From NCBI RefSeq assembly GCF_037893185.1, contig NZ_CP140772.1, forward strand, positions 3,162,001 to 3,226,000: DNA of 64,000 nucleotides, written 5' to 3'. This DNA comes from Chitinophaga sp. 180180018-3 (GTDB lineage Bacteria; Bacteroidota; Bacteroidia; Chitinophagales; Chitinophagaceae). The notes under the pieces were generated by a model. It did not search any database. It was not told the origin of the DNA and worked only from the letters and a program-made list of their open reading frames with translations. Each line of letters begins with the position of its first letter. Position 1 is the stretch's first letter. The position numbers and the translations under genes were made by a program. This document shows, piece after piece, positions 1-64,000 of the stretch.

Positions 1-211
1 AAATATAACATTTGTAGGAGTCCGTACTATAAGTCATCCTAACAGTTCTTACCCACCTGGTGATCTGGGTATAAACCGGGGTAACAGGCGGATGAGTGGA
101 GTCGTAGGTGACTACCGGATCATTCGGGTTTAGTACTGTCTGAGCATTTGCTGGTAACAAGCAGGACCAACACAACATTAGAACAAACAAACAGTGTAAA
201 AATCTACTCAT
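1..211 (-). CDS. Secreted esterase-like protein, N-terminal part only (cut by window edge)
   Basis: The ATG is at 211 on the minus strand and the frame stays open to base 1, giving 70 residues. The product starts with a signal peptide (hydrophobic stretch ending in a NAQ cleavage-like site near residue 24). It then matches the N-terminus of the neighbouring giant protein (587-5860) almost residue for residue: 52 of 70 positions overall and about 40 of 46 in the mature part by my count. This is a tandem paralogue, and the intergenic DNA upstream of both copies also shares short blocks (about 300-335 and 5955-5990). By homology the missing part should contain an alpha/beta-hydrolase domain. Whether it carries the same C-terminal modules cannot be seen. 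Confidence 0.8.
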   Translation of the reverse strand, partial: MSRFLHCLFVLMLCWSCLLPANAQTVLNPNDPVVTYDSTHPPVTPVYTQITRWVRTVRMTYSTDSYKCYI

Positions 212-586
212 GGGAATAATACTAAGGGTAACTTCCGGTAGCAGGTTTTTGCCGGAAAACTAATATGCCAGTTGCCTCGCGGAACGCCGGAAATAACTGA
301 TTTCAGGGGAGATGGCGAAAATATTATGATTTGCCTGAGAGGTTACACTCCAAACAATAAGAGTGTTTTTCGAAGGATGAGGTTAAATATTAGATGCTCG
401 TAGACATGTAATTGGTTACTCTCGAACAATAACTCACAACTAAAATAAGTAAGAGTTTTTATATTAATCCTTCTTTTTTACAAATAAGATAAATAGATAT
501 AATAAATAGGTAAAAAAATATCATAAATAAAAAGATCCGCCTGAATTACTTCAGACGGATCTCTTCCTTAGTCTATATATCACAAC
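212..586. other. Intergenic region between tandem paralogues
   Basis: I found no convincing gene in these 375 bases. The segment around 300-335 resembles the DNA upstream of the second paralogue (about 5955-5990), so the duplication probably included upstream sequence. The right part is very AT-rich and ends in the terminator of the 587-5860 gene. Confidence 0.5.
533..562 (-). terminator. Rho-independent terminator of the giant esterase gene
   Basis: The arms AGATCCGCCTGA and TCAGACGGATCT pair over 12 bp with one mismatch around a 6-nt loop. On the minus strand the stem is followed by a T-rich run. It lies 25 bases after the stop codon of the 587-5860 gene. Confidence 0.75.
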
Positions 587-3500
587 TTATTCCTGCTTCA
601 GCAGCTTGGTACTGCTGGTCTCACCTGTAGAAGAAGTGAGCCTGAGGAAGTAGATACCAGGAGTATTAACCGTGTTCTGTGTATTGATCCTGATAAGATT
701 TCTTCCCTGTGGTACTTCCCTGCGAACTTCGCTGTAGACGCGTTTTCCGCTAAGGCTTACAACTTCTATCAACAGTGACGGGGCCTGGTATTTCAGTGTC
801 AGGTCTATTGCCAGATCACTTACAAACGGGTTGGGATATACATTCACCTGCAGGCCTGATTTCCCGCTATTAGTGGTGAGTGAATTCTTCGCCGCTGCCG
901 GATCTGCCATCATCAATGTTGTTGTTGTGAGAGTAGTCAGCGTATTAGGTGTTACATCCAGCTCCAGTGCATTGAGGTAGCCTACCTGTCCGCCTGTCGG
1001 GATGCTCAGTATGAACTGAATTTCGCCGTTTGCATCTGCCGTGAGGTTGGTAAAGTCTGCAGTATTGCTGGTATTGTTCTGTGCATACAGTGTCTTAACC
1101 ACACCATTGACGGTGAACTGCGTGCTGCCGTTATCGGGCTGTGGTGCCCACCATTTACTATCCGACAGGAATTTCATGGTGTAGGTAGTATTGGCACTCA
1201 GTCCTGTAATATGGCCGTGCATTACCGGTGCTCCGCTGAAGAAGCCAGGCAGGGCGCCGAAGTAGAGGTATTCTGCCAGTACCACATCCGGATATACACC
1301 ACTGTTATTACCGGTAGTCGCACCTTCTATACCTGCTGCCCACCAGCTTTCATCGAATTTCAGACCTATACCTGTTGCCAGTCCCTGGTCGTTTTTCAGG
1401 TTGGTGGTAGTGCTGCCGGTAATGTTATTCCATGGAGCCGGAGCATCGTTATTCAACCGGAAATGCATCAACACTTTGTAGCTGCCGTTACCAGAAGAAG
1501 AAGGGCTGACGGTCAGGTTGAAGGTGGTTGTATCAGCTGCGCCGTAAGTATCGGTAGCAATAATACTGATGTTATTATATGAACCGGCATTGCTGACGCT
1601 CGGATTGAAGGCCACGGTCCATGAAGTGCCTGACTTGGTCAGTGCACCGAACGACGGCAGGTTTTTGGTACTATAAGTGATCACATCGCCATCCGGGTCG
1701 GTAGCACTTACAGGAACAGTAAGACTGGTACCGGCTGTCATGGTCTGATTGGCAATCTTAGTGATCACAGGTGGCTGGTTAACCACTGTGGTAGTGGTAT
1801 CAGTCCCCAGTGCATTCAGTTCCATGGCATTGAGGTAACCTACCTGTCCGCCTGCAGGGATGCTCAGGGTGAATTTGATTTCACCACTTGTGTCAGCCTT
1901 CAGGTTTTGGAAGATGACCCGGTTGGTGGTATTGTTCTGTACGTATAGCGTTTGGTTAACTCCATTGATGGTAAACTGGGTACTACCATTGTCCGGTTGT
2001 GGCGCCCACCATTTGCTGCTGGAGAAGAACTTAACGGTGTAGGTCCTGTTCTTTTCCAGGCCGGTGATATGACCGTGCATGGATGGTGCACCGCTAAAGA
2101 AGCCAGGCAATGAGCCGAAATAGAGATATTCAGCCATTACTGCATCCGGGTATACGCCGGTGTTGTTACCGGTAGTAGCGCCTTCTGTACCAGCTGCCCA
2201 CCAGGATTCGTCGAATTTTAATCCAACGTTGGTCACCTGGCCGGAAGAGTCCTTCAGTGCTGTAGTCGTAGAACCGAAGACGTTATTCCACGGCAAAGGT
2301 GGATTGTTGTTAAGTTTAAAGTTGATGAATATGGAGTAGTTTGGCGATGGTGCAGTCACTACTGTAAGTGTGAAACTGCGCGTATCTATACCACCGGCAC
2401 TATCCGTTGCCTGCACTTTTAGTGTATAAGTACCTGCATCTGTGTAGCCAGGTTTAAGCGTGATCAGGCAGGTATCATTCTGACTCTGCAGTGTGGCGAA
2501 TGCCGGCAGCTGCAGACCTGTCCAGGTAAAGGTGTCACCTGGGTTCAGATCGTGGAGGGACAGTTTTAATACAGTAACGGCGCCTTCTTTGGCAGTTGCC
2601 GGTGGTATACTGTCGATTACCGGTGGATAATTATTGTTGACCACCAGGTTGAAGATGGTAGTATCTGTTCCGTTATGACTATCAGTAGCGATTACGCCAA
2701 CGTTATTATACGTACCCTGTTGAGCCGCTGTTGGTGCCAATACCAGTGTAGTGGCTCCGTTGCTTTGCTGCAGGGAAGCAAATGCCGGCATGTTGTACAA
2801 ACTGAAGCTGATGGAATCATTATCCGCATCCGTAGCTATAACCGGGATGTTCTGTACCGTGCCATAACGAATTGTCTGGTTTGGTATCTTGGTGATCTTC
2901 GGCGGAATATTAAGGGTAACACCCTGGCTAGCCGGAGTGAATGCGGAATAGCCGCCAATGCCCGCTGCACGGACTTTATAGTACGCTACCATATTGGCCG
3001 CAAGGGTCGTATCTGAATAGGTACTCTGACCGGTTACCGGTCCTGTGGTAGTCATCAGGCTGAAATGCAGGCTGTCGGCCAGTGAACGCTGTATTTCAAA
3101 GCCGGTTGCATTGGTGGCGGTATCTGTCCATGTTAACTTCAGCGCTGTTGTGGACAATGCCTGTACTACCAGATTGGTCGGCATAGCCGGTGGCAGTGGC
3201 TTGGCAGCGGTTGTAGCAGACGCAGTTGCTGTGTAAGCCGATTCTCCATAAGTACCTATCGCTCTTACCTGGTAATAGTAGGTGGTACTTGCCTGCAATG
3301 CTGTATCTGTATAGGTAACTGCATTCGCAGCAGTAGTGGTCACAATATTAAATGGACCGGTTGCGCTGGTGCCCCTGTAAACTTCGAAACCCGTTTGATT
3401 AGTGCTGTTGGATGTCCACTTGAGGTTCAGCTTGCTGAAATTATTCACGGTAACAGTCAGCCCTGAAGGCGCCGCAGGCGGATTGCCATTAACAGCAGAA

Positions 3501-5860
3501 GTGTCTATGAAAGCCGTTGATGGTATCAGCTGTTGCGTTGTGATACCTGCAGCTGTACTGGTCCAGTATACCTGCATAGTATCAGCACCGCCGGCCTGGA
3601 AGTAGGTGATGGTGATCGGATATACTCCGGCTGCTACGTTATTTACCGTGCCGGACGCATACTGTGCGGCATGCGCACCGTCGTTATTTACGGTAGCAGT
3701 AGTATTGTAACTGTATGTTTTATTGAAATACAATTTGCTACCATCATCGGAATATGTTGTGAAAGTATAACTACCGGTAACGGGTATACGAATATAGCCA
3801 GTCCACATCAGGGCAAAGTTAGTAGTAGTGCCCGCCGGAACTACGGAAAGGTCGGGTACGTACGCCTTGCCGGTCTGTGTTGGAGTCAGCGTGTTGAAAT
3901 TAGGTAAATTACTCCAGGAGCCTGTATACAATTTGTAAGACAGATTGGCTTTCAGTGTTCTTACCGTAACCTGGTTGCTGGGCGTGGATCTGTTACCTGC
4001 CGCATCTTTTGCTTTTACATAGAAGTTGTACAGGGTACCATCCGTTAAACCGGTTACTGTGCCGGTCAGTACGTTACCTACTGACATCTTCAGTGTACCG
4101 TTGGCGTATATATCATATCCGGTTACACCTACATTATCTGTTGCTGCATTCCACGATAAAACAACCTGGTTGTTGGTATAACTGGTAACGGTTAATGAGG
4201 GAGGTGCAGAAGGAGGTATCGTATCGGCTATAGTAGTACCTTTTACTTCTGCCGAAACTGGTCCGGCCGCGTTGTCGTTAACAGGACGCACTTTATAGAA
4301 GTAGCTGGTACCGGGGATCAACCCGTTATCAGTATAGGTATCAATATTGGCATTGGCACGGCCTACGAAAGTGTATGGTCCGCCGCTCTGGGTGCCTCTG
4401 TATATTTCAAAATATTTTTCTTTATATGCGGGCGTTTGATTCTCTGTCCACGACAGCACAATCTGTACCTGGTTGAAACTGCTCACTACAAGCCCGCCGA
4501 TAGGATCAGGAGCATTGCCGCCATTGGCGTTTATAACTCTAAAGGTATCAGAAGCACTGCTGATGCAGGAATTGGACGACTGTACCCGAACATAGTAAGC
4601 GCCGGGAGTGGAAGTAGTGAGCGTATTAGTGGTACTCAGAATAGAGGAACTACCGCCTTGCTGCCATTGATAAGTGCTCATACCTGCAGGCACCTGCAAT
4701 GTAATACTGGTGCTGCCGTCCGGAGCCGGTAACACGTTACTGGCAAGAGCAGGATTGGTGGTGATGACTGGTATCGGTGCGGGTGCTTTGTAGCTGATGG
4801 CAAGCGGGGTGGGGGTCCAGCCTGTCCAGCCATTGGGCAATTGCATCCTCACACGATAACTTCCCGGTAAGAGCACTGAAATGAAATTGGAGGTACCAGT
4901 ATAGATGGTAACACCGTCTTTCTGCCACTCATATTGCAGTGCGCCCGGTGCAAGACCTAATGTAATGGTATCGCCCGGACAAAAAGTTGTTTTACCATAC
5001 AACGGGTAAGGATTAAGCCTGTTGGCCCTTAGCATGAATGGTGCGAAGTCCGGTTCATTCCAGGCGTCTATCCAGGTATTATGCGCATCGTTGGGATAAG
5101 TAGTTAGTTTGATGTTGCCTCCGGCGGCCTGTATGGCGCTCACAACAACATTGGTGGTATAAGGAGCCGGGTTTCCGTCCTGTCCGCCCTGGAACAGCCA
5201 GATGGGGGTGAATTTATATCTGTTGATAGAGTCCTGGTAGGCAAGCGCCATGGCACTCATGGGCAATGCGTCTGCTGTCAGCTGCGGATACCGCATGAGA
5301 AATTCCCAGGTACCCCAGCCACCACCGGAAAGACCGTTCACCGACAGTCTGTCGGGGTCGCCTTTACAACTGGCCACAATGGAATCCACCACTTCTTTCA
5401 GATTATCATAGTCATTGGGGCCCCAATAGCCACCCTGGCTTTGCGGATAAATCAGGAACCCGTCAAAGGTGCCGTTATCCACCCGGCTGGCCCAGGTTTG
5501 GCCGCCCCAAAGCAGCTGGTATTCGTTATCGTAAATGGTTCCTTTCTCTCCAACTCCATGAAAGAAGAGATACATCGGATATTTCTTTCCGTCGTTTACT
5601 CCCGGTACATAAGTTTTAGGGAATTTCAACCGGAATGCCATATTCTTATAAATGTAGCATTTGTAAGAATCGGTGTTGTAGCTCATCCTCACCGTTCTTA
5701 CCCATTTAGTGATCTGGGTATAAACCGGGGTAGCAGGCGGATGAGTGGAGTCGTAGGTGATTACGGGATCGTTGGGGTTCAACGCCGTCTGTGCTTCTAC
5801 TGGCACAAGCCATAGCCAGCATAGCGTGAATAAAATCAAACGGTGTAAAATTCGATTCAT
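587..5860 (-). CDS. Giant multi-domain secreted esterase-like protein with T9SS sorting domain
   Basis: 1757 residues. A signal peptide (1-24) is followed by an alpha/beta-hydrolase (PHB-depolymerase/Esterase-like) domain at about 58-285 with GLSGG (Ser178) and candidate Asp228 and His260. Next come two Ig/PKD-like segments (290-445), two fibronectin III domains (451-637), a PA14-like domain (640-787, with the motif YSDDGSKLYFN), two more FN3 domains (793-983), cadherin/dystroglycan-like Ig domains (986-1169 and 1362-1452), and two copies of a ~178-residue malectin-like, tryptophan-rich module (1174-1352 and 1460-1636). A Por secretion sorting domain (1672-1757, beginning VYPNP) ends the protein. 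I infer export through the Sec and type IX systems to the cell surface, with ester hydrolysis of a polysaccharide or polyester; PA14 and malectin-like folds often bind carbohydrate. The exact substrate is not visible. Confidence 0.8.
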   Translation of the reverse strand: MNRILHRLILFTLCWLWLVPVEAQTALNPNDPVITYDSTHPPATPVYTQITKWVRTVRMSYNTDSYKCYIYKNMAFRLKFPKTYVPGVNDGKKYPMYLFFHGVGEKGTIYDNEYQLLWGGQTWASRVDNGTFDGFLIYPQSQGGYWGPNDYDNLKEVVDSIVASCKGDPDRLSVNGLSGGGWGTWEFLMRYPQLTADALPMSAMALAYQDSINRYKFTPIWLFQGGQDGNPAPYTTNVVVSAIQAAGGNIKLTTYPNDAHNTWIDAWNEPDFAPFMLRANRLNPYPLYGKTTFCPGDTITLGLAPGALQYEWQKDGVTIYTGTSNFISVLLPGSYRVRMQLPNGWTGWTPTPLAISYKAPAPIPVITTNPALASNVLPAPDGSTSITLQVPAGMSTYQWQQGGSSSILSTTNTLTTSTPGAYYVRVQSSNSCISSASDTFRVINANGGNAPDPIGGLVVSSFNQVQIVLSWTENQTPAYKEKYFEIYRGTQSGGPYTFVGRANANIDTYTDNGLIPGTSYFYKVRPVNDNAAGPVSAEVKGTTIADTIPPSAPPSLTVTSYTNNQVVLSWNAATDNVGVTGYDIYANGTLKMSVGNVLTGTVTGLTDGTLYNFYVKAKDAAGNRSTPSNQVTVRTLKANLSYKLYTGSWSNLPNFNTLTPTQTGKAYVPDLSVVPAGTTTNFALMWTGYIRIPVTGSYTFTTYSDDGSKLYFNKTYSYNTTATVNNDGAHAAQYASGTVNNVAAGVYPITITYFQAGGADTMQVYWTSTAAGITTQQLIPSTAFIDTSAVNGNPPAAPSGLTVTVNNFSKLNLKWTSNSTNQTGFEVYRGTSATGPFNIVTTTAANAVTYTDTALQASTTYYYQVRAIGTYGESAYTATASATTAAKPLPPAMPTNLVVQALSTTALKLTWTDTATNATGFEIQRSLADSLHFSLMTTTGPVTGQSTYSDTTLAANMVAYYKVRAAGIGGYSAFTPASQGVTLNIPPKITKIPNQTIRYGTVQNIPVIATDADNDSISFSLYNMPAFASLQQSNGATTLVLAPTAAQQGTYNNVGVIATDSHNGTDTTIFNLVVNNNYPPVIDSIPPATAKEGAVTVLKLSLHDLNPGDTFTWTGLQLPAFATLQSQNDTCLITLKPGYTDAGTYTLKVQATDSAGGIDTRSFTLTVVTAPSPNYSIFINFKLNNNPPLPWNNVFGSTTTALKDSSGQVTNVGLKFDESWWAAGTEGATTGNNTGVYPDAVMAEYLYFGSLPGFFSGAPSMHGHITGLEKNRTYTVKFFSSSKWWAPQPDNGSTQFTINGVNQTLYVQNNTTNRVIFQNLKADTSGEIKFTLSIPAGGQVGYLNAMELNALGTDTTTTVVNQPPVITKIANQTMTAGTSLTVPVSATDPDGDVITYSTKNLPSFGALTKSGTSWTVAFNPSVSNAGSYNNISIIATDTYGAADTTTFNLTVSPSSSGNGSYKVLMHFRLNNDAPAPWNNITGSTTTNLKNDQGLATGIGLKFDESWWAAGIEGATTGNNSGVYPDVVLAEYLYFGALPGFFSGAPVMHGHITGLSANTTYTMKFLSDSKWWAPQPDNGSTQFTVNGVVKTLYAQNNTSNTADFTNLTADANGEIQFILSIPTGGQVGYLNALELDVTPNTLTTLTTTTLMMADPAAAKNSLTTNSGKSGLQVNVYPNPFVSDLAIDLTLKYQAPSLLIEVVSLSGKRVYSEVRREVPQGRNLIRINTQNTVNTPGIYFLRLTSSTGETSSTKLLKQE
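953..2341 (-). repeat. Duplicated malectin-like module inside the giant esterase
   Basis: Two copies of about 178 codons lie at about 1805-2341 and 953-1483, separated by a cadherin-like domain. They share long identical peptide stretches (for example KFDESWWAAG, EGATTGNN, WWAPQPDNGSTQFT, GGQVGYLNA). The second copy differs mostly by conservative changes, which suggests a fairly recent intragenic duplication. Confidence 0.8.
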
Positions 5861-6281
5861 GGAATATGTTTTATAGTGGTGATGTTCCGCAATCCAACAT
5901 TGCAGAGAATATAATACAACAGCTATTTGCCGCTATACGGCAATTATAAATTGCAATTCAGAGGAGATGGTAAAATTACTAATGCCCGGTAGGTCGAGCC
6001 TGAATTCCGGAATAAGAGGGTCGAAAAAATTCACATCAACTTACGAAACATCCATTGGCATCGGGACGATCTAAATTATCACTAGTTATGTTGAATTCCC
6101 GATGCTAAATTAAATAACAGGAGTTATATTCAATATTTTTTTTGGTAAACGGCGCTTTTTGGCTGGTAAACGCGCATATTATAGCAGTAAAAATTTATAC
6201 GAACATCGTACTTCTCCAGATTGTTTATTTTGTGAACAGTTTTTTTTTGTTTGTAAACGCATATATAATGGCAGCAAAAAT
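5861..6281. other. Intergenic region, AT-rich with imperfect direct repeats
   Basis: No gene found. The left part is the 5' region of the giant esterase gene and includes a short hairpin (TTGCCG-ctata-CGGCAA, about 5922-5938). The right part contains the GTAAACG-type repeats listed separately, which reach into the end of the glycosyltransferase gene. Confidence 0.45.
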
Positions 6282-6287
6282 TTACCG
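6164..6287. repeat. Imperfect direct repeat of about 36 bp
   Basis: Copies at about 6164-6200 and 6250-6287 share the order GTAAACGC, an AT-rich CATAT block, GCAG(T/C)AAAAATTTA and a final C. A partial third GGTAAACG lies at 6143. The second copy covers the stop codon of the glycosyltransferase (6282-6284). Function unknown. Confidence 0.5.
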
Positions 6288-7472
6288 TACCGCCATACTC
6301 CGCTGTGAACGCTCCCAGATAGCTGATTGCTTTTTCCGGAGGAACCTGCCAAAACCTATATACACGGCTACATTCATGAACACAAAATAAAAAGGTACAT
6401 ACAGGTATTTTGCCTTGATGTTTTTCCGCGCCAGGATATAACCGGAGAGGGCAGCAAGATAAAATAGTCCCTGTAGTATACCGGTTATAACATATATACT
6501 ATTATATTGACCTGGTATTATTAGCAGCAGCATGTTGGTGATCAGTGCCAGTAGCAGGCAGAGAGGTGCTAATGTCCATCTGAGCACCCTGTGGGAAATA
6601 TACTGCCAGGTAATTTTGGGATAACGGAAAGGATTCAACAATGGCAGCAACCGGCTCATCGACTGAAACCCACCTGCACTGATCCGTACTTTTCTTTTAT
6701 ATTCTTCTTTAAGTGAAGCAGAAGAGGTTTCCATCGCATACGCATCTGGTTCATACATGACGGTATACCCTTTCATATTGATGCGGAAGGAAAGCATAAA
6801 ATCATCGAGAATGGTGTCGTCCGGAAGCTGTTCGTACAGCGAGGTACGTATGGCAATCAGTTCTCCTGCAGCGCCCATCACGCTGTAAAGTTCAGCATCC
6901 CATTTTTTTAATGCAGATTCATATTTCCAGTACATTCCTTCTCCTTCAGCTTCCGCGCCTCCTGTGGTGGCCAGTACTTTCTTTTCCCCGGCTACAGCGC
7001 CTACACGCTCATCGGCAAAATGATCCATCAACCTGCCCGTAGCTTCCCGGTTCAACAGGGTATTGGCATCTGAGAAAACTACAAACGGAGTTGTTACCAT
7101 GCTCATGGCTCTGTTGATAGCGGCCATTTTCCCTCCACGCTCAGGACGGTATAATAAAGTAACAGCCGGGTACCGGCGAACAATTTCATTGGTCTGATCA
7201 CTGGAACCATCTGTTACAAAAATAAAATGCAATCGATCGGCAGGGTACTGCTGCTGCAGGGAATTCATGATCTTGTCGGCAATGAAATCTTCTTCATTAT
7301 AAGCAGCTACCAGGAATGTTACTTCTGGCCTGAATACGCCGGTTGACGGGCGTTTTCCACGCCGTAACAAGCGTTTAACACGTACAGTAATATATAACAG
7401 GATAGCATATCCTATATAACTGTAAAAGACGATGAAAACACTCAGCCAGAAAAGCACGGACAAGATAAGCAT
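6282..7472 (-). CDS. Membrane glycosyltransferase, family 2
   Basis: 396 residues. One N-terminal transmembrane helix (about 3-30) is followed by a GT-A catalytic domain (about 48-285). The VAAYNEED entry, DGSSDQT, SDANT (Asp135) and ILDDF motifs are in the expected order, and RKVR near 260 sits where processive GT2 enzymes have QxxRW. Three to four hydrophobic helices close the protein. It transfers a nucleotide-activated sugar on the cytoplasmic face of the inner membrane, most likely for exopolysaccharide. It is transcribed away from the large polysaccharide operon that starts at 7883, so the two may share an upstream control region. The missing clear QxxRW argues against calling it a cellulose or PNAG synthase. 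Confidence 0.85.
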   Translation of the reverse strand: MLILSVLFWLSVFIVFYSYIGYAILLYITVRVKRLLRRGKRPSTGVFRPEVTFLVAAYNEEDFIADKIMNSLQQQYPADRLHFIFVTDGSSDQTNEIVRRYPAVTLLYRPERGGKMAAINRAMSMVTTPFVVFSDANTLLNREATGRLMDHFADERVGAVAGEKKVLATTGGAEAEGEGMYWKYESALKKWDAELYSVMGAAGELIAIRTSLYEQLPDDTILDDFMLSFRINMKGYTVMYEPDAYAMETSSASLKEEYKRKVRISAGGFQSMSRLLPLLNPFRYPKITWQYISHRVLRWTLAPLCLLLALITNMLLLIIPGQYNSIYVITGILQGLFYLAALSGYILARKNIKAKYLYVPFYFVFMNVAVYIGFGRFLRKKQSAIWERSQRSMAVR

Positions 7473-7882
7473 TGTGTGAAAGCGTTTATTGGGATTGTTG
7501 GTATATGCCGCAAAATTATCACAATTTGTATGATAGACAACATCATTTTCATATTAAAATTTAGCATACGTTTAATTATTTTTCGCAGTCGAACCGTTTA
7601 CCCCAAAATTTGTAACACTTACCGTCAAAAAATGATCGTTTACGAAAAAAGTAATGCAGGATAAATGGAATGTAATACTTTTGTTGTCGTAAGGGGCTTA
7701 CAGCACTTACATAGAAAAGGAAAAGAAAAACCAGTTTCCTTCCCTCTCATATCCCCTGAAAAAACCGTAGGTATTTACCAGTAATAAGTTCTTGACCAGA
7801 TCCCGTTAGAAACCTTCAGCACCTTATATCATGAAGATATAGGTACACTTAACAGTTTTTTAAATTGTTTGAAAAGAAGGTA
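7473..7882. other. Divergent control region with candidate promoter
   Basis: 410 bases separate the minus-strand glycosyltransferase from the plus-strand polysaccharide operon. TACTTTTG at 7676-7683 fits the Bacteroidota -7 consensus TAnnTTTG on the plus strand, although I see no -33 TTG at the usual distance. It would give an untranslated leader of almost 200 bases, in which I recognise no riboswitch or gene. Confidence 0.4.
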
Positions 7883-8281
7883 ATGAAAAAGACAATATTA
7901 GTAATCGATGATAGCATGCCTATGCGTTATTTGCTGGAGGCTCTTTTAGGAAAAGAATACAAGATTGTTACTGCACCGGACGGACTCGTTGCATTAACAT
8001 GGTTGTTGAATGGCAATAAAGCAGATCTGATTATAACAGACTTGCAGATGCCAAATGTGGATGGATGGGAAGTGTTGAATTTCCTTACCGGCAGCTGCCT
8101 TTACCAGGATACGCCAGTGATGGTACTCTCTGGATATCACGGAGAAGAAGCCAGCGATCTGCCGGCAAAATATAACAGCGTTCGGGAAGTAGTTCAAAAG
8201 CCTTTTGATCCGATGCAACTGATGACCAAAATAAGCTTCATACTGAATAGTCAGCTGACGCTTTCTTTGGCACAGCAATAG
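7883..8281 (+). CDS. Single-domain response regulator (receiver protein)
   Basis: 132 residues from ATG 7883. The frame is open from an upstream TTG at 7865, but ATG gives the canonical receiver N-terminus and follows AAGAAGG. The receiver features are complete: acidic pair DD (9-10), phospho-acceptor Asp53 in ITDLQMP, Ser/Thr-type VLSG (about 82-84) and Lys106 in QKPF. There is no output domain, so it probably acts by binding a partner, like CheY or Spo0F. It is the first gene of the polysaccharide operon and stands 49 bases before a phosphoglycosyl transferase that itself has a receiver-like N-terminus. I infer it tunes polysaccharide synthesis. No histidine kinase is encoded next to it. 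Confidence 0.85.
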   Translation: MKKTILVIDDSMPMRYLLEALLGKEYKIVTAPDGLVALTWLLNGNKADLIITDLQMPNVDGWEVLNFLTGSCLYQDTPVMVLSGYHGEEASDLPAKYNSVREVVQKPFDPMQLMTKISFILNSQLTLSLAQQ

Positions 8282-8330
8282 CATCTCACCTGGAATAGCG
8301 AACAACCAATACACTACTAATTGACAGCAT

Positions 8331-9485
8331 ATGAATACCTCTACATCTAATCTACTGCAGCCTGATTGCGTAAAAACGGTGAATACAGCGAGAAATCCTG
8401 AGTTTACCAATTTAAATGATGTTGAAAGTATTGTGCTTTTTGTAGGAACCCCTCACGGTGACATGTTATCCTCGGATAACAACCTCCGGTTTATTGTGAT
8501 GAAGAATGTGAAGGATGCAATAAGAGCAATCGATCAATTGCAACACGTAGTCAGGAAACTGCCTTCTGCGATTATTTATCATTGGGATAGTGGTAACAAA
8601 ACCACTATGGCCGACTGGCAGTCGTTTTTTTCAGCGCACAATTTTCTTTCTTCCATTCCATTCTTTGTGTATGTGGAATCAGGCGTTGAAGACGCAAGGA
8701 GCATGGCGGCTGCCTACGATTTTATTGATGATGTCATCAGCCCGAATGCACTGCCTATGCTCCGGCACAAGATTGCCATTACAGGCAAAATAAAACGGTT
8801 GCGCATACACCCCATGCTCAGAACCGCCAAGAAAACCGGCATGCCGGTTTATAAAGGAAAGTTGCTGGGTAATATTCTCAAAAGAAGCCTCGACATACTG
8901 GCGGCTTCCATTGGTCTGTTGCTGTTAAGTCCCCTGATGTTATTGATTGCGATCTTAATAAGATTGGAATCTAAAGGCCCGGTTTTCTATGCTGCAAAAC
9001 GCGCCGGAAAAAACTATCGCATTTTTAAGTTTTATAAATTCCGCACAATGATTCCGGATGCGGATAAGCAATTGAATAAAATAAAACACCTCAACCAGTA
9101 TAACGAGAATAGCGGCGGACCTGTATTTTACAAAGTCTCCAATGATCCAAGAGTGACACGTCTGGGCAGCTTTTTACGTAATAGCAGCCTCGATGAACTT
9201 CCGCAACTGTTGAACGTTTTGGTGGGAGATATGTCGCTCGTTGGGAACCGCCCGCTTCCATTATACGAAGCTACCTCCCTTACTACTGATGATTGGGCAG
9301 AACGCTTCCTGGCCCCGGCCGGTATCACAGGACTGTGGCAGGTGAGCAAAAGAGGGAAAAAAGAAATGTCTGTACAGGAAAGAATCGATCTGGATATTAA
9401 ATATGCGCATGAACGTTCTTTCAGATATGACATGTGGCTGATCGTAAATACCCCTCGTGCACTGGTTCAAAAAGATAATGTATAA
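8331..9485 (+). CDS. Phosphoglycosyl transferase (bacterial sugar transferase) with receiver-like N-terminus
   Basis: 384 residues. The C-terminal part (about 178-378) is a PF02397 bacterial sugar transferase: one membrane-entering helix (185-210), the KFRTM segment, the catalytic Asp288-Glu289 dyad in [13 protein letters not shown], and [11 protein letters not shown]. Such enzymes move a sugar-1-phosphate from a UDP-sugar to undecaprenyl phosphate and start a polysaccharide repeat unit. Residues about 30-150 alternate hydrophobic strands and helices like a CheY fold, but I see no phospho-acceptor Asp in the expected place. They replace the multi-helix N-terminus of WbaP-type enzymes. The stop overlaps the next ATG by one base (TAATG), so translation is probably coupled. 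Confidence 0.85.
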
Positions 9486-10693
9486 TGATAGCGGTAATAG
9501 AAGTAATCCTGTTTGTTTACCTGGCAGGGTGTGTGGTTTATAACTTGATATTGTCTATTGCCGGCGCTGTTCGCAGGAAAGGGAATGATGACTACAAACA
9601 TACTACCGCATATAAGAAGATTGCGATACTGATACCGGCATATAAGGAAGATAATATTATTCTATCTACCGTTAATAGTTACAACAGGCTTTCTTATCCA
9701 TCAGATAAATTCGAAGTGGTGGTGATTGCCGACTCCCTGAAGGACCAGACATTGTCTGAACTCGCTGCAACAGGAGCTAATGTGATCCGGGTGAAGTTTG
9801 ATAAGAGTACCAAGGCCAAATCATTGAATGCCGCGTTGGAACAACTGGGGGATGATTTTGATATAGCGCTGATATGCGATGCGGATAATATACTGGAAGA
9901 GGATTTTTTACAGAAGATTAATCACACCTATCAGCAGGGGCACTACGCCATCCAGGCACAGCGGGTAGCAAAAAATATCAATACGCCATTTGCAGTGCTG
10001 GATGCTGCCAACGAAATTATTGCCAATCACTTGTACCGTAAAGGGGCTAACACGCTAGGTTTGTCGTCGTCGGTGATTGGATCCGGAATGGCATTTAACT
10101 ATTCGTTGATCAAAGGCATATTGCGGAACATCCAGGCAATCGGAGGATTCGATAAGGTGCTGCAGTTAATGCTGGTTGAAAGTGGGTACTCGATTAAATA
10201 TCTCGAAGATGCCTACGTTTTTGATGAGAAGATAACGCATGCAGCCGTTTTCGAAAATCAGCGTAAACGCTGGATATCCAGCCAGATTGTTTACCTTAGA
10301 AAATATTGGAGCAAAGGGTGGCAGCAACTTTTTAAAGGCAATGTCAATTATTTTAACCTGGCAGTATGCCAGAATGCATTGCTGCCAAGAATGCTGCTCC
10401 TGGCGGGATTAACAATAGGTATGTTATTGTCGCTATTGTTGCAGTCATTCTCTTTCATATCTCCGGTATCCTGGATACTGTTATTTGCAGGTAATATGAT
10501 CAGCCTGCTGTTACCAATACCCAGGCAATTTTATTCAAAGTACCTGTTTACAACAGTACTTACATTACCGAAGGCAATTGGCATCATGATACTGCTTTTA
10601 TTCCGTTTGAAAGGTGCAGATAAAACGTTCATTCATACCGAGCATACACACACTGATATAGATAATCCTTTATTGAATGCATCCAGGAAATAA
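9485..10693 (+). CDS. Membrane glycosyltransferase, family 2 (processive type)
   Basis: 402 residues. An N-terminal transmembrane helix (about 2-28) is followed by a GT-A domain with IPAYKED, the metal-binding CDADN (Asp132-Asp134) and QRKRW (259-263, the QxxRW motif of processive GT2 enzymes), then three to four C-terminal helices from about 295. It probably builds or extends a polysaccharide chain at the inner membrane. It overlaps the sugar transferase by one base and the next gene by 17 bases, so it is clearly in the same operon. The sugar specificity cannot be read from the sequence. Confidence 0.85.
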   Translation: MIAVIEVILFVYLAGCVVYNLILSIAGAVRRKGNDDYKHTTAYKKIAILIPAYKEDNIILSTVNSYNRLSYPSDKFEVVVIADSLKDQTLSELAATGANVIRVKFDKSTKAKSLNAALEQLGDDFDIALICDADNILEEDFLQKINHTYQQGHYAIQAQRVAKNINTPFAVLDAANEIIANHLYRKGANTLGLSSSVIGSGMAFNYSLIKGILRNIQAIGGFDKVLQLMLVESGYSIKYLEDAYVFDEKITHAAVFENQRKRWISSQIVYLRKYWSKGWQQLFKGNVNYFNLAVCQNALLPRMLLLAGLTIGMLLSLLLQSFSFISPVSWILLFAGNMISLLLPIPRQFYSKYLFTTVLTLPKAIGIMILLLFRLKGADKTFIHTEHTHTDIDNPLLNASRK

Positions 10694-11600
10694 CACCGAT
10701 CACCCACTGGTATCCATTATTACTGTGAATTATAATAATGCGATCATTACCGGAGAGCTGATGGCTTCTCTGCGGAAGATCAGTTATCCCAACCTGGAGG
10801 TAATTGTAGTAGACAACGCGTCTGCAGAAGATCCTACCCAAGTTATCAACCGCGAATATCCTGATGCGATAGTGATACGCAGTCAGGAAAACCTGGGTTT
10901 TGCCGGTGGTAATAACCTGGGCATCAAAGCCGCTAAGGGAGAATTTTTGTTCCTGGTAAATAATGATACGGAGTTTACAGAAGGATTGATAGATGGGTTA
11001 CTGGAAGTTTTCAGGAAATATCCGGACGCCGGCATTGTAAGCCCTAAATTTCATTATTTCTTTCATAAAGGTACTATTGAATATGCCGGGTATCGCAAGG
11101 TAGATACACTGACAGGCAGAAACAGTATGATTGGATGTCGGGAAGAAGATAAAGGACAGTACGACGCTTTCTCTGAAACCAACTACGCCCACGGAGGCGC
11201 TATGATGGTAAAAGCCGCCACTGTAAAACAGGTGGGATTAATGCCGGAAGTGTACTTCCTTTATTATGAAGAATTCGACTGGTGCGAACAGTTCAAGCAA
11301 CACGGATTTAAGATCTATTATCAGTATAAGGCGCTGATTTATCACAAGGAGTCTATGACTACTGGAAAGAACAGTCCCCTGAAAACATATTACATCACCC
11401 GTAACCGTCTGCTGTTTATGAGGCGGAACGTGGGATTCCCGGCCAGGCTCTTCTTTTTATTGTATTTTATCTTTTTAACAATACCTAAGAATACGGCGCA
11501 GTTTTTATTAAGGCGTGAGCGAAATCATATCAAGGCATTCTGGAAAGGGATATTTTGGAATTTGAAACACCCTAAAAATGGTAACTTATGTGTGGCATAG
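10677..11600 (+). CDS. Glycosyltransferase, family 2 (WbbL/rhamnosyltransferase-like)
   Basis: 307 residues. The pattern VSIITVNYNN, VVDNAS, NLGFAGGNNLG and LVNNDTEF (about 94-100) is typical of the WbbL-like GT2 subgroup, many of which transfer rhamnose or related deoxysugars to lipid-linked O-antigen or exopolysaccharide units. There is no strong membrane helix apart from a hydrophobic patch near 258-275. The 17-base overlap with the previous gene and 13-base overlap with the next indicate tight translational coupling. The rhamnose assignment is by family resemblance only. Confidence 0.8.
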   Translation: MHPGNNTDHPLVSIITVNYNNAIITGELMASLRKISYPNLEVIVVDNASAEDPTQVINREYPDAIVIRSQENLGFAGGNNLGIKAAKGEFLFLVNNDTEFTEGLIDGLLEVFRKYPDAGIVSPKFHYFFHKGTIEYAGYRKVDTLTGRNSMIGCREEDKGQYDAFSETNYAHGGAMMVKAATVKQVGLMPEVYFLYYEEFDWCEQFKQHGFKIYYQYKALIYHKESMTTGKNSPLKTYYITRNRLLFMRRNVGFPARLFFLLYFIFLTIPKNTAQFLLRRERNHIKAFWKGIFWNLKHPKNGNLCVA

Positions 11601-13489
11601 CGGGATTTATTGATTTTACCAAAAAATCAGACGAGACTGTTCTGCAGCGGATGACAGACACTATGGCTCACCGTGGGCCTAATGATGCAGGATATGAGGT
11701 ATATGATGAGCCCGGGGCCATGATTGGTCTGGGTCAACGCCGTTTATCCATACTGGATCTCTCCAGTTCTGGTCATCAGCCGATGCATTTCAACCAATAC
11801 TCCATTATCTTCAATGGAGAAATATATAATTTCAAGCAGATCCGTTCCGAACTGGAAAAGCTCGGGCACATCTTTCATTCCGGCGCCGATACGGAAGTAC
11901 TCCTGAAAGGGTATGCGCAGTGGAAGGAAAAAGTGCTCGATAAATGTATTGGGATGTTTGCCTTTGTTATATTCGACCGGAACTCAGGAGAGGTAACACT
12001 TTTCCGCGACAGGGCAGGAGTGAAGCCTCTCTACTATTATTGGAACAAACAAACACTGCTTTTTGCATCCGAACTCAAGGGAATCTGTGAACATCCGGAC
12101 TTTAAGAAAGAGATCGACAGCAATGCTGTTTCACTCTTTCTGCAGTACAGCTATATTCCTGCTCCGTTTACTGTTTATCGTAATACATTCAAATTAACAC
12201 CCGGGCATTTCCTGAAGGTCACATTAGGTACCCGCGAGGTAACAGAAAACGAATATTGGAACGTACTCAATGCCTATCGTCAGCCACTGACCGGCCTTTC
12301 AGAAAATGAAGTAATCAGGCATACGGAAGAATTAATGCACAGTGCCTATAACTACCGCATGGTGGCTGATGTGCCGGTGGGCGTATTTCTTAGCGGTGGC
12401 TACGACAGCGCCAGTGTGGCGGCATTGCTGCAGTCAGACACATCCCGGCGTATTAAAACGTTTACGATAGGATATAAGGAACAGCAATGGGACGAATCGG
12501 CGGAGGCAAAAAAAATTGCCATGCACCTGGGAACTGAGCACTATGAATGGATTGTAGGACCAGCAGAGGCCCGGGGTGTGCTCGATCTCCTGCCGGAAAT
12601 TTACGATGAGCCGTTTGCAGATAATTCAACAGTGCCAACAACACTGGTAAGCAGATTTGCATCAAAAGAAGTGAAAGTAGTGCTTTCTGCCGATGGTGGG
12701 GATGAGTTGTTTGCCGGCTATAACAAATTCAATCAGTCATTGAAGTATACAGGAAGTATACCCCGTCCGCTGCAACGCACACTCAGTGCTGCTATGTCGG
12801 TAGTATCTCCTGAGGTGATCCCCTATTTTAACAAGCAGTATAATTTCAGTTCCCGCTATGAGAAGATGAAGCAGATATGGGCCAGCGGAAAATCACAGCA
12901 GGCGCTGAAATATATAAGCCAGTATGTTACTGAGCAGGAGGTGAATCGCTATACGAACATAGGAGCCGGAAGTTACCGCACTAACTTCGACATGAATGGT
13001 GAACTGGAAAGCATGAACGATCCGTTAAACAAATTACTGGCTGTTGATTATAAGACTTTCCTCGTAGATAATAACCTGGTAAAGGTAGACCGGGCCACCA
13101 TGTCGGTAAGTATTGAAGGCCGGGAACCAATGCTCGACCACCGGCTGGTGGAATTTCTTGCAACAGTACCTGCAGCGCTGAAAGTTAAGAACGGTATCAA
13201 CAAATATATACTCAAAACGATTGTACATAAATATATTCCGAAACCGTTGATGGAACGGCCGAAACGCCCGTTTATAGCACCACTGCAGGAATGGTTCCGG
13301 GATGAGCTGAAAGAACAGATGCAGTACTATCTTTCGGGAGCACGTTTGGCGAAGTCGGGATTATTTAATGTGCCAAACGTAGAACAACTATTGAACAACT
13401 ACCTGAGCGGGGGCAAAGTTAGCCACCAAAAACTGTGGAATATGCTGGTTTTCCAGCTGTGGTATAACAGGTGGATCGAAAAGCTATAG
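11588..13489 (+). CDS. asnB: Asparagine synthetase B-like amidotransferase
   Basis: 633 residues. The N-terminus is MCGIAGF, with Cys2 as the glutaminase nucleophile exposed after Met removal, followed by RGPND and the class II glutamine amidotransferase domain (about 2-215). The synthetase half has the PP-loop SGGYDSA (about 262-268) and the LSADGGDELFAGYNK motif. The family makes asparagine from aspartate, ATP and glutamine. In polysaccharide loci, paralogues like this are thought to amidate sugar acids or other precursors. Its position between glycosyltransferase genes, overlapping the one before by 13 bases and 3 bases from the next, favours that special role over general asparagine supply, but this is inference. 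Confidence 0.85.
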   Translation: MCGIAGFIDFTKKSDETVLQRMTDTMAHRGPNDAGYEVYDEPGAMIGLGQRRLSILDLSSSGHQPMHFNQYSIIFNGEIYNFKQIRSELEKLGHIFHSGADTEVLLKGYAQWKEKVLDKCIGMFAFVIFDRNSGEVTLFRDRAGVKPLYYYWNKQTLLFASELKGICEHPDFKKEIDSNAVSLFLQYSYIPAPFTVYRNTFKLTPGHFLKVTLGTREVTENEYWNVLNAYRQPLTGLSENEVIRHTEELMHSAYNYRMVADVPVGVFLSGGYDSASVAALLQSDTSRRIKTFTIGYKEQQWDESAEAKKIAMHLGTEHYEWIVGPAEARGVLDLLPEIYDEPFADNSTVPTTLVSRFASKEVKVVLSADGGDELFAGYNKFNQSLKYTGSIPRPLQRTLSAAMSVVSPEVIPYFNKQYNFSSRYEKMKQIWASGKSQQALKYISQYVTEQEVNRYTNIGAGSYRTNFDMNGELESMNDPLNKLLAVDYKTFLVDNNLVKVDRATMSVSIEGREPMLDHRLVEFLATVPAALKVKNGINKYILKTIVHKYIPKPLMERPKRPFIAPLQEWFRDELKEQMQYYLSGARLAKSGLFNVPNVEQLLNNYLSGGKVSHQKLWNMLVFQLWYNRWIEKL

Positions 13490-13492
13490 GAT

Positions 13493-14623
13493 ATGTGCAG
13501 CAGTAACCGAAAAATACGTGTGCTTGAAACCATTCGCCAGGGAAAAATAGGCGGAGGGGAGAGCCATGTGCTGGATCTGGTGGCAACACTGGATAAACAG
13601 GTATTCGAACCTGTTGTGCTTTCCTTTACTGATGGCCCGATGATGGAGGCTTTGCAGCGGATGCAGGTGCCTGCATTTGTTATCAGCAGTGAGAAAGCAT
13701 TCGACCTGGGCGTTTGGAGAAAGGTAAAACATTTTATCCGGGAACAAAAGATAGATGTAGTACATGTGCACGGAACCCGGGCTAATACAAACGTGTTGTG
13801 GGCTGCCCGTAGCCTGGGACTGCCTGTGGTATATACCATTCATGGCTGGTCGTTTCATGAGGGATTGAACCCGTTGGCAAAACGACTGCGTATTGCAGCG
13901 GAGCAGTTCATCACCCGGAAAACGCAGATGAATATCTGTGTATCTGAATCCAACAGGCAAACAGGGCTGCAGTCTTTTTCGACATTCAACAGTATCGTGA
14001 TCCGGAATGGAATTAATCTCAACCGGTTCAACCCTGATGCTGCCTGCCCCGATATAAAAACAGCGCTTGGAATTCCCGCTGGTCGCACCGTGGTAGGATA
14101 TATTGCCAGGATGACTTTACAAAAAGATCCCGTGACGATGGTAAAGGCATTTGCAGCTGCATTGAAACGCGAACCTTCCCTCTACCTGCTGATGGTAGGC
14201 GACGGTGAATTAAAACAGGCGGCGATGGATATGGCGGCTTCTCTTGGAATTACAGCAGATGTGCGGTTTGAAGGATTCCGGCAGGATGTACCGGCAGTGC
14301 TGCAGGCAATGGATATTTACTGCCTGCCTTCCCTGTGGGAGGGATTCCCGATAGGGGTACTGGAAGCAATGGCGATGAGAAAAGCTGTGATCGCAACGGA
14401 TGTTGATGGCACTAAGGAAGCGGTAACTCATGGGGTAGACGGCTGGCTGGTGCCCGCAGAAGATCCTGAACGATTGACTGATGCCATAGTAACACTGGCA
14501 ACGGACACGCAACTACGCAGTACACTGCAACATAACGCAGGAAAAACAATCAACGAAAAATTTAATGTAGCCGGTATGACTGCACAGATTGCAGCCGTAT
14601 ACCAGCAACTTTATAAAGCATAA
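13493..14623 (+). CDS. Glycosyltransferase, family 4
   Basis: 376 residues with the two-Rossmann (GT-B) layout. The N-half has the glycine-rich QGKIGGGESHVLDL loop and HVHGTRAN. The C-half has VGYIARMTLQKDP, LMVGDGEL, and the donor-site E-x7-E signature in EGFPIGVLEAMA. It is a retaining transferase that uses a nucleotide sugar, probably acting on the lipid-linked repeat unit in the cytoplasm. It starts 3 bases after asnB, in the same operon. Confidence 0.85.
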   Translation: MCSSNRKIRVLETIRQGKIGGGESHVLDLVATLDKQVFEPVVLSFTDGPMMEALQRMQVPAFVISSEKAFDLGVWRKVKHFIREQKIDVVHVHGTRANTNVLWAARSLGLPVVYTIHGWSFHEGLNPLAKRLRIAAEQFITRKTQMNICVSESNRQTGLQSFSTFNSIVIRNGINLNRFNPDAACPDIKTALGIPAGRTVVGYIARMTLQKDPVTMVKAFAAALKREPSLYLLMVGDGELKQAAMDMAASLGITADVRFEGFRQDVPAVLQAMDIYCLPSLWEGFPIGVLEAMAMRKAVIATDVDGTKEAVTHGVDGWLVPAEDPERLTDAIVTLATDTQLRSTLQHNAGKTINEKFNVAGMTAQIAAVYQQLYKA

Positions 14624-14638
14624 GATTTTACTTTTGTT

Positions 14639-15409
14639 ATGACAAAAACCGAAATAACCTACGAATACGACCGTATTACTGATATAAAGAGATTACGGTT
14701 TATTACGGACAGCTTGCAACAGCATATCCCTGCCGGTGGCCGGATATTGGATGTTGGGTGTGGTAACGGCGTTATCAGCCGCCATCTCGGACAGTTTGGC
14801 TATAACGTGCTGGGGATTGATATCAGCGAAAAAACAATTGCTGTTGCCCAACAGCGGAATAAATATCCCAATGTAAGGTTTGAAGCTATCAGCGCTGAGG
14901 AACTGACTGCCTCCGGCGAAAGATATGATGCGGTGATCTGCAGCGAAGTGTTGGAGCATCTTAACCAGCCGCAATTATTGTTGCAGACGATCCATTCCTC
15001 CCTGAAAGACAATGGGCTGCTTATCGTGACCGTGCCAAATGGCAATGGCCCCAGGGAACTCTGCGTAACCAGACCCATGTTGAAAGCAAGAAATAATCCG
15101 GGATTATGGAAAGCTATCAATAAATTCAAGAATACACTGGGATTCAGAGGTACTACAGCTCAGTCACAGGCCGACAATCTCGATCATGTACAATTCTTTA
15201 CCCGTAAAGATCTCAGGAACCTCGCATCTGTCAGCGATTTCAAAATAGTTCGGTTTGCAAAAACAAACTTTGTGGAAGATGTCTTCCCGTTTTCTTTACT
15301 TACAAAAAGAATAAAATTCCTGCAGACACTGGATTGCCAGATAGCGGAGATATTGCCCTATAGCTTTACCGGCGGTTTTAATACGCTCTGGCGAAAAGGA
15401 AGCCGTTAA
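14639..15409 (+). CDS. Class I SAM-dependent methyltransferase
   Basis: 256 residues. Motif I ILDVGCGNG (about 38-46), motif II LGIDIS, and ICSEVLEHL with LLIVTVPNG match the Methyltransf_11 / UbiG-like fold. It is the last gene of the plus-strand polysaccharide operon, 15 bases after the GT4, so a sugar or lipid-linked intermediate is a likely methyl acceptor. TACTTTTG at 14629-14636 matches the promoter consensus but lies only 3 bases before the ATG, so I do not count it as a real promoter. Confidence 0.8.
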   Translation: MTKTEITYEYDRITDIKRLRFITDSLQQHIPAGGRILDVGCGNGVISRHLGQFGYNVLGIDISEKTIAVAQQRNKYPNVRFEAISAEELTASGERYDAVICSEVLEHLNQPQLLLQTIHSSLKDNGLLIVTVPNGNGPRELCVTRPMLKARNNPGLWKAINKFKNTLGFRGTTAQSQADNLDHVQFFTRKDLRNLASVSDFKIVRFAKTNFVEDVFPFSLLTKRIKFLQTLDCQIAEILPYSFTGGFNTLWRKGSR

Positions 15410-15466
15410 TGCTATGAGCACGAAGTGCAGGCCGGGGATAGACGGACATCCCCGGCCCCTTTTATT

Positions 15467-16315
15467 TTAAACATGTTTGCGGGCTGCTTCATCAATACGG
15501 TCCAGCAGCGCCGGGGTCTTATCCATATCAAATTTCCGCGCAAATAATTTCCCCGATGAAAGTATCCGCTCAAGGTCATCCTCACTGAATGTCTTCGGAT
15601 GCGCATGGCCCTCCGACCAGTCGATATACCGGCAGTGATCATTAATCACGCTGTTACGGTAAGGCCCATTCATAATCACCGTCTGGAAAATAAACTCGTC
15701 GCCGCCCCACGTATATTTATAAAATCGCTTTAACTGCGGATGGCTGTTGATGTACTCCATGCACCAGGTGGCGCATTCGCTGCTCAGCGACCACCATAAC
15801 GATCCCCCGTAAACGGTAAGTCCCAGTGGATGACGCCTCTTAGGCAGCAGCTTATTAAGCAACGTAGTCAGACGGTACTTCCCTGGCATTTTCAAATCTT
15901 CAAAATGCCATCCGGTTATTTTACCCATCATCCGCTGAAGCCCCTCGTCGGGCAGCAGGTCAAGAAACTGAACGGCGGGTTTACTGCTAAAGAAGTGATA
16001 TATCGTGGAAATATCTGTCAGGGGGTAATCCTGCGCACTGATCAGGTGCATGGAACTATAATGGCGGTGGGCATTCACTGCAGCACTGATACCATTAAGT
16101 GCTGCCTGTATCGTGCCATAACCCGCCCAGGTTACATTGACCCTGTCGGGAACGAGGTATACCTGCGGCCTGGTAAGCACCTGCCTCCATTTGTTGAGGT
16201 TGGCCTTCGCATCCAGGTGCACAAAACAATCCACCTGAGGATGTTGTAACCTGTCGAGCAGTCGTGCCAGCTGCGCCGGATTCTTATGACAAAGTATAAT
16301 AAATGCCAGTTTCAT
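15467..16315 (-). CDS. Core-2/I-branching beta-1,6-N-acetylglucosaminyltransferase-like enzyme
   Basis: 282 residues matching the GT14 (Branch) family layout: LAFIILCHKNPAQL at the N-terminus, FVHLDAK, VTWAGYGTIQA, MHLISAQDYPL, and the later WWSLSSECATW and TWGGDEFIFQT segments. Bacterial members are common in capsule and exopolysaccharide clusters and are thought to add GlcNAc or xylose branches. It lies 9 bases downstream of the flippase gene in the same minus-strand unit, and it converges with the plus-strand operon across a 57-base gap. Confidence 0.8.
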   Translation of the reverse strand: MKLAFIILCHKNPAQLARLLDRLQHPQVDCFVHLDAKANLNKWRQVLTRPQVYLVPDRVNVTWAGYGTIQAALNGISAAVNAHRHYSSMHLISAQDYPLTDISTIYHFFSSKPAVQFLDLLPDEGLQRMMGKITGWHFEDLKMPGKYRLTTLLNKLLPKRRHPLGLTVYGGSLWWSLSSECATWCMEYINSHPQLKRFYKYTWGGDEFIFQTVIMNGPYRNSVINDHCRYIDWSEGHAHPKTFSEDDLERILSSGKLFARKFDMDKTPALLDRIDEAARKHV

Positions 16316-16324
16316 AACAGGTAG

Positions 16325-17665
16325 TTATTTGTATTGCAACCGGCGTTGCATCAGTTTCGAAAATAAACGCTGACATTCTTTTACCCCATAACGGAATATG
16401 TCGACCAGCCGTAAGTCGGGCAGATAACGGCGAAGGAAGTAGTACCCGAAAACCACTGCAAACAGCAGGTTCAGACTCGATGCAATAGCCACTGAGCTGA
16501 TATCAGGAAATAACATTACCAGCGCTATATCCAGTATTATATTCAACACCAGCTTCAACAGATTCTTATAAAAGTTCACACCGGGCCGGTTGATCATATC
16601 CAGTGTTACGCCGATAAAACGATCAATAGGATACAGTATGGCTGATAACAAAAAAATCCTCACGATTGTTGTTGCCGGCAGATATGTTTTTGACGCCAGG
16701 ATGATGATCAGCGGTTGGGTAAATATAATGAGCCCCACAATAAAGGGCAGTATGATCAGTGATACAGTACCGGTATACCGGCAAAATGCCCGCGATACCT
16801 CTTTCCAGTCGTTTCGGTTCGCCGCAGACGAAATCGTAGGTTGAGACGTCGCTACAAAACTTCTCAGGATGATCTCGATTACTTCCATGAATTTCTGCGG
16901 AATGCTGTATACCGCTACCGCAGCAGGACTAAGCATGGTACGCAATACCAGGTTATCAGAATAGTTCAGCAGCGCAGAGGAGGCCATGCTGCCTACTATC
17001 AGCCGGCCATACCGGTACATGGCCAGTACCTGTTCCTTTTTTCTCAATACAATAGTGCTGAATACCGTCCACCGGAACAACATACAATACAGGCTGGTGA
17101 TGAGCAACGACAATGCATAAGCATACAGCACATTATTCAGCGTCACGGCTTTCAAAAGAAACAGCAAACCGATAAATACCAGGAAAGAACCATTTTGCAT
17201 GAATCTTATCTGTACAATCTTGTCGAACCTGTGCCGGGCCTGCAACAGCCACGTCGCAAAATTAAAGGGAAGAGAAAATAACAGCATAATGCCCAACCAA
17301 CGCAGGAAAAAATGCCAGGTGTCACTGAAAAGTGAATGCGCTGCAAAATAAACTACAAACGAAAGTACAATACACGCAAGCGTTAACAGGAGGGAAATAT
17401 ACCATGCAGCGCCGCTCACCTGTTTCTCCGTCTGCTCATCCACACCCGCACAAAACTTGATGATACCAGATTGCAGCAACGCCGTTCTCACCTGATCCAG
17501 AATATTATAGGTAGCCAGGAAAAGCACCCATTCCCCGAATGCACCTACCGATAATATCCTTACCAGCAGCGAAAATGATAACACATTGAAAAATGCCATT
17601 GTTACATTTCCCAACAGTGAATGGAAATGCTTATTGCGAATTATACTGAGTAGCTTGAATGCCAT
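16325..17665 (-). CDS. Polysaccharide flippase (Wzx/MOP superfamily)
   Basis: 446 residues with at least twelve hydrophobic helices from residue 12 to about 425 and a short basic C-terminus (QRRLQYK). The spacing and the N-terminal NVTMAFFNVLSFSLLVRIL stretch fit the polysaccharide transporter branch of the MOP exporters. It should flip undecaprenyl-linked repeat units across the inner membrane. It is the first gene of a two-gene unit with the GT14 enzyme. No Wzy-like polymerase stands beside it. Confidence 0.85.
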   Translation of the reverse strand: MAFKLLSIIRNKHFHSLLGNVTMAFFNVLSFSLLVRILSVGAFGEWVLFLATYNILDQVRTALLQSGIIKFCAGVDEQTEKQVSGAAWYISLLLTLACIVLSFVVYFAAHSLFSDTWHFFLRWLGIMLLFSLPFNFATWLLQARHRFDKIVQIRFMQNGSFLVFIGLLFLLKAVTLNNVLYAYALSLLITSLYCMLFRWTVFSTIVLRKKEQVLAMYRYGRLIVGSMASSALLNYSDNLVLRTMLSPAAVAVYSIPQKFMEVIEIILRSFVATSQPTISSAANRNDWKEVSRAFCRYTGTVSLIILPFIVGLIIFTQPLIIILASKTYLPATTIVRIFLLSAILYPIDRFIGVTLDMINRPGVNFYKNLLKLVLNIILDIALVMLFPDISSVAIASSLNLLFAVVFGYYFLRRYLPDLRLVDIFRYGVKECQRLFSKLMQRRLQYK

Positions 17666-17993
17666 GAAATTTGTATCGGTTTGAAAATCATGGTCTTTTT
17701 ACAGGATGAGGTCAATATCAATCGGGCAAAACACTTGCCGCGTGCAGCAAAGATAAAATTTTTATTCCTAAAATCCTTATACAAACACTAATTTAATCTA
17801 TAAAAAGCAAAAGAGTACACATTCAGAATATTCATACTTTATTTATTGTAATTATATATGTTAGAAATTTTCTTTATGTGTTCTGGCAAAATAGTTTTTC
17901 TTTGTAATGCAAAATACATTGACGGTTATCTGAAGGCTCAAATCAAGTGCGTATGAAATTGAAATTTTAAACTAGAATAACCATATTATATAT
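17666..17993. other. Divergent intergenic region
   Basis: 328 AT-rich bases between the flippase (minus) and the esterase/beta-helix gene (plus). Apart from the minus-strand promoter candidate I see nothing firm: no hairpin terminator and no small gene. Confidence 0.4.
17748..17755 (-). promoter_or_regulatory. Candidate -7 element of the flippase gene
   Basis: TATCTTTG on the minus strand fits TAnnTTTG exactly, 83 bases before the flippase ATG. No TTG is found at the standard -33 distance (the nearest is about 25 bases away). Confidence 0.4.
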
Positions 17994-20900
17994 ATGATTA
18001 ACCACCTTTTATTATCCCGTTATCCCTGTTCTATTATTTGTAAGCGAACTATTATTATACTGATTGGTCTGTTCTGTACATTGCAGGGAACGGGACAGCA
18101 ACTTACGGCCAGGGCTTTTAATGATGCCAGCATGAGCAACATTAAAGGCTACTACGAATATTTGCCGGCAGGTTATTCGCAGGGCAGTGGTAAAAAATAT
18201 CCACTCATTATTTTTTTTCACGGTGTAGGTGAACTGGCCAGTTCCGGAGCTCCTTTGTCTGCTGTACTGAGGAATGGTTTACCGCAAAAGATATCTGCCG
18301 GAGTATTCCCTGCCAGCTTTACCGTGAATAATCAACAATTCTCCTTTATCGTCATATGCCCGCAGTTCAATACCTGGCCTGGTTCCGCCGATGCTTCCAA
18401 ATTCAAGGATTACCTGGTAAAGAACTATGATGTAGATATTAACAGGATATATCTCACAGGATTAAGTATGGGGGGAGGAGAAGTATGGGGCGCACTGTCT
18501 GAAGATAAAACCGCCGCCAAAGCTTTTGCTGCCGCTGCTGTTGTATGCGGATACTATGCCCCTACAACCACGCTGGCTGCTAACATCGCCGCCAACAATA
18601 CGCCCGTTTGGGCCTTCCATAACAACCAGGATGGCAATGTGCCGGTAGATTATTCCATCAATTGGGTAAAATATATCAATGCATCTGTTCCCGCGCCCAA
18701 TCCGCCTGCCAGGCTGACGGTATTCAATGCGGTTGGCCACGACGCGTGGACAAAAGCCTACGACCCGGCCTATAAGGAGAATGGAATGAATATGTATGAA
18801 TGGATGCTGCAGTATTCAAAAAGCGGAACAGTGCCCCCCGTGGATACTCCGCCGCCGCCTACTGGAGGAAAACGGATCGTGGTACCTATGAGCAATACCG
18901 CCAACGGTCGCGCTGAAATGTACTACCCCGACGCCATGAGCACTTTTAAAGTGCAACCCGGAGATACACTCTGCATCCCGGCCGGTGAATACGAATACCT
19001 GCATCTTGGGAACCTGGTAGGAACGGCTGCCAAACCTATCGTGATCATCAACTGTGGCGGACAGGTAAAACTGGGTGTGAAAAACCAGGGTACCGCCGCG
19101 GTTTTTAATGCGCCCTCCTGCAGATTTATCGAGATCAGTGGGAGCGGAGATAAAAATATTGAATTTGGATTTGACCTGAACGGCACTAACATTACAGGCC
19201 TCAAAATATTCGGACTTACCCTCGGAATGGGAAGCTCAGATTTTGACGTACACAATCTTTATATACACGACGGCAACATCCTCCTCCAGGCAAAGACGCT
19301 GCAAACCTGCGCCCATCCCGAGTATCTGGAAGGCACGTTTGTGATGAAGAATGTAAAGATCCATCACCTTAAATGCCGCAATTCAGACGGCGAAGGTTTT
19401 TATATTGGAAATACCCACTACTTCTGGAACGATGGCGCCTGTACCAATCTTCGTTCTCACTGGATCGAAAACCTCTGGGTGTACGATAATGACCTGGAGA
19501 ATATCGGTGCCGATGGTATTCAGCTGGCGATGGCAAAGAACGGTGATAACCGCGTCTTTAATAACAGATTGGTTAATTATGGTATGTCCAAAGTTACCTC
19601 ACAGGGCTACGGAATCCTCGTGGGTTCCGGCTGTAGCATGAAGGTATATAACAACCTCGTATATACGGGGTTTATGCCAGGGGTTACTGTTTTTGGTTCC
19701 GGCGTTACCGAGGTATATAATAATATTATTGCGGATATCGCTTACGAGGGTATCAATGTGGCAGATAAGATCCCGGCAAATACAACACCGGACCTCTTTC
19801 CGCCTCCCGCTGCTATCATTTATAATAATACCATCGTTAATACTGATAGCGGAAAGAATGCGATTAAAATATTTGCTTACCAGACACCTATCGGCCACCA
19901 GGTATATAACAACCTGATGGTTGAAAATGGTACTCCTTATGATTATCCCGGTACTGGTATGTATATTAAGGGAGACCAGCCCATTAAGCTGGCTTTCGGT
20001 AACAACCTTTGCTATCCTACCTTCGCGGCCGCCGGACTTACCGACAGTGCCCGGAGAGATTATCACCTGTTGGCATCTTCTCCTGCCATTAATACCGGGA
20101 GGGATATGAGCGATTTCAATCTGACTACCGATTTCGAAGGTACGCCCAGACCTCAGCAGGGTAAATATGATGTGGGTGCCTATGAGTTTAAGGGAGATGT
20201 GGTGGCCAATCCACCTGTAGCCAACGCTGGCAGCAATGTTACCATCGCTCTGCCCGTGGATTCCACTACGCTGGATGGTACTGCCTCTACTGCTTCCGCC
20301 GGAAGAAAAATCACAGGATACGCCTGGAAAAAAATCAGCGGTCCTGCTGCCGGTAGCATCACTGCACCCAATGCTGCCAAAACCAGCATCACCAGCCTCG
20401 CCGCTGGCACATACATCTTTGAGTTGACTGTTACCGACGATGCCAGCCAAACTGGTACGGCCCGTGTAACCGTTACCGTGAACCCGGCTGCAAACAAACC
20501 GCCGGTGGCCAACGCGGGCAGTAATATCCGGATTCAGCTGCCGGTAAATACCGCTACGCTGGATGGCAGCGCCTCTACGGACCCTGATGGCCAAATAGTT
20601 TCCTGGTCATGGACTAAGTTATCCGGCCCCGCTGGTGGCGACATCTCCACTGCCAGTCAATCTATCACCACGGTGATCAATCTGGTAGCTGGTACCTACA
20701 CCTATCAGTTGACGGTTACCGACAACGCCGGTGCCAGCAACAGCGCTTCGGTTACGGTAACAGTGCTGCCGCCGGTGGATAACAATCAACCTCCCGTAGC
20801 CGTTACCGGCGGAGATGTTATCATACGCCTGCCTGTTAACTTTGTGGTAGCGGATGGCAGTGCCTCCTATGATCCGGATGGTGCTATTGCCTGGTACTCC

Positions 20901-21344
20901 TGGAAACAGCTCAGCGGGCCATCTGACGCGGAAATTGTAGCGCCCACGGCTGCTACTACGCCGATAAAAAACCTCATCGAAGGAAAATATACTTTCAGAT
21001 TATCTGTTACCGATAACAAAGGCGCCATAGGAACAACCACTTTTTCTGTGACGGTGTTACCACTTATTCCCGTTCCGCATACCAGCGATTCAGCAAGGGT
21101 GTTCCCGAATCCGGCCGTGAATGCAGTACGACTGGATGTACAACGTGCCGGCACCGGTCCGCTGCAGATGAGGATATTCAGCATCAGCGGAAAGCTGCAG
21201 CAGGAAACGACTTATAAAATGAACGATGATTTCCAGACGGATATCGACATCAGCAACTGGGCGCCGGGTTTATACATTATAGAACTGCGAGGAGTGCAAG
21301 ATAAATTCCTGTGGAAAGGACGTATCGTAAAAGTGCCATACTAA
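17994..21344 (+). CDS. Secreted esterase fused to parallel beta-helix, PKD domains and T9SS sorting domain
   Basis: 1116 residues. A signal peptide (to about 35) leads into an alpha/beta-hydrolase (about 40-275) with HGVGE, GLSMGGG (Ser158), and candidate Asp213 (NQDGN) and His249. A proline linker follows. Then comes a right-handed parallel beta-helix (about 300-732) with recurring VYNN/IYNN turns. Three PKD-like domains follow (735-831, 835-925, 931-1023; each with DGSAS or DGTAS and a TVTD turn), and a Por sorting domain (about 1035-1116, beginning VFPNP). Beta-helix folds are typical of polysaccharide lyases and pectin-active enzymes, so this looks like a two-activity surface enzyme (deacylation plus polysaccharide binding or cleavage). 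The esterase resembles the one encoded at 587-5860. Confidence 0.8.
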   Translation: MINHLLLSRYPCSIICKRTIIILIGLFCTLQGTGQQLTARAFNDASMSNIKGYYEYLPAGYSQGSGKKYPLIIFFHGVGELASSGAPLSAVLRNGLPQKISAGVFPASFTVNNQQFSFIVICPQFNTWPGSADASKFKDYLVKNYDVDINRIYLTGLSMGGGEVWGALSEDKTAAKAFAAAAVVCGYYAPTTTLAANIAANNTPVWAFHNNQDGNVPVDYSINWVKYINASVPAPNPPARLTVFNAVGHDAWTKAYDPAYKENGMNMYEWMLQYSKSGTVPPVDTPPPPTGGKRIVVPMSNTANGRAEMYYPDAMSTFKVQPGDTLCIPAGEYEYLHLGNLVGTAAKPIVIINCGGQVKLGVKNQGTAAVFNAPSCRFIEISGSGDKNIEFGFDLNGTNITGLKIFGLTLGMGSSDFDVHNLYIHDGNILLQAKTLQTCAHPEYLEGTFVMKNVKIHHLKCRNSDGEGFYIGNTHYFWNDGACTNLRSHWIENLWVYDNDLENIGADGIQLAMAKNGDNRVFNNRLVNYGMSKVTSQGYGILVGSGCSMKVYNNLVYTGFMPGVTVFGSGVTEVYNNIIADIAYEGINVADKIPANTTPDLFPPPAAIIYNNTIVNTDSGKNAIKIFAYQTPIGHQVYNNLMVENGTPYDYPGTGMYIKGDQPIKLAFGNNLCYPTFAAAGLTDSARRDYHLLASSPAINTGRDMSDFNLTTDFEGTPRPQQGKYDVGAYEFKGDVVANPPVANAGSNVTIALPVDSTTLDGTASTASAGRKITGYAWKKISGPAAGSITAPNAAKTSITSLAAGTYIFELTVTDDASQTGTARVTVTVNPAANKPPVANAGSNIRIQLPVNTATLDGSASTDPDGQIVSWSWTKLSGPAGGDISTASQSITTVINLVAGTYTYQLTVTDNAGASNSASVTVTVLPPVDNNQPPVAVTGGDVIIRLPVNFVVADGSASYDPDGAIAWYSWKQLSGPSDAEIVAPTAATTPIKNLIEGKYTFRLSVTDNKGAIGTTTFSVTVLPLIPVPHTSDSARVFPNPAVNAVRLDVQRAGTGPLQMRIFSISGKLQQETTYKMNDDFQTDIDISNWAPGLYIIELRGVQDKFLWKGRIVKVPY

Positions 21345-21955
21345 ATCCTTTCCCAGGTGCCTGTTTCTGGTTTGTATTGGCGGATGGGCCGGGCGGGGTT
21401 TCCGGCAACCACCGTATAGGGCGGAACATTTTTAGTGACCACACTGCCGCCGGCCACTACGGAATGGCGGCCAATGGTAACCCCGGCGGTGATAGTACAA
21501 TTGGCACCGATCCAGCAATCGTCTTCCACCACTATTTCCGCTACTGAACAGGGTTGCAGGGCAATAGGTACAGCCGGATCGGTATATCCGTGGTTGAGGC
21601 CCGACAGCACCACGTTCTGGGCGAAGATAACGTTATCACCTATACGAACCGGGCCAATCAGCACATTACCTATACCAATCCTGACCTGGTTACCGATAAC
21701 TACTGCTCCCATACCATTATTTACAGTGGCAAAATCCTCGATGGTAGAATGGGCGCCCAGCGAAAAATGATTGAAGGGCAATACGTCCATCCTCGTACGC
21801 CTTCTGATTAATGCGCCTTTCCCTTTTTTATGAATAAAAGGATTCAGGAACAGTCGTACCCACAACCGGGGACGCGCCTGGTTCCTGGGCATCAACAGGT
21901 ATAATGAAAGTTTTTTCAGACCCGGATGTTGCTTTATTTTTTCTTTAATGCTCAT
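21341..21955 (-). CDS. Hexapeptide-repeat acyltransferase (WbbJ/WcaF-like)
   Basis: 204 residues. A left-handed beta-helix of [LIV]-G-x4 repeats runs from about 75 to 180 (for example VVIGNQVRIGIGNVLIG, CWIGANCTITAGVTIG), ending in the loop VVAGNPARPI typical of xenobiotic/LacA-type O-acetyltransferases. It likely acetylates a sugar of the exported polysaccharide with acetyl-CoA. The ATG lies one base after the stop of the upstream GT4 gene, so the two are co-translated. Its last four bases overlap the end of the convergent esterase gene. Confidence 0.85.
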   Translation of the reverse strand: MSIKEKIKQHPGLKKLSLYLLMPRNQARPRLWVRLFLNPFIHKKGKGALIRRRTRMDVLPFNHFSLGAHSTIEDFATVNNGMGAVVIGNQVRIGIGNVLIGPVRIGDNVIFAQNVVLSGLNHGYTDPAVPIALQPCSVAEIVVEDDCWIGANCTITAGVTIGRHSVVAGGSVVTKNVPPYTVVAGNPARPIRQYKPETGTWERI

Positions 21956-21956
21956 A

Positions 21957-23159
21957 TCAGTTGCCGGAGGCGGTTAAGATTGCCTTGTAAATGGCCGCAA
22001 CGGAATTCTCCCAGGTATGGGTGGCAGCGAAGCGGCTGCGTTCCTGGCTGCTGCTGGCCGACTGGTCTTTCAATGCCTGTTCAATCAATGGAACATATTG
22101 TTCTGCTGTTTCAGCCAGATGCACATAGTCCCGGAACATCTCCATGCTTTTGGTGGCGGTAGCTACCACAGGTTTACCCATCGCCAGGTATTCATCTATT
22201 TTCAACGGATAGTTACCTACTGTTACTGCATTCACCACCTGCGGGTTGATGCACACATCAAATGCCTGTATATAGGCTGGTAACTCCTGCATGTCCTTCT
22301 TCCCCGTAAAATAAACATTAGGCAGCTGGTGTAATGCCGACGCGCGAAAGTCATCGTCTTCCGGTCCTACAAGTACCAGTTGCCAGTCTGGCCGCTCCCG
22401 GGCGATATGAAGAAGTATGTCGATGTTTAAACGCAGCGATTTCAACGCGCCCACATAACCGATCAGCGGACGGTCGCCTGCCGGCAGATCGCCCGGTACT
22501 TCCCGGGTGCGACCCGGATCAAAGAGCTGCAGATCGCAGCCCTGGCCAACATAATAACTATGAGGATTGTATTGTTTCAGCATATCCGCCAGGTACAGCG
22601 AATTGGCCACAGCTGCATCCGCCTTTGCAATATGCTCCGGCTCCAGCTGCCGGCCATGCTTTTGCCAGTAGGGAACTCCCAGCAGGTAATCCCGGCTGTA
22701 GTAAATATAACTGGCAGGCCGGAGGAACTCTTTCAGATAAAATCCCCGGAAGATATCGTTGTCGTTGAACAACAGGATATCCTTCATCCCCAGCTCACTG
22801 ACCGCCCTGGAAATGCTGGCTGCAAACTTTCTGTTGTTGCGTTTGTTAAACCACGAGAAAACCGGTGTGAATGGAAGCCAGTTAATGGACTCCAGTATCC
22901 CCGATGGATAGTAATTCCAAAGGTTCTCGCTGATTTTTACCACCGCTGGAACTTTGCCGGCAATGGAATCGAGGTGATATTGAACATTAGGATCACTTTT
23001 GCCTTCCAGCCGGGTACGGCGATCCAACGGAGAATTCACATATAATACCCGGTTATGCTTTGCAAACTCCAACGCAATATTTTTGCAGTTGCTGCCGATA
23101 GAAGTGTACCATTGCTGGAGGCCGATAACGACAATATCTCTGTTCTGGATTAGAGGCAC
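21957..23159 (-). CDS. Glycosyltransferase, family 4 (TuaH-like)
   Basis: 400 residues from a GTG start at 23159. The product begins VVIGLQQWYTSIGSN and shows the GT-B C-half: IGYVGALKS, LVLVGPED, VYFTGKKDMQELPAYIQAFDVCINP, and NYPLKIDEYLAMGKPVVAT as donor-site helix. It resembles TuaH/teichuronic-acid-type transferases. It forms a two-gene operon with the acyltransferase, separated by a single base. Confidence 0.8.
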   Translation of the reverse strand: MPLIQNRDIVVIGLQQWYTSIGSNCKNIALEFAKHNRVLYVNSPLDRRTRLEGKSDPNVQYHLDSIAGKVPAVVKISENLWNYYPSGILESINWLPFTPVFSWFNKRNNRKFAASISRAVSELGMKDILLFNDNDIFRGFYLKEFLRPASYIYYSRDYLLGVPYWQKHGRQLEPEHIAKADAAVANSLYLADMLKQYNPHSYYVGQGCDLQLFDPGRTREVPGDLPAGDRPLIGYVGALKSLRLNIDILLHIARERPDWQLVLVGPEDDDFRASALHQLPNVYFTGKKDMQELPAYIQAFDVCINPQVVNAVTVGNYPLKIDEYLAMGKPVVATATKSMEMFRDYVHLAETAEQYVPLIEQALKDQSASSSQERSRFAATHTWENSVAAIYKAILTASGN

Positions 23160-23321
23160 AGTAATTATAAGTTGAGTATGCGGTTAAAAGTGAGGTTGAT
23201 CCGGGGTATGGTTAAATTATTGCAGTAAGGCGATTACAATTGCAAAGTAAATAATTTTTTGATACATTAAAAAATACACTGGGAGATTAGTTTTAAATTG
23301 TTATAACAACAAATCAGTTTT

Positions 23322-24851
23322 ATGACGGAAACAGTTGAAATCAGAGAGCTTACCGCGGAAGACTACCGCGACCTCAAAGAATCGATGTTATCGGCCTATT
23401 CCGATATGGAAGGCAGCTACTGGCGAAAACCAACGATCCAGAGGCTGGTCAGCATTTTCCCGGAAGGACAGATTGCCGTGGCCGTAAATGGCAAGGTGGT
23501 GGGGTGCGCCTTATCGATTATCGTCGACTACGAAAAATTCGGCGACAACCATACCTATGAACAGATAACAGGATATTACACCTTCAGCACCCACGACCCG
23601 AAAGGGGATGTGCTATATGGCATAGAGGTATTCGTGCATCCGGAGTATCGCGGCAAGCGCCTTGCCCGGCGATTGTATGATGCCCGGAAAAGCTTGTGCG
23701 AACAACTAAACCTGGAAGGCATTGTTGCCGGCGGCCGTATTCCGAATTATGAAAAGTACGCCGACCGTATGTCGCCCCGCGAGTATATCGAGAAAGTGCA
23801 GGACCGGGAGATCTATGATCCTACACTGACATTCCAGTTTGCGAATGATTTTACTGTAAAGAAGATATTGAAGAACTACCTTCCTGATGATTCAGCCTCA
23901 AAGGGATTTGCCACTTTACTGCAGTGGTTCAATATCTACTACGAAAAGGATATCGACACGATCCGGTACAATAAGTCGACCGTTCGTATAGGCCTCGTAC
24001 AATGGCAGATGCGCGACTACGGCGACATGAACGGCTTCCTGCAACAGGTGGAATATTTCATTGACGCCGTGAGTGATTACGGGTCGGATTTCGTGGTTTT
24101 CCCCGAATTATTCAACTCTCCGTTGATGCAGGAATTTAATCAGATGGATCCGGCGGGGGCTATACGCGGACTGGCAAAGTATACCAATGAGTTACGGGAA
24201 AAATTTCAGGGGTTTGCAGTGTCGTATAACGTCAATATCATTTCGGGCAGCATGCCTATCGTAATAGATGAATCACTGTATAATATTTCTTACCTCTGCC
24301 GCCGCGATGGCACCTATGAGCAATATATAAAGATACACCCTACACCGGGAGAAGTAGCTGCCTGGGGTGTTAAGGGAGGGAGCGACATAAAGGTGTTCGA
24401 TACCGATTGCGGGAAAATAGGGATACAGATCTGTTATGATGTGGAATTCCCTGAACCCACAAGGATCCTGGCAGAGCAGGGGATGCAGATCCTCTTTGTT
24501 CCCTTCATGACCGATACCCAACACGCCTACAACAGGGTGCGCTTTTGCGCTCAGGCACGGGCCGTGGAAAATGAATGTTATGTGGCCATTGCCGGTTGTA
24601 TTGGTAATCTTCCTAAGGTAAATAATATGGACCTGCAGTATGCTCAGTCCTGTGTGTTTACGCCGTCTGATTTTGCTTTCCCCGTTACGGGTATCAAAGC
24701 GGAATCTACTGCCAATACCGAAATGGTGGTGATTGCAGATGTGGACCTGGTATTACTGAAAGAACTGCATGCCTTCGGAAGCGTTCAGACAAAAAAAGAT
24801 ATGCGCAGGGATTTATATGAGGTAAAATGGAAACCGGAGGGCGGTATTTAA
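23322..24851 (+). CDS. GNAT acetyltransferase fused to carbon-nitrogen hydrolase (nitrilase superfamily)
   Basis: 509 residues. Residues 1-~215 form a GNAT domain (VEIRELTAEDY start; FVHPEYRGKRLARRLYD acetyl-CoA loop at about 104-120). Residues ~220-500 form a nitrilase-type amidohydrolase with Glu262 (FPELFNS), Lys337 (KIHPTPGE) and Cys371 (IQICYDVEFPE). The fusion is a known family in Bacteroidota and Proteobacteria, but its substrate is not established to my knowledge. It stands alone between a divergent GT4 gene and an FkbM methyltransferase. Confidence 0.88.
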   Translation: MTETVEIRELTAEDYRDLKESMLSAYSDMEGSYWRKPTIQRLVSIFPEGQIAVAVNGKVVGCALSIIVDYEKFGDNHTYEQITGYYTFSTHDPKGDVLYGIEVFVHPEYRGKRLARRLYDARKSLCEQLNLEGIVAGGRIPNYEKYADRMSPREYIEKVQDREIYDPTLTFQFANDFTVKKILKNYLPDDSASKGFATLLQWFNIYYEKDIDTIRYNKSTVRIGLVQWQMRDYGDMNGFLQQVEYFIDAVSDYGSDFVVFPELFNSPLMQEFNQMDPAGAIRGLAKYTNELREKFQGFAVSYNVNIISGSMPIVIDESLYNISYLCRRDGTYEQYIKIHPTPGEVAAWGVKGGSDIKVFDTDCGKIGIQICYDVEFPEPTRILAEQGMQILFVPFMTDTQHAYNRVRFCAQARAVENECYVAIAGCIGNLPKVNNMDLQYAQSCVFTPSDFAFPVTGIKAESTANTEMVVIADVDLVLLKELHAFGSVQTKKDMRRDLYEVKWKPEGGI

Positions 24852-24922
24852 TCCAGTGCAATTAAGTGTTTGTACCTTTCGGCTTTAGTTGTTACTTTTA
24901 TGAATAAACATCCCCAACGATT

Positions 24923-25723
24923 ATGAAAGATCAGGCCTATTATCCCTCCTGGAAGAATGCTTCCAAGTACCGCCAGTATTTCAGTTACTTTGGCGAATAT
25001 CTTCGATATAACGATTGGAAATCTATTAGTGCTTCGCTTAAATTGGTATTATTAAACAAAGCCTCTCAACAGGAATGGAATGCCAGATCAGCAATGGGAT
25101 ATTTTCATATCCGCAAGGGCACTACCGATTTTCAGTTTATCAATTATGCTTACGAACGCCGTGTGAGGGACTACCTGAAACAACAGGTGGAGAAAAAACG
25201 GTTGTCAGCATTTATAGACATAGGCGCCTGTATAGGAGAGTACGATGTTTGGCTGGCTGGCCTGGGCGTACCCTGTATAGCCTTTGAACCGGTAAATTAT
25301 AAAGCAGTACAGGAAAACCTGGCGCTTAATAATGCGGCCGATAAAGTAAAATTGTTTGCCTGTGGCCTCGGCAACAAACAGGAAAAAGTGAATTTCAACG
25401 TCATGAGCACCGTTACTGGCTCCAGCTATATCGACCGCGAAAATGCCAGTGAAGGTAATATCCCCATCGAACGGCTGGACGACCTGCTGCCTCAAATGGG
25501 AATAGATATCAATGGACCATTGATCGTCAAACTCGATGTGGAAGGAATGGAAACAGAAGTGCTTGAAGGAGCAAGGCAGTTCATTTCCCAGGCGCCGGAT
25601 CTCCGCATCATTTTCGAACGATACGCAGATGATAATACTGTGAATGACAAATTGAGCTCCCTCGCAAAATTTGAATTTGAACCCATCGACGAGTATAACT
25701 ATCTGGCCACAAAAATCGCCTGA
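24923..25723 (+). CDS. FkbM-family methyltransferase
   Basis: 266 residues. The family core runs from about 88 to 250: FIDIGACIGEYDVW (SAM loop), CIAFEPVN, and VKLDVEGMETEVLEGA, which is the FkbM hallmark. Such enzymes O-methylate sugars or polyketides and are frequent in glycan loci. The gene starts 71 bases after the GNAT-nitrilase and ends at a strong terminator, closing the polysaccharide region. Confidence 0.8.
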   Translation: MKDQAYYPSWKNASKYRQYFSYFGEYLRYNDWKSISASLKLVLLNKASQQEWNARSAMGYFHIRKGTTDFQFINYAYERRVRDYLKQQVEKKRLSAFIDIGACIGEYDVWLAGLGVPCIAFEPVNYKAVQENLALNNAADKVKLFACGLGNKQEKVNFNVMSTVTGSSYIDRENASEGNIPIERLDDLLPQMGIDINGPLIVKLDVEGMETEVLEGARQFISQAPDLRIIFERYADDNTVNDKLSSLAKFEFEPIDEYNYLATKIA

Positions 25724-25741
25724 AAGAGAAAATAACATCAT

Positions 25742-25784
25742 AAAAAAGAAAGGCAATGCTACCTTAGCATTGCCTTTCTTTTTT
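25742..25784 (+). terminator. Strong rho-independent terminator
   Basis: AAAGAAAGGCAATGCTA pairs perfectly with TAGCATTGCCTTTCTTT across a 3-nt loop and runs into T6. It lies 18 bases after the FkbM stop codon. Confidence 0.9.
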
Positions 25785-26046
25785 CAGGCAAAAGCATTTG
25801 TATTATTGAAAATTTATATTCATAAGTGATATTTATCGATAAATCTGTATAGTTTTATATAGACACAAAATGTTGATAAATAAATAAGTATACGACATTT
25901 ACAGATGTTTTACTTTAAATAGAAAGCCGTGTCCGGGCACGTTTAGATGGAAAAAGTCCCTTCAAATAACCCATTCTTCATAAATCATCACTTTAAGTAA
26001 CATCATTAATGAATTAGTAATCAATTATAAAGATAAAAATATAATT
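25785..26046. other. AT-rich intergenic region, nothing recognised
   Basis: About 260 bases between the terminator and the next gene. I looked for a TPP riboswitch because the next protein belongs to a thiamine-binding family and saw no match. No small gene found. Confidence 0.4.
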
Positions 26047-26349
26047 ATGAGTAACAAGATCAATTTAGCGCTGCAAATCCTCCCTTCTGTGCCTTCTGAA
26101 CAGGTCTATGCAGTGGTAGACGAAGCCATTGCCGTGATTCAGGCATCCGGTGTAAAATACCGGGTATGCCCTTTCGAAACTGTCATGGAAGGAACCTATG
26201 AAGAGCTAATGGAAGTCGTAAAAAAGGCGCAGGAAGTCTGCTTCAAAGCAGGCGCCTCCCAGCTCCTCGTATATATAAAAATGCAGATAAGAAAAGATAG
26301 TGACGTAACGATGGAAGAGAAGACGGGGAAATACGATGAAAAGAATTAA
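26047..26349 (+). CDS. MTH1187/YkoF-family protein (thiamine-binding-like)
   Basis: 100 residues. The start LALQILPSVPSEQVYAVVDEAIAVIQASG followed by YRVCPFETVMEGTYEELM fits the MTH1187 (PF01910) ferredoxin-like family, with normal length about 95-100. Members bind thiamine or related ligands, but a firm cellular role is not known. The last codon and stop (AAT TAA) are already part of a 53-bp palindrome arm. Confidence 0.8.
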   Translation: MSNKINLALQILPSVPSEQVYAVVDEAIAVIQASGVKYRVCPFETVMEGTYEELMEVVKKAQEVCFKAGASQLLVYIKMQIRKDSDVTMEEKTGKYDEKN

Positions 26350-26462
26350 GAAAATAGAAAGAAGAATTAAGAATGAGCGGGGAGATAGTAAACGCGAATG
26401 TGTGATCTCCGCGTTTACTATCTCCCCGCTCATTCTTAATTCTTCTTTCTATTTTCTTAATT
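26344..26462. repeat. Perfect 53-bp inverted repeat (large palindrome)
   Basis: 26344-26396 is the exact reverse complement of 26410-26462, with a 13-base loop. The outer part contains AATTAAGAAT-type motifs and the inner part is unique (GAGCGGGGAGATAG). It starts in the last codon of the plus-strand gene and ends 16 bases before the stop of the minus-strand gene, so it can act as a two-way terminator. Confidence 0.95.
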
Positions 26463-26478
26463 ATGACGAGCAGCCCAA

Positions 26479-27711
26479 TCAATGAAAGAACAAATATCCT
26501 AACAAAATCGCGCACAACATCCCGAAGAAATCTGCAAGCAATCCTGCCGCCAATGCATAACGGGTATGTTTAATATTCACTGAACCGAAATAAACCGCCA
26601 GCACATAAAAGGTAGTTTCCGTGGTGCCCTGGATGATGCTGGCAAGTCTGCCAACGAAAGAATCCACGCCATGGGTCTTCAGAATATCCACCATTAACGC
26701 ACGCGCCCCTCCACCACTCAGCGGCTTCATGAAGGCCACCGGCAGGGCGGGAACAAAATCGGTATTCAGACCAAGCCAGCCGAAAAAGACGCCAATACCA
26801 TGGGTGACATAGTCGAGGCAGCCGGTGGTCCGGAATACACTGATCGCTACCAGCATCCCTACAAGATAAGGTATGATCCGAACAGATACCTGAAACCCCT
26901 CTTTGGCACCTTCTATAAAGGCATCATACACATTGATCTTTTTTATCATGCCTGCTACCAGAAATATAATAATGATGGAAAAGATAATAGCGCCGCCAAG
27001 CGAAGCGGTCTTTGGGCCTATTTCCGCCGGGGGCAGATGATGTACCCAGAACCAGAGGCCTGTCATGATACCTGCAAACAGCGCCAGGAATATCAACACC
27101 GGTAATTTAAAAAGATTGATCTTTTGATAAACAGACACGATGAACATGCCTGCGATGAAAGCCATGAAAGTAGAAATCAGGGTAGGAATAAAAATATCCG
27201 CAGGGTTGGCGGCTCCGGCTGCCAGCCGGATCGCAATAACGGAAGTGGGAATCAATACTACGCCGGCGGTATTCAGCACCAGGAACATGATCTGGGGATT
27301 GCTGGCCGTATCCTCTTTGGGATTTATTTCCTGCAACTCCTTCATCGCCTTCAGCCCCAAAGGAGTAGCGGCATTGTCGAGCCCCAGCATGGTAGCGGAA
27401 AAGTTCATCATCATGGAGCCCATGGCCGGATGCCCTTTAGGTACTTCCGGGAATAGCTTCGAGAAAAACGGGTTCACCAGCTTCGAGAAACGATTGATCA
27501 TACCCGCTACCTCGCCAATCCGCATAATACCCAGCCATAGTGTCATAATACCCGCCAGGCCCAGCGAAATCTCCGCACCGGTTTTAGCACTGGAAAACAT
27601 GCCGTTCATGATGTCTCCAAAAACAGCAGTATCATGTAAAACTACCGACTTAAAAACTGCTACAACAAACGCGATCAGAAAAAATCCCAGCCATACGTAG
27701 TTTAATGCCAT
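26479..27711 (-). CDS. Nucleoside-recognition (Gate) domain membrane protein, SpmA-SpmB-like fusion
   Basis: 410 residues and about ten hydrophobic helices. The first half carries TLWLGIMRIGEVAGMI, GSMMMNFSATMLGLDNAATPLGLKAMKEL, and MFLVLNTAGVVLIPTSV, as in spore maturation protein A. The second half (VRIIPYLVGMLVAISVFR, KPLSGGGARALMVDI, IQGTTETTFYVLAVYFG) is as in SpmB. In non-sporulating Bacteroidota the two are commonly fused. The transported or sensed substrate is unknown. It is divergent from ychF. Confidence 0.8.
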   Translation of the reverse strand: MALNYVWLGFFLIAFVVAVFKSVVLHDTAVFGDIMNGMFSSAKTGAEISLGLAGIMTLWLGIMRIGEVAGMINRFSKLVNPFFSKLFPEVPKGHPAMGSMMMNFSATMLGLDNAATPLGLKAMKELQEINPKEDTASNPQIMFLVLNTAGVVLIPTSVIAIRLAAGAANPADIFIPTLISTFMAFIAGMFIVSVYQKINLFKLPVLIFLALFAGIMTGLWFWVHHLPPAEIGPKTASLGGAIIFSIIIIFLVAGMIKKINVYDAFIEGAKEGFQVSVRIIPYLVGMLVAISVFRTTGCLDYVTHGIGVFFGWLGLNTDFVPALPVAFMKPLSGGGARALMVDILKTHGVDSFVGRLASIIQGTTETTFYVLAVYFGSVNIKHTRYALAAGLLADFFGMLCAILLGYLFFH

Positions 27712-27754
27712 TAGATTATTGATTTATTCATTAACAAATAAACTAAAATAAACT

Positions 27755-27762
27755 TATCTTTG
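27755..27762 (+). promoter_or_regulatory. -7 promoter element of ychF
   Basis: TATCTTTG fits TAnnTTTG exactly and lies 15 bases before the ATG, implying a very short leader. No clear -33 TTG. Confidence 0.5.
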
Positions 27763-27777
27763 CGCAAATTTTAAAAA

Positions 27778-28881
27778 ATGGCTTTGCAAGTAGGAATTGT
27801 AGGATTGCCAAACGTAGGGAAATCAACTTTATTTAATGCGGTAAGCAACAGCGCTAAAGCGCAGGCCAGCAACTACCGTTTCTGTACTATAGAACCTAAC
27901 GTAGGGCAGGTGGATGTACCAGATCACCGTATGTATAAACTGGAAGAACTGGTAAAACCCGATCGCGTGGTACCTACTACCATCGAGTTCGTGGACATTG
28001 CCGGTCTGGTAAAAGGCGCCAGCAAAGGAGAGGGCCTGGGCAACAAGTTCCTCGCCAATATCCGTGAAGTAGATGCCATCGTACATGTGATTCGCTGCTT
28101 CGAGGATGAAAACATCCTGCGCGATGAAGGTGCTATTAACCCTGTCAGCGATAAGGAAATCATCGATACCGAATTACAGCTGAAAGACCTGGAAAGCGTG
28201 GAACGTAAAGTAGCACGCACCGAAAAGATGGCTAAAACTGGTGGCGATCCTAAAGCCAAAGCGGAATTTGAAGTACTGAAAAGATGCCAGGAACACCTGG
28301 AAAAAGGACGTAATATCCGCGAGCTCGGACTAAGCAAGGAAGAAAGAGTGGCCATTGCCGACCTGTTCCTGCTTACCGAAAAACCGGTACTCTATGTGGC
28401 CAATGTCGATGAAGCATCCCTCCATACCGGTAACAAATACTCTGAAGCACTGAGAGATGGCGTGAAGGCAGAACATGCTGAAGTGATTGTCATGAACAAT
28501 ACCATTGAAGCCCAGATCTCCGAAATGGAAGATCCGTCTGATAAGGAAATGTTCCTGGCTGAATACGGTCTTACTGAGCCCGGCCTAAACCGCCTGATCC
28601 GTTCCGCTTATAACCTGCTGGAACTAATCACCTATTTTACCGCAGGTGTGCAGGAAGTACGTGCATGGACTATCCACAAAGGCTGGAAAGCACCTCAGGC
28701 TGCCAGCGTAATCCATACCGATTTCGAAAAAGGCTTTATCAAGGCAGAAGTAATTGCCTATGACGATTTCGTAAAATATGGCTCTGAAGCAGCAGCCCGC
28801 GACAATGGACGCCTGCGTATTGAAGGTAAAGAGTACATCGTTGCCGATGGCGATGTTATGCACTTCCGCTTCAACGTATAA
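27778..28881 (+). CDS. ychF: Redox-regulated ATPase YchF (Obg-family)
   Basis: 367 residues, the standard length. The P-loop GLPNVGKST (about 9-17), DIAGLVKGASKGEGLGN switch, the NVDE segment in place of the GTPase NKxD, a helical insertion (about 140-200) and a C-terminal TGS domain (about 280-365, ending DGDVMHFRFNV) identify it. YchF/OLA1 hydrolyses ATP rather than GTP and associates with ribosomes. It is monocistronic and followed by a terminator hairpin. Confidence 0.95.
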   Translation: MALQVGIVGLPNVGKSTLFNAVSNSAKAQASNYRFCTIEPNVGQVDVPDHRMYKLEELVKPDRVVPTTIEFVDIAGLVKGASKGEGLGNKFLANIREVDAIVHVIRCFEDENILRDEGAINPVSDKEIIDTELQLKDLESVERKVARTEKMAKTGGDPKAKAEFEVLKRCQEHLEKGRNIRELGLSKEERVAIADLFLLTEKPVLYVANVDEASLHTGNKYSEALRDGVKAEHAEVIVMNNTIEAQISEMEDPSDKEMFLAEYGLTEPGLNRLIRSAYNLLELITYFTAGVQEVRAWTIHKGWKAPQAASVIHTDFEKGFIKAEVIAYDDFVKYGSEAAARDNGRLRIEGKEYIVADGDVMHFRFNV

Positions 28882-28953
28882 TTATAATTAAGAAGACAAG
28901 CATACTTAAAGATACTTCATGAGAAAATTATCATGAGGGTTACAACAAAAAAG

Positions 28954-28980
28954 ACGGGTCAGGCTTCCAGCCTGGCCCGT
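28954..28980 (+). terminator. Terminator of ychF
   Basis: ACGGGTCAGGCT and AGCCTGGCCCGT pair over 12 bp (one G-T wobble) around TCC, 72 bases after the ychF stop. The T-run is weak (TTGCTATTT) on the plus strand and stronger (CTTTTTTG) on the minus strand. Confidence 0.6.
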
Positions 28981-29105
28981 TGCTATTTGCCAATCTCAGG
29001 TAATCCCTGCACAGATAATCGTAATTCTTAATTCTATAGTGTCCGGGGAAAATTTAAGAGATCTTAGCCTAACGATTCGGGGCTTAACAAAATAGGGAAT
29101 GAGTG

Positions 29106-29168
29106 CCCTGAGAATTGAATATTTGCCTAAATCGGCAATTATGTATTTCAAATATTCAATTCTCAGGG
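29106..29168. terminator. Hairpin inside the IS, downstream of the transposase
   Basis: CCCTGAGAATTGAATATTTG pairs perfectly with 29149-29168 over 20 bp around a 23-base loop. It lies between the transposase stop and the IS end and probably stops transcription in or out. It is repeated in copy 2. Confidence 0.7.
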
Positions 29169-29194
29169 TGCCTCTAAAAAGTAAGCCCCCTTTT

Positions 29195-30427
29195 CTAAGG
29201 AGAGAATAATTTCAGTTGTATAAAGTCTGCATCTTTATTATTACAAAGAAGTGCTTTCTCCGGTTCGGTTAGAAATTTAATTAGGAGAATGTATGTGGAG
29301 AGGTGGAGTCTTAGAAAACCTGCCAGGTTGCTAAACGACCACATTCTGCAGCCCAGTTGCTTTAATTGATCTTTCACAATCTTTATAAGCAGATCTTTTA
29401 TTAAAGCGCACCATACCTGTATACTAATGGCATTCTCATTGTCTCCCAGAAAATTACTTAATTGAGAGGTCTGCTTAATTCTTTTGAATAGCAGTTCTAT
29501 ATCCCATCTCTGTTTGTACAATCTCCTAATGGTAGAACAAGCGTAGGTCTGATTGTTAGTGAGTAAGTGCACCTTCTTTTGGGTCTTTTTATCATAAATA
29601 CTAATGACTCTGGCCTGCTGCACCGGACTTTTTTTACAGGTCTTTGGGTTGCCAAGTCGGATGATCCAGTCTTTTAAAATTCCATTCTTTTTATCAGCCG
29701 ATGTTATTTTTTTGCGCTCAAGTACCTTTATTTTCATCCCTTTAGTAACCCTGGAGATCCAGGTAATATCATTTTGGGTCCAGTCTTTCATTACCGTGTA
29801 ATTTACATAAGCTCGATCCATGGCAATTATGGAGCCTGGCTCCAGGGGCAGCTTCTGCATAAATTTCCTGTCACTACAAGCGGCCTCTGTCAGTACAGTA
29901 AAGCAGGGTAACTCATCTTTGGCTCGCATCAGCACATGAGCTTTAACACCTCCTTTTTTCCTGCCATTTAACCCTTTTACACCCGCACCCTTCATCACAG
30001 TTGAAAACAGACTAATTGTTGTTGAATCCACTATAAATAATCTATCATGCAACCTGTTTCTTGTTCGGCTGTCCGGGCAATGTTGTGGATAATGGTGTTG
30101 GTATAGTAAATGATAGAGTTGGCTGAAAAAATCTACAGGGCGGTTCCTGTTGGCATCTGAAATAGTACTACGGCGAGGTGTTTTTTTAAGGCCTAGATGA
30201 TTAAGCCGATGCTCATTAGCCAATAGCCCGGTAACTAGCTCTCTAAGAGAACTACACTGATGAAAGCTGCTGAATAGCATGGTTACCAAATGGTCAAAGG
30301 CCTTAAATTGCTTGTAATAGCTGTCTGCATTAGTCTCCCTGGCCGCTTTATCGATTAAAGTGGCGGGCACAAAAGAAAGTAACTGATTAAAAATCGGCTG
30401 TCCGGAAAAAAATCTACTTTTGCTCAT
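29195..30427 (-). CDS. IS4-family transposase
   Basis: 410 residues. The N-terminal DUF4372-type segment (about 5-78: FNQLLSFVPATLIDKAARETNAD, FDHLVTMLF) is followed by a DDE domain: first Asp in IVDSTTISLF (about 153), second Asp in AMDRAYVNY (about 220), and the IS4 signature Y-x2-R-x3-E-x6-K around YKQRWDIELLFKRIK (about 315-329). It cuts and pastes the element. The protein is identical to the one in copy 2, so both copies are young and probably active. Confidence 0.93.
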   Translation of the reverse strand: MSKSRFFSGQPIFNQLLSFVPATLIDKAARETNADSYYKQFKAFDHLVTMLFSSFHQCSSLRELVTGLLANEHRLNHLGLKKTPRRSTISDANRNRPVDFFSQLYHLLYQHHYPQHCPDSRTRNRLHDRLFIVDSTTISLFSTVMKGAGVKGLNGRKKGGVKAHVLMRAKDELPCFTVLTEAACSDRKFMQKLPLEPGSIIAMDRAYVNYTVMKDWTQNDITWISRVTKGMKIKVLERKKITSADKKNGILKDWIIRLGNPKTCKKSPVQQARVISIYDKKTQKKVHLLTNNQTYACSTIRRLYKQRWDIELLFKRIKQTSQLSNFLGDNENAISIQVWCALIKDLLIKIVKDQLKQLGCRMWSFSNLAGFLRLHLSTYILLIKFLTEPEKALLCNNKDADFIQLKLFSP

Positions 30428-30464
30428 AATGGTAAGTTGTAGTGTGGTAACTTAAACTTACTAA

Positions 30465-30491
30465 AAAAGGAGGCCACATCGGCCTCCTTTT
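30465..30491. terminator. Hairpin inside the IS, upstream of the transposase
   Basis: AAAAGGAGGCC and GGCCTCCTTTT pair over 11 bp around ACATC. On the minus strand the stem is followed by T6, so it would stop read-through from outside before it reaches the transposase start at 30427. Confidence 0.7.
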
Positions 30492-30597
30492 ATTTATCCT
30501 TACCTGTATTTTCCCCGGACACTATAGATTCTTAATTCTTAATTCTTAATTCATAATTCTTTTCTTAGCTTAGCCCCTCGTTTAATTGTTAGCTCAT

Positions 30598-33500
30598 ATG
30601 CGAATTGTCAGGAACGTAAAACTCTTTTTCCGGGAAGGGAACTCGGATAAGACTTATGAAATAGACCTATGTGAAGTTGGATCAGATCAGTACCTTGTTA
30701 ACTTCAGGTATGGAAAACGTTTTGGAACCTTGAAAGATGGTACAAAAACCGTGGCTCCCGTTAAATTTACTGAAGCAACAGCGATCTTCGATGCGCTTGA
30801 AAAAGAGAAGCGGAGTAAAGGTTACCTGGGCGAGCAGGAAGCTGCGCAGGACGTATCGTTTGTACCGCCGGATACCAGCATGGTGGCCGATGTAAGGCAT
30901 CGCGCCATTCTCCGCCGCCTTCAGGATGCCCTGGAAGGAAAATCCTCATTCAGAACCGCCTGGGCTACCTCCCGCGTCATATGGAAAGCAGGGGAAGAAC
31001 ATATAAAAGAAGCAGTACCTTATCTTATAAAATTATTGGAACGAGGCGACGCCCTGCAACGCTACGCCGCTATATGGTCGTTATCGCAATCCGGCGATCC
31101 TGCTGTCGTTCCTGTGCTGCGTTCTTATGCCGACAATGGCGCATGGCCCCTGAACATCCGGATGCTGGCTGCCAACGGCGTGTTGTGGCTGCTGCCCCCC
31201 GAAGAAAGGAAGGAGTTTGTACATGGCTATCTGCAGCGATTACCGGTGGCTTTCCAGGATGCTATCGTAAGAAACGATGCGGAAAGCCTCCTCCAGCTGA
31301 TCCAGGATCAGGTGCTGATGTTGCTCCAACCGGATTATGCTTTACTGGAAGACCTTTATCTGGTATCCGCAGAATCTGAAGTAGTACGCAAGATCTTCCC
31401 GAATATATTACTGGGCCTGCCTTTAAGACCATCCTGGTTCCGGCATATACGCCATATTTTCAAACAGGCCGAATTGCGCATGGATCCCGGAGCAGTAGCT
31501 ATTCTGGCTGCCCGCTTCGAAAGAGAAGCGCCCATGTTCAAGAACCCGGGTACGAGAACGGACTATGAAGGCGAGAAATATATCCCGGAAACATTCGTGC
31601 CTTCACTGGAAACTGCATTCCAGGCCGATAAGGAACTGAAGCGGCCAACCAGTAAGCTGGCTTATTCCGACAGAACACGCCGCTATCTCCATCGTCGTGT
31701 ATTCAGGCAGTTACAGTTCTTCGGAGAGCGTAACGATATCTATTATGTACGCCTGGCCACCTCGCTGCTGCTGCAATACAACGAAGAAAGGGATGCGACT
31801 GCAGAGTACCAAACCCGCAGGTACAGCTATGTGAACGGCCGTTTTGCGACCATCTACACACAATACCCTGTTAATTCAAAACTGGTATACCTTAATTATA
31901 TACTCCGGGGAAATACACCCACATTGAAACTCCGGCCCGATGGTATGGAATGGGTGTTTAAGCAGGAAGAACCGGATGCCGGTAAAAACGCCGCTTCCAA
32001 ACCTGTGCCGGGCGCCAATCCCGACGCCCTGAAGCAACAACAGGAAAAGGGCGGCCTGATGAAGAAATTATTCGGCTGGCTGGGTGGTGATAATAAGGAC
32101 AAGCACCTACAGGCTAGTGCCATTCCGCCGGAATATAAACCAACTCCGGAGCCACCTGCACCTTTGGTAAGTGAAGTGCCGTTCCTGCATCTCTGGCGCG
32201 AACTGCCCCAGGCTTTTATCCAGCTGCTGATGCTGGCCAGAATGGAGGCCATACATGTTTTCGCCATGGAACAACTGAAAGCCCATCCGGAGTTTAATAA
32301 TCTGAAGGAGAAGATGGGGGAGGATGTGATAGCCGGACTGTTGTCCAATCCTTTCAGCATTCCTTCCATGTTTGGACTGGAACTTGCCCGCGAAAAATAT
32401 GACCCCGCCAATCCATCGCTGCGCTTATTGTATGTTATGATCATGAGTCCACTGGAACTGGCGAGGATACAGGGCTTGCAGTGGATCAGCGAAAATCAGG
32501 CGAAATGTTTCGGGGATATCGATTTCCTCGTACAGCTGATATTCTCTCCTTATAAAGATGTACGCAACTTTGCACGCAAGCAGCTGAATCCAGGCTACCT
32601 GCCTGAGGACAAGGCCCGTTCGCTGCGCGACAGATCCATTGCTGCACTGCTGGAACTGAAAACCGCCACTGACGAAGGTAATGTAAACCTCAACGATGGC
32701 TGCAGCATTCTGGAGCAACATTGCGCACCGGCGCTGGCTACAATAGAGATCGCCTCCATAGAGGCATTGCTGCAAAGCCCGGTAGCCGCCTGCCATGCTT
32801 TCGCTGCAAGGCTGTTGTTGCTGAAACAGGGAAGCTTCAATTATGCGACACTGTCTGACGCCTTGTTGAAACACCTGCTGGTGGATCCTTTCCTGCCCGT
32901 AAGAAATGCCGGGTTACAGGTATTGCAGGCGATGGGACATGAGGCCCTGCTGAAACGACCGGAATTATTACTCCATATTATATTAAGCACGTACACGGAT
33001 GTACGAAATGGTATCCGACCGCTGATAGCTCAGCTGGTGCAGCAGGATAGCAGGCTGGCAATTTACCTCGTGAACGAACTGGTGCCGTACCTGATGCGCA
33101 GGGAAGCCGTGGAAGGTATTCATGCCGATATTGAAACCATCCTGAGCAACGAACTGGTAAATTACCTGCAGGACATTGATACGGCTACAGCGCTGCGTCT
33201 TGTTTACTCCAACTACCGCCCGGCCCAGCAATTCGGTATCCTGGTACTGGATAAGTATATCCCTGTCCAGGCCTTGTCTGTAAAACAGGTGATTGCCGCC
33301 GGCAACCACGAGTTACTGAAAGCAAGAGAATGGTGCCTGAGCTTCTATTATAAGAATGTGGAGCGTATCCGTTATGAGCGCGACGCTGCGGTAGCGTTGC
33401 TGGATGCCAAATGGGATGATATCCGCCTCGGGGCTATTGAGTTTTTCCGCACACAATTCGCGGACAAGGATTGGTCGCCCGAAGCGCTGGTTGCCGTGGC

Positions 33501-33942
33501 CGACAGCGTACGTCCGGATGTACAGGCATTTGGCCGTGAGCTGTTGCTGCGTTTCTTCCGTGAGGAAGACGGCCCGGTTTACCTGATGAAGCTGAGCCAG
33601 CATCCCAGCGAAAGCATACAGCTGTTTGCCACCGGGTATCTGCAGCGTTTTGCTGCCGGTAACCTGGAGTACCTGAAACAGCTGGAACAGTATTTCCGCG
33701 TGGTGCTCAGCCGGGTGAACAAGGCCCGTGCCGCCAAAGAAAGGATCTTTGCATTCCTGGAACAGGAAGCGCTGAAGTCGGAAGACGCCGCCAGGTATAT
33801 CGGGCATATCATTGCACATATTTCCGCAACGGTGGCCATTGGAGACAAGGCCCGCTGTATCAGCATCATGCACAATATCCAGGCGAAGTTCCCCATAGAA
33901 CTGCCCATCCGGATCATACCAACAGTAACCAGAGTGTCTTAA
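30598..33942 (+). CDS. WGR-domain / HEAT-ARM repeat protein of a type XIII-like retron
   Basis: 1114 residues from ATG 30598 (an in-frame TTG at 30586 adds four residues). Residues 1-~80 form a WGR domain, a nucleic-acid-associated module known from PARPs; the usual W-G-R is Y-G-K-R-F-G here (about 41-46). The rest is almost entirely alpha-helical HEAT/ARM-like repeats (about 95-230, then 590-1100), broken by a low-complexity, proline-rich linker near 470-530. No catalytic motif is visible. It is followed after 15 bases by the SWIM protein gene and then by the retron RNA and RT. I infer an effector or sensor scaffold in the retron defence complex. HEAT-repeat WGR proteins also occur with MoxR/VWA systems, which are absent here. 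Confidence 0.8.
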   Translation: MRIVRNVKLFFREGNSDKTYEIDLCEVGSDQYLVNFRYGKRFGTLKDGTKTVAPVKFTEATAIFDALEKEKRSKGYLGEQEAAQDVSFVPPDTSMVADVRHRAILRRLQDALEGKSSFRTAWATSRVIWKAGEEHIKEAVPYLIKLLERGDALQRYAAIWSLSQSGDPAVVPVLRSYADNGAWPLNIRMLAANGVLWLLPPEERKEFVHGYLQRLPVAFQDAIVRNDAESLLQLIQDQVLMLLQPDYALLEDLYLVSAESEVVRKIFPNILLGLPLRPSWFRHIRHIFKQAELRMDPGAVAILAARFEREAPMFKNPGTRTDYEGEKYIPETFVPSLETAFQADKELKRPTSKLAYSDRTRRYLHRRVFRQLQFFGERNDIYYVRLATSLLLQYNEERDATAEYQTRRYSYVNGRFATIYTQYPVNSKLVYLNYILRGNTPTLKLRPDGMEWVFKQEEPDAGKNAASKPVPGANPDALKQQQEKGGLMKKLFGWLGGDNKDKHLQASAIPPEYKPTPEPPAPLVSEVPFLHLWRELPQAFIQLLMLARMEAIHVFAMEQLKAHPEFNNLKEKMGEDVIAGLLSNPFSIPSMFGLELAREKYDPANPSLRLLYVMIMSPLELARIQGLQWISENQAKCFGDIDFLVQLIFSPYKDVRNFARKQLNPGYLPEDKARSLRDRSIAALLELKTATDEGNVNLNDGCSILEQHCAPALATIEIASIEALLQSPVAACHAFAARLLLLKQGSFNYATLSDALLKHLLVDPFLPVRNAGLQVLQAMGHEALLKRPELLLHIILSTYTDVRNGIRPLIAQLVQQDSRLAIYLVNELVPYLMRREAVEGIHADIETILSNELVNYLQDIDTATALRLVYSNYRPAQQFGILVLDKYIPVQALSVKQVIAAGNHELLKAREWCLSFYYKNVERIRYERDAAVALLDAKWDDIRLGAIEFFRTQFADKDWSPEALVAVADSVRPDVQAFGRELLLRFFREEDGPVYLMKLSQHPSESIQLFATGYLQRFAAGNLEYLKQLEQYFRVVLSRVNKARAAKERIFAFLEQEALKSEDAARYIGHIIAHISATVAIGDKARCISIMHNIQAKFPIELPIRIIPTVTRVS

Positions 33943-33957
33943 AACAGTCGTCCATTT

Positions 33958-35610
33958 ATGTTATTCAACTACAGATATAGCGGTAATTCTCAGGTGTACA
34001 GCAATGCTACCTCCTCCGGGATCTCATTTGCCCCGGATACCCACCGCGACCCGACCTTTTTCGTAGGAAAACTGCATAAGAAAATAGCTTTTCGCGAAGC
34101 CATATCAGCATTGCATGATGTGGTGATTTCCGATCTGCGCTTTAAACCCAAAGACAAAACCGCTTATAAAGAATGGGCCGCCCAACAGGAAGATCTGTGG
34201 CTGGCAGAATATATGAGTGGCTACGACGTTCAGGCTGCCAACCAGCGCATCGAAGAGGTAAGCAAACAGCTGTCGGATATTTATGCGGAAAGCGCTAAGG
34301 TAACGGCGCCTTTCTATAATGCCCGCAAGCAATATTTCAATTACCTGTATGAGAAAGACCGCGACGCCTGGTTCGTACTGGACCCCGTGATCAGTGTACA
34401 TCCTGATGAGGTGTTCTTCGAATGTTTCAGCCAGGACGAATCTACGTACGGGAAACTTAGCGCCAGCTACAATGTGTTCAAAGAGATAAACGAATTTGAA
34501 TGCGGTACCACCAACATCGATTATTCGTCAGCGTTATATAACGAATTTCAGAAGATCAGGGACTATAAGGAAACAGATTTCCGGATAGATCCGGGAGGGT
34601 TTCAGGTGCAGACCTCACAGGAAGAGCTGTATCATGAAGTGAAGATCGACCTGCCCGACAGTTGGGTGAGAGGCTTCCTTCAGGTAAGCGCTGCGATGAC
34701 TTTGCCGGCAGCTACTTTCGATCTTCACCCGATGGATGTTTATAATTTCTGCTCCTGGCTGCGGCGGTTCAAAGAAAAGAAAGGGCCACGCTCTATCCGG
34801 TTCATATTGGAACCTGGCAAACCGGTAAAGGCCATCTTTGAGCCCTGGAATCACGAAGTCGTATGTGCGAGATCGTTATACACCGGCGCGCAACGAAGAG
34901 AGATCCGGATATGGGGCAGAAGACGGTTGCTGATACTGGAACGACTGATCCCCGCTGCAAGGAAATTCACTGTACACCTGACAGGAAACGGGTTGCCGTC
35001 GTTCTACATCGCCGACCTGGGCGATATGCAATTCACACTCGGGCTGAGCGGATGGACGGCCAACGACTGGTCGCGCGCAGGTCAGTTTGATCTGATGGCG
35101 CCCAGAGCCTTTGTGGATGATACTGCGAAGCTGGCGGTTTATGAGGACCTGAAAACAAGGTGGATGGCCAAACCGGAAACCATTGCCCAGGCTACCGGGT
35201 TAGACAGGGCTACCGTGCTGGGCGCTCTGGGCATCTATACACAGGCCGGTAAAGTGATCTACGACCTGCATACAGGCTTATACCGCCGGAGAGAGTTGAG
35301 CAGGGAACCGCTTCCGCTTGATCAGCTCCGGTTTTCTAATCCGCAGGAAGCAGAAGCCAGCCGCCTCGTGAAAAACGGCAAAGTAGAGGTACAAGGCGTA
35401 CACGTGCCGGGAACAGGGTTACAGCTGAAAGGGAATGTTAAATCCACACAGCGTGTATACCATCCCGTTATAACCATAGATGCGGACGAACGACTGAGTG
35501 ACGGACATTGCGACTGTGGATTTTATAATATGAACAAGCTATACAAAGGGCCCTGCGAACATATGCTGGCTATTCGTATCGCTTACGCAGAAAATAATGA
35601 AACAAAATAA
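33958..35610 (+). CDS. Winged-helix SWIM zinc-finger protein (WHSWIM) of the retron
   Basis: 550 residues. The C-terminus holds a SWIM zinc finger, CxC-x12-CxH with Cys518, Cys520, Cys533 and His535, preceded by VYHPVITIDADERL. Residues about 395-450 (KPETIAQATGLDRATVLGALGIYTQAGKVIYDL) look like a winged helix. The N-terminal 390 residues match nothing I recognise. SWIM fingers bind DNA or proteins. The gene starts 15 bases after the WGR/HEAT gene and is separated from the RT gene only by the retron RNA region. This gene pair plus RT is the content I recall for type XIII retrons. Its role, effector or RNA-protein assembly factor, is inferred. Confidence 0.8.
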   Translation: MLFNYRYSGNSQVYSNATSSGISFAPDTHRDPTFFVGKLHKKIAFREAISALHDVVISDLRFKPKDKTAYKEWAAQQEDLWLAEYMSGYDVQAANQRIEEVSKQLSDIYAESAKVTAPFYNARKQYFNYLYEKDRDAWFVLDPVISVHPDEVFFECFSQDESTYGKLSASYNVFKEINEFECGTTNIDYSSALYNEFQKIRDYKETDFRIDPGGFQVQTSQEELYHEVKIDLPDSWVRGFLQVSAAMTLPAATFDLHPMDVYNFCSWLRRFKEKKGPRSIRFILEPGKPVKAIFEPWNHEVVCARSLYTGAQRREIRIWGRRRLLILERLIPAARKFTVHLTGNGLPSFYIADLGDMQFTLGLSGWTANDWSRAGQFDLMAPRAFVDDTAKLAVYEDLKTRWMAKPETIAQATGLDRATVLGALGIYTQAGKVIYDLHTGLYRRRELSREPLPLDQLRFSNPQEAEASRLVKNGKVEVQGVHVPGTGLQLKGNVKSTQRVYHPVITIDADERLSDGHCDCGFYNMNKLYKGPCEHMLAIRIAYAENNETK

Positions 35611-35642
35611 TGAGGTGAGCTGATTTTTTCCGGAATATTCTC

Positions 35643-35650
35643 TATCTTGC
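35643..35650 (+). promoter_or_regulatory. Weak candidate promoter for the retron RNA
   Basis: TATCTTGC matches TAnnTTTG except for the last two bases. A start about 6 bases downstream would begin the RNA just before the a1 arm. No -33 TTG is seen, and transcription could equally come from the upstream genes. Confidence 0.2.
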
Positions 35651-35662
35651 TGACTCGTTAAA

Positions 35663-35914
35663 ACAAAGATCTTTGTAAAGAGGAATTGATTGCACTTGCG
35701 CCCGAAAAGGGACGAATGATGTTTCGTCATTCAGGTATTCTGACTATACATGCTTCACTAAATGCAATCTTTACTTTGGGAGGGGCCTACCATACGTATA
35801 TTTCCGGTAGCAGCCCCGAGGGCTGAAATATTACGTATGGTAGGCCCCTCCCTGGAGTTGATTGATTTAGTCAATGGTTTGCACGAAGGCCTTTTCCTCT
35901 TTACAGAAATTTGT
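35663..35914 (+). ncRNA. Candidate retron msr-msd RNA
   Basis: The 408-base gap before the RT carries every element of a retron RNA in order. a1 (35672-35685, TTTGTAAAGAGGAA) pairs with a2 (35894-35907, TTCCTCTTTACAGA) over 14 bp with one wobble, and about 4 more pairs are possible outside one mismatch. After a1 come a G-rich start (candidate priming G between 35687 and 35697) and a small msr hairpin GACGAA-tgatgt-TTCGTC (35711-35728). The large msd hairpin follows (35778-35852), then a2, and the RT starts 111 bases later. a1 also overlaps a perfect 14-nt palindrome (35663-35676). Exact ends and the branch G are not determined. Confidence 0.75.
35778..35852 (+). repeat. msd-like long hairpin
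   Basis: The outer stem is 21 bp and perfect (35778-35798 with 35832-35852). A single-base bulge, six more pairs, an asymmetric CGGTAG bulge and a CAGCCC-cga-GGGCTG tip follow. There is no T-run after it (CCTGGAGTTG), so it is not a rho-independent terminator. This fits the reverse-transcribed part of msDNA. Confidence 0.8.
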
Positions 35915-36018
35915 TTCCCCTCTCAGCATTAGCATCTCCGGTTTATCTTCTCATCTCCCCAGATAATTTTATTACTGCTTATCAGTATTAACAGGATCAG
36001 CATACAAAAGTATTTATC

Positions 36019-37530
36019 ATGTTCTTAACCCGACAACAGATTTACGACAGAATACGTGCTTCCTCCAAAGAGGAATATATACTGGGAGAAATGCAACGCC
36101 TGGGTTTCTGGCCTGCAAACCAGCAACTGCCTGTTCCTCCGGCGCCGCTGCTGCAACAACGCGATGTGCTGCAAAAGCAGCTGAGCGAACTGCTCGAACA
36201 ACGTAACCGTTATAACAGCAGGAGAAAAATGCTCGACGACATGCGCAAAGCCCGCATGGCCAAGGCTAAGCTCAAACGCCAGGAAACAAAGAAACGCCGG
36301 GAAGAAGCCCGCAAACAAAGGGCAGAAGCCTGGACCGAAAAGAAAGCCGCGGAAATCGTATATCTGGGAGAAGACGTATCAGCCGGACTAAATAAAGTAA
36401 CGCCGGATGTTGCCCGGCTGGAGCAATACGGTTTGCCCGTTTTCGCTGATGCCGTTGCGCTGGCAGGTGCTATGAGTATCAGCATCGGACGCCTTCGCTA
36501 TTTGTCGTTTAATAGAAAAGTAGGTCACCATACACATTATCAGCGTTTTCAGATCCCCAAAAAATCAGGGGGCACCCGGGTGATATCTGCCCCCATGCCG
36601 CAACTCAAAGCTGCCCAGCATTGGATCCTTGAAAATATCCTGTATAAAATAAAGAACAACGCCGCCGCGCACGGTTTTGTGCCCGGCAGGTCTATCGTTA
36701 CCAACGCTGCACCACATATCGGAAAAGACCTCGTGATCAATATCGATCTGAAAGATTTTTTCCCCTCTGTTGCCTACAAAAGAGTAAAAGGACTGTTCTG
36801 CAAACTTGGTTATGCCGAACAGGTGGCTACCATTCTCGCCCTTATTTGTACAGAACCGGAGGTAGATGAAATAGAGCTGGATGGTCGTAAATACTACGTT
36901 GCCAAAACAGAGCGCCACCTGCCGCAGGGTGCGCCCACCAGTCCGGCTATTACCAACCTGATCTGCTATAAACTCGATCGCCGGTTTACCGGGCTCGCTG
37001 CAAAATACGGTTACGCCTATACGAGATATGCAGATGATATGACTTTTTCTGCCAGTGGCGCGGCAGCCGAAAAAGCCGGACAACTGCTGCGTGCCATAAA
37101 AATGTTTGTGAAGGAAGAAGGATTCGTCATCCATCCCGATAAGCTGAAAGTAATGCGGAATGGAGATAAGAAAGAAGTGACCGGTATTGTGGTAAATGAA
37201 AAACTCAGTCTCGATCGTACCACCCTCCGTAAATTCCGTGCGCTCCTGCACCAGGTTGCTAAAACAGGACTGGCGGGGAAAAGCTGGGGCAAAGGGAAAA
37301 ATATCATCAGCAGTATGGAAGGTTATGCCAATTTCGTATTCATGGTAAAACCTGAACTGGGCGCCAAACTGAAAGAAACATTGGCGGCCCTGTTACAGCG
37401 GGATGATATCAAAGCCGAGGCAAGAAACTTATGGACTGGAAACGGACACACAAAACAATCCTCAGCAATTAATAATCCTCCATCCAATCAGGCGGAAACA
37501 GGAGATAAGCCCTGGTGGAGCGTAGTATAA
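36019..37530 (+). CDS. Retron reverse transcriptase
   Basis: 503 residues. The RT core spans about 170-460: first catalytic Asp243 in NIDLKDFFPS, QGAPTSP (303-309), YADD (337-340) with the two other catalytic Asp residues, and retron hallmarks NAAPH (229-233, the NAxxH of region X) and VTG (387-389, region Y). The N-terminal ~165 residues are an extra part: a strongly basic, coiled-coil-like helix (about 45-110, rich in K/R/E/Q) and a linker with YLGEDVSAGLN. Typical retron RTs are about 300-400 residues, so this is long. It should copy the msd part of the RNA just upstream and stay bound to the msDNA as part of a defence complex with the WGR/HEAT and SWIM proteins. Group II intron RTs are excluded by the lack of a maturase domain. 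Confidence 0.9.
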   Translation: MFLTRQQIYDRIRASSKEEYILGEMQRLGFWPANQQLPVPPAPLLQQRDVLQKQLSELLEQRNRYNSRRKMLDDMRKARMAKAKLKRQETKKRREEARKQRAEAWTEKKAAEIVYLGEDVSAGLNKVTPDVARLEQYGLPVFADAVALAGAMSISIGRLRYLSFNRKVGHHTHYQRFQIPKKSGGTRVISAPMPQLKAAQHWILENILYKIKNNAAAHGFVPGRSIVTNAAPHIGKDLVINIDLKDFFPSVAYKRVKGLFCKLGYAEQVATILALICTEPEVDEIELDGRKYYVAKTERHLPQGAPTSPAITNLICYKLDRRFTGLAAKYGYAYTRYADDMTFSASGAAAEKAGQLLRAIKMFVKEEGFVIHPDKLKVMRNGDKKEVTGIVVNEKLSLDRTTLRKFRALLHQVAKTGLAGKSWGKGKNIISSMEGYANFVFMVKPELGAKLKETLAALLQRDDIKAEARNLWTGNGHTKQSSAINNPPSNQAETGDKPWWSVV

Positions 37531-37544
37531 AGCTACCAGCTAAT

Positions 37545-37609
37545 AGCAAAAAATGCAGCGAAGATGATATGGGTCTACATACCACATCATCTTCGCTGCA
37601 TTTTTTGCT
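37545..37609. terminator. Bidirectional terminator after the retron RT
   Basis: A 24-bp perfect stem (AGCAAAAAATGCAGCG... with ...CGCTGCATTTTTTGCT), extended inward with one mismatch. It has T6 on the plus strand and A6/T6 on the other, and it lies between the convergent RT gene and the TonB receptor gene. Confidence 0.88.
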
Positions 37610-37614
37610 GGCTG

Positions 37615-40482
37615 CTACAAATTATACCCCAGTGAAATATACCACTGGGAACCAATCGTAGGGTTACCCCACGATTGCGTGTACTTCTTATTCAATATAT
37701 TCACACCTCCCAGCTTCACGGTAGTTTTTGCTTTCGGGAAGAATTTGCTGACCATGGCATCCAGTGTTCCAAACGCAGGTATTTCGCTCAGCCCGGCCAC
37801 GTTCACATTCGGTCCTACAAAAGAAGACTGCCAGATGAACGATTGCTGCCACTTCCAAAGAATGTTGAAAGCAAAGTTCGAATTCGCAATGTTGCGGTTA
37901 CCGAAATTCAGACTGTATCTTACTTTTGGCGTATTATACATCGCGAGGAAAGTACCCAGATCCTTGCCGTTGGAGAGTTCGTTATAAGAAATATTTCCAC
38001 CTGCCGTGAAATTCAATGGCAGGCTGTAATCGAGTCCCAGCGCCCATCCCCAGGATTTTACAGTTTGTTGTGCACTTACAGGAATAGAAAAGATATTGTT
38101 CTTTCCAGGCGTAGTGGTAGGTTGTACCAACACCTGAATGCCATTCATATTTTTGAAATCATTTTTATAGATGTAGGCATCAATCAGCACCCTTTCTGCA
38201 ATCACCGCTTTGTATCCCACTTCGTAGGCCTGTATCCTTTCAGGTTTGAATTCGCTGAAGGTATACTGCTGAGGATTGCCCGCCTGTACAGATTGCAGCG
38301 AGAATACCGGTCCTTTGTCCAGTCCGTAACGTTCACGCAGGAACGGTAAACCTCCGATCAGATGCGCCTGTGGCGTCACAAGGTCTATATACTGATCCTG
38401 GTTGGTAGGAATACGGAAGCCGGTTTGGTAAGACAGGCGGATGTTGTGGCTGTTCAGGAAAGTATACACGGCTGAAATACGTGGACTGAACTGCCCCTTG
38501 AAATTCATGTTCTTGTCGTAACGAATAGAACCAGTGAGTTTCAGGTGATCGTCGATCAGTTTTTTCATCACCTGTACGTACCCGCCATATTCGTTGATAC
38601 GGAACTCTTTGCCGGCATCGTCCAGCGCAAACAGCGTTTTTTCAGAATTTAATACATAGCGGCGGTAGTTAGCGCCCACCAATATCTCTGCGAAATGGAT
38701 CAGGTTATGAAAGTTGTACATAAACTCTGCCTGGTACAGATTGGTTTTATCCGTGAATTTAGCGCCAACACCGGAAGCATCACCAGGAATAGGCTTGCTT
38801 TTCACTTTATCTGCTGCTGCATTGAATTCAGGCGTACCGGGTATCAGCCGGCCCTGGTCGGCATATTGCCGGGCGCCGCTGATGAATGCACCGCGCTGGG
38901 AAGCTACCGCTGCGGAAGCCGCGCTCATGGCATCTGCCGGGCTCTTTCCCTGCTGAAGCGCACCCTGGAAAGTTTGTGCGAACAATGTTCCGGCGCCTTT
39001 GCCATAGGCCCCGAAATAATCGGTATACCACTGCTGGCTGCTTTTCCAGGCTTCATTGATGCCGGAAGCCAGTGTACCACCGGCGTAGCTGTCGCCGGAT
39101 CTTTCCTGTGTAGTATATAATCTTACATAGAAATCAGGATGCCGTAATTCCAGCTTGTACTGACCCATGTTGAAGTTTTTTAAGGAATAGCGATCCGCTC
39201 CTGTATATACTGAAGTTCCTGCACCGTAGCTGCCTTGCACAATACCTTCCAGCTTTTCTGTAAACCGGTAATGGAGTGCAGCATTCAGTTTGAGGTTTTT
39301 GGTTGTATAGTCCACCACATCCGCTTCATTGTAGCCGGTACGCGTAACGGTCGACATATTCGGTGCCGGGAGTATAGCGTTGTACATCTGTTGCGCAGTT
39401 ACCGCATTCCCTACAGCGGCTGCCAGCTGATTCAGCTGGGGCATCAGGGAGCCTTGCAATGCCGCGTACATATTCTGGGAAAACTCATCTCCATAGGTGT
39501 TCACCCCGTTATAGCCTTCATTGTTAGCCCTGGTGCCATCTGCCAGCGTGTGGCCGTTGGCAAGGCTCTGGTCTCTTTTGTCGTAGGCCTGCCAGTCTTT
39601 CGCCTGGAGGTAACCCACATTAAGTTTGAATGCTACTTTATCATTGAAGGCATGTGCATACCTTACTGATACATCATAGAAACCCGTGGTGGCAGTAGTA
39701 CGTCCGTTGTCGTTCAGAAAGCCGGTTTTCACAAGGGCGCTCAGGCCCTGGTACTGGAAAGGATTTTTACTGGTCATCAGCACGATCCCATTCAGTGCGT
39801 TAGGCCCGTACAGTGCGGATGCTGCTCCGGGGATCAACTCCACATTATCCAGATCCAGTTCAGGAATGCCTACCATGTTGGCTACGGAAAAGTTAAGGCC
39901 CGGCGCCTGATTATCCATACCATCATTCAGCTGCAGTACACGCGTATTACCGTTGCTGTTGAAGCCACGTGTATTTACTGATTTGAAGGTAAGGCTCTGG
40001 GTACTCATTTCTACGCCTTTCAGATTACCAATAGCATCGTAGAAAGAAGCAGCAGGAGAGGCTTTGATAGCCCTGGCATCCAGCTTTTCAATAGATACCG
40101 GCGATTGCAGAATGCTTTCCTGTACGCGACTGGCTGCCACCACCACTTCCTGGCCAATGATCTCCGTGGAGCTGAGTTCTACCGATATTTTATCCGTAGC
40201 AGCACTCACTTGCTGCTCTGTGGTTTTGTAACCTACGTAAGAAAATACCAGTGTCAGGGGAAAGGAGTGGTTGGTCTTAAGACTGAAAACGCCGCCACTG
40301 CCTGTGATGGTGCCTGCGGTGGCGCCTTTGATACTTACTGTAACACCAGGCATGACGTTGCCGGTTCCTTTTTCATGTACAATACCATTGATCGTGACGG
40401 TCGACTGAGCAAGTACCAGCCCGGTAAGGGACAATAAAAGCACCAGACAGCCAAATAGGGCTTTTAATAGAATGCTTCTCAT
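37615..40482 (-). CDS. TonB-dependent outer-membrane receptor
   Basis: 955 residues. A signal peptide (1-25, ending VLAQ) is followed by a carboxypeptidase-regulatory-like domain (about 29-110; GTGNVMPGVTVSIKG, FSYVGYKTTEQ), a plug (about 125-235; RGFNSNGNTRVLQLNDGMDNQ, SALYGPNALNGIVLMTSKNPF) and a long beta-barrel ending in the aromatic-rich C-terminus QWYISLGYNL. It imports an unknown ligand across the outer membrane with TonB energy. There is no SusD partner next to it, so it is not a classical SusC/SusD glycan pair. It is monocistronic and closed by the shared terminator. Confidence 0.88.
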   Translation of the reverse strand: MRSILLKALFGCLVLLLSLTGLVLAQSTVTINGIVHEKGTGNVMPGVTVSIKGATAGTITGSGGVFSLKTNHSFPLTLVFSYVGYKTTEQQVSAATDKISVELSSTEIIGQEVVVAASRVQESILQSPVSIEKLDARAIKASPAASFYDAIGNLKGVEMSTQSLTFKSVNTRGFNSNGNTRVLQLNDGMDNQAPGLNFSVANMVGIPELDLDNVELIPGAASALYGPNALNGIVLMTSKNPFQYQGLSALVKTGFLNDNGRTTATTGFYDVSVRYAHAFNDKVAFKLNVGYLQAKDWQAYDKRDQSLANGHTLADGTRANNEGYNGVNTYGDEFSQNMYAALQGSLMPQLNQLAAAVGNAVTAQQMYNAILPAPNMSTVTRTGYNEADVVDYTTKNLKLNAALHYRFTEKLEGIVQGSYGAGTSVYTGADRYSLKNFNMGQYKLELRHPDFYVRLYTTQERSGDSYAGGTLASGINEAWKSSQQWYTDYFGAYGKGAGTLFAQTFQGALQQGKSPADAMSAASAAVASQRGAFISGARQYADQGRLIPGTPEFNAAADKVKSKPIPGDASGVGAKFTDKTNLYQAEFMYNFHNLIHFAEILVGANYRRYVLNSEKTLFALDDAGKEFRINEYGGYVQVMKKLIDDHLKLTGSIRYDKNMNFKGQFSPRISAVYTFLNSHNIRLSYQTGFRIPTNQDQYIDLVTPQAHLIGGLPFLRERYGLDKGPVFSLQSVQAGNPQQYTFSEFKPERIQAYEVGYKAVIAERVLIDAYIYKNDFKNMNGIQVLVQPTTTPGKNNIFSIPVSAQQTVKSWGWALGLDYSLPLNFTAGGNISYNELSNGKDLGTFLAMYNTPKVRYSLNFGNRNIANSNFAFNILWKWQQSFIWQSSFVGPNVNVAGLSEIPAFGTLDAMVSKFFPKAKTTVKLGGVNILNKKYTQSWGNPTIGSQWYISLGYNL

Positions 40483-40641
40483 ACTCGGTGGAGTTTTAAA
40501 AGGGTTTAGACTTGGTTCAACTAAATATACCGAAAATTAATTATAAAAAAATTGGATGGGGAAATAATGTGGAGAATGACAAATTCGTACGGCGCCGTCC
40601 GGAAACGGGCCATAGTAGCGCAAACAGCAGGAGGGCGGTGG

Positions 40642-41694
40642 TTAGCAGTTAACGGTGGTTTCCATCCATCCCCGCAGGATATTTCCGATCTTTTCGAATT
40701 CTATCAGGAACCCATCATGTCCGTAAGTGGAATCAATTTCATGATAAGTAGCGTTAGGAAGATGAGCCGCCATGAACTGCTGTTCTTCAGGCGGGCAGAG
40801 GATATCGCTGCTGATGCCTATCAGCAGTGTAGGCGCATGAATATGTGAAAGGGTAGTGGTAATGTTTTCATGCCGGCCCCGGGCAATATTATGACTGTCC
40901 ATGGCCTTACTCAGCAACCAGTACGATTGGGCATTGAAACGTTTTACCAGTTTATCGCCCTGGTAGTTGATATAGGAAGATGCCCGGAAATTGTCGGTTT
41001 TCTCTTTGTCTTCATCGGATTGAGCGCGTACGAAAGTCTGATAGTTCCGGTAGGTGAGCATACCGATGGCCCTGGCTGCCTTGAGGCCCTTTGCGCCGGC
41101 GCCGGGGCTGTTATCCTGCCAGGTATCATCAGCCTCTATTGCCAGTCGCTGCGCAGTGTGAATCGCAATGCCCCAGGCACTTTCCGCGGCTCCCGTACAC
41201 AGCAGGAACAGACGGCCGATTACTTCCGGTTCCATCAATGCCCATTCCAGCGCCTGATATCCACCCATGGAACCTCCTATCAGCAGCCGGATCTGCGGAA
41301 TCCGCAGATGTTGCCGCAGCAGCATGTGCGCCTGCACCATGTCGCGGATGGTGATAGCCGGAAACTGACGGTACCACGGACTACCCGTTTCAGGGTTCAC
41401 CGTATGTGGACCGCTGCTGCCGTAGCAGGAACCAAGGATATTCGCACATACAATGAAATGCCTGGACGGATCTATCACCCGGCCATCGCCTATAAGGCCC
41501 GTCCACCAGTCGGCTACATCACTGTTTGCAGTCAGGGCATGACATACCCATATTACGTTACTGCCATCCTCGTTCATCGTACCATATGTATGATAGGCGA
41601 TATGTAATTCCGGTAATACCTGCCCGGACTCTAACCGGAACGCTGCTTTGCTGTGAAATACCTTTGCCGACAATGCTTCTTTGAATTTGCGCAA
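40642..41694 (-). CDS. metX: Homoserine O-acetyltransferase
   Basis: 350 residues from a TTG at 41694. No in-frame ATG lies upstream of the conserved core, so the true start is this TTG or the TTG at 41673, which the promoter position favours. The family pattern is clear: LPELHIAYHTYG, WVCHALTANSDVADWW, NILGSCYGSSGP, nucleophile Ser142 in GGSMGGYQALEW, a late Asp in ISSDILCPPEEQ, and His in TYGHDGFLIE. It acetylates (or succinylates) homoserine as the first step of methionine synthesis. The sulfhydrylase for the next step is encoded divergently at 42242. Confidence 0.9.
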   Translation of the reverse strand: MRKFKEALSAKVFHSKAAFRLESGQVLPELHIAYHTYGTMNEDGSNVIWVCHALTANSDVADWWTGLIGDGRVIDPSRHFIVCANILGSCYGSSGPHTVNPETGSPWYRQFPAITIRDMVQAHMLLRQHLRIPQIRLLIGGSMGGYQALEWALMEPEVIGRLFLLCTGAAESAWGIAIHTAQRLAIEADDTWQDNSPGAGAKGLKAARAIGMLTYRNYQTFVRAQSDEDKEKTDNFRASSYINYQGDKLVKRFNAQSYWLLSKAMDSHNIARGRHENITTTLSHIHAPTLLIGISSDILCPPEEQQFMAAHLPNATYHEIDSTYGHDGFLIEFEKIGNILRGWMETTVNC

Positions 41695-41723
41695 AACTAC
41701 AATATTGGAATTAAAAATTCCAA
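41692..41723 (-). promoter_or_regulatory. metX promoter with TTG (-33) and TAGTTTTG (-7)
   Basis: On the minus strand TTG (41721-41723) and TAGTTTTG (41692-41699) are 21 bases apart, close to the Bacteroidota consensus. Transcription would start near 41685, which supports translation from TTG 41673 rather than 41694. Confidence 0.5.
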
Positions 41724-41724
41724 T
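41704..41724. promoter_or_regulatory. Operator-like inverted repeat in the metX promoter
   Basis: ATTGGAATT-AAA-AATTCCAAT is a perfect 9-bp inverted repeat that covers the spacer and the -33 TTG of the metX promoter. A repressor of methionine genes could bind here. A second smaller repeat CCGGAG-CCC-CTCCGG lies at 41733-41747. Confidence 0.45.
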
Positions 41725-41775
41725 AGCTCCTTCCGGAGCCCCTCCGGCAGGTATAAATTCCTGCTGCTTTTATTT

Positions 41776-41783
41776 TATCTTTG
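41776..41783 (+). promoter_or_regulatory. -7 promoter element of the osmC-metZ unit
   Basis: TATCTTTG fits TAnnTTTG exactly, 19 bases before the ATG at 41803. Confidence 0.5.
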
Positions 41784-41802
41784 TTGCAGAAACACAACAA
41801 TC

Positions 41803-42222
41803 ATGAAGATAGCATTACAACGAGTAGACGATGGCTTTAATATGGAAGCAGTAGACGAAGGCGGTCATAAAGTACTGATGGATTCATCCGAGGAAAACGG
41901 TGGTAAAAATAATGGCGTACGCCCCATGCAAATGGTGATCATGGGCCTGGGCGGCTGTTCTGCCATAGATGTACTGATGATCCTTAAGAAACAACGCCAG
42001 GAAGTGACCGATTTCCGCATCGAAATTGAAGCAGAAAGAGAGAAAGGAAAAGAGCCGTCACTTTGGGAAACCGCTCATATCGTTTTTCATTTTAAAGGCA
42101 ATATAGACGCGGATAAAGCTGCCCGTGCAGTGGAATTATCCATGAACAAGTACTGCTCTGTGGCTGAAACCCTACGTCAGGGAAATACCAAACTGACCTG
42201 GGAAGTGAAACTGAACGCTTAA
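41803..42222 (+). CDS. OsmC-family protein
   Basis: 139 residues from ATG 41803, chosen because it follows the promoter and gives the family's usual N-terminus (the frame is open further upstream). The two conserved Cys are in GLGGCSAIDVLMIL (about 53) and KYCSVAETL (about 113), as in OsmC/YhfA peroxiredoxin-like proteins that reduce organic hydroperoxides. Most likely a thiol peroxidase, though YhfA-type members have no proven activity. It precedes metZ by 19 bases, so oxidative protection and sulphur metabolism appear co-transcribed. Confidence 0.85.
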   Translation: MKIALQRVDDGFNMEAVDEGGHKVLMDSSEENGGKNNGVRPMQMVIMGLGGCSAIDVLMILKKQRQEVTDFRIEIEAEREKGKEPSLWETAHIVFHFKGNIDADKAARAVELSMNKYCSVAETLRQGNTKLTWEVKLNA

Positions 42223-42241
42223 TCGCTGTAATTCCATATCC

Positions 42242-43432
42242 ATGAGCTACGACAAACATCAATACCAGCCGGATACCAATGCTGTGAGGATTCAGACGCC
42301 TAAGACGGATCAGATGGAGCATTCTTCTCCCATGTTCCTGACCTCCAGTTTCTGTTATGACAACGCGGAAGAAATGCGCGCCACTTTTGCGGATGAAGTG
42401 GAACGGAATATCTACAGCCGTTTCAGCAATCCTAACGTGGACGAATTTATACAGAAAATGTGCGCATTGGAAGGAGGAGAGGATGGTTATGCCACTGCCT
42501 CCGGGATGAGCGCTATTTTCGCGAGTTTTATGGCCCTGCTGAAGGCCGGCGATCACCTGCTGTCGTCCCGTTCTGTTTTCGGATCTACCCACACCGTGAT
42601 CACTAAATTCCTGCCTAAATGGGGGATCGAAACTTCCTATTTCGATATGAACGATCCCGGCAGTATCGAAGCCATGATCAGGCCCAATACCCGGATGATC
42701 TTCGTGGAAACGCCGTCTAATCCGGGTCTGGAGATCATCGACCTGGAACTGCTGGCAAACATCGCCAATAAGCATAACATCGTGCTGAATGTCGACAACT
42801 GCTTTGCTACACCGGTGCTGCAGCGGCCGTTAGCACTGGGCGCTCATCTGGTAACGCATTCCGCTACCAAGTGGATCGACGGTCAGGGGCGTGTGCTCGG
42901 TGGCGTTATAGTAGGGAACAAGGAACTGATCAAAGAAATACATACCTTCTGCAGAAGCACCGGCCCGGCCATGTCGCCCTTCAACGCCTGGGTGCTGAGT
43001 AAAAGCCTGGAAACCCTCTTTGTAAGGATGGAACGTCACTCCGGCAGCGCCCTGAAACTGGCGCAGACGCTGGAAAGCAATCCACACCTGCTGTCGGTGA
43101 AGTATCCTTTGCTGCCCAGTCATCCACAATACAACATTGCCACCAAACAAATGACCGGTGGCGGCGGTATCGTTTGCTTTGAGCTAAAAGGCGGCCTCGA
43201 ACAGGGCGTTCGCTTCCTGGATTCGTTGAAACTGCTCTCGCTGACAGCCAACCTGGGCGACAGCCGCAGCATCGCGTCGCATCCGGCCAGCACTACCCAC
43301 GCCAAACTCAGCCCGGAAGAAAAAGCTATTGCCGGTATAACGCCAGGGCTTATACGAATTTCTGTTGGCCTGGAGAATATTAAAGATATTACGGAAGATA
43401 TAGAACAGGCGCTGGAAGCATCCAGCCGCTAG
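42242..43432 (+). CDS. metZ: O-acyl-homoserine sulfhydrylase (trans-sulfuration PLP enzyme)
   Basis: 396 residues. Typical Cys/Met metabolism PLP fold: YSRFSNPNVDEFIQKM, ATASGMSAIFA, VETPSNPGLEIID, NVDNCFATPVLQRPL, and the Schiff-base Lys210 in THSATKWIDGQGRVLGG, then SLGD-like NLGDSRSIASHPAST near the end. It should make homocysteine from O-acetyl- or O-succinylhomoserine and sulfide, completing the step after MetX. Cystathionine gamma-synthase or methionine gamma-lyase cannot be fully excluded from sequence alone, but the metX neighbour favours this call. Confidence 0.85.
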   Translation: MSYDKHQYQPDTNAVRIQTPKTDQMEHSSPMFLTSSFCYDNAEEMRATFADEVERNIYSRFSNPNVDEFIQKMCALEGGEDGYATASGMSAIFASFMALLKAGDHLLSSRSVFGSTHTVITKFLPKWGIETSYFDMNDPGSIEAMIRPNTRMIFVETPSNPGLEIIDLELLANIANKHNIVLNVDNCFATPVLQRPLALGAHLVTHSATKWIDGQGRVLGGVIVGNKELIKEIHTFCRSTGPAMSPFNAWVLSKSLETLFVRMERHSGSALKLAQTLESNPHLLSVKYPLLPSHPQYNIATKQMTGGGGIVCFELKGGLEQGVRFLDSLKLLSLTANLGDSRSIASHPASTTHAKLSPEEKAIAGITPGLIRISVGLENIKDITEDIEQALEASSR

Positions 43433-43436
43433 CCCG

Positions 43437-43494
43437 TAGCCATTAGCTTTTAGTTGCCCGGTTGCGATACTTCGAAACTAAAAGCTAATGGCTA
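43437..43494. terminator. Inverted repeat after metZ
   Basis: TAGCCATTAGCTTTTAGTT (43437-43455) is the exact reverse complement of 43476-43494, with a 20-base loop. It begins 4 bases after the metZ stop and is followed by TACTATTTTT, so it probably ends the metZ transcript. Confidence 0.7.
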
Positions 43495-43531
43495 TACTAT
43501 TTTTCGCTATATTCGTTCAATAGCTTCGGTT

Positions 43532-43885
43532 ATGAAAGGCTTCGGACATTTTCTCTTTATACTTATTCTCGCCTATGTGGCAGGTATAGCATTGCCCTGG
43601 TGGAGCGTGGCGCTGGTCGCCTTCCTGGTAACCCTCGTCTTACCCCTGTCTCCCGGAAAATCATTCTTCAGCGCTTTTATGGCTGTTTTCGTGCTATGGC
43701 TCTTCCTTACTTTTTATGCAGATGTAAGGAACGACCATCTGCTGGCTAACCGCATGAGCGAGATGATCCTGAAAGTAAAAAGCGCGCCATTGATAGGAGT
43801 GCTGAGTGCTTTCATAGGCGCACTGGTAGCGGGATTTGCCGCCAGCACTGCCGCTTTTCTCAGAGCCTCGAAGAAGCCTGCCTGA
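43532..43885 (+). CDS. Small integral membrane protein, function unknown
   Basis: 117 residues from ATG 43532. It has hydrophobic helices at about 5-25, 27-45 and 48-64, then a polar stretch and a fourth helix near 90-108, with basic ends. I recognise no named family. The open frame extends upstream to 43454, but that part overlaps the terminator hairpin loop and is not protein-like. It stands between metZ and a DUF5686 gene on the same strand. Confidence 0.65.
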   Translation: MKGFGHFLFILILAYVAGIALPWWSVALVAFLVTLVLPLSPGKSFFSAFMAVFVLWLFLTFYADVRNDHLLANRMSEMILKVKSAPLIGVLSAFIGALVAGFAASTAAFLRASKKPA

Positions 43886-43954
43886 TTCCTTATCGTGGTT
43901 GTTAAAATTCTGGTAAAACAACTGAACACCGCGCATTGCTGATTTACAGGCTGT

Positions 43955-43962
43955 TATTTTTG
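43955..43962 (+). promoter_or_regulatory. -7 element close to the DUF5686 gene
   Basis: TATTTTTG fits the consensus and ends 5 bases before the ATG. If real, the mRNA would be leaderless or nearly so. Confidence 0.3.
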
Positions 43963-43967
43963 AGCAC

Positions 43968-46484
43968 ATGATAAAACTCCTGTCTGCCCTGTTTTGCATT
44001 CTCTTTACGTTTCACTGCCAGGCCAATACGGTCAAAGGGCGGGTGACAGATGATAAAGATCACCCCCTTCCTTTTGCTACCATCTTTATTAAAGGAACAA
44101 CCAACGGCACTACTACCAATGCCGCAGGCCAGTACCAGCTGGAGCTGGCGCCCGGTCAATATACGGTGGTTTGCCAATATATAGGCTATCGCAGAACCGA
44201 ATTGCAGCTGACCGTCGATGCCCCTTCACAAACCCTCGATTTTCACCTGCTGCCCGTTAATATGCAGATCCGGGAAGTGGTCGTGAAAGCCGGCGCAGAA
44301 GATCCTGCCTATGCTATTATCCGCGCTGCTATCAAAAAGCGGCGTTTCTATCAGGAACAGGTGAAGGAATACACCTGTATGTCATACATCAAAGGCACCA
44401 TTGGCATGAATGGCGTGCCTAACCGCTTCCTTGGGAAAAAGGTCGATAAAACCGATATGGGCGTAGACAGCGCCGGTAAAGGGATGGTATTTCTATCGGA
44501 ATCCGTTACAAAAATTTCCGCACGACTGCCGGATAGGATCAAACTTGAAGTGATCTCCTCCCGGAAAAGCGGTGGTGGCTTCGGTCTTAGCTTCCCCGCC
44601 ATCATCAGCTTCTACGATAACAACGTGGCAGCGGTCATCACACAGATGGGTCCGCGCGGTTATATATCTCCCATTGCTGAAAATGCACTCGCTTACTACA
44701 AATACCGGCTGGAAGGAACCTTTGTGGAAGACGGCAGAACCGTCAATAAAATACAGGTGATACCCCGCCGGAAACAGGAACCCTTGTTTTCCGGTTATAT
44801 CTTCATCACCGATGGCGACTGGCGCATACACAGCACCGACCTGATCCTCACCAGCGAATACCAGCTGGAGCTGATGGATTCCCTGGAAATCAGGCAAACA
44901 CATGTACCGGTAACTGCTGATATCTGGCGGGTGAAAGACCAGGTATTGCATATTTCATTCAACAAATTTGGCTTCAAAATGGGCGGTAACTTTGTGAACG
45001 TTTACTCGGATTACAATGTACAGCCCGGATTTCCGCCTAAGTATTTCGACAATACCTTCCTGAAATACGATTCTGCCTTCGATAAACAGGCACATGCTTA
45101 CTGGGATAGCATTCGCCCGGTACCACTGGAGCCGGCCGAAGTGAAAGACTATCATGTAAAAGACAGCATCGCAAAAGCGGAGAAAGATTCAGCTACTTCC
45201 CGTTATCATCTCGATAGCTTACAAAAAAAACAAAAACGGGTGAAAACTATGGATGTGCTATGGGGAGGCGTTACGCATAAGTATTATTTCCACCGCGACA
45301 GCAGCATACAGTATCATACACTCAGGGTAAAAGGACTGGCCCAATCGCTGAAGTACAACACAGTGGAAGGACTTGCACTGGCAGTAGAACCTACGGTTAC
45401 GTTCAATACCGGCGAAGAAAGTAATCTGCGTATCTCGCCGTTTTTCCGGTACGGATTGAGCAATACTCACTTTAACGCCTATACGCAAATTGATTTCAGT
45501 AACACGAGTAAAGTGCACAAGCGCTTCGGCCGCAACGACTGGATGCTGGCAGGAGGGAAGCGCGTATCACAATTCAATCAGGATAATCCGATCGATAATA
45601 TCGCCAACGAATTTTACACGCTGTTGCTGAAAGAAAACTATATGAAGTTGTACGAGAACTGGTTCGGTCAGTTGCGCTACAGCCGTACGTTTCAGTCGAA
45701 CAGCCGCCTTTCCCTGGGCGCTGTTTATGAAAGCAGGATGCCGTTGGAGAACACTACTGATTTTGTATTTTTTAAGAACGACAGGAAACAATTCACGCCT
45801 AATCATCCATACGAGCTGGCCGATGTTCCTTTCGAAAAGCACGAGGCCCTGATAGTGGACGCCAGCTTTACTTTCCAGCCGGGGCAACAGTTCGTGGAGC
45901 TGCCCGACAGAAAAATCCCCATCGGTTCAAAATATCCCACATTCAAAATATCCTACACCAAAGGGATTCCGGATGTGGCCCATAGCATAGTCGATTTCGA
46001 CAAATGGAACTTTTCTGTACAGGACAATATGAACTTCAAACTGTTGGGCGAGTTCCGTTATCATGTTGCAGTAGGCGGTTTCCTCAACGACAGAAACGTG
46101 CAGATACCCGACTATCAGCATTTTAATGGTAATCAAACGTTCTACAACCTGAAATATCTGAACAGTTTTCAGCTGGCGCCTTATTACAGGTACAGCACTA
46201 CTGCACCTTTTTATGTGATGGCTAATGCAGAGCATCATTTCAATGGCCTGCTGACGAATAAAATTCCATTGTTTAACAGGCTGAAATGGAACCTGGTGGC
46301 AGGTGCCAACGCCTTCTATGTAAACAGTAATAATAATTATGTGGAGGTATTCGGCGGCATCGAAAATATCCTGAAAGTGATCAGGGTAGATGTTGTGGCG
46401 GGCTACCAGAGCCAGGCCGATACCAGGGTCGGTGTGCGCGTTGGGTTCGGAGGAATATTCGGAAATCTCATCAAACCGCGCTAA
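43968..46484 (+). CDS. DUF5686 / carboxypeptidase-regulatory-like outer-membrane protein
   Basis: 838 residues. A signal peptide (1-19, ending CQAN) precedes a carboxypeptidase-regulatory-like domain (about 22-100; KGRVTDDKDHPLPFATIFIKGT, CQYIGYRRTEL). The remainder fits DUF5686: AYAIIRAAIKKRRFYQEQVKEYTCMSYIKG is characteristic. The second half has alternating strands and ends VRVGFGGIFGNLIKPR, as expected for a beta-barrel. The function of the family is not known; it is found only in Bacteroidota. There is no TonB plug, so it is not a normal transporter. Confidence 0.8.
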   Translation: MIKLLSALFCILFTFHCQANTVKGRVTDDKDHPLPFATIFIKGTTNGTTTNAAGQYQLELAPGQYTVVCQYIGYRRTELQLTVDAPSQTLDFHLLPVNMQIREVVVKAGAEDPAYAIIRAAIKKRRFYQEQVKEYTCMSYIKGTIGMNGVPNRFLGKKVDKTDMGVDSAGKGMVFLSESVTKISARLPDRIKLEVISSRKSGGGFGLSFPAIISFYDNNVAAVITQMGPRGYISPIAENALAYYKYRLEGTFVEDGRTVNKIQVIPRRKQEPLFSGYIFITDGDWRIHSTDLILTSEYQLELMDSLEIRQTHVPVTADIWRVKDQVLHISFNKFGFKMGGNFVNVYSDYNVQPGFPPKYFDNTFLKYDSAFDKQAHAYWDSIRPVPLEPAEVKDYHVKDSIAKAEKDSATSRYHLDSLQKKQKRVKTMDVLWGGVTHKYYFHRDSSIQYHTLRVKGLAQSLKYNTVEGLALAVEPTVTFNTGEESNLRISPFFRYGLSNTHFNAYTQIDFSNTSKVHKRFGRNDWMLAGGKRVSQFNQDNPIDNIANEFYTLLLKENYMKLYENWFGQLRYSRTFQSNSRLSLGAVYESRMPLENTTDFVFFKNDRKQFTPNHPYELADVPFEKHEALIVDASFTFQPGQQFVELPDRKIPIGSKYPTFKISYTKGIPDVAHSIVDFDKWNFSVQDNMNFKLLGEFRYHVAVGGFLNDRNVQIPDYQHFNGNQTFYNLKYLNSFQLAPYYRYSTTAPFYVMANAEHHFNGLLTNKIPLFNRLKWNLVAGANAFYVNSNNNYVEVFGGIENILKVIRVDVVAGYQSQADTRVGVRVGFGGIFGNLIKPR

Positions 46485-46511
46485 CTACAATGGTGATCTA
46501 TCTGCCGGCCG

Positions 46512-46634
46512 TTAGATTTTTACTGATCTTCTGCGTGCCCTGATATCTTTCTTTTCATCAAAGAAATAAGCAAGCAGTCTGTAGATCCAAATTCCGATGA
46601 TAGCGTAAACGAAGTAAGTAATGTAGATACTCAT
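46512..46634 (-). CDS. Small membrane protein, 40 residues
   Basis: A complete minus-strand frame from ATG 46634 to TAA 46512. The product starts MSIYITYFVYAIIGIWIYRL, one clear transmembrane helix (about 2-24), followed by FFDEKKDIRARRRSVKI, a positively charged tail that would stay in the cytoplasm. The charge pattern and the position in an otherwise empty gap support a real small gene, but I know no family and see no promoter match. Confidence 0.45.
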   Translation of the reverse strand: MSIYITYFVYAIIGIWIYRLLAYFFDEKKDIRARRRSVKI

Positions 46635-46829
46635 AACCTATGTTTTTCGGGATGAACAATTTGTTTGTTGAGTACCTGTTTTCAAAAAGGATGCCAACCG
46701 GAAAAGTCCCTTTGCTATTAGATGTTAGCCATTTGTTAACGGAGGGGAGATTTTATTATGGTTGTTTTATTTAATATAATGGAACATAATATCCACTGCA
46801 TTTAGCTGGGACTAAAATCTCTTTTTCCG

Positions 46830-46837
46830 TATCTTTG
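46830..46837 (+). promoter_or_regulatory. -7 promoter element of trhO
   Basis: TATCTTTG fits TAnnTTTG exactly. It lies 62 bases before the preferred ATG at 46899. Confidence 0.45.
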
Positions 46838-46898
46838 CAGCCATTCTGAAAATGAAGTTTTGTTCACAAGGCAAGTGTCCTTAAAATTTCAAATAAAT

Positions 46899-47912
46899 AT
46901 GGCATTACACAACAGAGTATCAGCCGCCGAGCTGAAGCAACGGCTGGCGCAGGAAACAATCAAACGCGTTACCATCTCCTTCTATCAGTACGCGAAAATT
47001 CAGGACCCGCAGGCTTTCCGCGACAATTTGTACGAATCTCTCTTTAAGCTGGATACATTCGGGCGTATTTATGTGGCGCATGAAGGTATCAACGCACAAA
47101 TAAGCGTACCTGAACATCATTTGGAAGCATTTAAGGAAGTGATCTACGCTATTGATTTCCTTCATGGTATCAGGCTAAATATTGCAGTAGATGATGATGG
47201 AAAATCTTTCTTCGTGCTGAAGATCAAAGTGCGTGAGAAGATCGTGGCGGATGGTATCACCGACCCTACTTTCGACATGGATAACCGCGGTAAGTATGTG
47301 GATGCACAGGCCTTCAATGAGCTCACCAACGATCCGGAAACCGTGGTGGTAGATATGCGCAATCACTATGAGTATGAAGTCGGGCATTTCCAGGGCGCTA
47401 TTGAAATCCCTTCCGATACTTTCAGGGATCAGCTTCCAATGGCGGTAGATATGCTGGCGGATAAAAAAGATAAGAATATCATTATGTACTGTACCGGAGG
47501 CATTCGTTGTGAAAAAGCCTCTGCCTACATGTTACACAATGGTTTTAAAAATGTATTCCACCTCGAAGGCGGTATTATTGAATACACCAATAAGGCGCGC
47601 CAACAAGGGCTCCCTGTTAAATTCAAAGGCAAGAACTTTGTTTTCGACGACAGGCTGGGCGAGCGCATCAGCGATGATGTTCTTAGTCATTGTCATCAAT
47701 GCGGCGCCCCATGCGATACGCATACGAACTGCCTGAATGATGGCTGCCATCTGCTATTTATCCAGTGCGAATCCTGCGCAAAAAAATACGATGGATGCTG
47801 CAGCGAAGCCTGCCAGACTACACACGCCTTGCCCGCAGAAGAACAGGCCGAATTACGCAAAGGCGTTAGCAAAGGCCTGATGTTCAATAAATCAAGAAGA
47901 AGAAGACTTTAA
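46899..47912 (+). CDS. trhO: tRNA uridine(34) hydroxylase, rhodanese-related (YceA family)
   Basis: 337 residues from ATG 46899, preferred over a TTG at 46860. The N-terminal part (about 15-110; [32 protein letters not shown]) is the UPF0176 domain. A rhodanese domain follows (about 130-225) with Cys198 in [16 protein letters not shown]. The C-terminus is a Cys-rich segment ([30 protein letters not shown]) that probably binds zinc. TrhO hydroxylates U34 of certain tRNAs with oxygen, leading to ho5U-type wobble modification. It is monocistronic. Confidence 0.9.
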
Positions 47913-47939
47913 TAACCAAGCCGGATATTAACTGACAGC

Positions 47940-47994
47940 AATCAGCCCCTGATTTTATAAGATGCCAAAGGCATTATAAAATCAGGGGCTGATT
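47940..47994. terminator. Bidirectional terminator after trhO
   Basis: AATCAGCCCCTGATTTTATAA pairs with the mirrored right arm (to 47994), with a small bulge and GCC/GGC at the tip, 28 bases after the trhO stop. Confidence 0.85.
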
Positions 47995-48566
47995 AGCGTT
48001 AGTTTTTTTAATCCAATTTTAATATTATCTTAACGCCAAATTAAAATAAAAAATCCGCCCCGCGTTGTTTCTTCTCGGCAGGGCGGAGTAGTATGATCAT
48101 AAAATTGAACGACGGGCTAGCACCGCCAGGTCCGTTTCTTATGACCATCTATCAACCTATATGCGAACTAAAAAATTGCAATTGTTAAGAGTTGGTTAAT
48201 ACAGCTTTCCTGTATGTTCTGTAGAATATCATGAGAGCTGTCAGCAGCACTACTATCATTGCTGTGATCAAACCATCATTTTCAAAGCTGTTCCTTGAGA
48301 TATTGCCTGAATCAGGCCTGCATCAATTATTACCACAGGACAATTATAGCCCTGTACACCCAGTCCGATAGACTCATTCAGGGGGGGCTTTTGGCCCGGG
48401 ATACTATGAAAGACCCTAATAAAGATGACTCCGTTTCGCATACAAATATCTAAGTTTGCCCCTGCAGAAGTTCCAAAGTTCATATGATTAACGTGTAAAG
48501 AATGAATTCCCCCTATACCATGGGAACGAAATAATTTTTTTTCTTCCCGATTCCGGTATTATTTAC
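47995..48566. other. 572-base region without a firm gene; weak small ORFs and a minus-strand terminator
   Basis: A stem TCCGCCC...GGGCGGA (48054-48087) followed on the minus strand by T6 looks like a terminator for leftward transcription, 480 bases past the last confirmed minus-strand gene. Between them a 71-codon frame (48268-48483, minus; begins MNFGTSAGANLDIC) is open, matches no family I know, and is weak. A 24-codon hydrophobic frame (starting MIVVLLTALMIFYRTYRKA, about 48190-48264, minus) is in a different frame just after it. The region may be the eroded end of a longer operon. Confidence 0.35.
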
Positions 48567-48938
48567 CTAATCTTTCAAAGCATTATAGATTGGCAATTGA
48601 TTTTTGGAGATGACATTCTCATTTTCCTTCAACCCAGCAGCCAGATAGGTTACAGTACCGACGGTTTTTATTACTTCCACTTCACGAATGGCAATATTGA
48701 ACTTGTCACGGAACACCAGTACATAATTCTTACTGTTATCAAAGATGACAGCCGCAGCAGGTATCACTATTTTCTCATCCCTGACCAGCCTTGCGGTATC
48801 AATCCGTATATTTTTCATCATCGAGTCGCTAAGCACAAACGTTGTTCTCCCCTTATCTTCAGCCGGTAGTTGTCTGCAACTACCTGATAAAACAGTTGCC
48901 AGTAGCAAAATACCGATGATGGGTATAGGTCGTTTCAT
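48567..48938 (-). CDS. Short lipoprotein resembling the C-terminal domain of RND efflux adaptors
   Basis: 123 residues from ATG 48938. A signal peptide ends in a lipobox-like LSGSC (Cys about 21). The rest follows the end of CusB/HlyD-type periplasmic adaptors: VIPAAAVIFDNSKNYVLVFRDK, IREVEVIKTVGTVTYLAAGLKENENVISKN, LPIYNAL. Full adaptors are about 350-450 residues, so the barrel-sandwich and hairpin parts are missing. It could be a decayed gene that kept its signal peptide or a genuine small regulator. It follows the histidine kinase gene after 67 bases on the same strand. Heavy-metal context is suggested by that pair. Confidence 0.6.
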   Translation of the reverse strand: MKRPIPIIGILLLATVLSGSCRQLPAEDKGRTTFVLSDSMMKNIRIDTARLVRDEKIVIPAAAVIFDNSKNYVLVFRDKFNIAIREVEVIKTVGTVTYLAAGLKENENVISKNQLPIYNALKD

Positions 48939-49035
48939 GCTCGTATCACACCGTTTTTCATGATACAAAACTCAAAAAGGCCAATTAAAGCCGCCTTTAA
49001 TAAGGATTAAAAAACACTTAAAAATTATGAATTGA

Positions 49036-50406
49036 TTACAGATGGGGAAGAATAACAGTGAAAGTAGTGCCTTCCTGTTGGTTGGAAGTGACGGTGATAT
49101 GGCCTTTATGGATCTGTACTATCTTTTTACAGATCGACAGGCCCAGGCCATGGCCACGGATCTGCTGGGCGTTATTACCCCGGTAGAACGGCTCAAAAAT
49201 CTGGTGTATCTCATCTGCGGGGATACCTATGCCGTTATCTTTTATCTGAACAACGATATATTGGGTAAAGAAATCGATGCTTACCTGGGCAGTATTGTTA
49301 CCGGAGAATTTGCAGGCATTATCAATGAGGTTAAGAAAAAGCACTTTTAGCAGGCTTTCGTTGCCGTAACTGGTTACCAGCAGGTCATTGTCCGGCACTT
49401 TGATGAAGTGGAGCTCCACCTTACCGGAGGTTTTCTGCTTCAGCCGGAGCATGGTGGTCATTTCAATCAGCAGCTCGTCGATACGCACATTGCCAAGTGC
49501 AAACTCCTGTTGCCGGAGCTCCGATTGTGCCAGCTGCAACAATCCGTTCGAAAGATCTGAAAGGTTTTCAGCGTCTTCCAGCACAGATCCCAGCAGCGTC
49601 ACATATTCTTCCCTGCTTCTTTCTTTCGACAATGCCACCTGTAGCTGGCTGATCATGGCCGCAAGGGGGGTACGCAATTCATGGGAAGCATTGCTAACGA
49701 AACTTTTCTGCAAATGAAACGACTCACTCAGGCGTTGCAACATCGTATTAAAGTTAGCCCCGAGCTTGGCAATTTCATCTTTGCCTTTTATGGCCACCTG
49801 CGTATCCTGGAGGTTGTTGGCATTGATACTATCTACCTGCTGTACCAGCTGATCGATCGGCTCCACCATTTTACGGGCAAAGAAATAACCGATCCCTACA
49901 AGCAGCACTACAGCAATAAGCAGCTCTACCAGCAGGATCTGGCGGAGGTTTTGCAGGTTTTGATATCCGTACTTATCGAATGAAGATACGATGACGATCA
50001 CCGACATGCCCCCTTCTTCATAATACACGCCCACTACTTCGCTGCTACCTCTTTCGTAGCTGTATAGTTTCTTTTCGCGGATATAATTCAGCAGATTGGG
50101 GTGGGTATGAATGGCGGTATCTTTCAGGTTGCTGTAAAGCAGGTCGTAGTTGGTGTTATATACCAGGATGGTTTCTCTGTAAAGATCCTGGAAGGTAGTC
50201 CGGTCTATTTTCCGGAGCAGGTCCACTTTTACGTTGCCATCGCCGATAATTACATTTGCAATGGAACGGGCCCGGTATTCCAACCTTTCCAGGTATTCGG
50301 CCTTACGTGACTTGGCGGAGAAATAATATGCCAGACCGGCGAATGCTATCAGCAGCAATGCGGCAGAAATAGTGTAATAGAGCGCTATTTTATATTTGAT
50401 CTTCAA
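49036..50406 (-). CDS. Sensor histidine kinase (HAMP, CusS-like)
   Basis: 456 residues from TTG 50406, 8 bases after the response regulator stop. Two transmembrane helices (about 10-30 and 157-177) enclose a ~125-residue periplasmic sensor. HAMP is at about 178-230. HisKA has His242 in SNASHELRTPL. The ATPase part has N-box NLIDNACKFSGNN, DNGIGIP and GHGLGLSI. It autophosphorylates and passes phosphate to the regulator encoded before it. The arrangement and sequence style resemble CusS/RprX-like sensors in Bacteroidota; the signal is not visible. Confidence 0.88.
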   Translation of the reverse strand: MKIKYKIALYYTISAALLLIAFAGLAYYFSAKSRKAEYLERLEYRARSIANVIIGDGNVKVDLLRKIDRTTFQDLYRETILVYNTNYDLLYSNLKDTAIHTHPNLLNYIREKKLYSYERGSSEVVGVYYEEGGMSVIVIVSSFDKYGYQNLQNLRQILLVELLIAVVLLVGIGYFFARKMVEPIDQLVQQVDSINANNLQDTQVAIKGKDEIAKLGANFNTMLQRLSESFHLQKSFVSNASHELRTPLAAMISQLQVALSKERSREEYVTLLGSVLEDAENLSDLSNGLLQLAQSELRQQEFALGNVRIDELLIEMTTMLRLKQKTSGKVELHFIKVPDNDLLVTSYGNESLLKVLFLNLIDNACKFSGNNTAQVSIDFFTQYIVVQIKDNGIGIPADEIHQIFEPFYRGNNAQQIRGHGLGLSICKKIVQIHKGHITVTSNQQEGTTFTVILPHL

Positions 50407-50414
50407 CCCCGGAA

Positions 50415-51101
50415 CTATTCTTCGGAAAGATAATAACCCATACCGGTTTTCGTATGGAGCAATTTCTGGTCAAAATCCTTGTCAATTTTCTTGCGTAGAA
50501 AGTTCATATATACCTCTATCACGTTGGTACCGGTATCGAAATCAATATCCCATACTTTTTCAGCAATGGTCAATTTAGAGATGACCTTACCTTTGTGCAT
50601 AGCCAGGAACTCCAGCAGCTGGTATTCTTTGGCGGTAAGCGGTATTTTTTTCCCGCCACGGGTCACATCTTTTTTCTCCCTGTCTATTTCCAGGTCTGCA
50701 ATAGAAATCTTATACTGGCTGCCATGTGGGGTTTCTGAGCCGGCCCTTTTCAGGAATACCCGTATTCTGGCCAGCAGCTCCCTGAAATCGAAAGGTTTCA
50801 CCAGGTAGTCATCCGCGCCCAGCTCAAAAGCCTGCATTTTATCATCTACTCCGCCTAATGCAGTGAGCATAATAACCGGTACCCGGTTATTTTTCTGCCG
50901 GATAACCTCGCATAGCTCGTAGCCGTTATGGTGGGGGAGATTAAGGTCCAGGATGACCAGGTCGTAGTGGTTACCAACAAGCAAACCCTTGCCGATGCGC
51001 CCATCATAAGCTACATCCACATCAAAGCCGTTTTCCTCGAGGCCTTTCTTAACGGCATTGGCCACTTTGACTTCATCTTCAACAACCAGTATCTTTTGCA
51101 T
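50415..51101 (-). CDS. OmpR/CusR-type response regulator
   Basis: 228 residues. The receiver has acidic EDE (8-10), phospho-acceptor Asp52 in VILDLNLP, MLTA and VKPFDF. The C-terminal winged helix (about 130-226; EVKD-like DREKKDVTRGGKKIPLTAKEYQLLEFL, VIEVYMNFLRKKID) binds DNA. It is the first gene of a unit with the kinase and the adaptor-like lipoprotein, so it probably controls its own operon and metal-stress targets. Confidence 0.9.
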   Translation of the reverse strand: MQKILVVEDEVKVANAVKKGLEENGFDVDVAYDGRIGKGLLVGNHYDLVILDLNLPHHNGYELCEVIRQKNNRVPVIMLTALGGVDDKMQAFELGADDYLVKPFDFRELLARIRVFLKRAGSETPHGSQYKISIADLEIDREKKDVTRGGKKIPLTAKEYQLLEFLAMHKGKVISKLTIAEKVWDIDFDTGTNVIEVYMNFLRKKIDKDFDQKLLHTKTGMGYYLSEE

Positions 51102-51141
51102 ATATAGTGAAATTACGAATTAGGAATGATGAATGATGAGC

Positions 51142-51185
51142 GAAGATTCAGGCGACCTATTCCTCTTATAATCGCCTGAATCTTC
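51142..51185. terminator. Terminator hairpin with dispersed-repeat flank
   Basis: GAAGATTCAGGCGA and TCGCCTGAATCTTC pair over 14 bp around a 16-base loop, between the ABC-F gene and the response regulator. Just left of it lies AATTAGGAAT (51117-51126), identical to the target duplication of IS copy 2 but unoccupied. Confidence 0.7.
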
Positions 51186-51216
51186 ACTTTTCTTTTTAAT
51201 GCTATCTTCTTCCTTC

Positions 51217-53181
51217 TTAATTCGTTAAACCCGCTTCCAGCTTCATGATTTTCTCGAACAGCTGTTCGTATTGCTGGTTTGCACGCTCCAGGAATTTCTG
51301 TACTTCCTGGTATTCGCTTTCTACCTGGGCAAATTTTGCTTTGTTGTTATAGGTTTCCGGGGCCCCGAGGGCTGCTTCCAGGCTGGCTAAACGTTCTTTC
51401 AGGCTGGCCAGCTGGCCTTCTACCTGGTTGAACTGTTTTTGCTGTTTCTGCAGTTCCCTTTGTACATCTTTATTGATGGCGCCTTTGCCAGCTTCTGCTA
51501 CAGGAACTGCCTGTTGGCGGTTGTCTTTTTTAGGTTCATTGTTCGCAGCGGGTTTGGCAGTAGCCGTTTGCAGTTGCTGTGAAGCCATCCGCTTTTTCCA
51601 CTCTTCGTACTCCGTATAGGTACCTTTGAATTCCTTGATTTCTCCATCCACAATCTCCCAGATCTTGTTGGCGGTCTGGCTCACGAAGTAACGGTCGTGC
51701 GAAACCAGCACCAGGCTGCCTTCGTACTTGTTCAATGAATCGATGAGCATCTGCACGGAGTTCATATCGAGGTGGTTCGTGGGCTCATCCAGCATCAGGA
51801 AGTTCGCCTGGCTGATAATGGTTTTGGCCAGCGCCACACGTGCTTTTTCACCTCCGGAAAGGATACGGATTTTCTTGAATACGTCGTCGCCGGTGAAGAG
51901 GAAACATCCGAGCAATTGCCGCAGCTCCAGCTCGGTGCGGCCGCTACCGAAGTTTTTCAGTTCATCCAGTATTTCACTGCCCAGATCCAGCGATTCCAGC
52001 TGGTGCTGTGCGTAAAAACTGGTAACCACGTTATGACCGGGTACCCGTTCTCCTTCCATGTTTTCCATGCCGGCAATGATACGGAGCAGGGTGGATTTAC
52101 CCTTACCATTGGCGCCTATCAGGGCTATTTTGTCGCCGCGGTTGATCTCGGCGCTGGTGCTTTTCAGGATGATATTGTCGCCAAAACGTTTGCTGACATT
52201 ATTCAGTGTGCAAAGAATCTTCCCCGGAGTTTTATCGACGCTGAAGTTGATCCTGATCTTAGAGGGGCCGTTATCCACCTGCTCAATACGGTCCAGTTTA
52301 TCGAGCCTTTTGGCGATACTCTGCGCCTGGGCAGCCTTGGATGCTTTCGCCTTAAAGCGTTCTATAAAACGCTCCTGCTGACGGATATAGTCCTGCTGGT
52401 TTTCATATGCCCGTTGCTGCATTTCCCGGCGCAGTTCTTTTTCTACTTCATAGTCGGCGTACGAACCGGTATAATGATGCAGCTGCTGCTGATAAACTTC
52501 CACGATCCTGTTCACCATGCGGTCCAGGAAGTAACGGTCGTGCGATACGATGATCACCGCGCCGTTGTACCCCACCAGGTATCTTTCCAGCCATTCAATA
52601 GACGGCAGGTCGAGGTGGTTCGTGGGCTCATCGAGCATGAGTACATCCGGCTGCTGAAGGATCAGGCGCGCCAGCAGCACACGCATACGCCAGCCTCCGG
52701 AAAACTCGCTGTACGGGCGCTCAAGATCAGCTGTTGTAAAGCCAAGTCCCTCCAATACCTGGGCGGTCTTGTGCTTCATGTTGTAACCATCCAGCGCCTC
52801 GAATTCATGCAACTTGTCACTGAACTCGTGTAACAACTCTTCTGTCTGGTTATCTTCCAGCTCCTTCGTAATGCGTTCAATATCTTTCTCCAGTTCCAGG
52901 GCTTTACCGAAGGCCATCATGCCTACGGTCAGGATAGATTCATCAGTTTCAAAACTGAGCAGGTCCTGGTTGAAGAAGCCTATAGTCAGGTTTTTACTTT
53001 TATTTACACTTCCTTTGGAAACAGAATACTCCCCATTGATAATACGCAACAGGGTGGATTTACCGGTACCATTCAGCCCGATAAGCCCCACGCGGTCACC
53101 TGGTTCAATATGCCAGGAAGAATCTTCCAGGATAACCCTGGAGCCAAACTCAAACGTAATGTCCTGTAATGCGATCAACAT
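51217..53181 (-). CDS. ABC-F family ATPase
   Basis: 654 residues from ATG 53181 (the frame is open to 53214, but MLIALQDITFEFG is the family start). It has two ABC domains with no membrane part: Walker A GLNGTGKST (about 34-42) and GANGKGKST, signatures SGGWRMR and SGGEKAR, and MLDEPTNHLD twice. The ABC-F linker (about 235-320) and a C-terminal coiled coil (about 575-650) follow. Family members (Uup, EttA, antibiotic-protection proteins) act on the ribosome E site; the long C-terminal coiled coil points to the Uup side. Not an antibiotic-resistance gene by anything I can see. Confidence 0.88.
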   Translation of the reverse strand: MLIALQDITFEFGSRVILEDSSWHIEPGDRVGLIGLNGTGKSTLLRIINGEYSVSKGSVNKSKNLTIGFFNQDLLSFETDESILTVGMMAFGKALELEKDIERITKELEDNQTEELLHEFSDKLHEFEALDGYNMKHKTAQVLEGLGFTTADLERPYSEFSGGWRMRVLLARLILQQPDVLMLDEPTNHLDLPSIEWLERYLVGYNGAVIIVSHDRYFLDRMVNRIVEVYQQQLHHYTGSYADYEVEKELRREMQQRAYENQQDYIRQQERFIERFKAKASKAAQAQSIAKRLDKLDRIEQVDNGPSKIRINFSVDKTPGKILCTLNNVSKRFGDNIILKSTSAEINRGDKIALIGANGKGKSTLLRIIAGMENMEGERVPGHNVVTSFYAQHQLESLDLGSEILDELKNFGSGRTELELRQLLGCFLFTGDDVFKKIRILSGGEKARVALAKTIISQANFLMLDEPTNHLDMNSVQMLIDSLNKYEGSLVLVSHDRYFVSQTANKIWEIVDGEIKEFKGTYTEYEEWKKRMASQQLQTATAKPAANNEPKKDNRQQAVPVAEAGKGAINKDVQRELQKQQKQFNQVEGQLASLKERLASLEAALGAPETYNNKAKFAQVESEYQEVQKFLERANQQYEQLFEKIMKLEAGLTN

Positions 53182-53310
53182 ATAAAATAAAAAAATTGGA
53201 TAAAAAACGTGCAAAGTTAAGGAATTTTAAGGACTTTGTTAAGCCGGAACAGCCTTCTTCAGGAGTGTTGCATCGGAATAAGCATTAGTTTTGATGTAAA
53301 GAAATAACGG

Positions 53311-53889
53311 ATGAATTTTAAAGTATGCGTTCCCGTAGGATTGCTGCTGCTGACGATGGCCTGTCATCAGCCCTCATCGCCCGATCAACAGGCCCCGGCT
53401 GCCGCCGGTGTTGCCCTGCAGGCTCCCTATAACCAGGTTTTCTATGATTCCCTTGGCTCCACCATGCAAACATATTTCCGCCTGGCGGAGGCTTTCACCG
53501 CTGCCGATAGTTCGAAAGCGGGTACAGAAGCGGCTTTACTGAAACTGCATGTAGATAGTTTGCCGGTTAACCTCCTGCAGATGGACAGTACCCATCTGGC
53601 GGGCGTGACGGGGATCACGGGCAGTATCAGCGCAGAACTGGCAGGACTGGCGGGTGAAAAGGGGTTGGAAGGAAAACGGTCTTCTTTTCAGATGGTATCC
53701 GATATGATGTTCGATCTTGTAAAAACTACCGGCTGGAAAGGACATACGGTTTACCGTGAATTCTGTCCGATGGCGGCAGAGGGCAATGGCGCCTACTGGC
53801 TGAGCGAAAAAGCAGCGATAAAAAATCCCTATTTCGGAGAAAAGATGCTGACCTGTGGAGAAACCCGGGATAGCCTGATTTATAAATAA
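53311..53889 (+). CDS. DUF3347 lipoprotein, probable copper-related protein
   Basis: 192 residues. A lipoprotein signal (Cys18 in LLTMACHQ) precedes a mostly helical domain ending in the DUF3347 signature: GHTVYREFCPMA (His145, Cys152, Met154), GAYWLSEKAAIKNPYFGEKMLTCG (Met179, Cys182). The His/Cys/Met set would suit copper(I) binding. DUF3347 domains occur alone and next to CusB-like efflux adaptors. The gene is 70 bases upstream of a TonB receptor on the same strand, suggesting shared metal handling. The metal is inferred. Confidence 0.8.
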   Translation: MNFKVCVPVGLLLLTMACHQPSSPDQQAPAAAGVALQAPYNQVFYDSLGSTMQTYFRLAEAFTAADSSKAGTEAALLKLHVDSLPVNLLQMDSTHLAGVTGITGSISAELAGLAGEKGLEGKRSSFQMVSDMMFDLVKTTGWKGHTVYREFCPMAAEGNGAYWLSEKAAIKNPYFGEKMLTCGETRDSLIYK

Positions 53890-53959
53890 CCGGTAGTTGT
53901 AACATAACCGGTAATTTGTAAATTACTGTCACTATTTTGGCTGTCCATGAAATAACGGT

Positions 53960-56323
53960 ATGTTGAAACGATGCAGTCCCTTTTTGTTGTTCTTCCTTGT
54001 GCTGTGTTCCTTTGGAGTGGCCAGGGGACAGCAATTCACCATTAGCGGGTTTATCAGGGATAGTACCAACGGCGAAACCCTGCCCGGAGCCGGGGTACAG
54101 GTATTGCATTCATCTTCCGGCGTACATACCAACAGCTACGGTTTTTATTCCATTACACTTCCTGCAGGCAATTATATCCTGCTGTTTTCATTTCTTGGCT
54201 ATGAGCCGAAAGCGATGGCGCTGACCCTTGATAAGGATATTACGCAGCATTTGCAATTGTCGCCCCGGATCTATCAGGCCCGGGAAGTAGTAGTGAAAGA
54301 TAAAAGACACGATGCCAACATACGCAGTACGGATATGGGCCGGGCGGAATTAACTGCCCTGCAGGCAAAGAAACTCCCGGCGCTGCTGGGAGAGGTGGAT
54401 ATGCTGAAAACCCTGCAGCTGATGCCTGGCGTACAGGCAGCAGGAGAGGGCAACGCCGGATTTTACGTGCGTGGCGGCGGTCCTGATCAGAACCTCATCC
54501 TGCTGGATGAAGCACCGGTTTATAACACCGGCCACCTTTTCGGTTTCTTCTCCGTATTTAATACGGATGCTATCCGCAATACCACGCTGATAAAAGGCGG
54601 AATGCCCGCCAATTACGGCGGGCGGCTTTCTTCTGTGGTGGATATCGCCATGAAGGAAGGGAATAATAAAACTTTCCAGGGAGAAGGCGGAATAGGGCTG
54701 ATCTCTTCGCGGCTGTCTTTCCAGGGGCCATTGAAAAAAGATAAAGCCTCCTTTATCGTCAGCGCCCGTCGTACCTACATCGATCTTATTACGAAACCCT
54801 TCATCAATAATACTACGTATAAGGGTTCCAGTTATTATTTCTACGATCTTAATGTGAAGATGAATTACATCCTTTCGGAAAAGGACCGGCTTTACCTGAG
54901 CGGCTACCTGGGACAGGATGTATTCAAGTTTCACAACAGCGACCGCTCCTTTGATGTAAAGATACCCTGGGGCAATACCACCGCTACTTTGCGATGGAAC
55001 CACGTTTTTACCAAAAAACTGTTCGCTAATACATCGCTGATCTATAACGATTACAAATTCCATGTCAGTACCCTGCAGAATAACTTCGATCTGCGATTAT
55101 CATCAGGTATCAGCGATGGCAACTTTAAAACTGATTTCGATTATTATCCGGGCGTGAAGCACCATGTGAAATTCGGCGTCAATTATATCTACCATACATT
55201 CACACCATCGACGGTTACCGGAAATCAGGATACCACGAAGTTCTCGCCGGAGACTGCATTCAAGAAATATGCACATGAGGCGGCGGTATATGTGATGGAC
55301 GACTGGGAACTATCGCCCTGGCTGCAACTGAATGCAGGATTACGTTACACCGGATTTATGCAGATAGGACCCTATACGCGGTATACGAAAAATGAAGCCG
55401 GGGGCAAAACAGATAGCGTCGTATACGGGCGCTGGCAGCGGGTAAAAGGTTACGGCGGACTTGAACCAAGGATCTCGCTTCGCTGGTCGTGGGATAATAA
55501 GAGTTCGGTGAAAGCGGCTGTCACGCGTAATTACCAGTTTATCCATCTTGTTTCCAATGCAGGCACCAGTTTGCCTACGGATGTATGGGTGCCCAGTACC
55601 TGGCGGGTGCAGCCGCAGGTAGCCTGGCAGTATTCCCTGGGTTACTTCCGCAATTTCAGGGACAATATGTTTGAAGCTTCTGCAGAAGTCTATTACAAGG
55701 ATATGCAGCACCAGATTGAGTATCGCGATGGTTACACCCCATCGTTGCGCGATCCGGAGGAGGATTTTGTATTCGGAAAAGGACAGGCCTATGGAATGGA
55801 GCTGTATATCAACAAGCGTAAAGGCCGGTTTACCGGCTGGCTGGGTTATACGCTGGCGTGGACCTGGCGGCAATTCCCGGATCTGAACGACGGCAAACGT
55901 TATCCGGCGAAATACGACCGCCGTCATGATCTGACGCTGGTAGGCACTTATGATCTCAATAAACGCTGGACGCTTTCCGGGACATTTATTTATGGCTCGG
56001 GGAATACCACCACGATGCCGGAAACCTTTTACTTTATAGAAACCACGCTGGTACAGGGTTACGGCAATATTAACGGCTACCGGATGGCGGCTTATCACCG
56101 CCTTGACCTGGCGGCAGTGTATACGCCGGTACCTAAGCGGCCGGACAGGCGTTTCCACGGCAGCTGGACGTTTTCCATCTACAATGTTTACAGTCGTCAG
56201 AACCCTTATTTCCTTTATCTCGATCAGGAGGGAAGTGCGGTGAATGGTACGCTGAAAGTAAGCGCTAAACAGGTATCCCTGTTTCCCATTATTCCGTCTG
56301 TTACCTATAATTTCAAATTTTAG
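53960..56323 (+). CDS. TonB-dependent outer-membrane receptor
   Basis: 787 residues. A signal peptide (1-24, GVARGQ) is followed by a carboxypeptidase-regulatory-like domain (about 26-105; FSFLGYEPKAM), a plug (about 125-230; GNAGFYVRGGGPDQNLILLDEAPVYN, GGMPANYGGRLSSVVDI) and a 22-strand-like barrel to the C-terminus (PSVTYNFKF). It follows the DUF3347 gene by 70 bases and may be co-transcribed. Ligand unknown; metal complexes are a reasonable guess from the neighbour only. Confidence 0.85.
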   Translation: MLKRCSPFLLFFLVLCSFGVARGQQFTISGFIRDSTNGETLPGAGVQVLHSSSGVHTNSYGFYSITLPAGNYILLFSFLGYEPKAMALTLDKDITQHLQLSPRIYQAREVVVKDKRHDANIRSTDMGRAELTALQAKKLPALLGEVDMLKTLQLMPGVQAAGEGNAGFYVRGGGPDQNLILLDEAPVYNTGHLFGFFSVFNTDAIRNTTLIKGGMPANYGGRLSSVVDIAMKEGNNKTFQGEGGIGLISSRLSFQGPLKKDKASFIVSARRTYIDLITKPFINNTTYKGSSYYFYDLNVKMNYILSEKDRLYLSGYLGQDVFKFHNSDRSFDVKIPWGNTTATLRWNHVFTKKLFANTSLIYNDYKFHVSTLQNNFDLRLSSGISDGNFKTDFDYYPGVKHHVKFGVNYIYHTFTPSTVTGNQDTTKFSPETAFKKYAHEAAVYVMDDWELSPWLQLNAGLRYTGFMQIGPYTRYTKNEAGGKTDSVVYGRWQRVKGYGGLEPRISLRWSWDNKSSVKAAVTRNYQFIHLVSNAGTSLPTDVWVPSTWRVQPQVAWQYSLGYFRNFRDNMFEASAEVYYKDMQHQIEYRDGYTPSLRDPEEDFVFGKGQAYGMELYINKRKGRFTGWLGYTLAWTWRQFPDLNDGKRYPAKYDRRHDLTLVGTYDLNKRWTLSGTFIYGSGNTTTMPETFYFIETTLVQGYGNINGYRMAAYHRLDLAAVYTPVPKRPDRRFHGSWTFSIYNVYSRQNPYFLYLDQEGSAVNGTLKVSAKQVSLFPIIPSVTYNFKF

Positions 56324-56627
56324 GAAGATGTATATAACGTTTTTGTGTTATAATGCAATCCTGCCAGCATCCCCATGCCCGCGCCCGTTACGTGATTGAT
56401 AGGTGTTGAATGATGTCTTCCTATATTTTATAACTATATTTTATTATTAATGTGAAGGGAAGATATAAATGACTGAGATAGGGCTGCTGTGCCGGTATTT
56501 ATTTTTAAAATCCTTTGATTCAATGCGATTGTTCACAAAAAGCTAACGAACTATTTCGTAACTTCGCAAACATTTTATAAAGGAAATATAGCCCATATGA
56601 AAAAGTGTGGAGCTAACAGCAAAACGT
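56324..56627. other. Intergenic region before thrS
   Basis: About 300 AT-rich bases. No terminator for the TonB receptor gene stands out. A weak TAACTTCG near 56561 resembles the -7 consensus. A 24-codon frame begins at ATG 56597 and overlaps the thrS start in another frame; I do not call it. Confidence 0.4.
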
Positions 56628-58568
56628 ATGATAAATATTACTTTTCCGGATGGCGCAGTTCGTCAGTATGAACAGGGAGTAACTGCATTGGACATTGCCA
56701 AATCCATCAGCGAGGGATTGGCACGTAAAGTTTTGGCAGCAAATATTAATGGGCAGGTAGTGGATGCTACACGCCCGATTACAACGGATAGCACGCTGCA
56801 ATTGCTGACCTGGCAGGATAGGGATGGTAAGGCAACGATGTGGCATTCCTCTGCACACCTGATGGCGGAAGCCCTGGAAGCGCTGTATCCTGGCGTGAAG
56901 CTGGGTTATGGCCCCTCTATTGAAAATGGATTTTACTACGATATAGACCTTGGCGACCGCACTATTTCCGAAGAAGACCTGAAGAAGGTAGAAGCGAAAA
57001 TGGCGGAGTTGTCTAAGCATAACAGCGAATATATCCGTAAGGAAGTCAGCAAGGCAGATGCCCTGACTTATTTCACAGAAAAGGGAGATCAATATAAGCT
57101 TGAAACGATCAATGAACTGGCAGATGGAAGCATCACCTTCTATACCCAGGGAGGCTTTACGGATCTTTGCCGCGGACCGCATATCCCGAACACCGGTTTT
57201 ATCAAATCCATCAAGCTGACCAGTATTGCCGGCGCTTACTGGAGGGGAAATGAAAAGAACAAAATGCTGACCCGCATCTACGGGATCACTTTCCCCAACC
57301 AGAAAGAGCTCGATGAATACCTGACACTGCTGGAAGAAGCCAAGAAAAGGGATCACCGTAAGCTGGGTAAGGAACTGGAGCTGTTTGCGTTTTCAGAAAA
57401 GGTAGGTCTGGGATTGCCCATGTGGCTGCCGAAGGGTGCGATGCTGCGGGAACGCCTGCAACGTTTCCTCCAGGAAGCGCAGATTGCCAGCGGCTACCTG
57501 CCGGTAGTAACTCCGCATATCGGTAACAAGAATTTGTATGTGACATCCGGTCACTATGAAAAATATGGCAAAGATAGTTTTCAGCCCATCCACACACCTG
57601 AAGAAGGTGAGGAGTTCATGCTGAAACCGATGAACTGTCCGCATCACTGCGAACTGTATAAAACTTCACCTAAGTCGTACAAAGACCTGCCGGTGCGCTT
57701 TGCCGAGTTCGGAACCGTTTACCGTTACGAACAGCATGGTGAGCTGCATGGGTTAACCCGCGTAAGAGGATTTACGCAGGATGATGCGCACCTGTTTTGC
57801 AGGCCTGATCAGGTGAAGGAAGAGTTCCAGAAAGTGATCGACCTGGTAATGTACGTATTCGAGAGTCTTAGCTTTACCGAGTATACTGCCCAGATTTCTT
57901 TACGCGATAAGGAAGACCGCAGCAAGTATATCGGAACGGAAGAAAACTGGGAGCTGGCGGAGCGTGCTATTATTGAGTCGGCAGCAGAGAAAGGACTGAA
58001 CACCGTGGTAGAATATGGCGAGGCGGCTTTTTATGGGCCTAAGCTCGATTTCATGGTGAAAGACGCCCTGGGCCGTAAGTGGCAGTTGGGAACCATCCAG
58101 GTAGATTACAACCTGCCGGAGCGTTTTGAGCTGGAGTATATCGGGGCCGATAACCAGAAACACCGTCCGGTGATGATTCACCGTGCTCCGTTCGGATCGC
58201 TGGAACGCTTTATCGCTGTGCTGATCGAACACTGTGCCGGTAAGTTCCCGCTTTGGCTGGCACCTACCCAGGTGAAGATTCTGCCGATCAGTGATAAGAG
58301 CCAGGAATACGCAGAAAAAGTGGCTGAATTGCTGAAAAAAGCGGAAATTCGCGCTGAGATTGACGAAAGAAGTGAAAAAATCGGTAAAAAGATCCGGGAA
58401 GCCGAACTGGCAAAGATTCCATACATGCTGGTACTCGGTGAAAAGGAAGCAGCCGATAACGTGGTAGCTGTTCGTCGACAGTCGAAAGGTGACCTCGGAA
58501 CCATGCAACCCGACCAGTTCATTGCACTGGTAAGCGAAGAGGTAGCGAACCGCAAACCGATTGAATAA
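56628..58568 (+). CDS. thrS: Threonyl-tRNA synthetase
   Basis: 646 residues from ATG 56628 (a GTG at 56607 would add seven residues not seen in the family). Domains in order: TGS (about 1-62), editing domain with [11 protein letters not shown] and the late Cys-His pair in DLCRGPHI, class II catalytic core with zinc ligands in [10 protein letters not shown], motif 2 [25 protein letters not shown] and motif 3 APFGSLERF, then the anticodon-binding domain (about 545-640). It charges tRNA-Thr in the cytosol. infC follows after 159 bases. Confidence 0.96.
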
Positions 58569-58640
58569 ATGTGGAAAAAAGGTAAATAAAACATTGAACA
58601 TTCCGTAGACGGGGTATGTTTATTGCTGTGATTTTCCCCT

Positions 58641-58648
58641 TATTTTTG
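58641..58648 (+). promoter_or_regulatory. Candidate -7 element between thrS and infC
   Basis: TATTTTTG fits TAnnTTTG, 79 bases before the infC ATG, so infC may also have its own promoter. A CCATGG-centred inverted repeat (about 58662-58692) lies in the resulting leader. Confidence 0.35.
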
Positions 58649-58727
58649 TAAAAATTGTTTTTGGTCCATGGACGAATAATGGACCATGGACTAAATGGAC
58701 AATTATTAATTAATTTTAATTTTCTTA

Positions 58728-59411
58728 ATGCAACAAAGACCCAGACCAAGTTTTGGCGGTAACAACAATTTCCGGGGAAGGAATCCCAATTTCCGCAGGG
58801 AACAACAACAAGAGCACCGGACGAACAAGATGATACGTGTTCCTGAAGTACGTCTTGTAGGTGAAAATGTTGAAGTAGGCGTTTACAAAACAGAAGATGC
58901 GCAACGCATGGCAGATGAACAGGGTTTAGACCTGGTAGAGATCTCCCCAAATGCCGCACCTCCTGTTTGTCGTATCATCGACTACAATAAATTCCTTTAC
59001 GAAAAGAAGAAGAAGGAAAAAGAGATGAAGGCGAAGGCGCACAAAAGCGAAGTAAAAGAAATCCGCTTTACGCCTAACACCGACGATCACGACTTCGACT
59101 TTAAAGCAAAGCATGCTGAGAGCTTCCTGAAAGAAGGTAACAAGGTAAAAACCTATGTTCAGTTTAAGGGACGTGCTATCATGTTCAAAGAGCGTGGTGA
59201 GCTGATCCTGCTGAAGTTTGCTGAGCGTTTGGCCGAGTTTGGAGCACTGGAAAGCATGCCTACCATGGAAGGTAAGCGCATGATTGCCATTTTTGCACCG
59301 AAGGCAGCCAAGAAGAAGGAGAAGGAAGCGAAGGAGCCCAGGGAACCTAAAGAGAATAAGGCTAAAGCAACGCCTCCTGCTGCAGAAAGCACAGGGGAAG
59401 CTAACGCATAG
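58728..59411 (+). CDS. infC: Translation initiation factor IF-3
   Basis: 227 residues, with the normal two IF-3 domains (about 34-105: RVPEVRLVGENVEVGVYKTEDAQRMADEQGLDLVEISPNAAPPVCRIIDYNKF; about 110-195: KEIRFTPNTDDHDFDFKAKHAESFLKEGNKVK). A ~33-residue Arg/Asn/Gln-rich N-terminal extension and a ~35-residue Lys/Glu/Pro/Ala-rich C-terminal tail are typical of Bacteroidota. The start is a normal ATG, not the rare AUU of E. coli infC. The usual rpmI-rplT genes do not follow; a terminator does. Confidence 0.95.
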   Translation: MQQRPRPSFGGNNNFRGRNPNFRREQQQEHRTNKMIRVPEVRLVGENVEVGVYKTEDAQRMADEQGLDLVEISPNAAPPVCRIIDYNKFLYEKKKKEKEMKAKAHKSEVKEIRFTPNTDDHDFDFKAKHAESFLKEGNKVKTYVQFKGRAIMFKERGELILLKFAERLAEFGALESMPTMEGKRMIAIFAPKAAKKKEKEAKEPREPKENKAKATPPAAESTGEANA

Positions 59412-59430
59412 CCTGGTTATATCGCATAGA

Positions 59431-59475
59431 AAAGCAGCACTACGGGGTGTCAGAAGACCCCTGTTGTGCTGCTTT
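59431..59475 (+). terminator. Terminator of infC
   Basis: AAAGCAGCAC pairs with GTGCTGCTTT, with an inner GGGGT/ACCCC stem, 19 bases after the infC stop and ending in a short T-run. Confidence 0.85.
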
Positions 59476-59497
59476 ATTCATTCTGTGGTGAGTTCCT

Positions 59498-60022
59498 TCA
59501 GCTTTTTCCGATAGCTTTCAGCACTTTTGCCGCCCGGGATCTTATACCCGGGGTGGGATTGTTTTCCAGCTGATCTTCGATCAGCAGGCGGATTTCGTTT
59601 TTTATTTCGGGATATTCTTTCGCGAGGTTGGAGAGTACAGTCATGGAAAACGCTTTTACAGCAATCGTTTCTTCGGGTGCTTCGAGGAATGCGAAGCAAC
59701 AGTTCATGACAGGGCCGTGAAGACTTTCCGGGATGGTCAGGTGCTGCAGTATTCTCAACACATTTCTTTTCACGGCCACAGGTAATCCTTCTTCCTCCAT
59801 CCGGGCCACCATGGCCGGCAGGTGAGGAGGAAGCAGCCCGGGATGCTTAGCGGCTACCAGGCTGATGATCCAGGCTGCGCGCTGTACCACGCGGTATTCA
59901 TCTTCCAGAAACAAAGTTACCAGCTGCTGGAAACGTGAAGCGCTATGGCCTATCCAGGCTGTTATCATGTCGGAATGTTCACGGGAATTTTCCGCCAGTA
60001 TTTCTGCACGCAGGTCAGTCAT
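59498..60022 (-). CDS. HEAT-repeat protein
   Basis: 174 residues from ATG 60022 (a TTG at 60031 is also possible). Nearly all alpha-helical, with HEAT-like pairs such as DEYRVVQRAAWIISLVAAKHP, AVKRNVLRILQHLTIPE, AVKAFSMTVLSNLAKEYPEIKNE and PTPGIRSRAAKVLKAIGK. It is probably a protein-interaction scaffold; no catalytic residues. It follows the HD-domain gene by 24 bases on the same strand, so they form a two-gene operon. Confidence 0.75.
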   Translation of the reverse strand: MTDLRAEILAENSREHSDMITAWIGHSASRFQQLVTLFLEDEYRVVQRAAWIISLVAAKHPGLLPPHLPAMVARMEEEGLPVAVKRNVLRILQHLTIPESLHGPVMNCCFAFLEAPEETIAVKAFSMTVLSNLAKEYPEIKNEIRLLIEDQLENNPTPGIRSRAAKVLKAIGKS

Positions 60023-60046
60023 AACCGGCAAGTTACTACAGCAATT

Positions 60047-60637
60047 TCAATTTTCCGGTGGAGTGCCATTGGCAATAAGATAGGTAATCATTTTGCCGCG
60101 CATTCTTTCAAGGTCAGCTTCCTGTACAGGAATACCTGTTTCCTTTCCCATATCGTCCCATACGCGGATCTGGATGTATTGCTGAAACAGCGGATCGTTA
60201 CGGAAGGCAATGGCTTCGGCTTCCTGCATAGGGCCACCCTGGTATTCCAGGGTTTGTTTACTGGCATCAGAGAGTGTTTCATAGTAGGCGCTATCGGACC
60301 AGGTCAGGTAACGTTTGGCTGCCACATGACTGCCTACCAGTCTGGCCATCCGCTCCGGAAATCCACAGTCGAGCAGAAACCTGCTGCCAAGATTATCATG
60401 CGCCATATTACCCAGGTCACCCATAGGACTTTCATGTTCGAAAAAATGTCCGATATCATGGAGGAATGCTGCGATAATCATCTCATCGTTAAAACCGGTG
60501 TATTCAGCAATCAGCGCCGATTGCATCATATGCATAAGCATAGTCACCTGTTCGCCATATTCCTCGTTGCCATAACGTGTGTATAGCTCGAAAATCTTGT
60601 CAGTCACACTGTGTGCGTATTGTTCCTTATCAGCCAT
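60047..60637 (-). CDS. HD-domain protein resembling PhnZ-type diiron oxygenases
   Basis: 196 residues. Candidate metal ligands are His36, His60-Asp61 in FLHDIGH, His80, His104 and Asp161. Around them, SHVAAKRYL, SLE/LEYQGGPM and RVWDD closely follow the pattern of PhnZ/TmpB-like HD oxygenases, which cleave organophosphonates. Spacing also matches my memory of PhnZ (His34, His58, Asp59, His80, His104, Asp161). No phosphonate transporter or PhnY is nearby, so the substrate may be something else. It is followed by the HEAT protein gene. Confidence 0.75.
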   Translation of the reverse strand: MADKEQYAHSVTDKIFELYTRYGNEEYGEQVTMLMHMMQSALIAEYTGFNDEMIIAAFLHDIGHFFEHESPMGDLGNMAHDNLGSRFLLDCGFPERMARLVGSHVAAKRYLTWSDSAYYETLSDASKQTLEYQGGPMQEAEAIAFRNDPLFQQYIQIRVWDDMGKETGIPVQEADLERMRGKMITYLIANGTPPEN

Positions 60638-60783
60638 TTTCGTACGTTTATGAGGGTTAGTCCAGTTTTTCGCGGATATCGCAAATGTAACAGCTGTTAC
60701 AGCGAAAATAACATCCGTATTGTTATGTTTTTATTAAGAGCTAATAGTTGCTGGTTGCTGGCAACGGATAGCTAAAATTCTCC

Positions 60784-60791
60784 TACCTTTG
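60784..60791 (+). promoter_or_regulatory. -7 promoter element of the CDF transporter gene
   Basis: TACCTTTG fits TAnnTTTG. It lies 26 bases before the TTG start at 60817 and supports that start. Confidence 0.5.
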
Positions 60792-60816
60792 CCCTTTACT
60801 ACACAAAACCGAACCT

Positions 60817-61800
60817 TTGCTAAAGAAAGAACTACGCGTCATACTGGTGTCGCTGATTGTTAGTTTCGTGCTGACAGTAGCGAAATTTGGAGCTTACCTG
60901 ATGACCCATTCTGTTGCCATCCTCTCAGATGCCCTGGAGTCTATCATTAATGTAGTAGCTGGTGGTTTTGCCTGCTACAGTATTTACCTGGCAGGACAGC
61001 CAAAAGATACCAACCATCCGTACGGGCATGGTAAGGTAGAATTCTTTTCAATCGGCTTTGAAGGAGCTATGATTTTTTTTGCGGGGATATTGATTCTGGT
61101 AAAAGCGGCGCAGTACTTCCTTTTCCCAAGAGAGCTGCATGATATGGTGAATGGTTTATGGGTGGTGGGTAGCACTACTGTAGCCAACCTGGTGCTGGGG
61201 CTTTACCTGCTGCGCTGGGGGAAACAGCTGTCGTCGATTACCATATATGGTAACGGGCAGCATATCATGACAGACGTGTATAGCAGTACCGGTTTAATAG
61301 TAGCACTGGGTATCATTCACTTCACCGGCTGGAACTGGCTGGATCCCGCTGTTTCCGTGCTGATGGGCGTTCTTATCCTTACCAAAGGCTACCAGCTGAT
61401 GCGCCGTTCCATATCCGGCCTGATGGATGAAACAGATATGCAGACAGTAGACAAAGTTATTTCCATTCTTTCGCCGCATCGCCGCGAAAACTGGATCGAT
61501 ATACATAACATGCGTGTACAGCAATATGGCAACAACTATCACATCGATTGCCACGTAACTATGCCATATTACCTGGAGCTGAATGAGGCACACGATGAAA
61601 TGAAAAACATTGATAAGCTCGTGAACAGCGAGTTTCAGGGCAGTGAGGTAGAATTCTTTATTCATATGGATCCCTGCATTCCATCCTGTTGCCACTACTG
61701 CCTCAAACACAACTGTCCTGTAAGAAAACATGAATTTACCGGCAGGATAGAATGGGAGAGAGGGAATGTAATGCCGAACAGGAAACACGGAGATAATTAA
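60817..61800 (+). CDS. Cation diffusion facilitator (CDF) metal transporter
   Basis: 327 residues from TTG 60817 (no in-frame ATG before the first helix). It has six transmembrane helices within residues 1-~205. The metal-site motifs are SVAILSDALESIINV (TM2) and HPYGHGKVEFFS, and later GQHIMTDVYSSTGLIVAL (TM5). A cytosolic C-terminal domain (about 210-300) precedes a Cys/His-rich tail CIPSCCHYCLKHNCPVRKH that may bind metal. It exports divalent ions such as Zn, Fe or Mn in exchange for protons. The frame ends 18 bases before IS copy 2. Confidence 0.9.
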   Translation: MLKKELRVILVSLIVSFVLTVAKFGAYLMTHSVAILSDALESIINVVAGGFACYSIYLAGQPKDTNHPYGHGKVEFFSIGFEGAMIFFAGILILVKAAQYFLFPRELHDMVNGLWVVGSTTVANLVLGLYLLRWGKQLSSITIYGNGQHIMTDVYSSTGLIVALGIIHFTGWNWLDPAVSVLMGVLILTKGYQLMRRSISGLMDETDMQTVDKVISILSPHRRENWIDIHNMRVQQYGNNYHIDCHVTMPYYLELNEAHDEMKNIDKLVNSEFQGSEVEFFIHMDPCIPSCCHYCLKHNCPVRKHEFTGRIEWERGNVMPNRKHGDN

Positions 61801-61818
61801 GAATTACGAATTAGGAAT

Positions 61819-63311
61819 CTATAGTGTCCGGGGAAAATTTAAGAGATCTTAGCCTAACGATTCGGGGCTTAACAAAATAGGGAATGAGTGCCCTGAGAAT
61901 TGAATATTTGCCTAAATCGGCAATTATGTATTTCAAATATTCAATTCTCAGGGTGCCTCTAAAAAGTAAGCCCCTTTTCTAAGGAGAGAATAATTTCAGT
62001 TGTATAAAGTCTGCATCTTTATTATTACAAAGAAGTGCTTTCTCCGGTTCGGTTAGAAATTTAATTAGGAGAATGTATGTGGAGAGGTGGAGTCTTAGAA
62101 AACCTGCCAGGTTGCTAAACGACCACATTCTGCAGCCCAGTTGCTTTAATTGATCTTTCACAATCTTTATAAGCAGATCTTTTATTAAAGCGCACCATAC
62201 CTGTATACTAATGGCATTCTCATTGTCTCCCAGAAAATTACTTAATTGAGAGGTCTGCTTAATTCTTTTGAATAGCAGTTCTATATCCCATCTCTGTTTG
62301 TACAATCTCCTAATGGTAGAACAAGCGTAGGTCTGATTGTTAGTGAGTAAGTGCACCTTCTTTTGGGTCTTTTTATCATAAATACTAATGACTCTGGCCT
62401 GCTGCACCGGACTTTTTTTACAGGTCTTTGGGTTGCCAAGTCGGATGATCCAGTCTTTTAAAATTCCATTCTTTTTATCAGCCGATGTTATTTTTTTGCG
62501 CTCAAGTACCTTTATTTTCATCCCTTTAGTAACCCTGGAGATCCAGGTAATATCATTTTGGGTCCAGTCTTTCATTACCGTGTAATTTACATAAGCTCGA
62601 TCCATGGCAATTATGGAGCCTGGCTCCAGGGGCAGCTTCTGCATAAATTTCCTGTCACTACAAGCGGCCTCTGTCAGTACAGTAAAGCAGGGTAACTCAT
62701 CTTTGGCTCGCATCAGCACATGAGCTTTAACACCTCCTTTTTTCCTGCCATTTAACCCTTTTACACCCGCACCCTTCATCACAGTTGAAAACAGACTAAT
62801 TGTTGTTGAATCCACTATAAATAATCTATCATGCAACCTGTTTCTTGTTCGGCTGTCCGGGCAATGTTGTGGATAATGGTGTTGGTATAGTAAATGATAG
62901 AGTTGGCTGAAAAAATCTACAGGGCGGTTCCTGTTGGCATCTGAAATAGTACTACGGCGAGGTGTTTTTTTAAGGCCTAGATGATTAAGCCGATGCTCAT
63001 TAGCCAATAGCCCGGTAACTAGCTCTCTAAGAGAACTACACTGATGAAAGCTGCTGAATAGCATGGTTACCAAATGGTCAAAGGCCTTAAATTGCTTGTA
63101 ATAGCTGTCTGCATTAGTCTCCCTGGCCGCTTTATCGATTAAAGTGGCGGGCACAAAAGAAAGTAACTGATTAAAAATCGGCTGTCCGGAAAAAAATCTA
63201 CTTTTGCTCATAATGGTAAGTTGTAGTGTGGTAACTTAAACTTACTAAAAAAGGAGGCCACATCGGCCTCCTTTTATTTATCCTTACCTGTATTTTCCCC
63301 GGACACTATAG
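61819..63311 (-). mobile_element. IS4-family insertion sequence, copy 2 (1493 bp)
   Basis: It has the same inverted repeats (CTATAGTGTCCGGGGAAAA at 61819; mirrored end at 63311) and the same transposase as copy 1. It is one base shorter because a C5 run near the transposase stop is C4 here. The 10-bp target duplication AATTAGGAAT flanks it (61809-61818 and 63312-63321). It sits in the left arm of a large palindrome downstream of the CDF gene. Confidence 0.92.
61979..63211 (-). CDS. IS4-family transposase (copy 2)
   Basis: 410 residues, identical in sequence to the copy 1 product, with the same DUF4372-type N-terminus, DDE residues and Y-x2-R-x3-E-x6-K signature. Both internal hairpins (after the stop and before the start) are also kept. 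Identity between copies implies recent transposition. Confidence 0.93.
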   Translation of the reverse strand: MSKSRFFSGQPIFNQLLSFVPATLIDKAARETNADSYYKQFKAFDHLVTMLFSSFHQCSSLRELVTGLLANEHRLNHLGLKKTPRRSTISDANRNRPVDFFSQLYHLLYQHHYPQHCPDSRTRNRLHDRLFIVDSTTISLFSTVMKGAGVKGLNGRKKGGVKAHVLMRAKDELPCFTVLTEAACSDRKFMQKLPLEPGSIIAMDRAYVNYTVMKDWTQNDITWISRVTKGMKIKVLERKKITSADKKNGILKDWIIRLGNPKTCKKSPVQQARVISIYDKKTQKKVHLLTNNQTYACSTIRRLYKQRWDIELLFKRIKQTSQLSNFLGDNENAISIQVWCALIKDLLIKIVKDQLKQLGCRMWSFSNLAGFLRLHLSTYILLIKFLTEPEKALLCNNKDADFIQLKLFSP

Positions 63312-63409
63312 AATTAGGAATTACGAATTAAAGCGAAGACCTAAGCGGATAATATCTAACAACTATATTATCCGCTTAGGTCTTCGCTTTAATTCGTAAT
63401 TCCTAATTC
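63311..63409. repeat. Perfect 44-bp inverted repeat disrupted upstream by the IS
   Basis: 63311-63354 is the exact reverse complement of 63366-63409, with an 11-base loop. The outer arms consist of AATTAGGAATTACGAATTA motifs and the core is unique (AAGCGAAGACCTAAGCGG). The left arm would continue across the IS into 61795-61818. It lies directly after the serine hydrolase stop and should terminate that minus-strand gene. Confidence 0.95.
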
Positions 63410-63422
63410 GTAATTCTTAATT

Positions 63423-64000
63423 CTATTCTTCGCCTTCTTCCTCACCATCGCCATGGCCAAGAATTTCGCGGATAGGTTTCACTGCCTGATAGATGCCGCG
63501 GTTGTATTTGTTACCGAGGATGATGATGGTAGTGGAGTCCTGAATAAAGCGATAAAATACGGTATTGTTGCCATGCCACCAGCCATTGTGGTAGATGATG
63601 TTCTTGGAACTGTCGGGGTACACCATGAGGCGCCAGCCCAGGCCGTAGTTACGTACGCCGGGTTTTTCGTGACTATATGGTGTGTATGCCTGTTTCAGGA
63701 TGCTGTCGTTCAGCAGGTGATGCGAATAGAGCGCCTGATCCCATTTGAGCATATCGCGGGCACTGCTGTAGATACCTTTATCTCCCATTACGCCATCGAA
63801 GTAGGTGTCGGGCTCAAACTGCCCGTTAAATTTATGGCTTTGGGTTTGATGGCGGTGCGCGGGTGTAGACGGATTAAACACAAACGTACTGGTCATGCCC
63901 AGTGGACCAAAAATGGTTTCCTGCATGAAGTCGGCATATTTTTGTCCACTCACTTTTTCGATGATGGAAGCCAACAGCAGATAGTTAGTGTTACAATACT
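63423..64000 (-). CDS. Serine hydrolase, class C beta-lactamase family (N-terminus beyond the window)
   Basis: Only the C-terminal 192 codons are inside. The frame continues past the TTG at 63974 to base 64000, so the gene is cut by the window. YCNTNYLLLASIIEKVSGQKY near the start contains the Y-x-N motif of PBP/AmpC-like enzymes. GLGWRL and HNGWWHGNNTVFYRF follow, with HNG in place of the K[TS]G box. A highly acidic tail (GDGEEEGEE) ends it. The Ser-x-x-Lys nucleophile lies outside the window. These are usually cell-envelope esterases or peptidases rather than antibiotic-resistance enzymes. Confidence 0.85.
   Translation of the reverse strand, partial: YCNTNYLLLASIIEKVSGQKYADFMQETIFGPLGMTSTFVFNPSTPAHRHQTQSHKFNGQFEPDTYFDGVMGDKGIYSSARDMLKWDQALYSHHLLNDSILKQAYTPYSHEKPGVRNYGLGWRLMVYPDSSKNIIYHNGWWHGNNTVFYRFIQDSTTIIILGNKYNRGIYQAVKPIREILGHGDGEEEGEE

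Follow-up and report, generated by a model that had tools for sequence, protein, structure and literature searches.

Organization of the locus

Retrons are cassettes based on a reverse transcriptase (RT) and are thought to guard bacteria against viruses; their types, type XIII among them, reportedly go back to a classification by Mestre and colleagues in 2020. The cassette considered here lies in a stretch of 64,000 nucleotides from Chitinophaga sp. 180180018-3, called the window below. It comprises three open reading frames on the same strand, encoding proteins of 1114, 550 and 503 residues (Table 1). The second frame starts 15 bases past the end of the first and a 408-base gap precedes the RT gene, confirming the spacing described in an earlier note on this DNA.

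Table 1. Features of the cassette and its surroundings (positions within the window)
Feature	Position	Strand	Basis and remarks
ychF, left neighbour of the conserved site	27778..28881	+	named from sequence
Insertion sequence	29034..30527	-	10-bp target duplication ATTCTTAATT; separate from the retron, with 70 bases between it and the first gene
WGR-HEAT protein, 1114 aa	30598..33942	+	WGR_XIII 1127 bits; AlphaFold2 model; Foldseek
WH-SWIM protein, 550 aa	33958..35610	+	SWIM_XIII 802 bits; invariant CxC...CxH
Clamp-like core (predicted)	34375..35052	+	residues about 140-365; only 251-360 (about 34708-35037) well modelled
Winged-helix region	35113..35295	+	residues 386-446; secondary structure of the model
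SWIM zinc finger region	35458..35592	+	residues 501-545; Pfam SWIM PF04434
Candidate -7 element TATCTTGC of the promoter for the retron RNA	35643..35650	+	TA[ACT]CTT pattern
Retron non-coding RNA (msr-msd)	35655..35912	+	ends approximate; fold, inverted repeats, covariation
a1 arm	35674..35685	+	pairs with 35894-35905, 99.8% of alignment cells paired
Candidate branching G	35692	+	invariant G of TTGC; putative role
msr stem-loop	35714..35732	+	compensated pairs in the genus and across phyla
msd	35757..35871	+	lower stem 35757-35769 with 35860-35871; long hairpin 35778-35852
a2 arm	35894..35905	+	partner of a1
Retron RT, 503 aa	36019..37530	+	RT_XIII 636 bits; N-terminal extension ~1-130; Trp-Trp tail 499-500
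TonB-dependent receptor, to the right of the conserved site	37615..40482	-	named from sequence

Assignment to type XIII

The earlier note had proposed a type XIII retron, and the PADLOC comparison that it suggested points the same way, each of the three proteins being matched best by a type XIII model. For the RT the next PADLOC model reached 322 bits, some 310 bits behind RT_XIII. Two findings had been named as speaking against the assignment, an RT outside the retron clades and relatives in which the RT stands by itself; neither was borne out. Judged by profile scores the RT falls within the type XIII group, and both partner genes lie beside 33 of its 37 relatives in named genomes (loci L018 and L034 having broken frames). 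The gene for a WGR-bearing HEAT/ARM-repeat protein, the adjoining gene for a protein with winged-helix-like and SWIM regions in its model, and, next to the RT gene, an msr-msd RNA bounded by a1/a2 arms are all present.

The RT motifs read in the earlier note are borne out as NAAPH (the NAxxH motif, residues 229-233), YADD (337-340) and VTG (387-389). Among 36 aligned relatives (L034 and L036 omitted), H233, Y337, D339, D340 and G389 are invariant, and N229, A230, A338, V387 and T388 are at least 90% conserved. Pfam RVT_1 gave a strong match, and the nearest solved relative by sequence is the Ec86 RT (3e-74 over 345 profile positions). The cassette is almost certainly a type XIII retron, and as far as sequence can tell it belongs to a known kind of system that is complete here.

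The RT ends in a Trp-Trp tail on a variable linker, which recurs in all 44 carriers of the cassette in the genus and in 9 of the 20 other aligned RTs and is missing from six cyanobacterial and two Vibrio RTs. The PIP-box pattern was found in none of the 36 RTs and in one of 32 WGR proteins. One RT (L017) has the tail without any partner gene within its 17.5 kb, and the tail therefore cannot be merely a dock for the SWIM protein. The RT of genome G042 had appeared broken owing to a TGA flagged in the match; this reading was rejected, the frame being open from the start to the Trp-Trp tail.

The RNA in the gap ahead of the RT gene

The 408-base gap, where the earlier note had expected a retron RNA, folds far better than its shuffles (z -9.7, with none of 100 as stable) and contains retron-like a1/a2 arms, an outer inverted repeat of 17 nt with 88% complementarity and a long hairpin with a perfect 21-bp helix. 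Rfam gave no match to the gap at gathering scores. A retron-like RNA is present in all 44 cassette-bearing genomes and is almost unchanging across the genus; 17 of 78 pairs in the genus alignment are compensated, with 98.7% of cells paired, and the covariation of 0.172 compares with 0.055 after shuffling and at most 0.036 after sliding. Double changes occur in 14 pairs of the msd hairpin helix, the lower stem is compensated across phyla, and the TTGC sequence is invariant in RNA alignments A1 and A7.

A core of this RNA is common to different phyla, as seen in an alignment of 13 sequences from 12 of the 17 motif loci outside Chitinophaga (L022, L023, L030, L033 and L034 omitted). These 17, of which 14 were found by pattern and three as near-matches, belong to a set of 18 loci outside Chitinophaga at which both partner genes occur. 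The motif occurs at none of the four RT loci without partner genes, one of which (L036) is a short contig starting at the RT. In viral contigs the motif gave three matches; the two examined resemble chance, and RT, SWIM and WGR proteins were absent from all three by tblastn. Upstream of a1, at a distance of 9-34 nt, the pattern TA[ACT]CTT, which we take to reflect the Bacteroidota promoter consensus, occurs in 40 of 44 genomes against a mean of 3.2 and a maximum of 9 in letter shuffles, the genomes being related by descent and hence not independent. The covarying RNA supplies helices and likely ends for producing msDNA.

A solenoid protein and a predicted clamp-like fold

The AlphaFold2 model of the first protein (mean pLDDT 86) has a WGR domain at residues 1-80 (about 30598-30837), followed by a solenoid of helical repeats that extends to about residue 1097 and includes a beta hairpin at 404-423 and a low-confidence loop at 458-520; an in-frame TTG 12 bases upstream of 30598 is a possible start. 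Pfam WGR scored 17.8 bits, under its 22-bit cut-off, in the focal protein, and was recognized with E values no higher than 1 in all 32 aligned relatives (best 2e-10; the short L024 and L037 omitted). WGR domains in PARPs bind nucleic-acid ends. The Foldseek matches listed are HEAT/ARM-type solenoids, with no enzyme family among them covering more than the solenoid; the model agrees with the scaffold without enzyme motifs that the earlier note had described. For both partner proteins, the Pfam and NCBIfam matches held no enzyme family with support beyond a few members, and NCBIfam gave no useful match. In the WGR-HEAT protein the invariant positions are concentrated in the WGR domain and in the last fifth of the chain. 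This protein is the fastest-diverging part of the cassette (mean identity 0.59 against 0.81 and 0.73).

In the second protein the earlier note had recognized the SWIM finger. That finger stands: its CxC...CxH residues (518, 520, 533 and 535) are invariant in 32 aligned sequences (L018 and L034 omitted, their frames being broken), and the Pfam match of 19.8 bits is barely above the cut-off of 19.6. Weak Pfam HTH matches are scattered over a few relatives. The note saw the SWIM finger only, whereas the core of the protein appears clamp-like. All 50 listed PDB matches to the model are PCNA or 9-1-1 clamps, and 27 of 50 listed matches in a viral structure library are named clamps or processivity factors; 97 of 226 core positions are invariant in the 32 sequences. 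The model is a single one (mean pLDDT 61, from 32 sequences with an effective number of about 2), and within it one domain of the clamp fold is well modelled and the other poorly. We consider it probable, with some reserve in view of a mean pLDDT of only about 39 over residues 141-250, that the core contains a DNA sliding-clamp fold. No clamp family occurs among the Pfam and PHROGs matches listed at E up to 1, no clamp among PDB sequences up to E 1, and no Pfam clamp model was matched by paralogs of the protein up to E 10; as there is no sequence match to a clamp family, we call the core clamp-like rather than a clamp. The host genome encodes a separate DnaN elsewhere. The predicted fold opens the role of the SWIM protein to direct experiments on ring formation, binding of the msDNA duplex and docking of the RT tail.

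Inheritance within the genus

Among 79 genomes of the genus, 44 have the cassette, 25 of them at a first site between ychF and a TonB receptor gene and 17 at a second fixed site; in 32 of 34 cassette-free genomes a TonB receptor gene adjoins ychF. Its presence requires 6 changes on the ychF tree against 25.7 when shuffled. The dN/dS values lie between 0.016 and 0.139 over 16 hand-chosen pairs, 5 of them without flanking-gene comparators, and in none of the 44 genomes does an internal stop interrupt the sequence matched by WGR, SWIM or RT. By these sequence comparisons the three genes are under purifying selection, with a structured RNA of the msr-msd type in the gap before the third, and the cassette is inherited in place by part of the genus. 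A recent horizontal arrival was rejected on identity and dN/dS and on the comparison with the ychF tree; a defence island was likewise rejected, the neighbours resembling non-defence genes by sequence, with PADLOC applied to the transposase only. One genome (G010) resembles a case of transfer within the genus, its retron grouping with that of G034 and its ychF elsewhere. The 44 orthologous cassettes and the empty sites of relatives form a natural series in which constraint on the RNA can be told apart from that on the proteins, and a defence function weighed against a role in the cell.

A model for the action of the cassette

In our model, the retron RNA would be transcribed from its own promoter and also within the operon, and the RT would copy the msd hairpin into msDNA that remains attached to the RNA; retron msDNA is branched, linked 2'-5' to a guanosine, for which the G at 35692 is the candidate here. 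Both partners, the WGR-HEAT protein and the clamp-like/winged-helix/SWIM protein, may assemble on the RT-msDNA particle, with the Trp-Trp tail of the RT as a candidate docking peptide and, in the clamp-like domain, an invariant arginine helix as a candidate DNA contact. The msDNA would restrain this DNA-acting complex until phage infection alters or binds it; the WGR-HEAT/clamp-SWIM pair would then depart or change shape and act on DNA, the likeliest means being a block of replication and not an enzymatic activity of the pair, and the cell would halt before phage release. Taken by itself, such a DNA-acting abortive mechanism is a tentative proposal that may well be wrong. The overall reading of an intact, constrained and chromosomally inherited type XIII retron with a proposed msDNA-restrained, DNA-acting mechanism has, in our estimate, about an even chance of being right. 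More speculatively, and rather improbably as a whole, type XIII retrons might be a clamp-based form of DNA surveillance, in which the clamp-fold SWIM protein and WGR-HEAT protein are parked on the retron RNA-DNA duplex, docked in many lineages by the Trp-Trp tail, and freed onto cellular or phage DNA upon attack on replication; in this genus it would be long inherited and nearly fixed in two clades.

Defence cassettes are not usually kept in place by long vertical inheritance, and this counts against our preferred explanation. Such retention would suit a retron co-opted for a permanent role in the cell, such as the surveillance of DNA ends or of replication, and no longer mainly anti-phage in this genus. 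The two fixed sites, the first with neighbours resembling non-defence genes, and the few changes on the ychF tree fit such a role, as does the absence of the SWIM protein from 50,697 phage records and from viral contigs and its single occurrence in 72,556 plasmid records (a 2.8 Mb Methylobacterium record). However, the cassette is missing from 34 of the 79 genomes, several nested in carrying clades, and is therefore dispensable, and the WGR-HEAT protein evolves fastest, as the arms-race part of a defence system might. We regard co-option as an unlikely but serious alternative.

The same rapid divergence could mark the WGR-HEAT protein as a toxin that blocks a host target by binding, with the clamp-SWIM protein and msDNA as antitoxin or carrier. 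Its large solenoid with invariant positions at either end, and the adjacency of the two partner genes even in Chryseobacterium loci with altered gene order (L020, L025 and L035), are compatible with this. Against it, no enzyme motif or domain appears among the matches listed or in the model, and we consider a toxin somewhat less probable still than co-option. It is improbable that the clamp-like protein instead serves the RT as a processivity or positioning factor, holding it on the template through the Trp-Trp tail. The predicted fold and the tethered tail would suit such a function, but other retrons are not known to need a clamp, homologous SWIM proteins adjoin a DUF6493 protein without an RT, and the tail is missing in cyanobacteria, yet present in L017 without partners. 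A decaying relic, suggested by the insertion sequence upstream and by a deletion joining SWIM to RT in one other genome (G053), is largely refuted by intact frames here, the absence of internal stops from the matched stretches of the 44 genomes, low dN/dS and the nearly constant RNA, and we give it hardly any weight.

Comparison with known systems

No mechanistic study of type XIII retrons was among the matches listed from the literature searched. The focal cassette shares with these retrons its full set of three proteins, the order of the genes and the placement of the RNA, and differs in occupying fixed inherited sites across part of a genus and in the predicted clamp-like SWIM core and the RT tail described for it here. 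The RT of Ec86 (Eco1) is the closest solved match to the focal RT, but the match starts at profile position 132, leaving the focal N-terminal extension unshared, and Ec86 is not known to have WGR-HEAT or SWIM partners. The cassette may be likened to the type IX retron Kva2, in which an msDNA sensor, a winged-helix protein and an effector share one complex; there the effector is a HEPN RNase kept in the complex and triggered by an msDNA-binding phage protein (PMC13405049), whereas no HEPN domain occurs among the Pfam matches listed for the focal proteins.

Non-retron pairs of a SWIM protein with DUF6493/DUF7824/DUF7825 occur in the same genus. Their SWIM protein is homologous to the focal one over 369 columns (probability 99.6), but no RT gene was noticed alongside in the ORF lists, and between the large partner and the WGR-HEAT protein no relationship was detectable (probability 4), a value on which DUF6493 was rejected as its relative. 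DUF6493 gave no match in the focal genome, and neither did the control. The PCNA, 9-1-1 and DnaN sliding clamps, finally, share the fold predicted for the focal SWIM core, which differs from them in having no sequence-level match and in being fused to a winged helix and a SWIM finger; such a fold in a helper protein would provide a testable lead on the poorly understood type XIII.

The cassette and its RNA

The earlier note had read this interval as a complete type XIII-like retron, with NAxxH, YADD and VTG motifs in the RT and a gap where the retron RNA should lie. The positions of the open reading frames bear out this layout (table below), and all three motifs are present in the RT. The type assignment also holds, since the PADLOC profiles WGR_XIII, SWIM_XIII and RT_XIII score 1127, 802 and 636 bits, the second-best RT model reaching 322 bits on the same protein; the name and definition of type XIII follow the retron classification and these models. 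The nearest solved structure to the RT is the Ec86 retron RT (3e-74). Pfam WGR falls under its cut-off in the window's protein, yet it is matched in 32/32 aligned relatives, and the SWIM Cys and His residues are invariant across 32 aligned sequences.

Features of the window in and around the retron cassette
Feature	Position	Strand	Remark
ychF	27778-28881	+	left of first site
Insertion sequence, copy 1	29034-30527	-	DUF4372 + DDE transposase; between ychF and retron
Cassette	30598-37530	+	three genes plus one structured gap
WGR-HEAT	30598-33942	+	1114 aa
WH-SWIM	33958-35610	+	550 aa
Retron RNA (msr-msd)	~35655-35912		a1 arm 35674-35685
RT	36019-37530	+	503 aa
TonB-dependent receptor	37615-40482	-	right of first site
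Insertion sequence, copy 2	61819-63311		DUF4372 + DDE transposase, gene identical to that of copy 1

The 408-base gap folds with a z-score of -9.7 and the RNA is present in 44/44 genus genomes with a full cassette. In the alignment of these 44 RNAs (41 distinct), paired cells amount to 98.7% and double changes occur in 17 of 78 pairs. The covariation score of 0.172 compares with 0.055 in shuffles (0/500 as high) and at most 0.036 with partners slid, although the structure was derived from its own test alignment, which favours it, and the shuffles ignore relatedness. The count of further pair types in this alignment was not above shuffles (262/500 as high). A cross-phylum set of 16 RNAs, 13 of them from 12 non-Chitinophaga loci, has compensated changes in 16 of 25 predicted pairs. 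All 16 carry the TTGC and GAGTTG...AGTC...CGAAG motifs, partly by construction, the second motif having served to choose the loci; the AGTC position reads AGTA in the Vibrio loci L022 and L023 and GGTC in locus L034, and these three were omitted from the alignment. A TA[ACT]CTT box, which we take to resemble the Bacteroidota promoter consensus, lies 9-34 bases upstream of a1 in 40/44 genomes (letter shuffles of these related sequences: mean 3.2, maximum 9), in some as TTTG-N19-TATCTTTC, and the retron RNA therefore probably has its own promoter. On a Verrucomicrobia contig (L024:4192-4713), two tandem type XIII-like RNAs with differing hairpins precede one RT.

Inheritance and constraint within the genus

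The window is located in a single contig of 8.13 Mb, and the named relatives in its GTDB genus are Chitinophaga. Full-length SWIM_XIII was found in 44 of 79 genus genomes and RT_XIII above 600 bits in 45; in the additional genome, G053, a deletion joins the first SWIM residues to the RT in one open frame (L116:983-2389). Twenty-five genomes have the cassette at a first site between ychF and a TonB receptor, which in the other 24 is 69-83% identical to the window's; exceptions are an insertion sequence on the left in the window genome and ~2.4 kb of additional sequence to the right in G058. A second site, with one common downstream gene that is histidine-kinase-like by sequence, accounts for 17 genomes, and the cassettes of G034 and G010 are at neither. 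In 32/34 cassette-free genomes a TonB receptor lies no more than 700 bases from ychF; it is at least 60% identical to the window's in 22, but because identity is only 46-49% in the remaining 10 these may be different receptors.

On the ychF tree, 6 changes suffice to explain presence of the cassette (G053 scored as present), whereas 500 shuffles need 25.7 on average and never fewer than 19. For the 25 first-site genomes, the trees of flank and cassette agree in 15 of 22 splits (at most 2 in 200 label shuffles); they also contain 4 and 5 well-supported conflicting splits, so that some recombination or error exists in this set. One split unites the 17 second-site cassettes. The 25 first-site cassettes have no such split, as those of G010 and G034 are placed among them; the 16 genus RTs of a 36-RT tree are monophyletic (support 1.0). 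SWIM_XIII occurs in only 4 of another 119 relatives (the search covered 198, by handle number). Of 395 genomes sampled from the phylum, 3 contain the strict RNA motif, among them the window's own, and the reversed motif gave no match among those listed for these genomes. From these comparisons, we count inheritance of the cassette as established. Vertical inheritance of retrons would not be unheard of, since Rice and Lampson (1995, cited in PMC8867640) reported it in myxobacteria.

For 16 chosen pairs, dN/dS was 0.044-0.139 (WGR), 0.016-0.059 (SWIM) and 0.027-0.074 (RT), and the matched stretches of the 44 genomes contain no internal stops. Synonymous divergence of the cassette is mostly near that of the receptor and exceeds the ychF value, by no more than ~2.5-fold (11 pairs with flank data). 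The transposase genes of the window's two insertion sequences are identical, and each copy has a 10-bp target duplication (ATTCTTAATT; AATTAGGAAT), which suggests recent activity.

Partner genes and the RT tail in other lineages

The earlier note had expected the RT to keep its two neighbours in related genomes. Both partner genes lie beside 33 of 37 RT relatives from a scan of named genomes, with broken frames in two of the 33 (L018 and L034). Of 18 non-Chitinophaga loci that have both partners, 17 contain the RNA motif, 14 as pattern matches and 3 as near-matching strings identified by reading the sequence; L037 is the sole locus where it was not found. It was found in 0/4 partnerless loci scanned, among which L036, a 4.8-kb contig starting at the RT, carries little weight. 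The gene order changes to RT, WGR, SWIM in three Chryseobacterium loci, where the RNA still precedes the RT. The control genome, Methanosarcina acetivorans, contains a SWIM_XIII match at E <=0.001, not at 1e-60, and an RT_XIII match at E <=1e-30.

In 44/44 genus genomes the RT ends in a variable linker followed by Trp-Trp and hydrophobic residues, the WW lying within the last 7 residues (KPWW in 37). The tail recurs in 9 of 20 other aligned RTs; the other 11 comprise two aromatic variants (L024, L031), six cyanobacterial RTs and L038 without a tail, and two Vibrio penaeicida type XIII RTs (L022, L023) whose C-terminus is instead extended by a stretch containing hydrophobic, membrane-like segments. 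No PIP box was matched. One of the nine, L017 from a Cytophagales MAG, is a type XIII-like RT with an N-terminal extension; no WGR, SWIM or RNA motif turned up within its 17.5 kb locus, which counts against a tail that exists solely for the SWIM protein.

A predicted clamp-like domain in the SWIM protein

The AlphaFold2 model of the SWIM protein has a mean pLDDT of 61. Residues 251-360 average ~82 and form a strand, a helix and three strands, twice, the element order of one sliding-clamp domain; residues 141-250 average only ~39. Foldseek matched the model to 332 PDB chains at E <=0.001 (best 8e-7, probability 1.00), and the best 50 are all PCNA or 9-1-1 clamp entries, with target TM-scores mostly 0.5-0.6 over ~250 columns and rmsd mostly 7-10 among those listed. 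In the viral library BFVD there were 52 matches at E <=0.001, of which 50 were listed. The names PCNA, beta clamp/DnaN, DNA polymerase III or processivity factor apply to 27 of these, one bears the name of a ribosomal protein, and nearly all others are unnamed or uncharacterised. The top viral match, A0A1C7A3Q1_1, is an 804-aa protein, uncharacterised, from Haloarcula californiae icosahedral virus 1; its alignment spans 481 columns and extends past the clamp core (rmsd 20). Clamps are not a default outcome of the search, since the WGR-HEAT model gave solenoids among the matches listed. The predicted clamp-like domain is weakened by a shallow alignment, by one poorly modelled half and by sequence searches in which no clamp appeared among the matches listed.

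No other large region of the protein is as conserved as this core (56/110 and 41/116 positions invariant in 32 sequences). Arg321-323 and Arg329, invariant in the same set, lie on one helix that would face DNA in a clamp. The clamp-like region is also present in genus SWIM proteins paired with DUF6493 proteins. Five non-retron SWIM proteins of the genus (loci L111, L112, L113, L115, L118) are homologous to the retron SWIM protein over most of their own length, and the proteins beside them are large, with DUF6493/DUF7824/DUF7825 in the three scanned.

Model

The gene set, RNA anatomy and constraint we regard as established at the sequence level. WGR-HEAT is predicted to be a solenoid, and no enzyme domain was seen in predictions for the partner proteins. 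In our model the proteins would form a complex on the msDNA, phage would trigger it, and the triggered complex would act on DNA. Titles and abstract starts of the literature matches listed, in a search largely outside subscription papers, contained nothing on how type XIII retrons work or on clamps within SWIM proteins, and 'XIII' is absent from the main text of PMC12548924 and PMC12262390. The name retron type XIII, or a variant of it, was found in a single paper of those searched, PMC11953036, for a PADLOC hit in Variovorax. In the type IX retron Kva2, an RNase is unleashed by a phage protein that binds the msDNA (PMC13405049), and Kva2 is the closest worked-out precedent for the logic proposed here, not for its parts.
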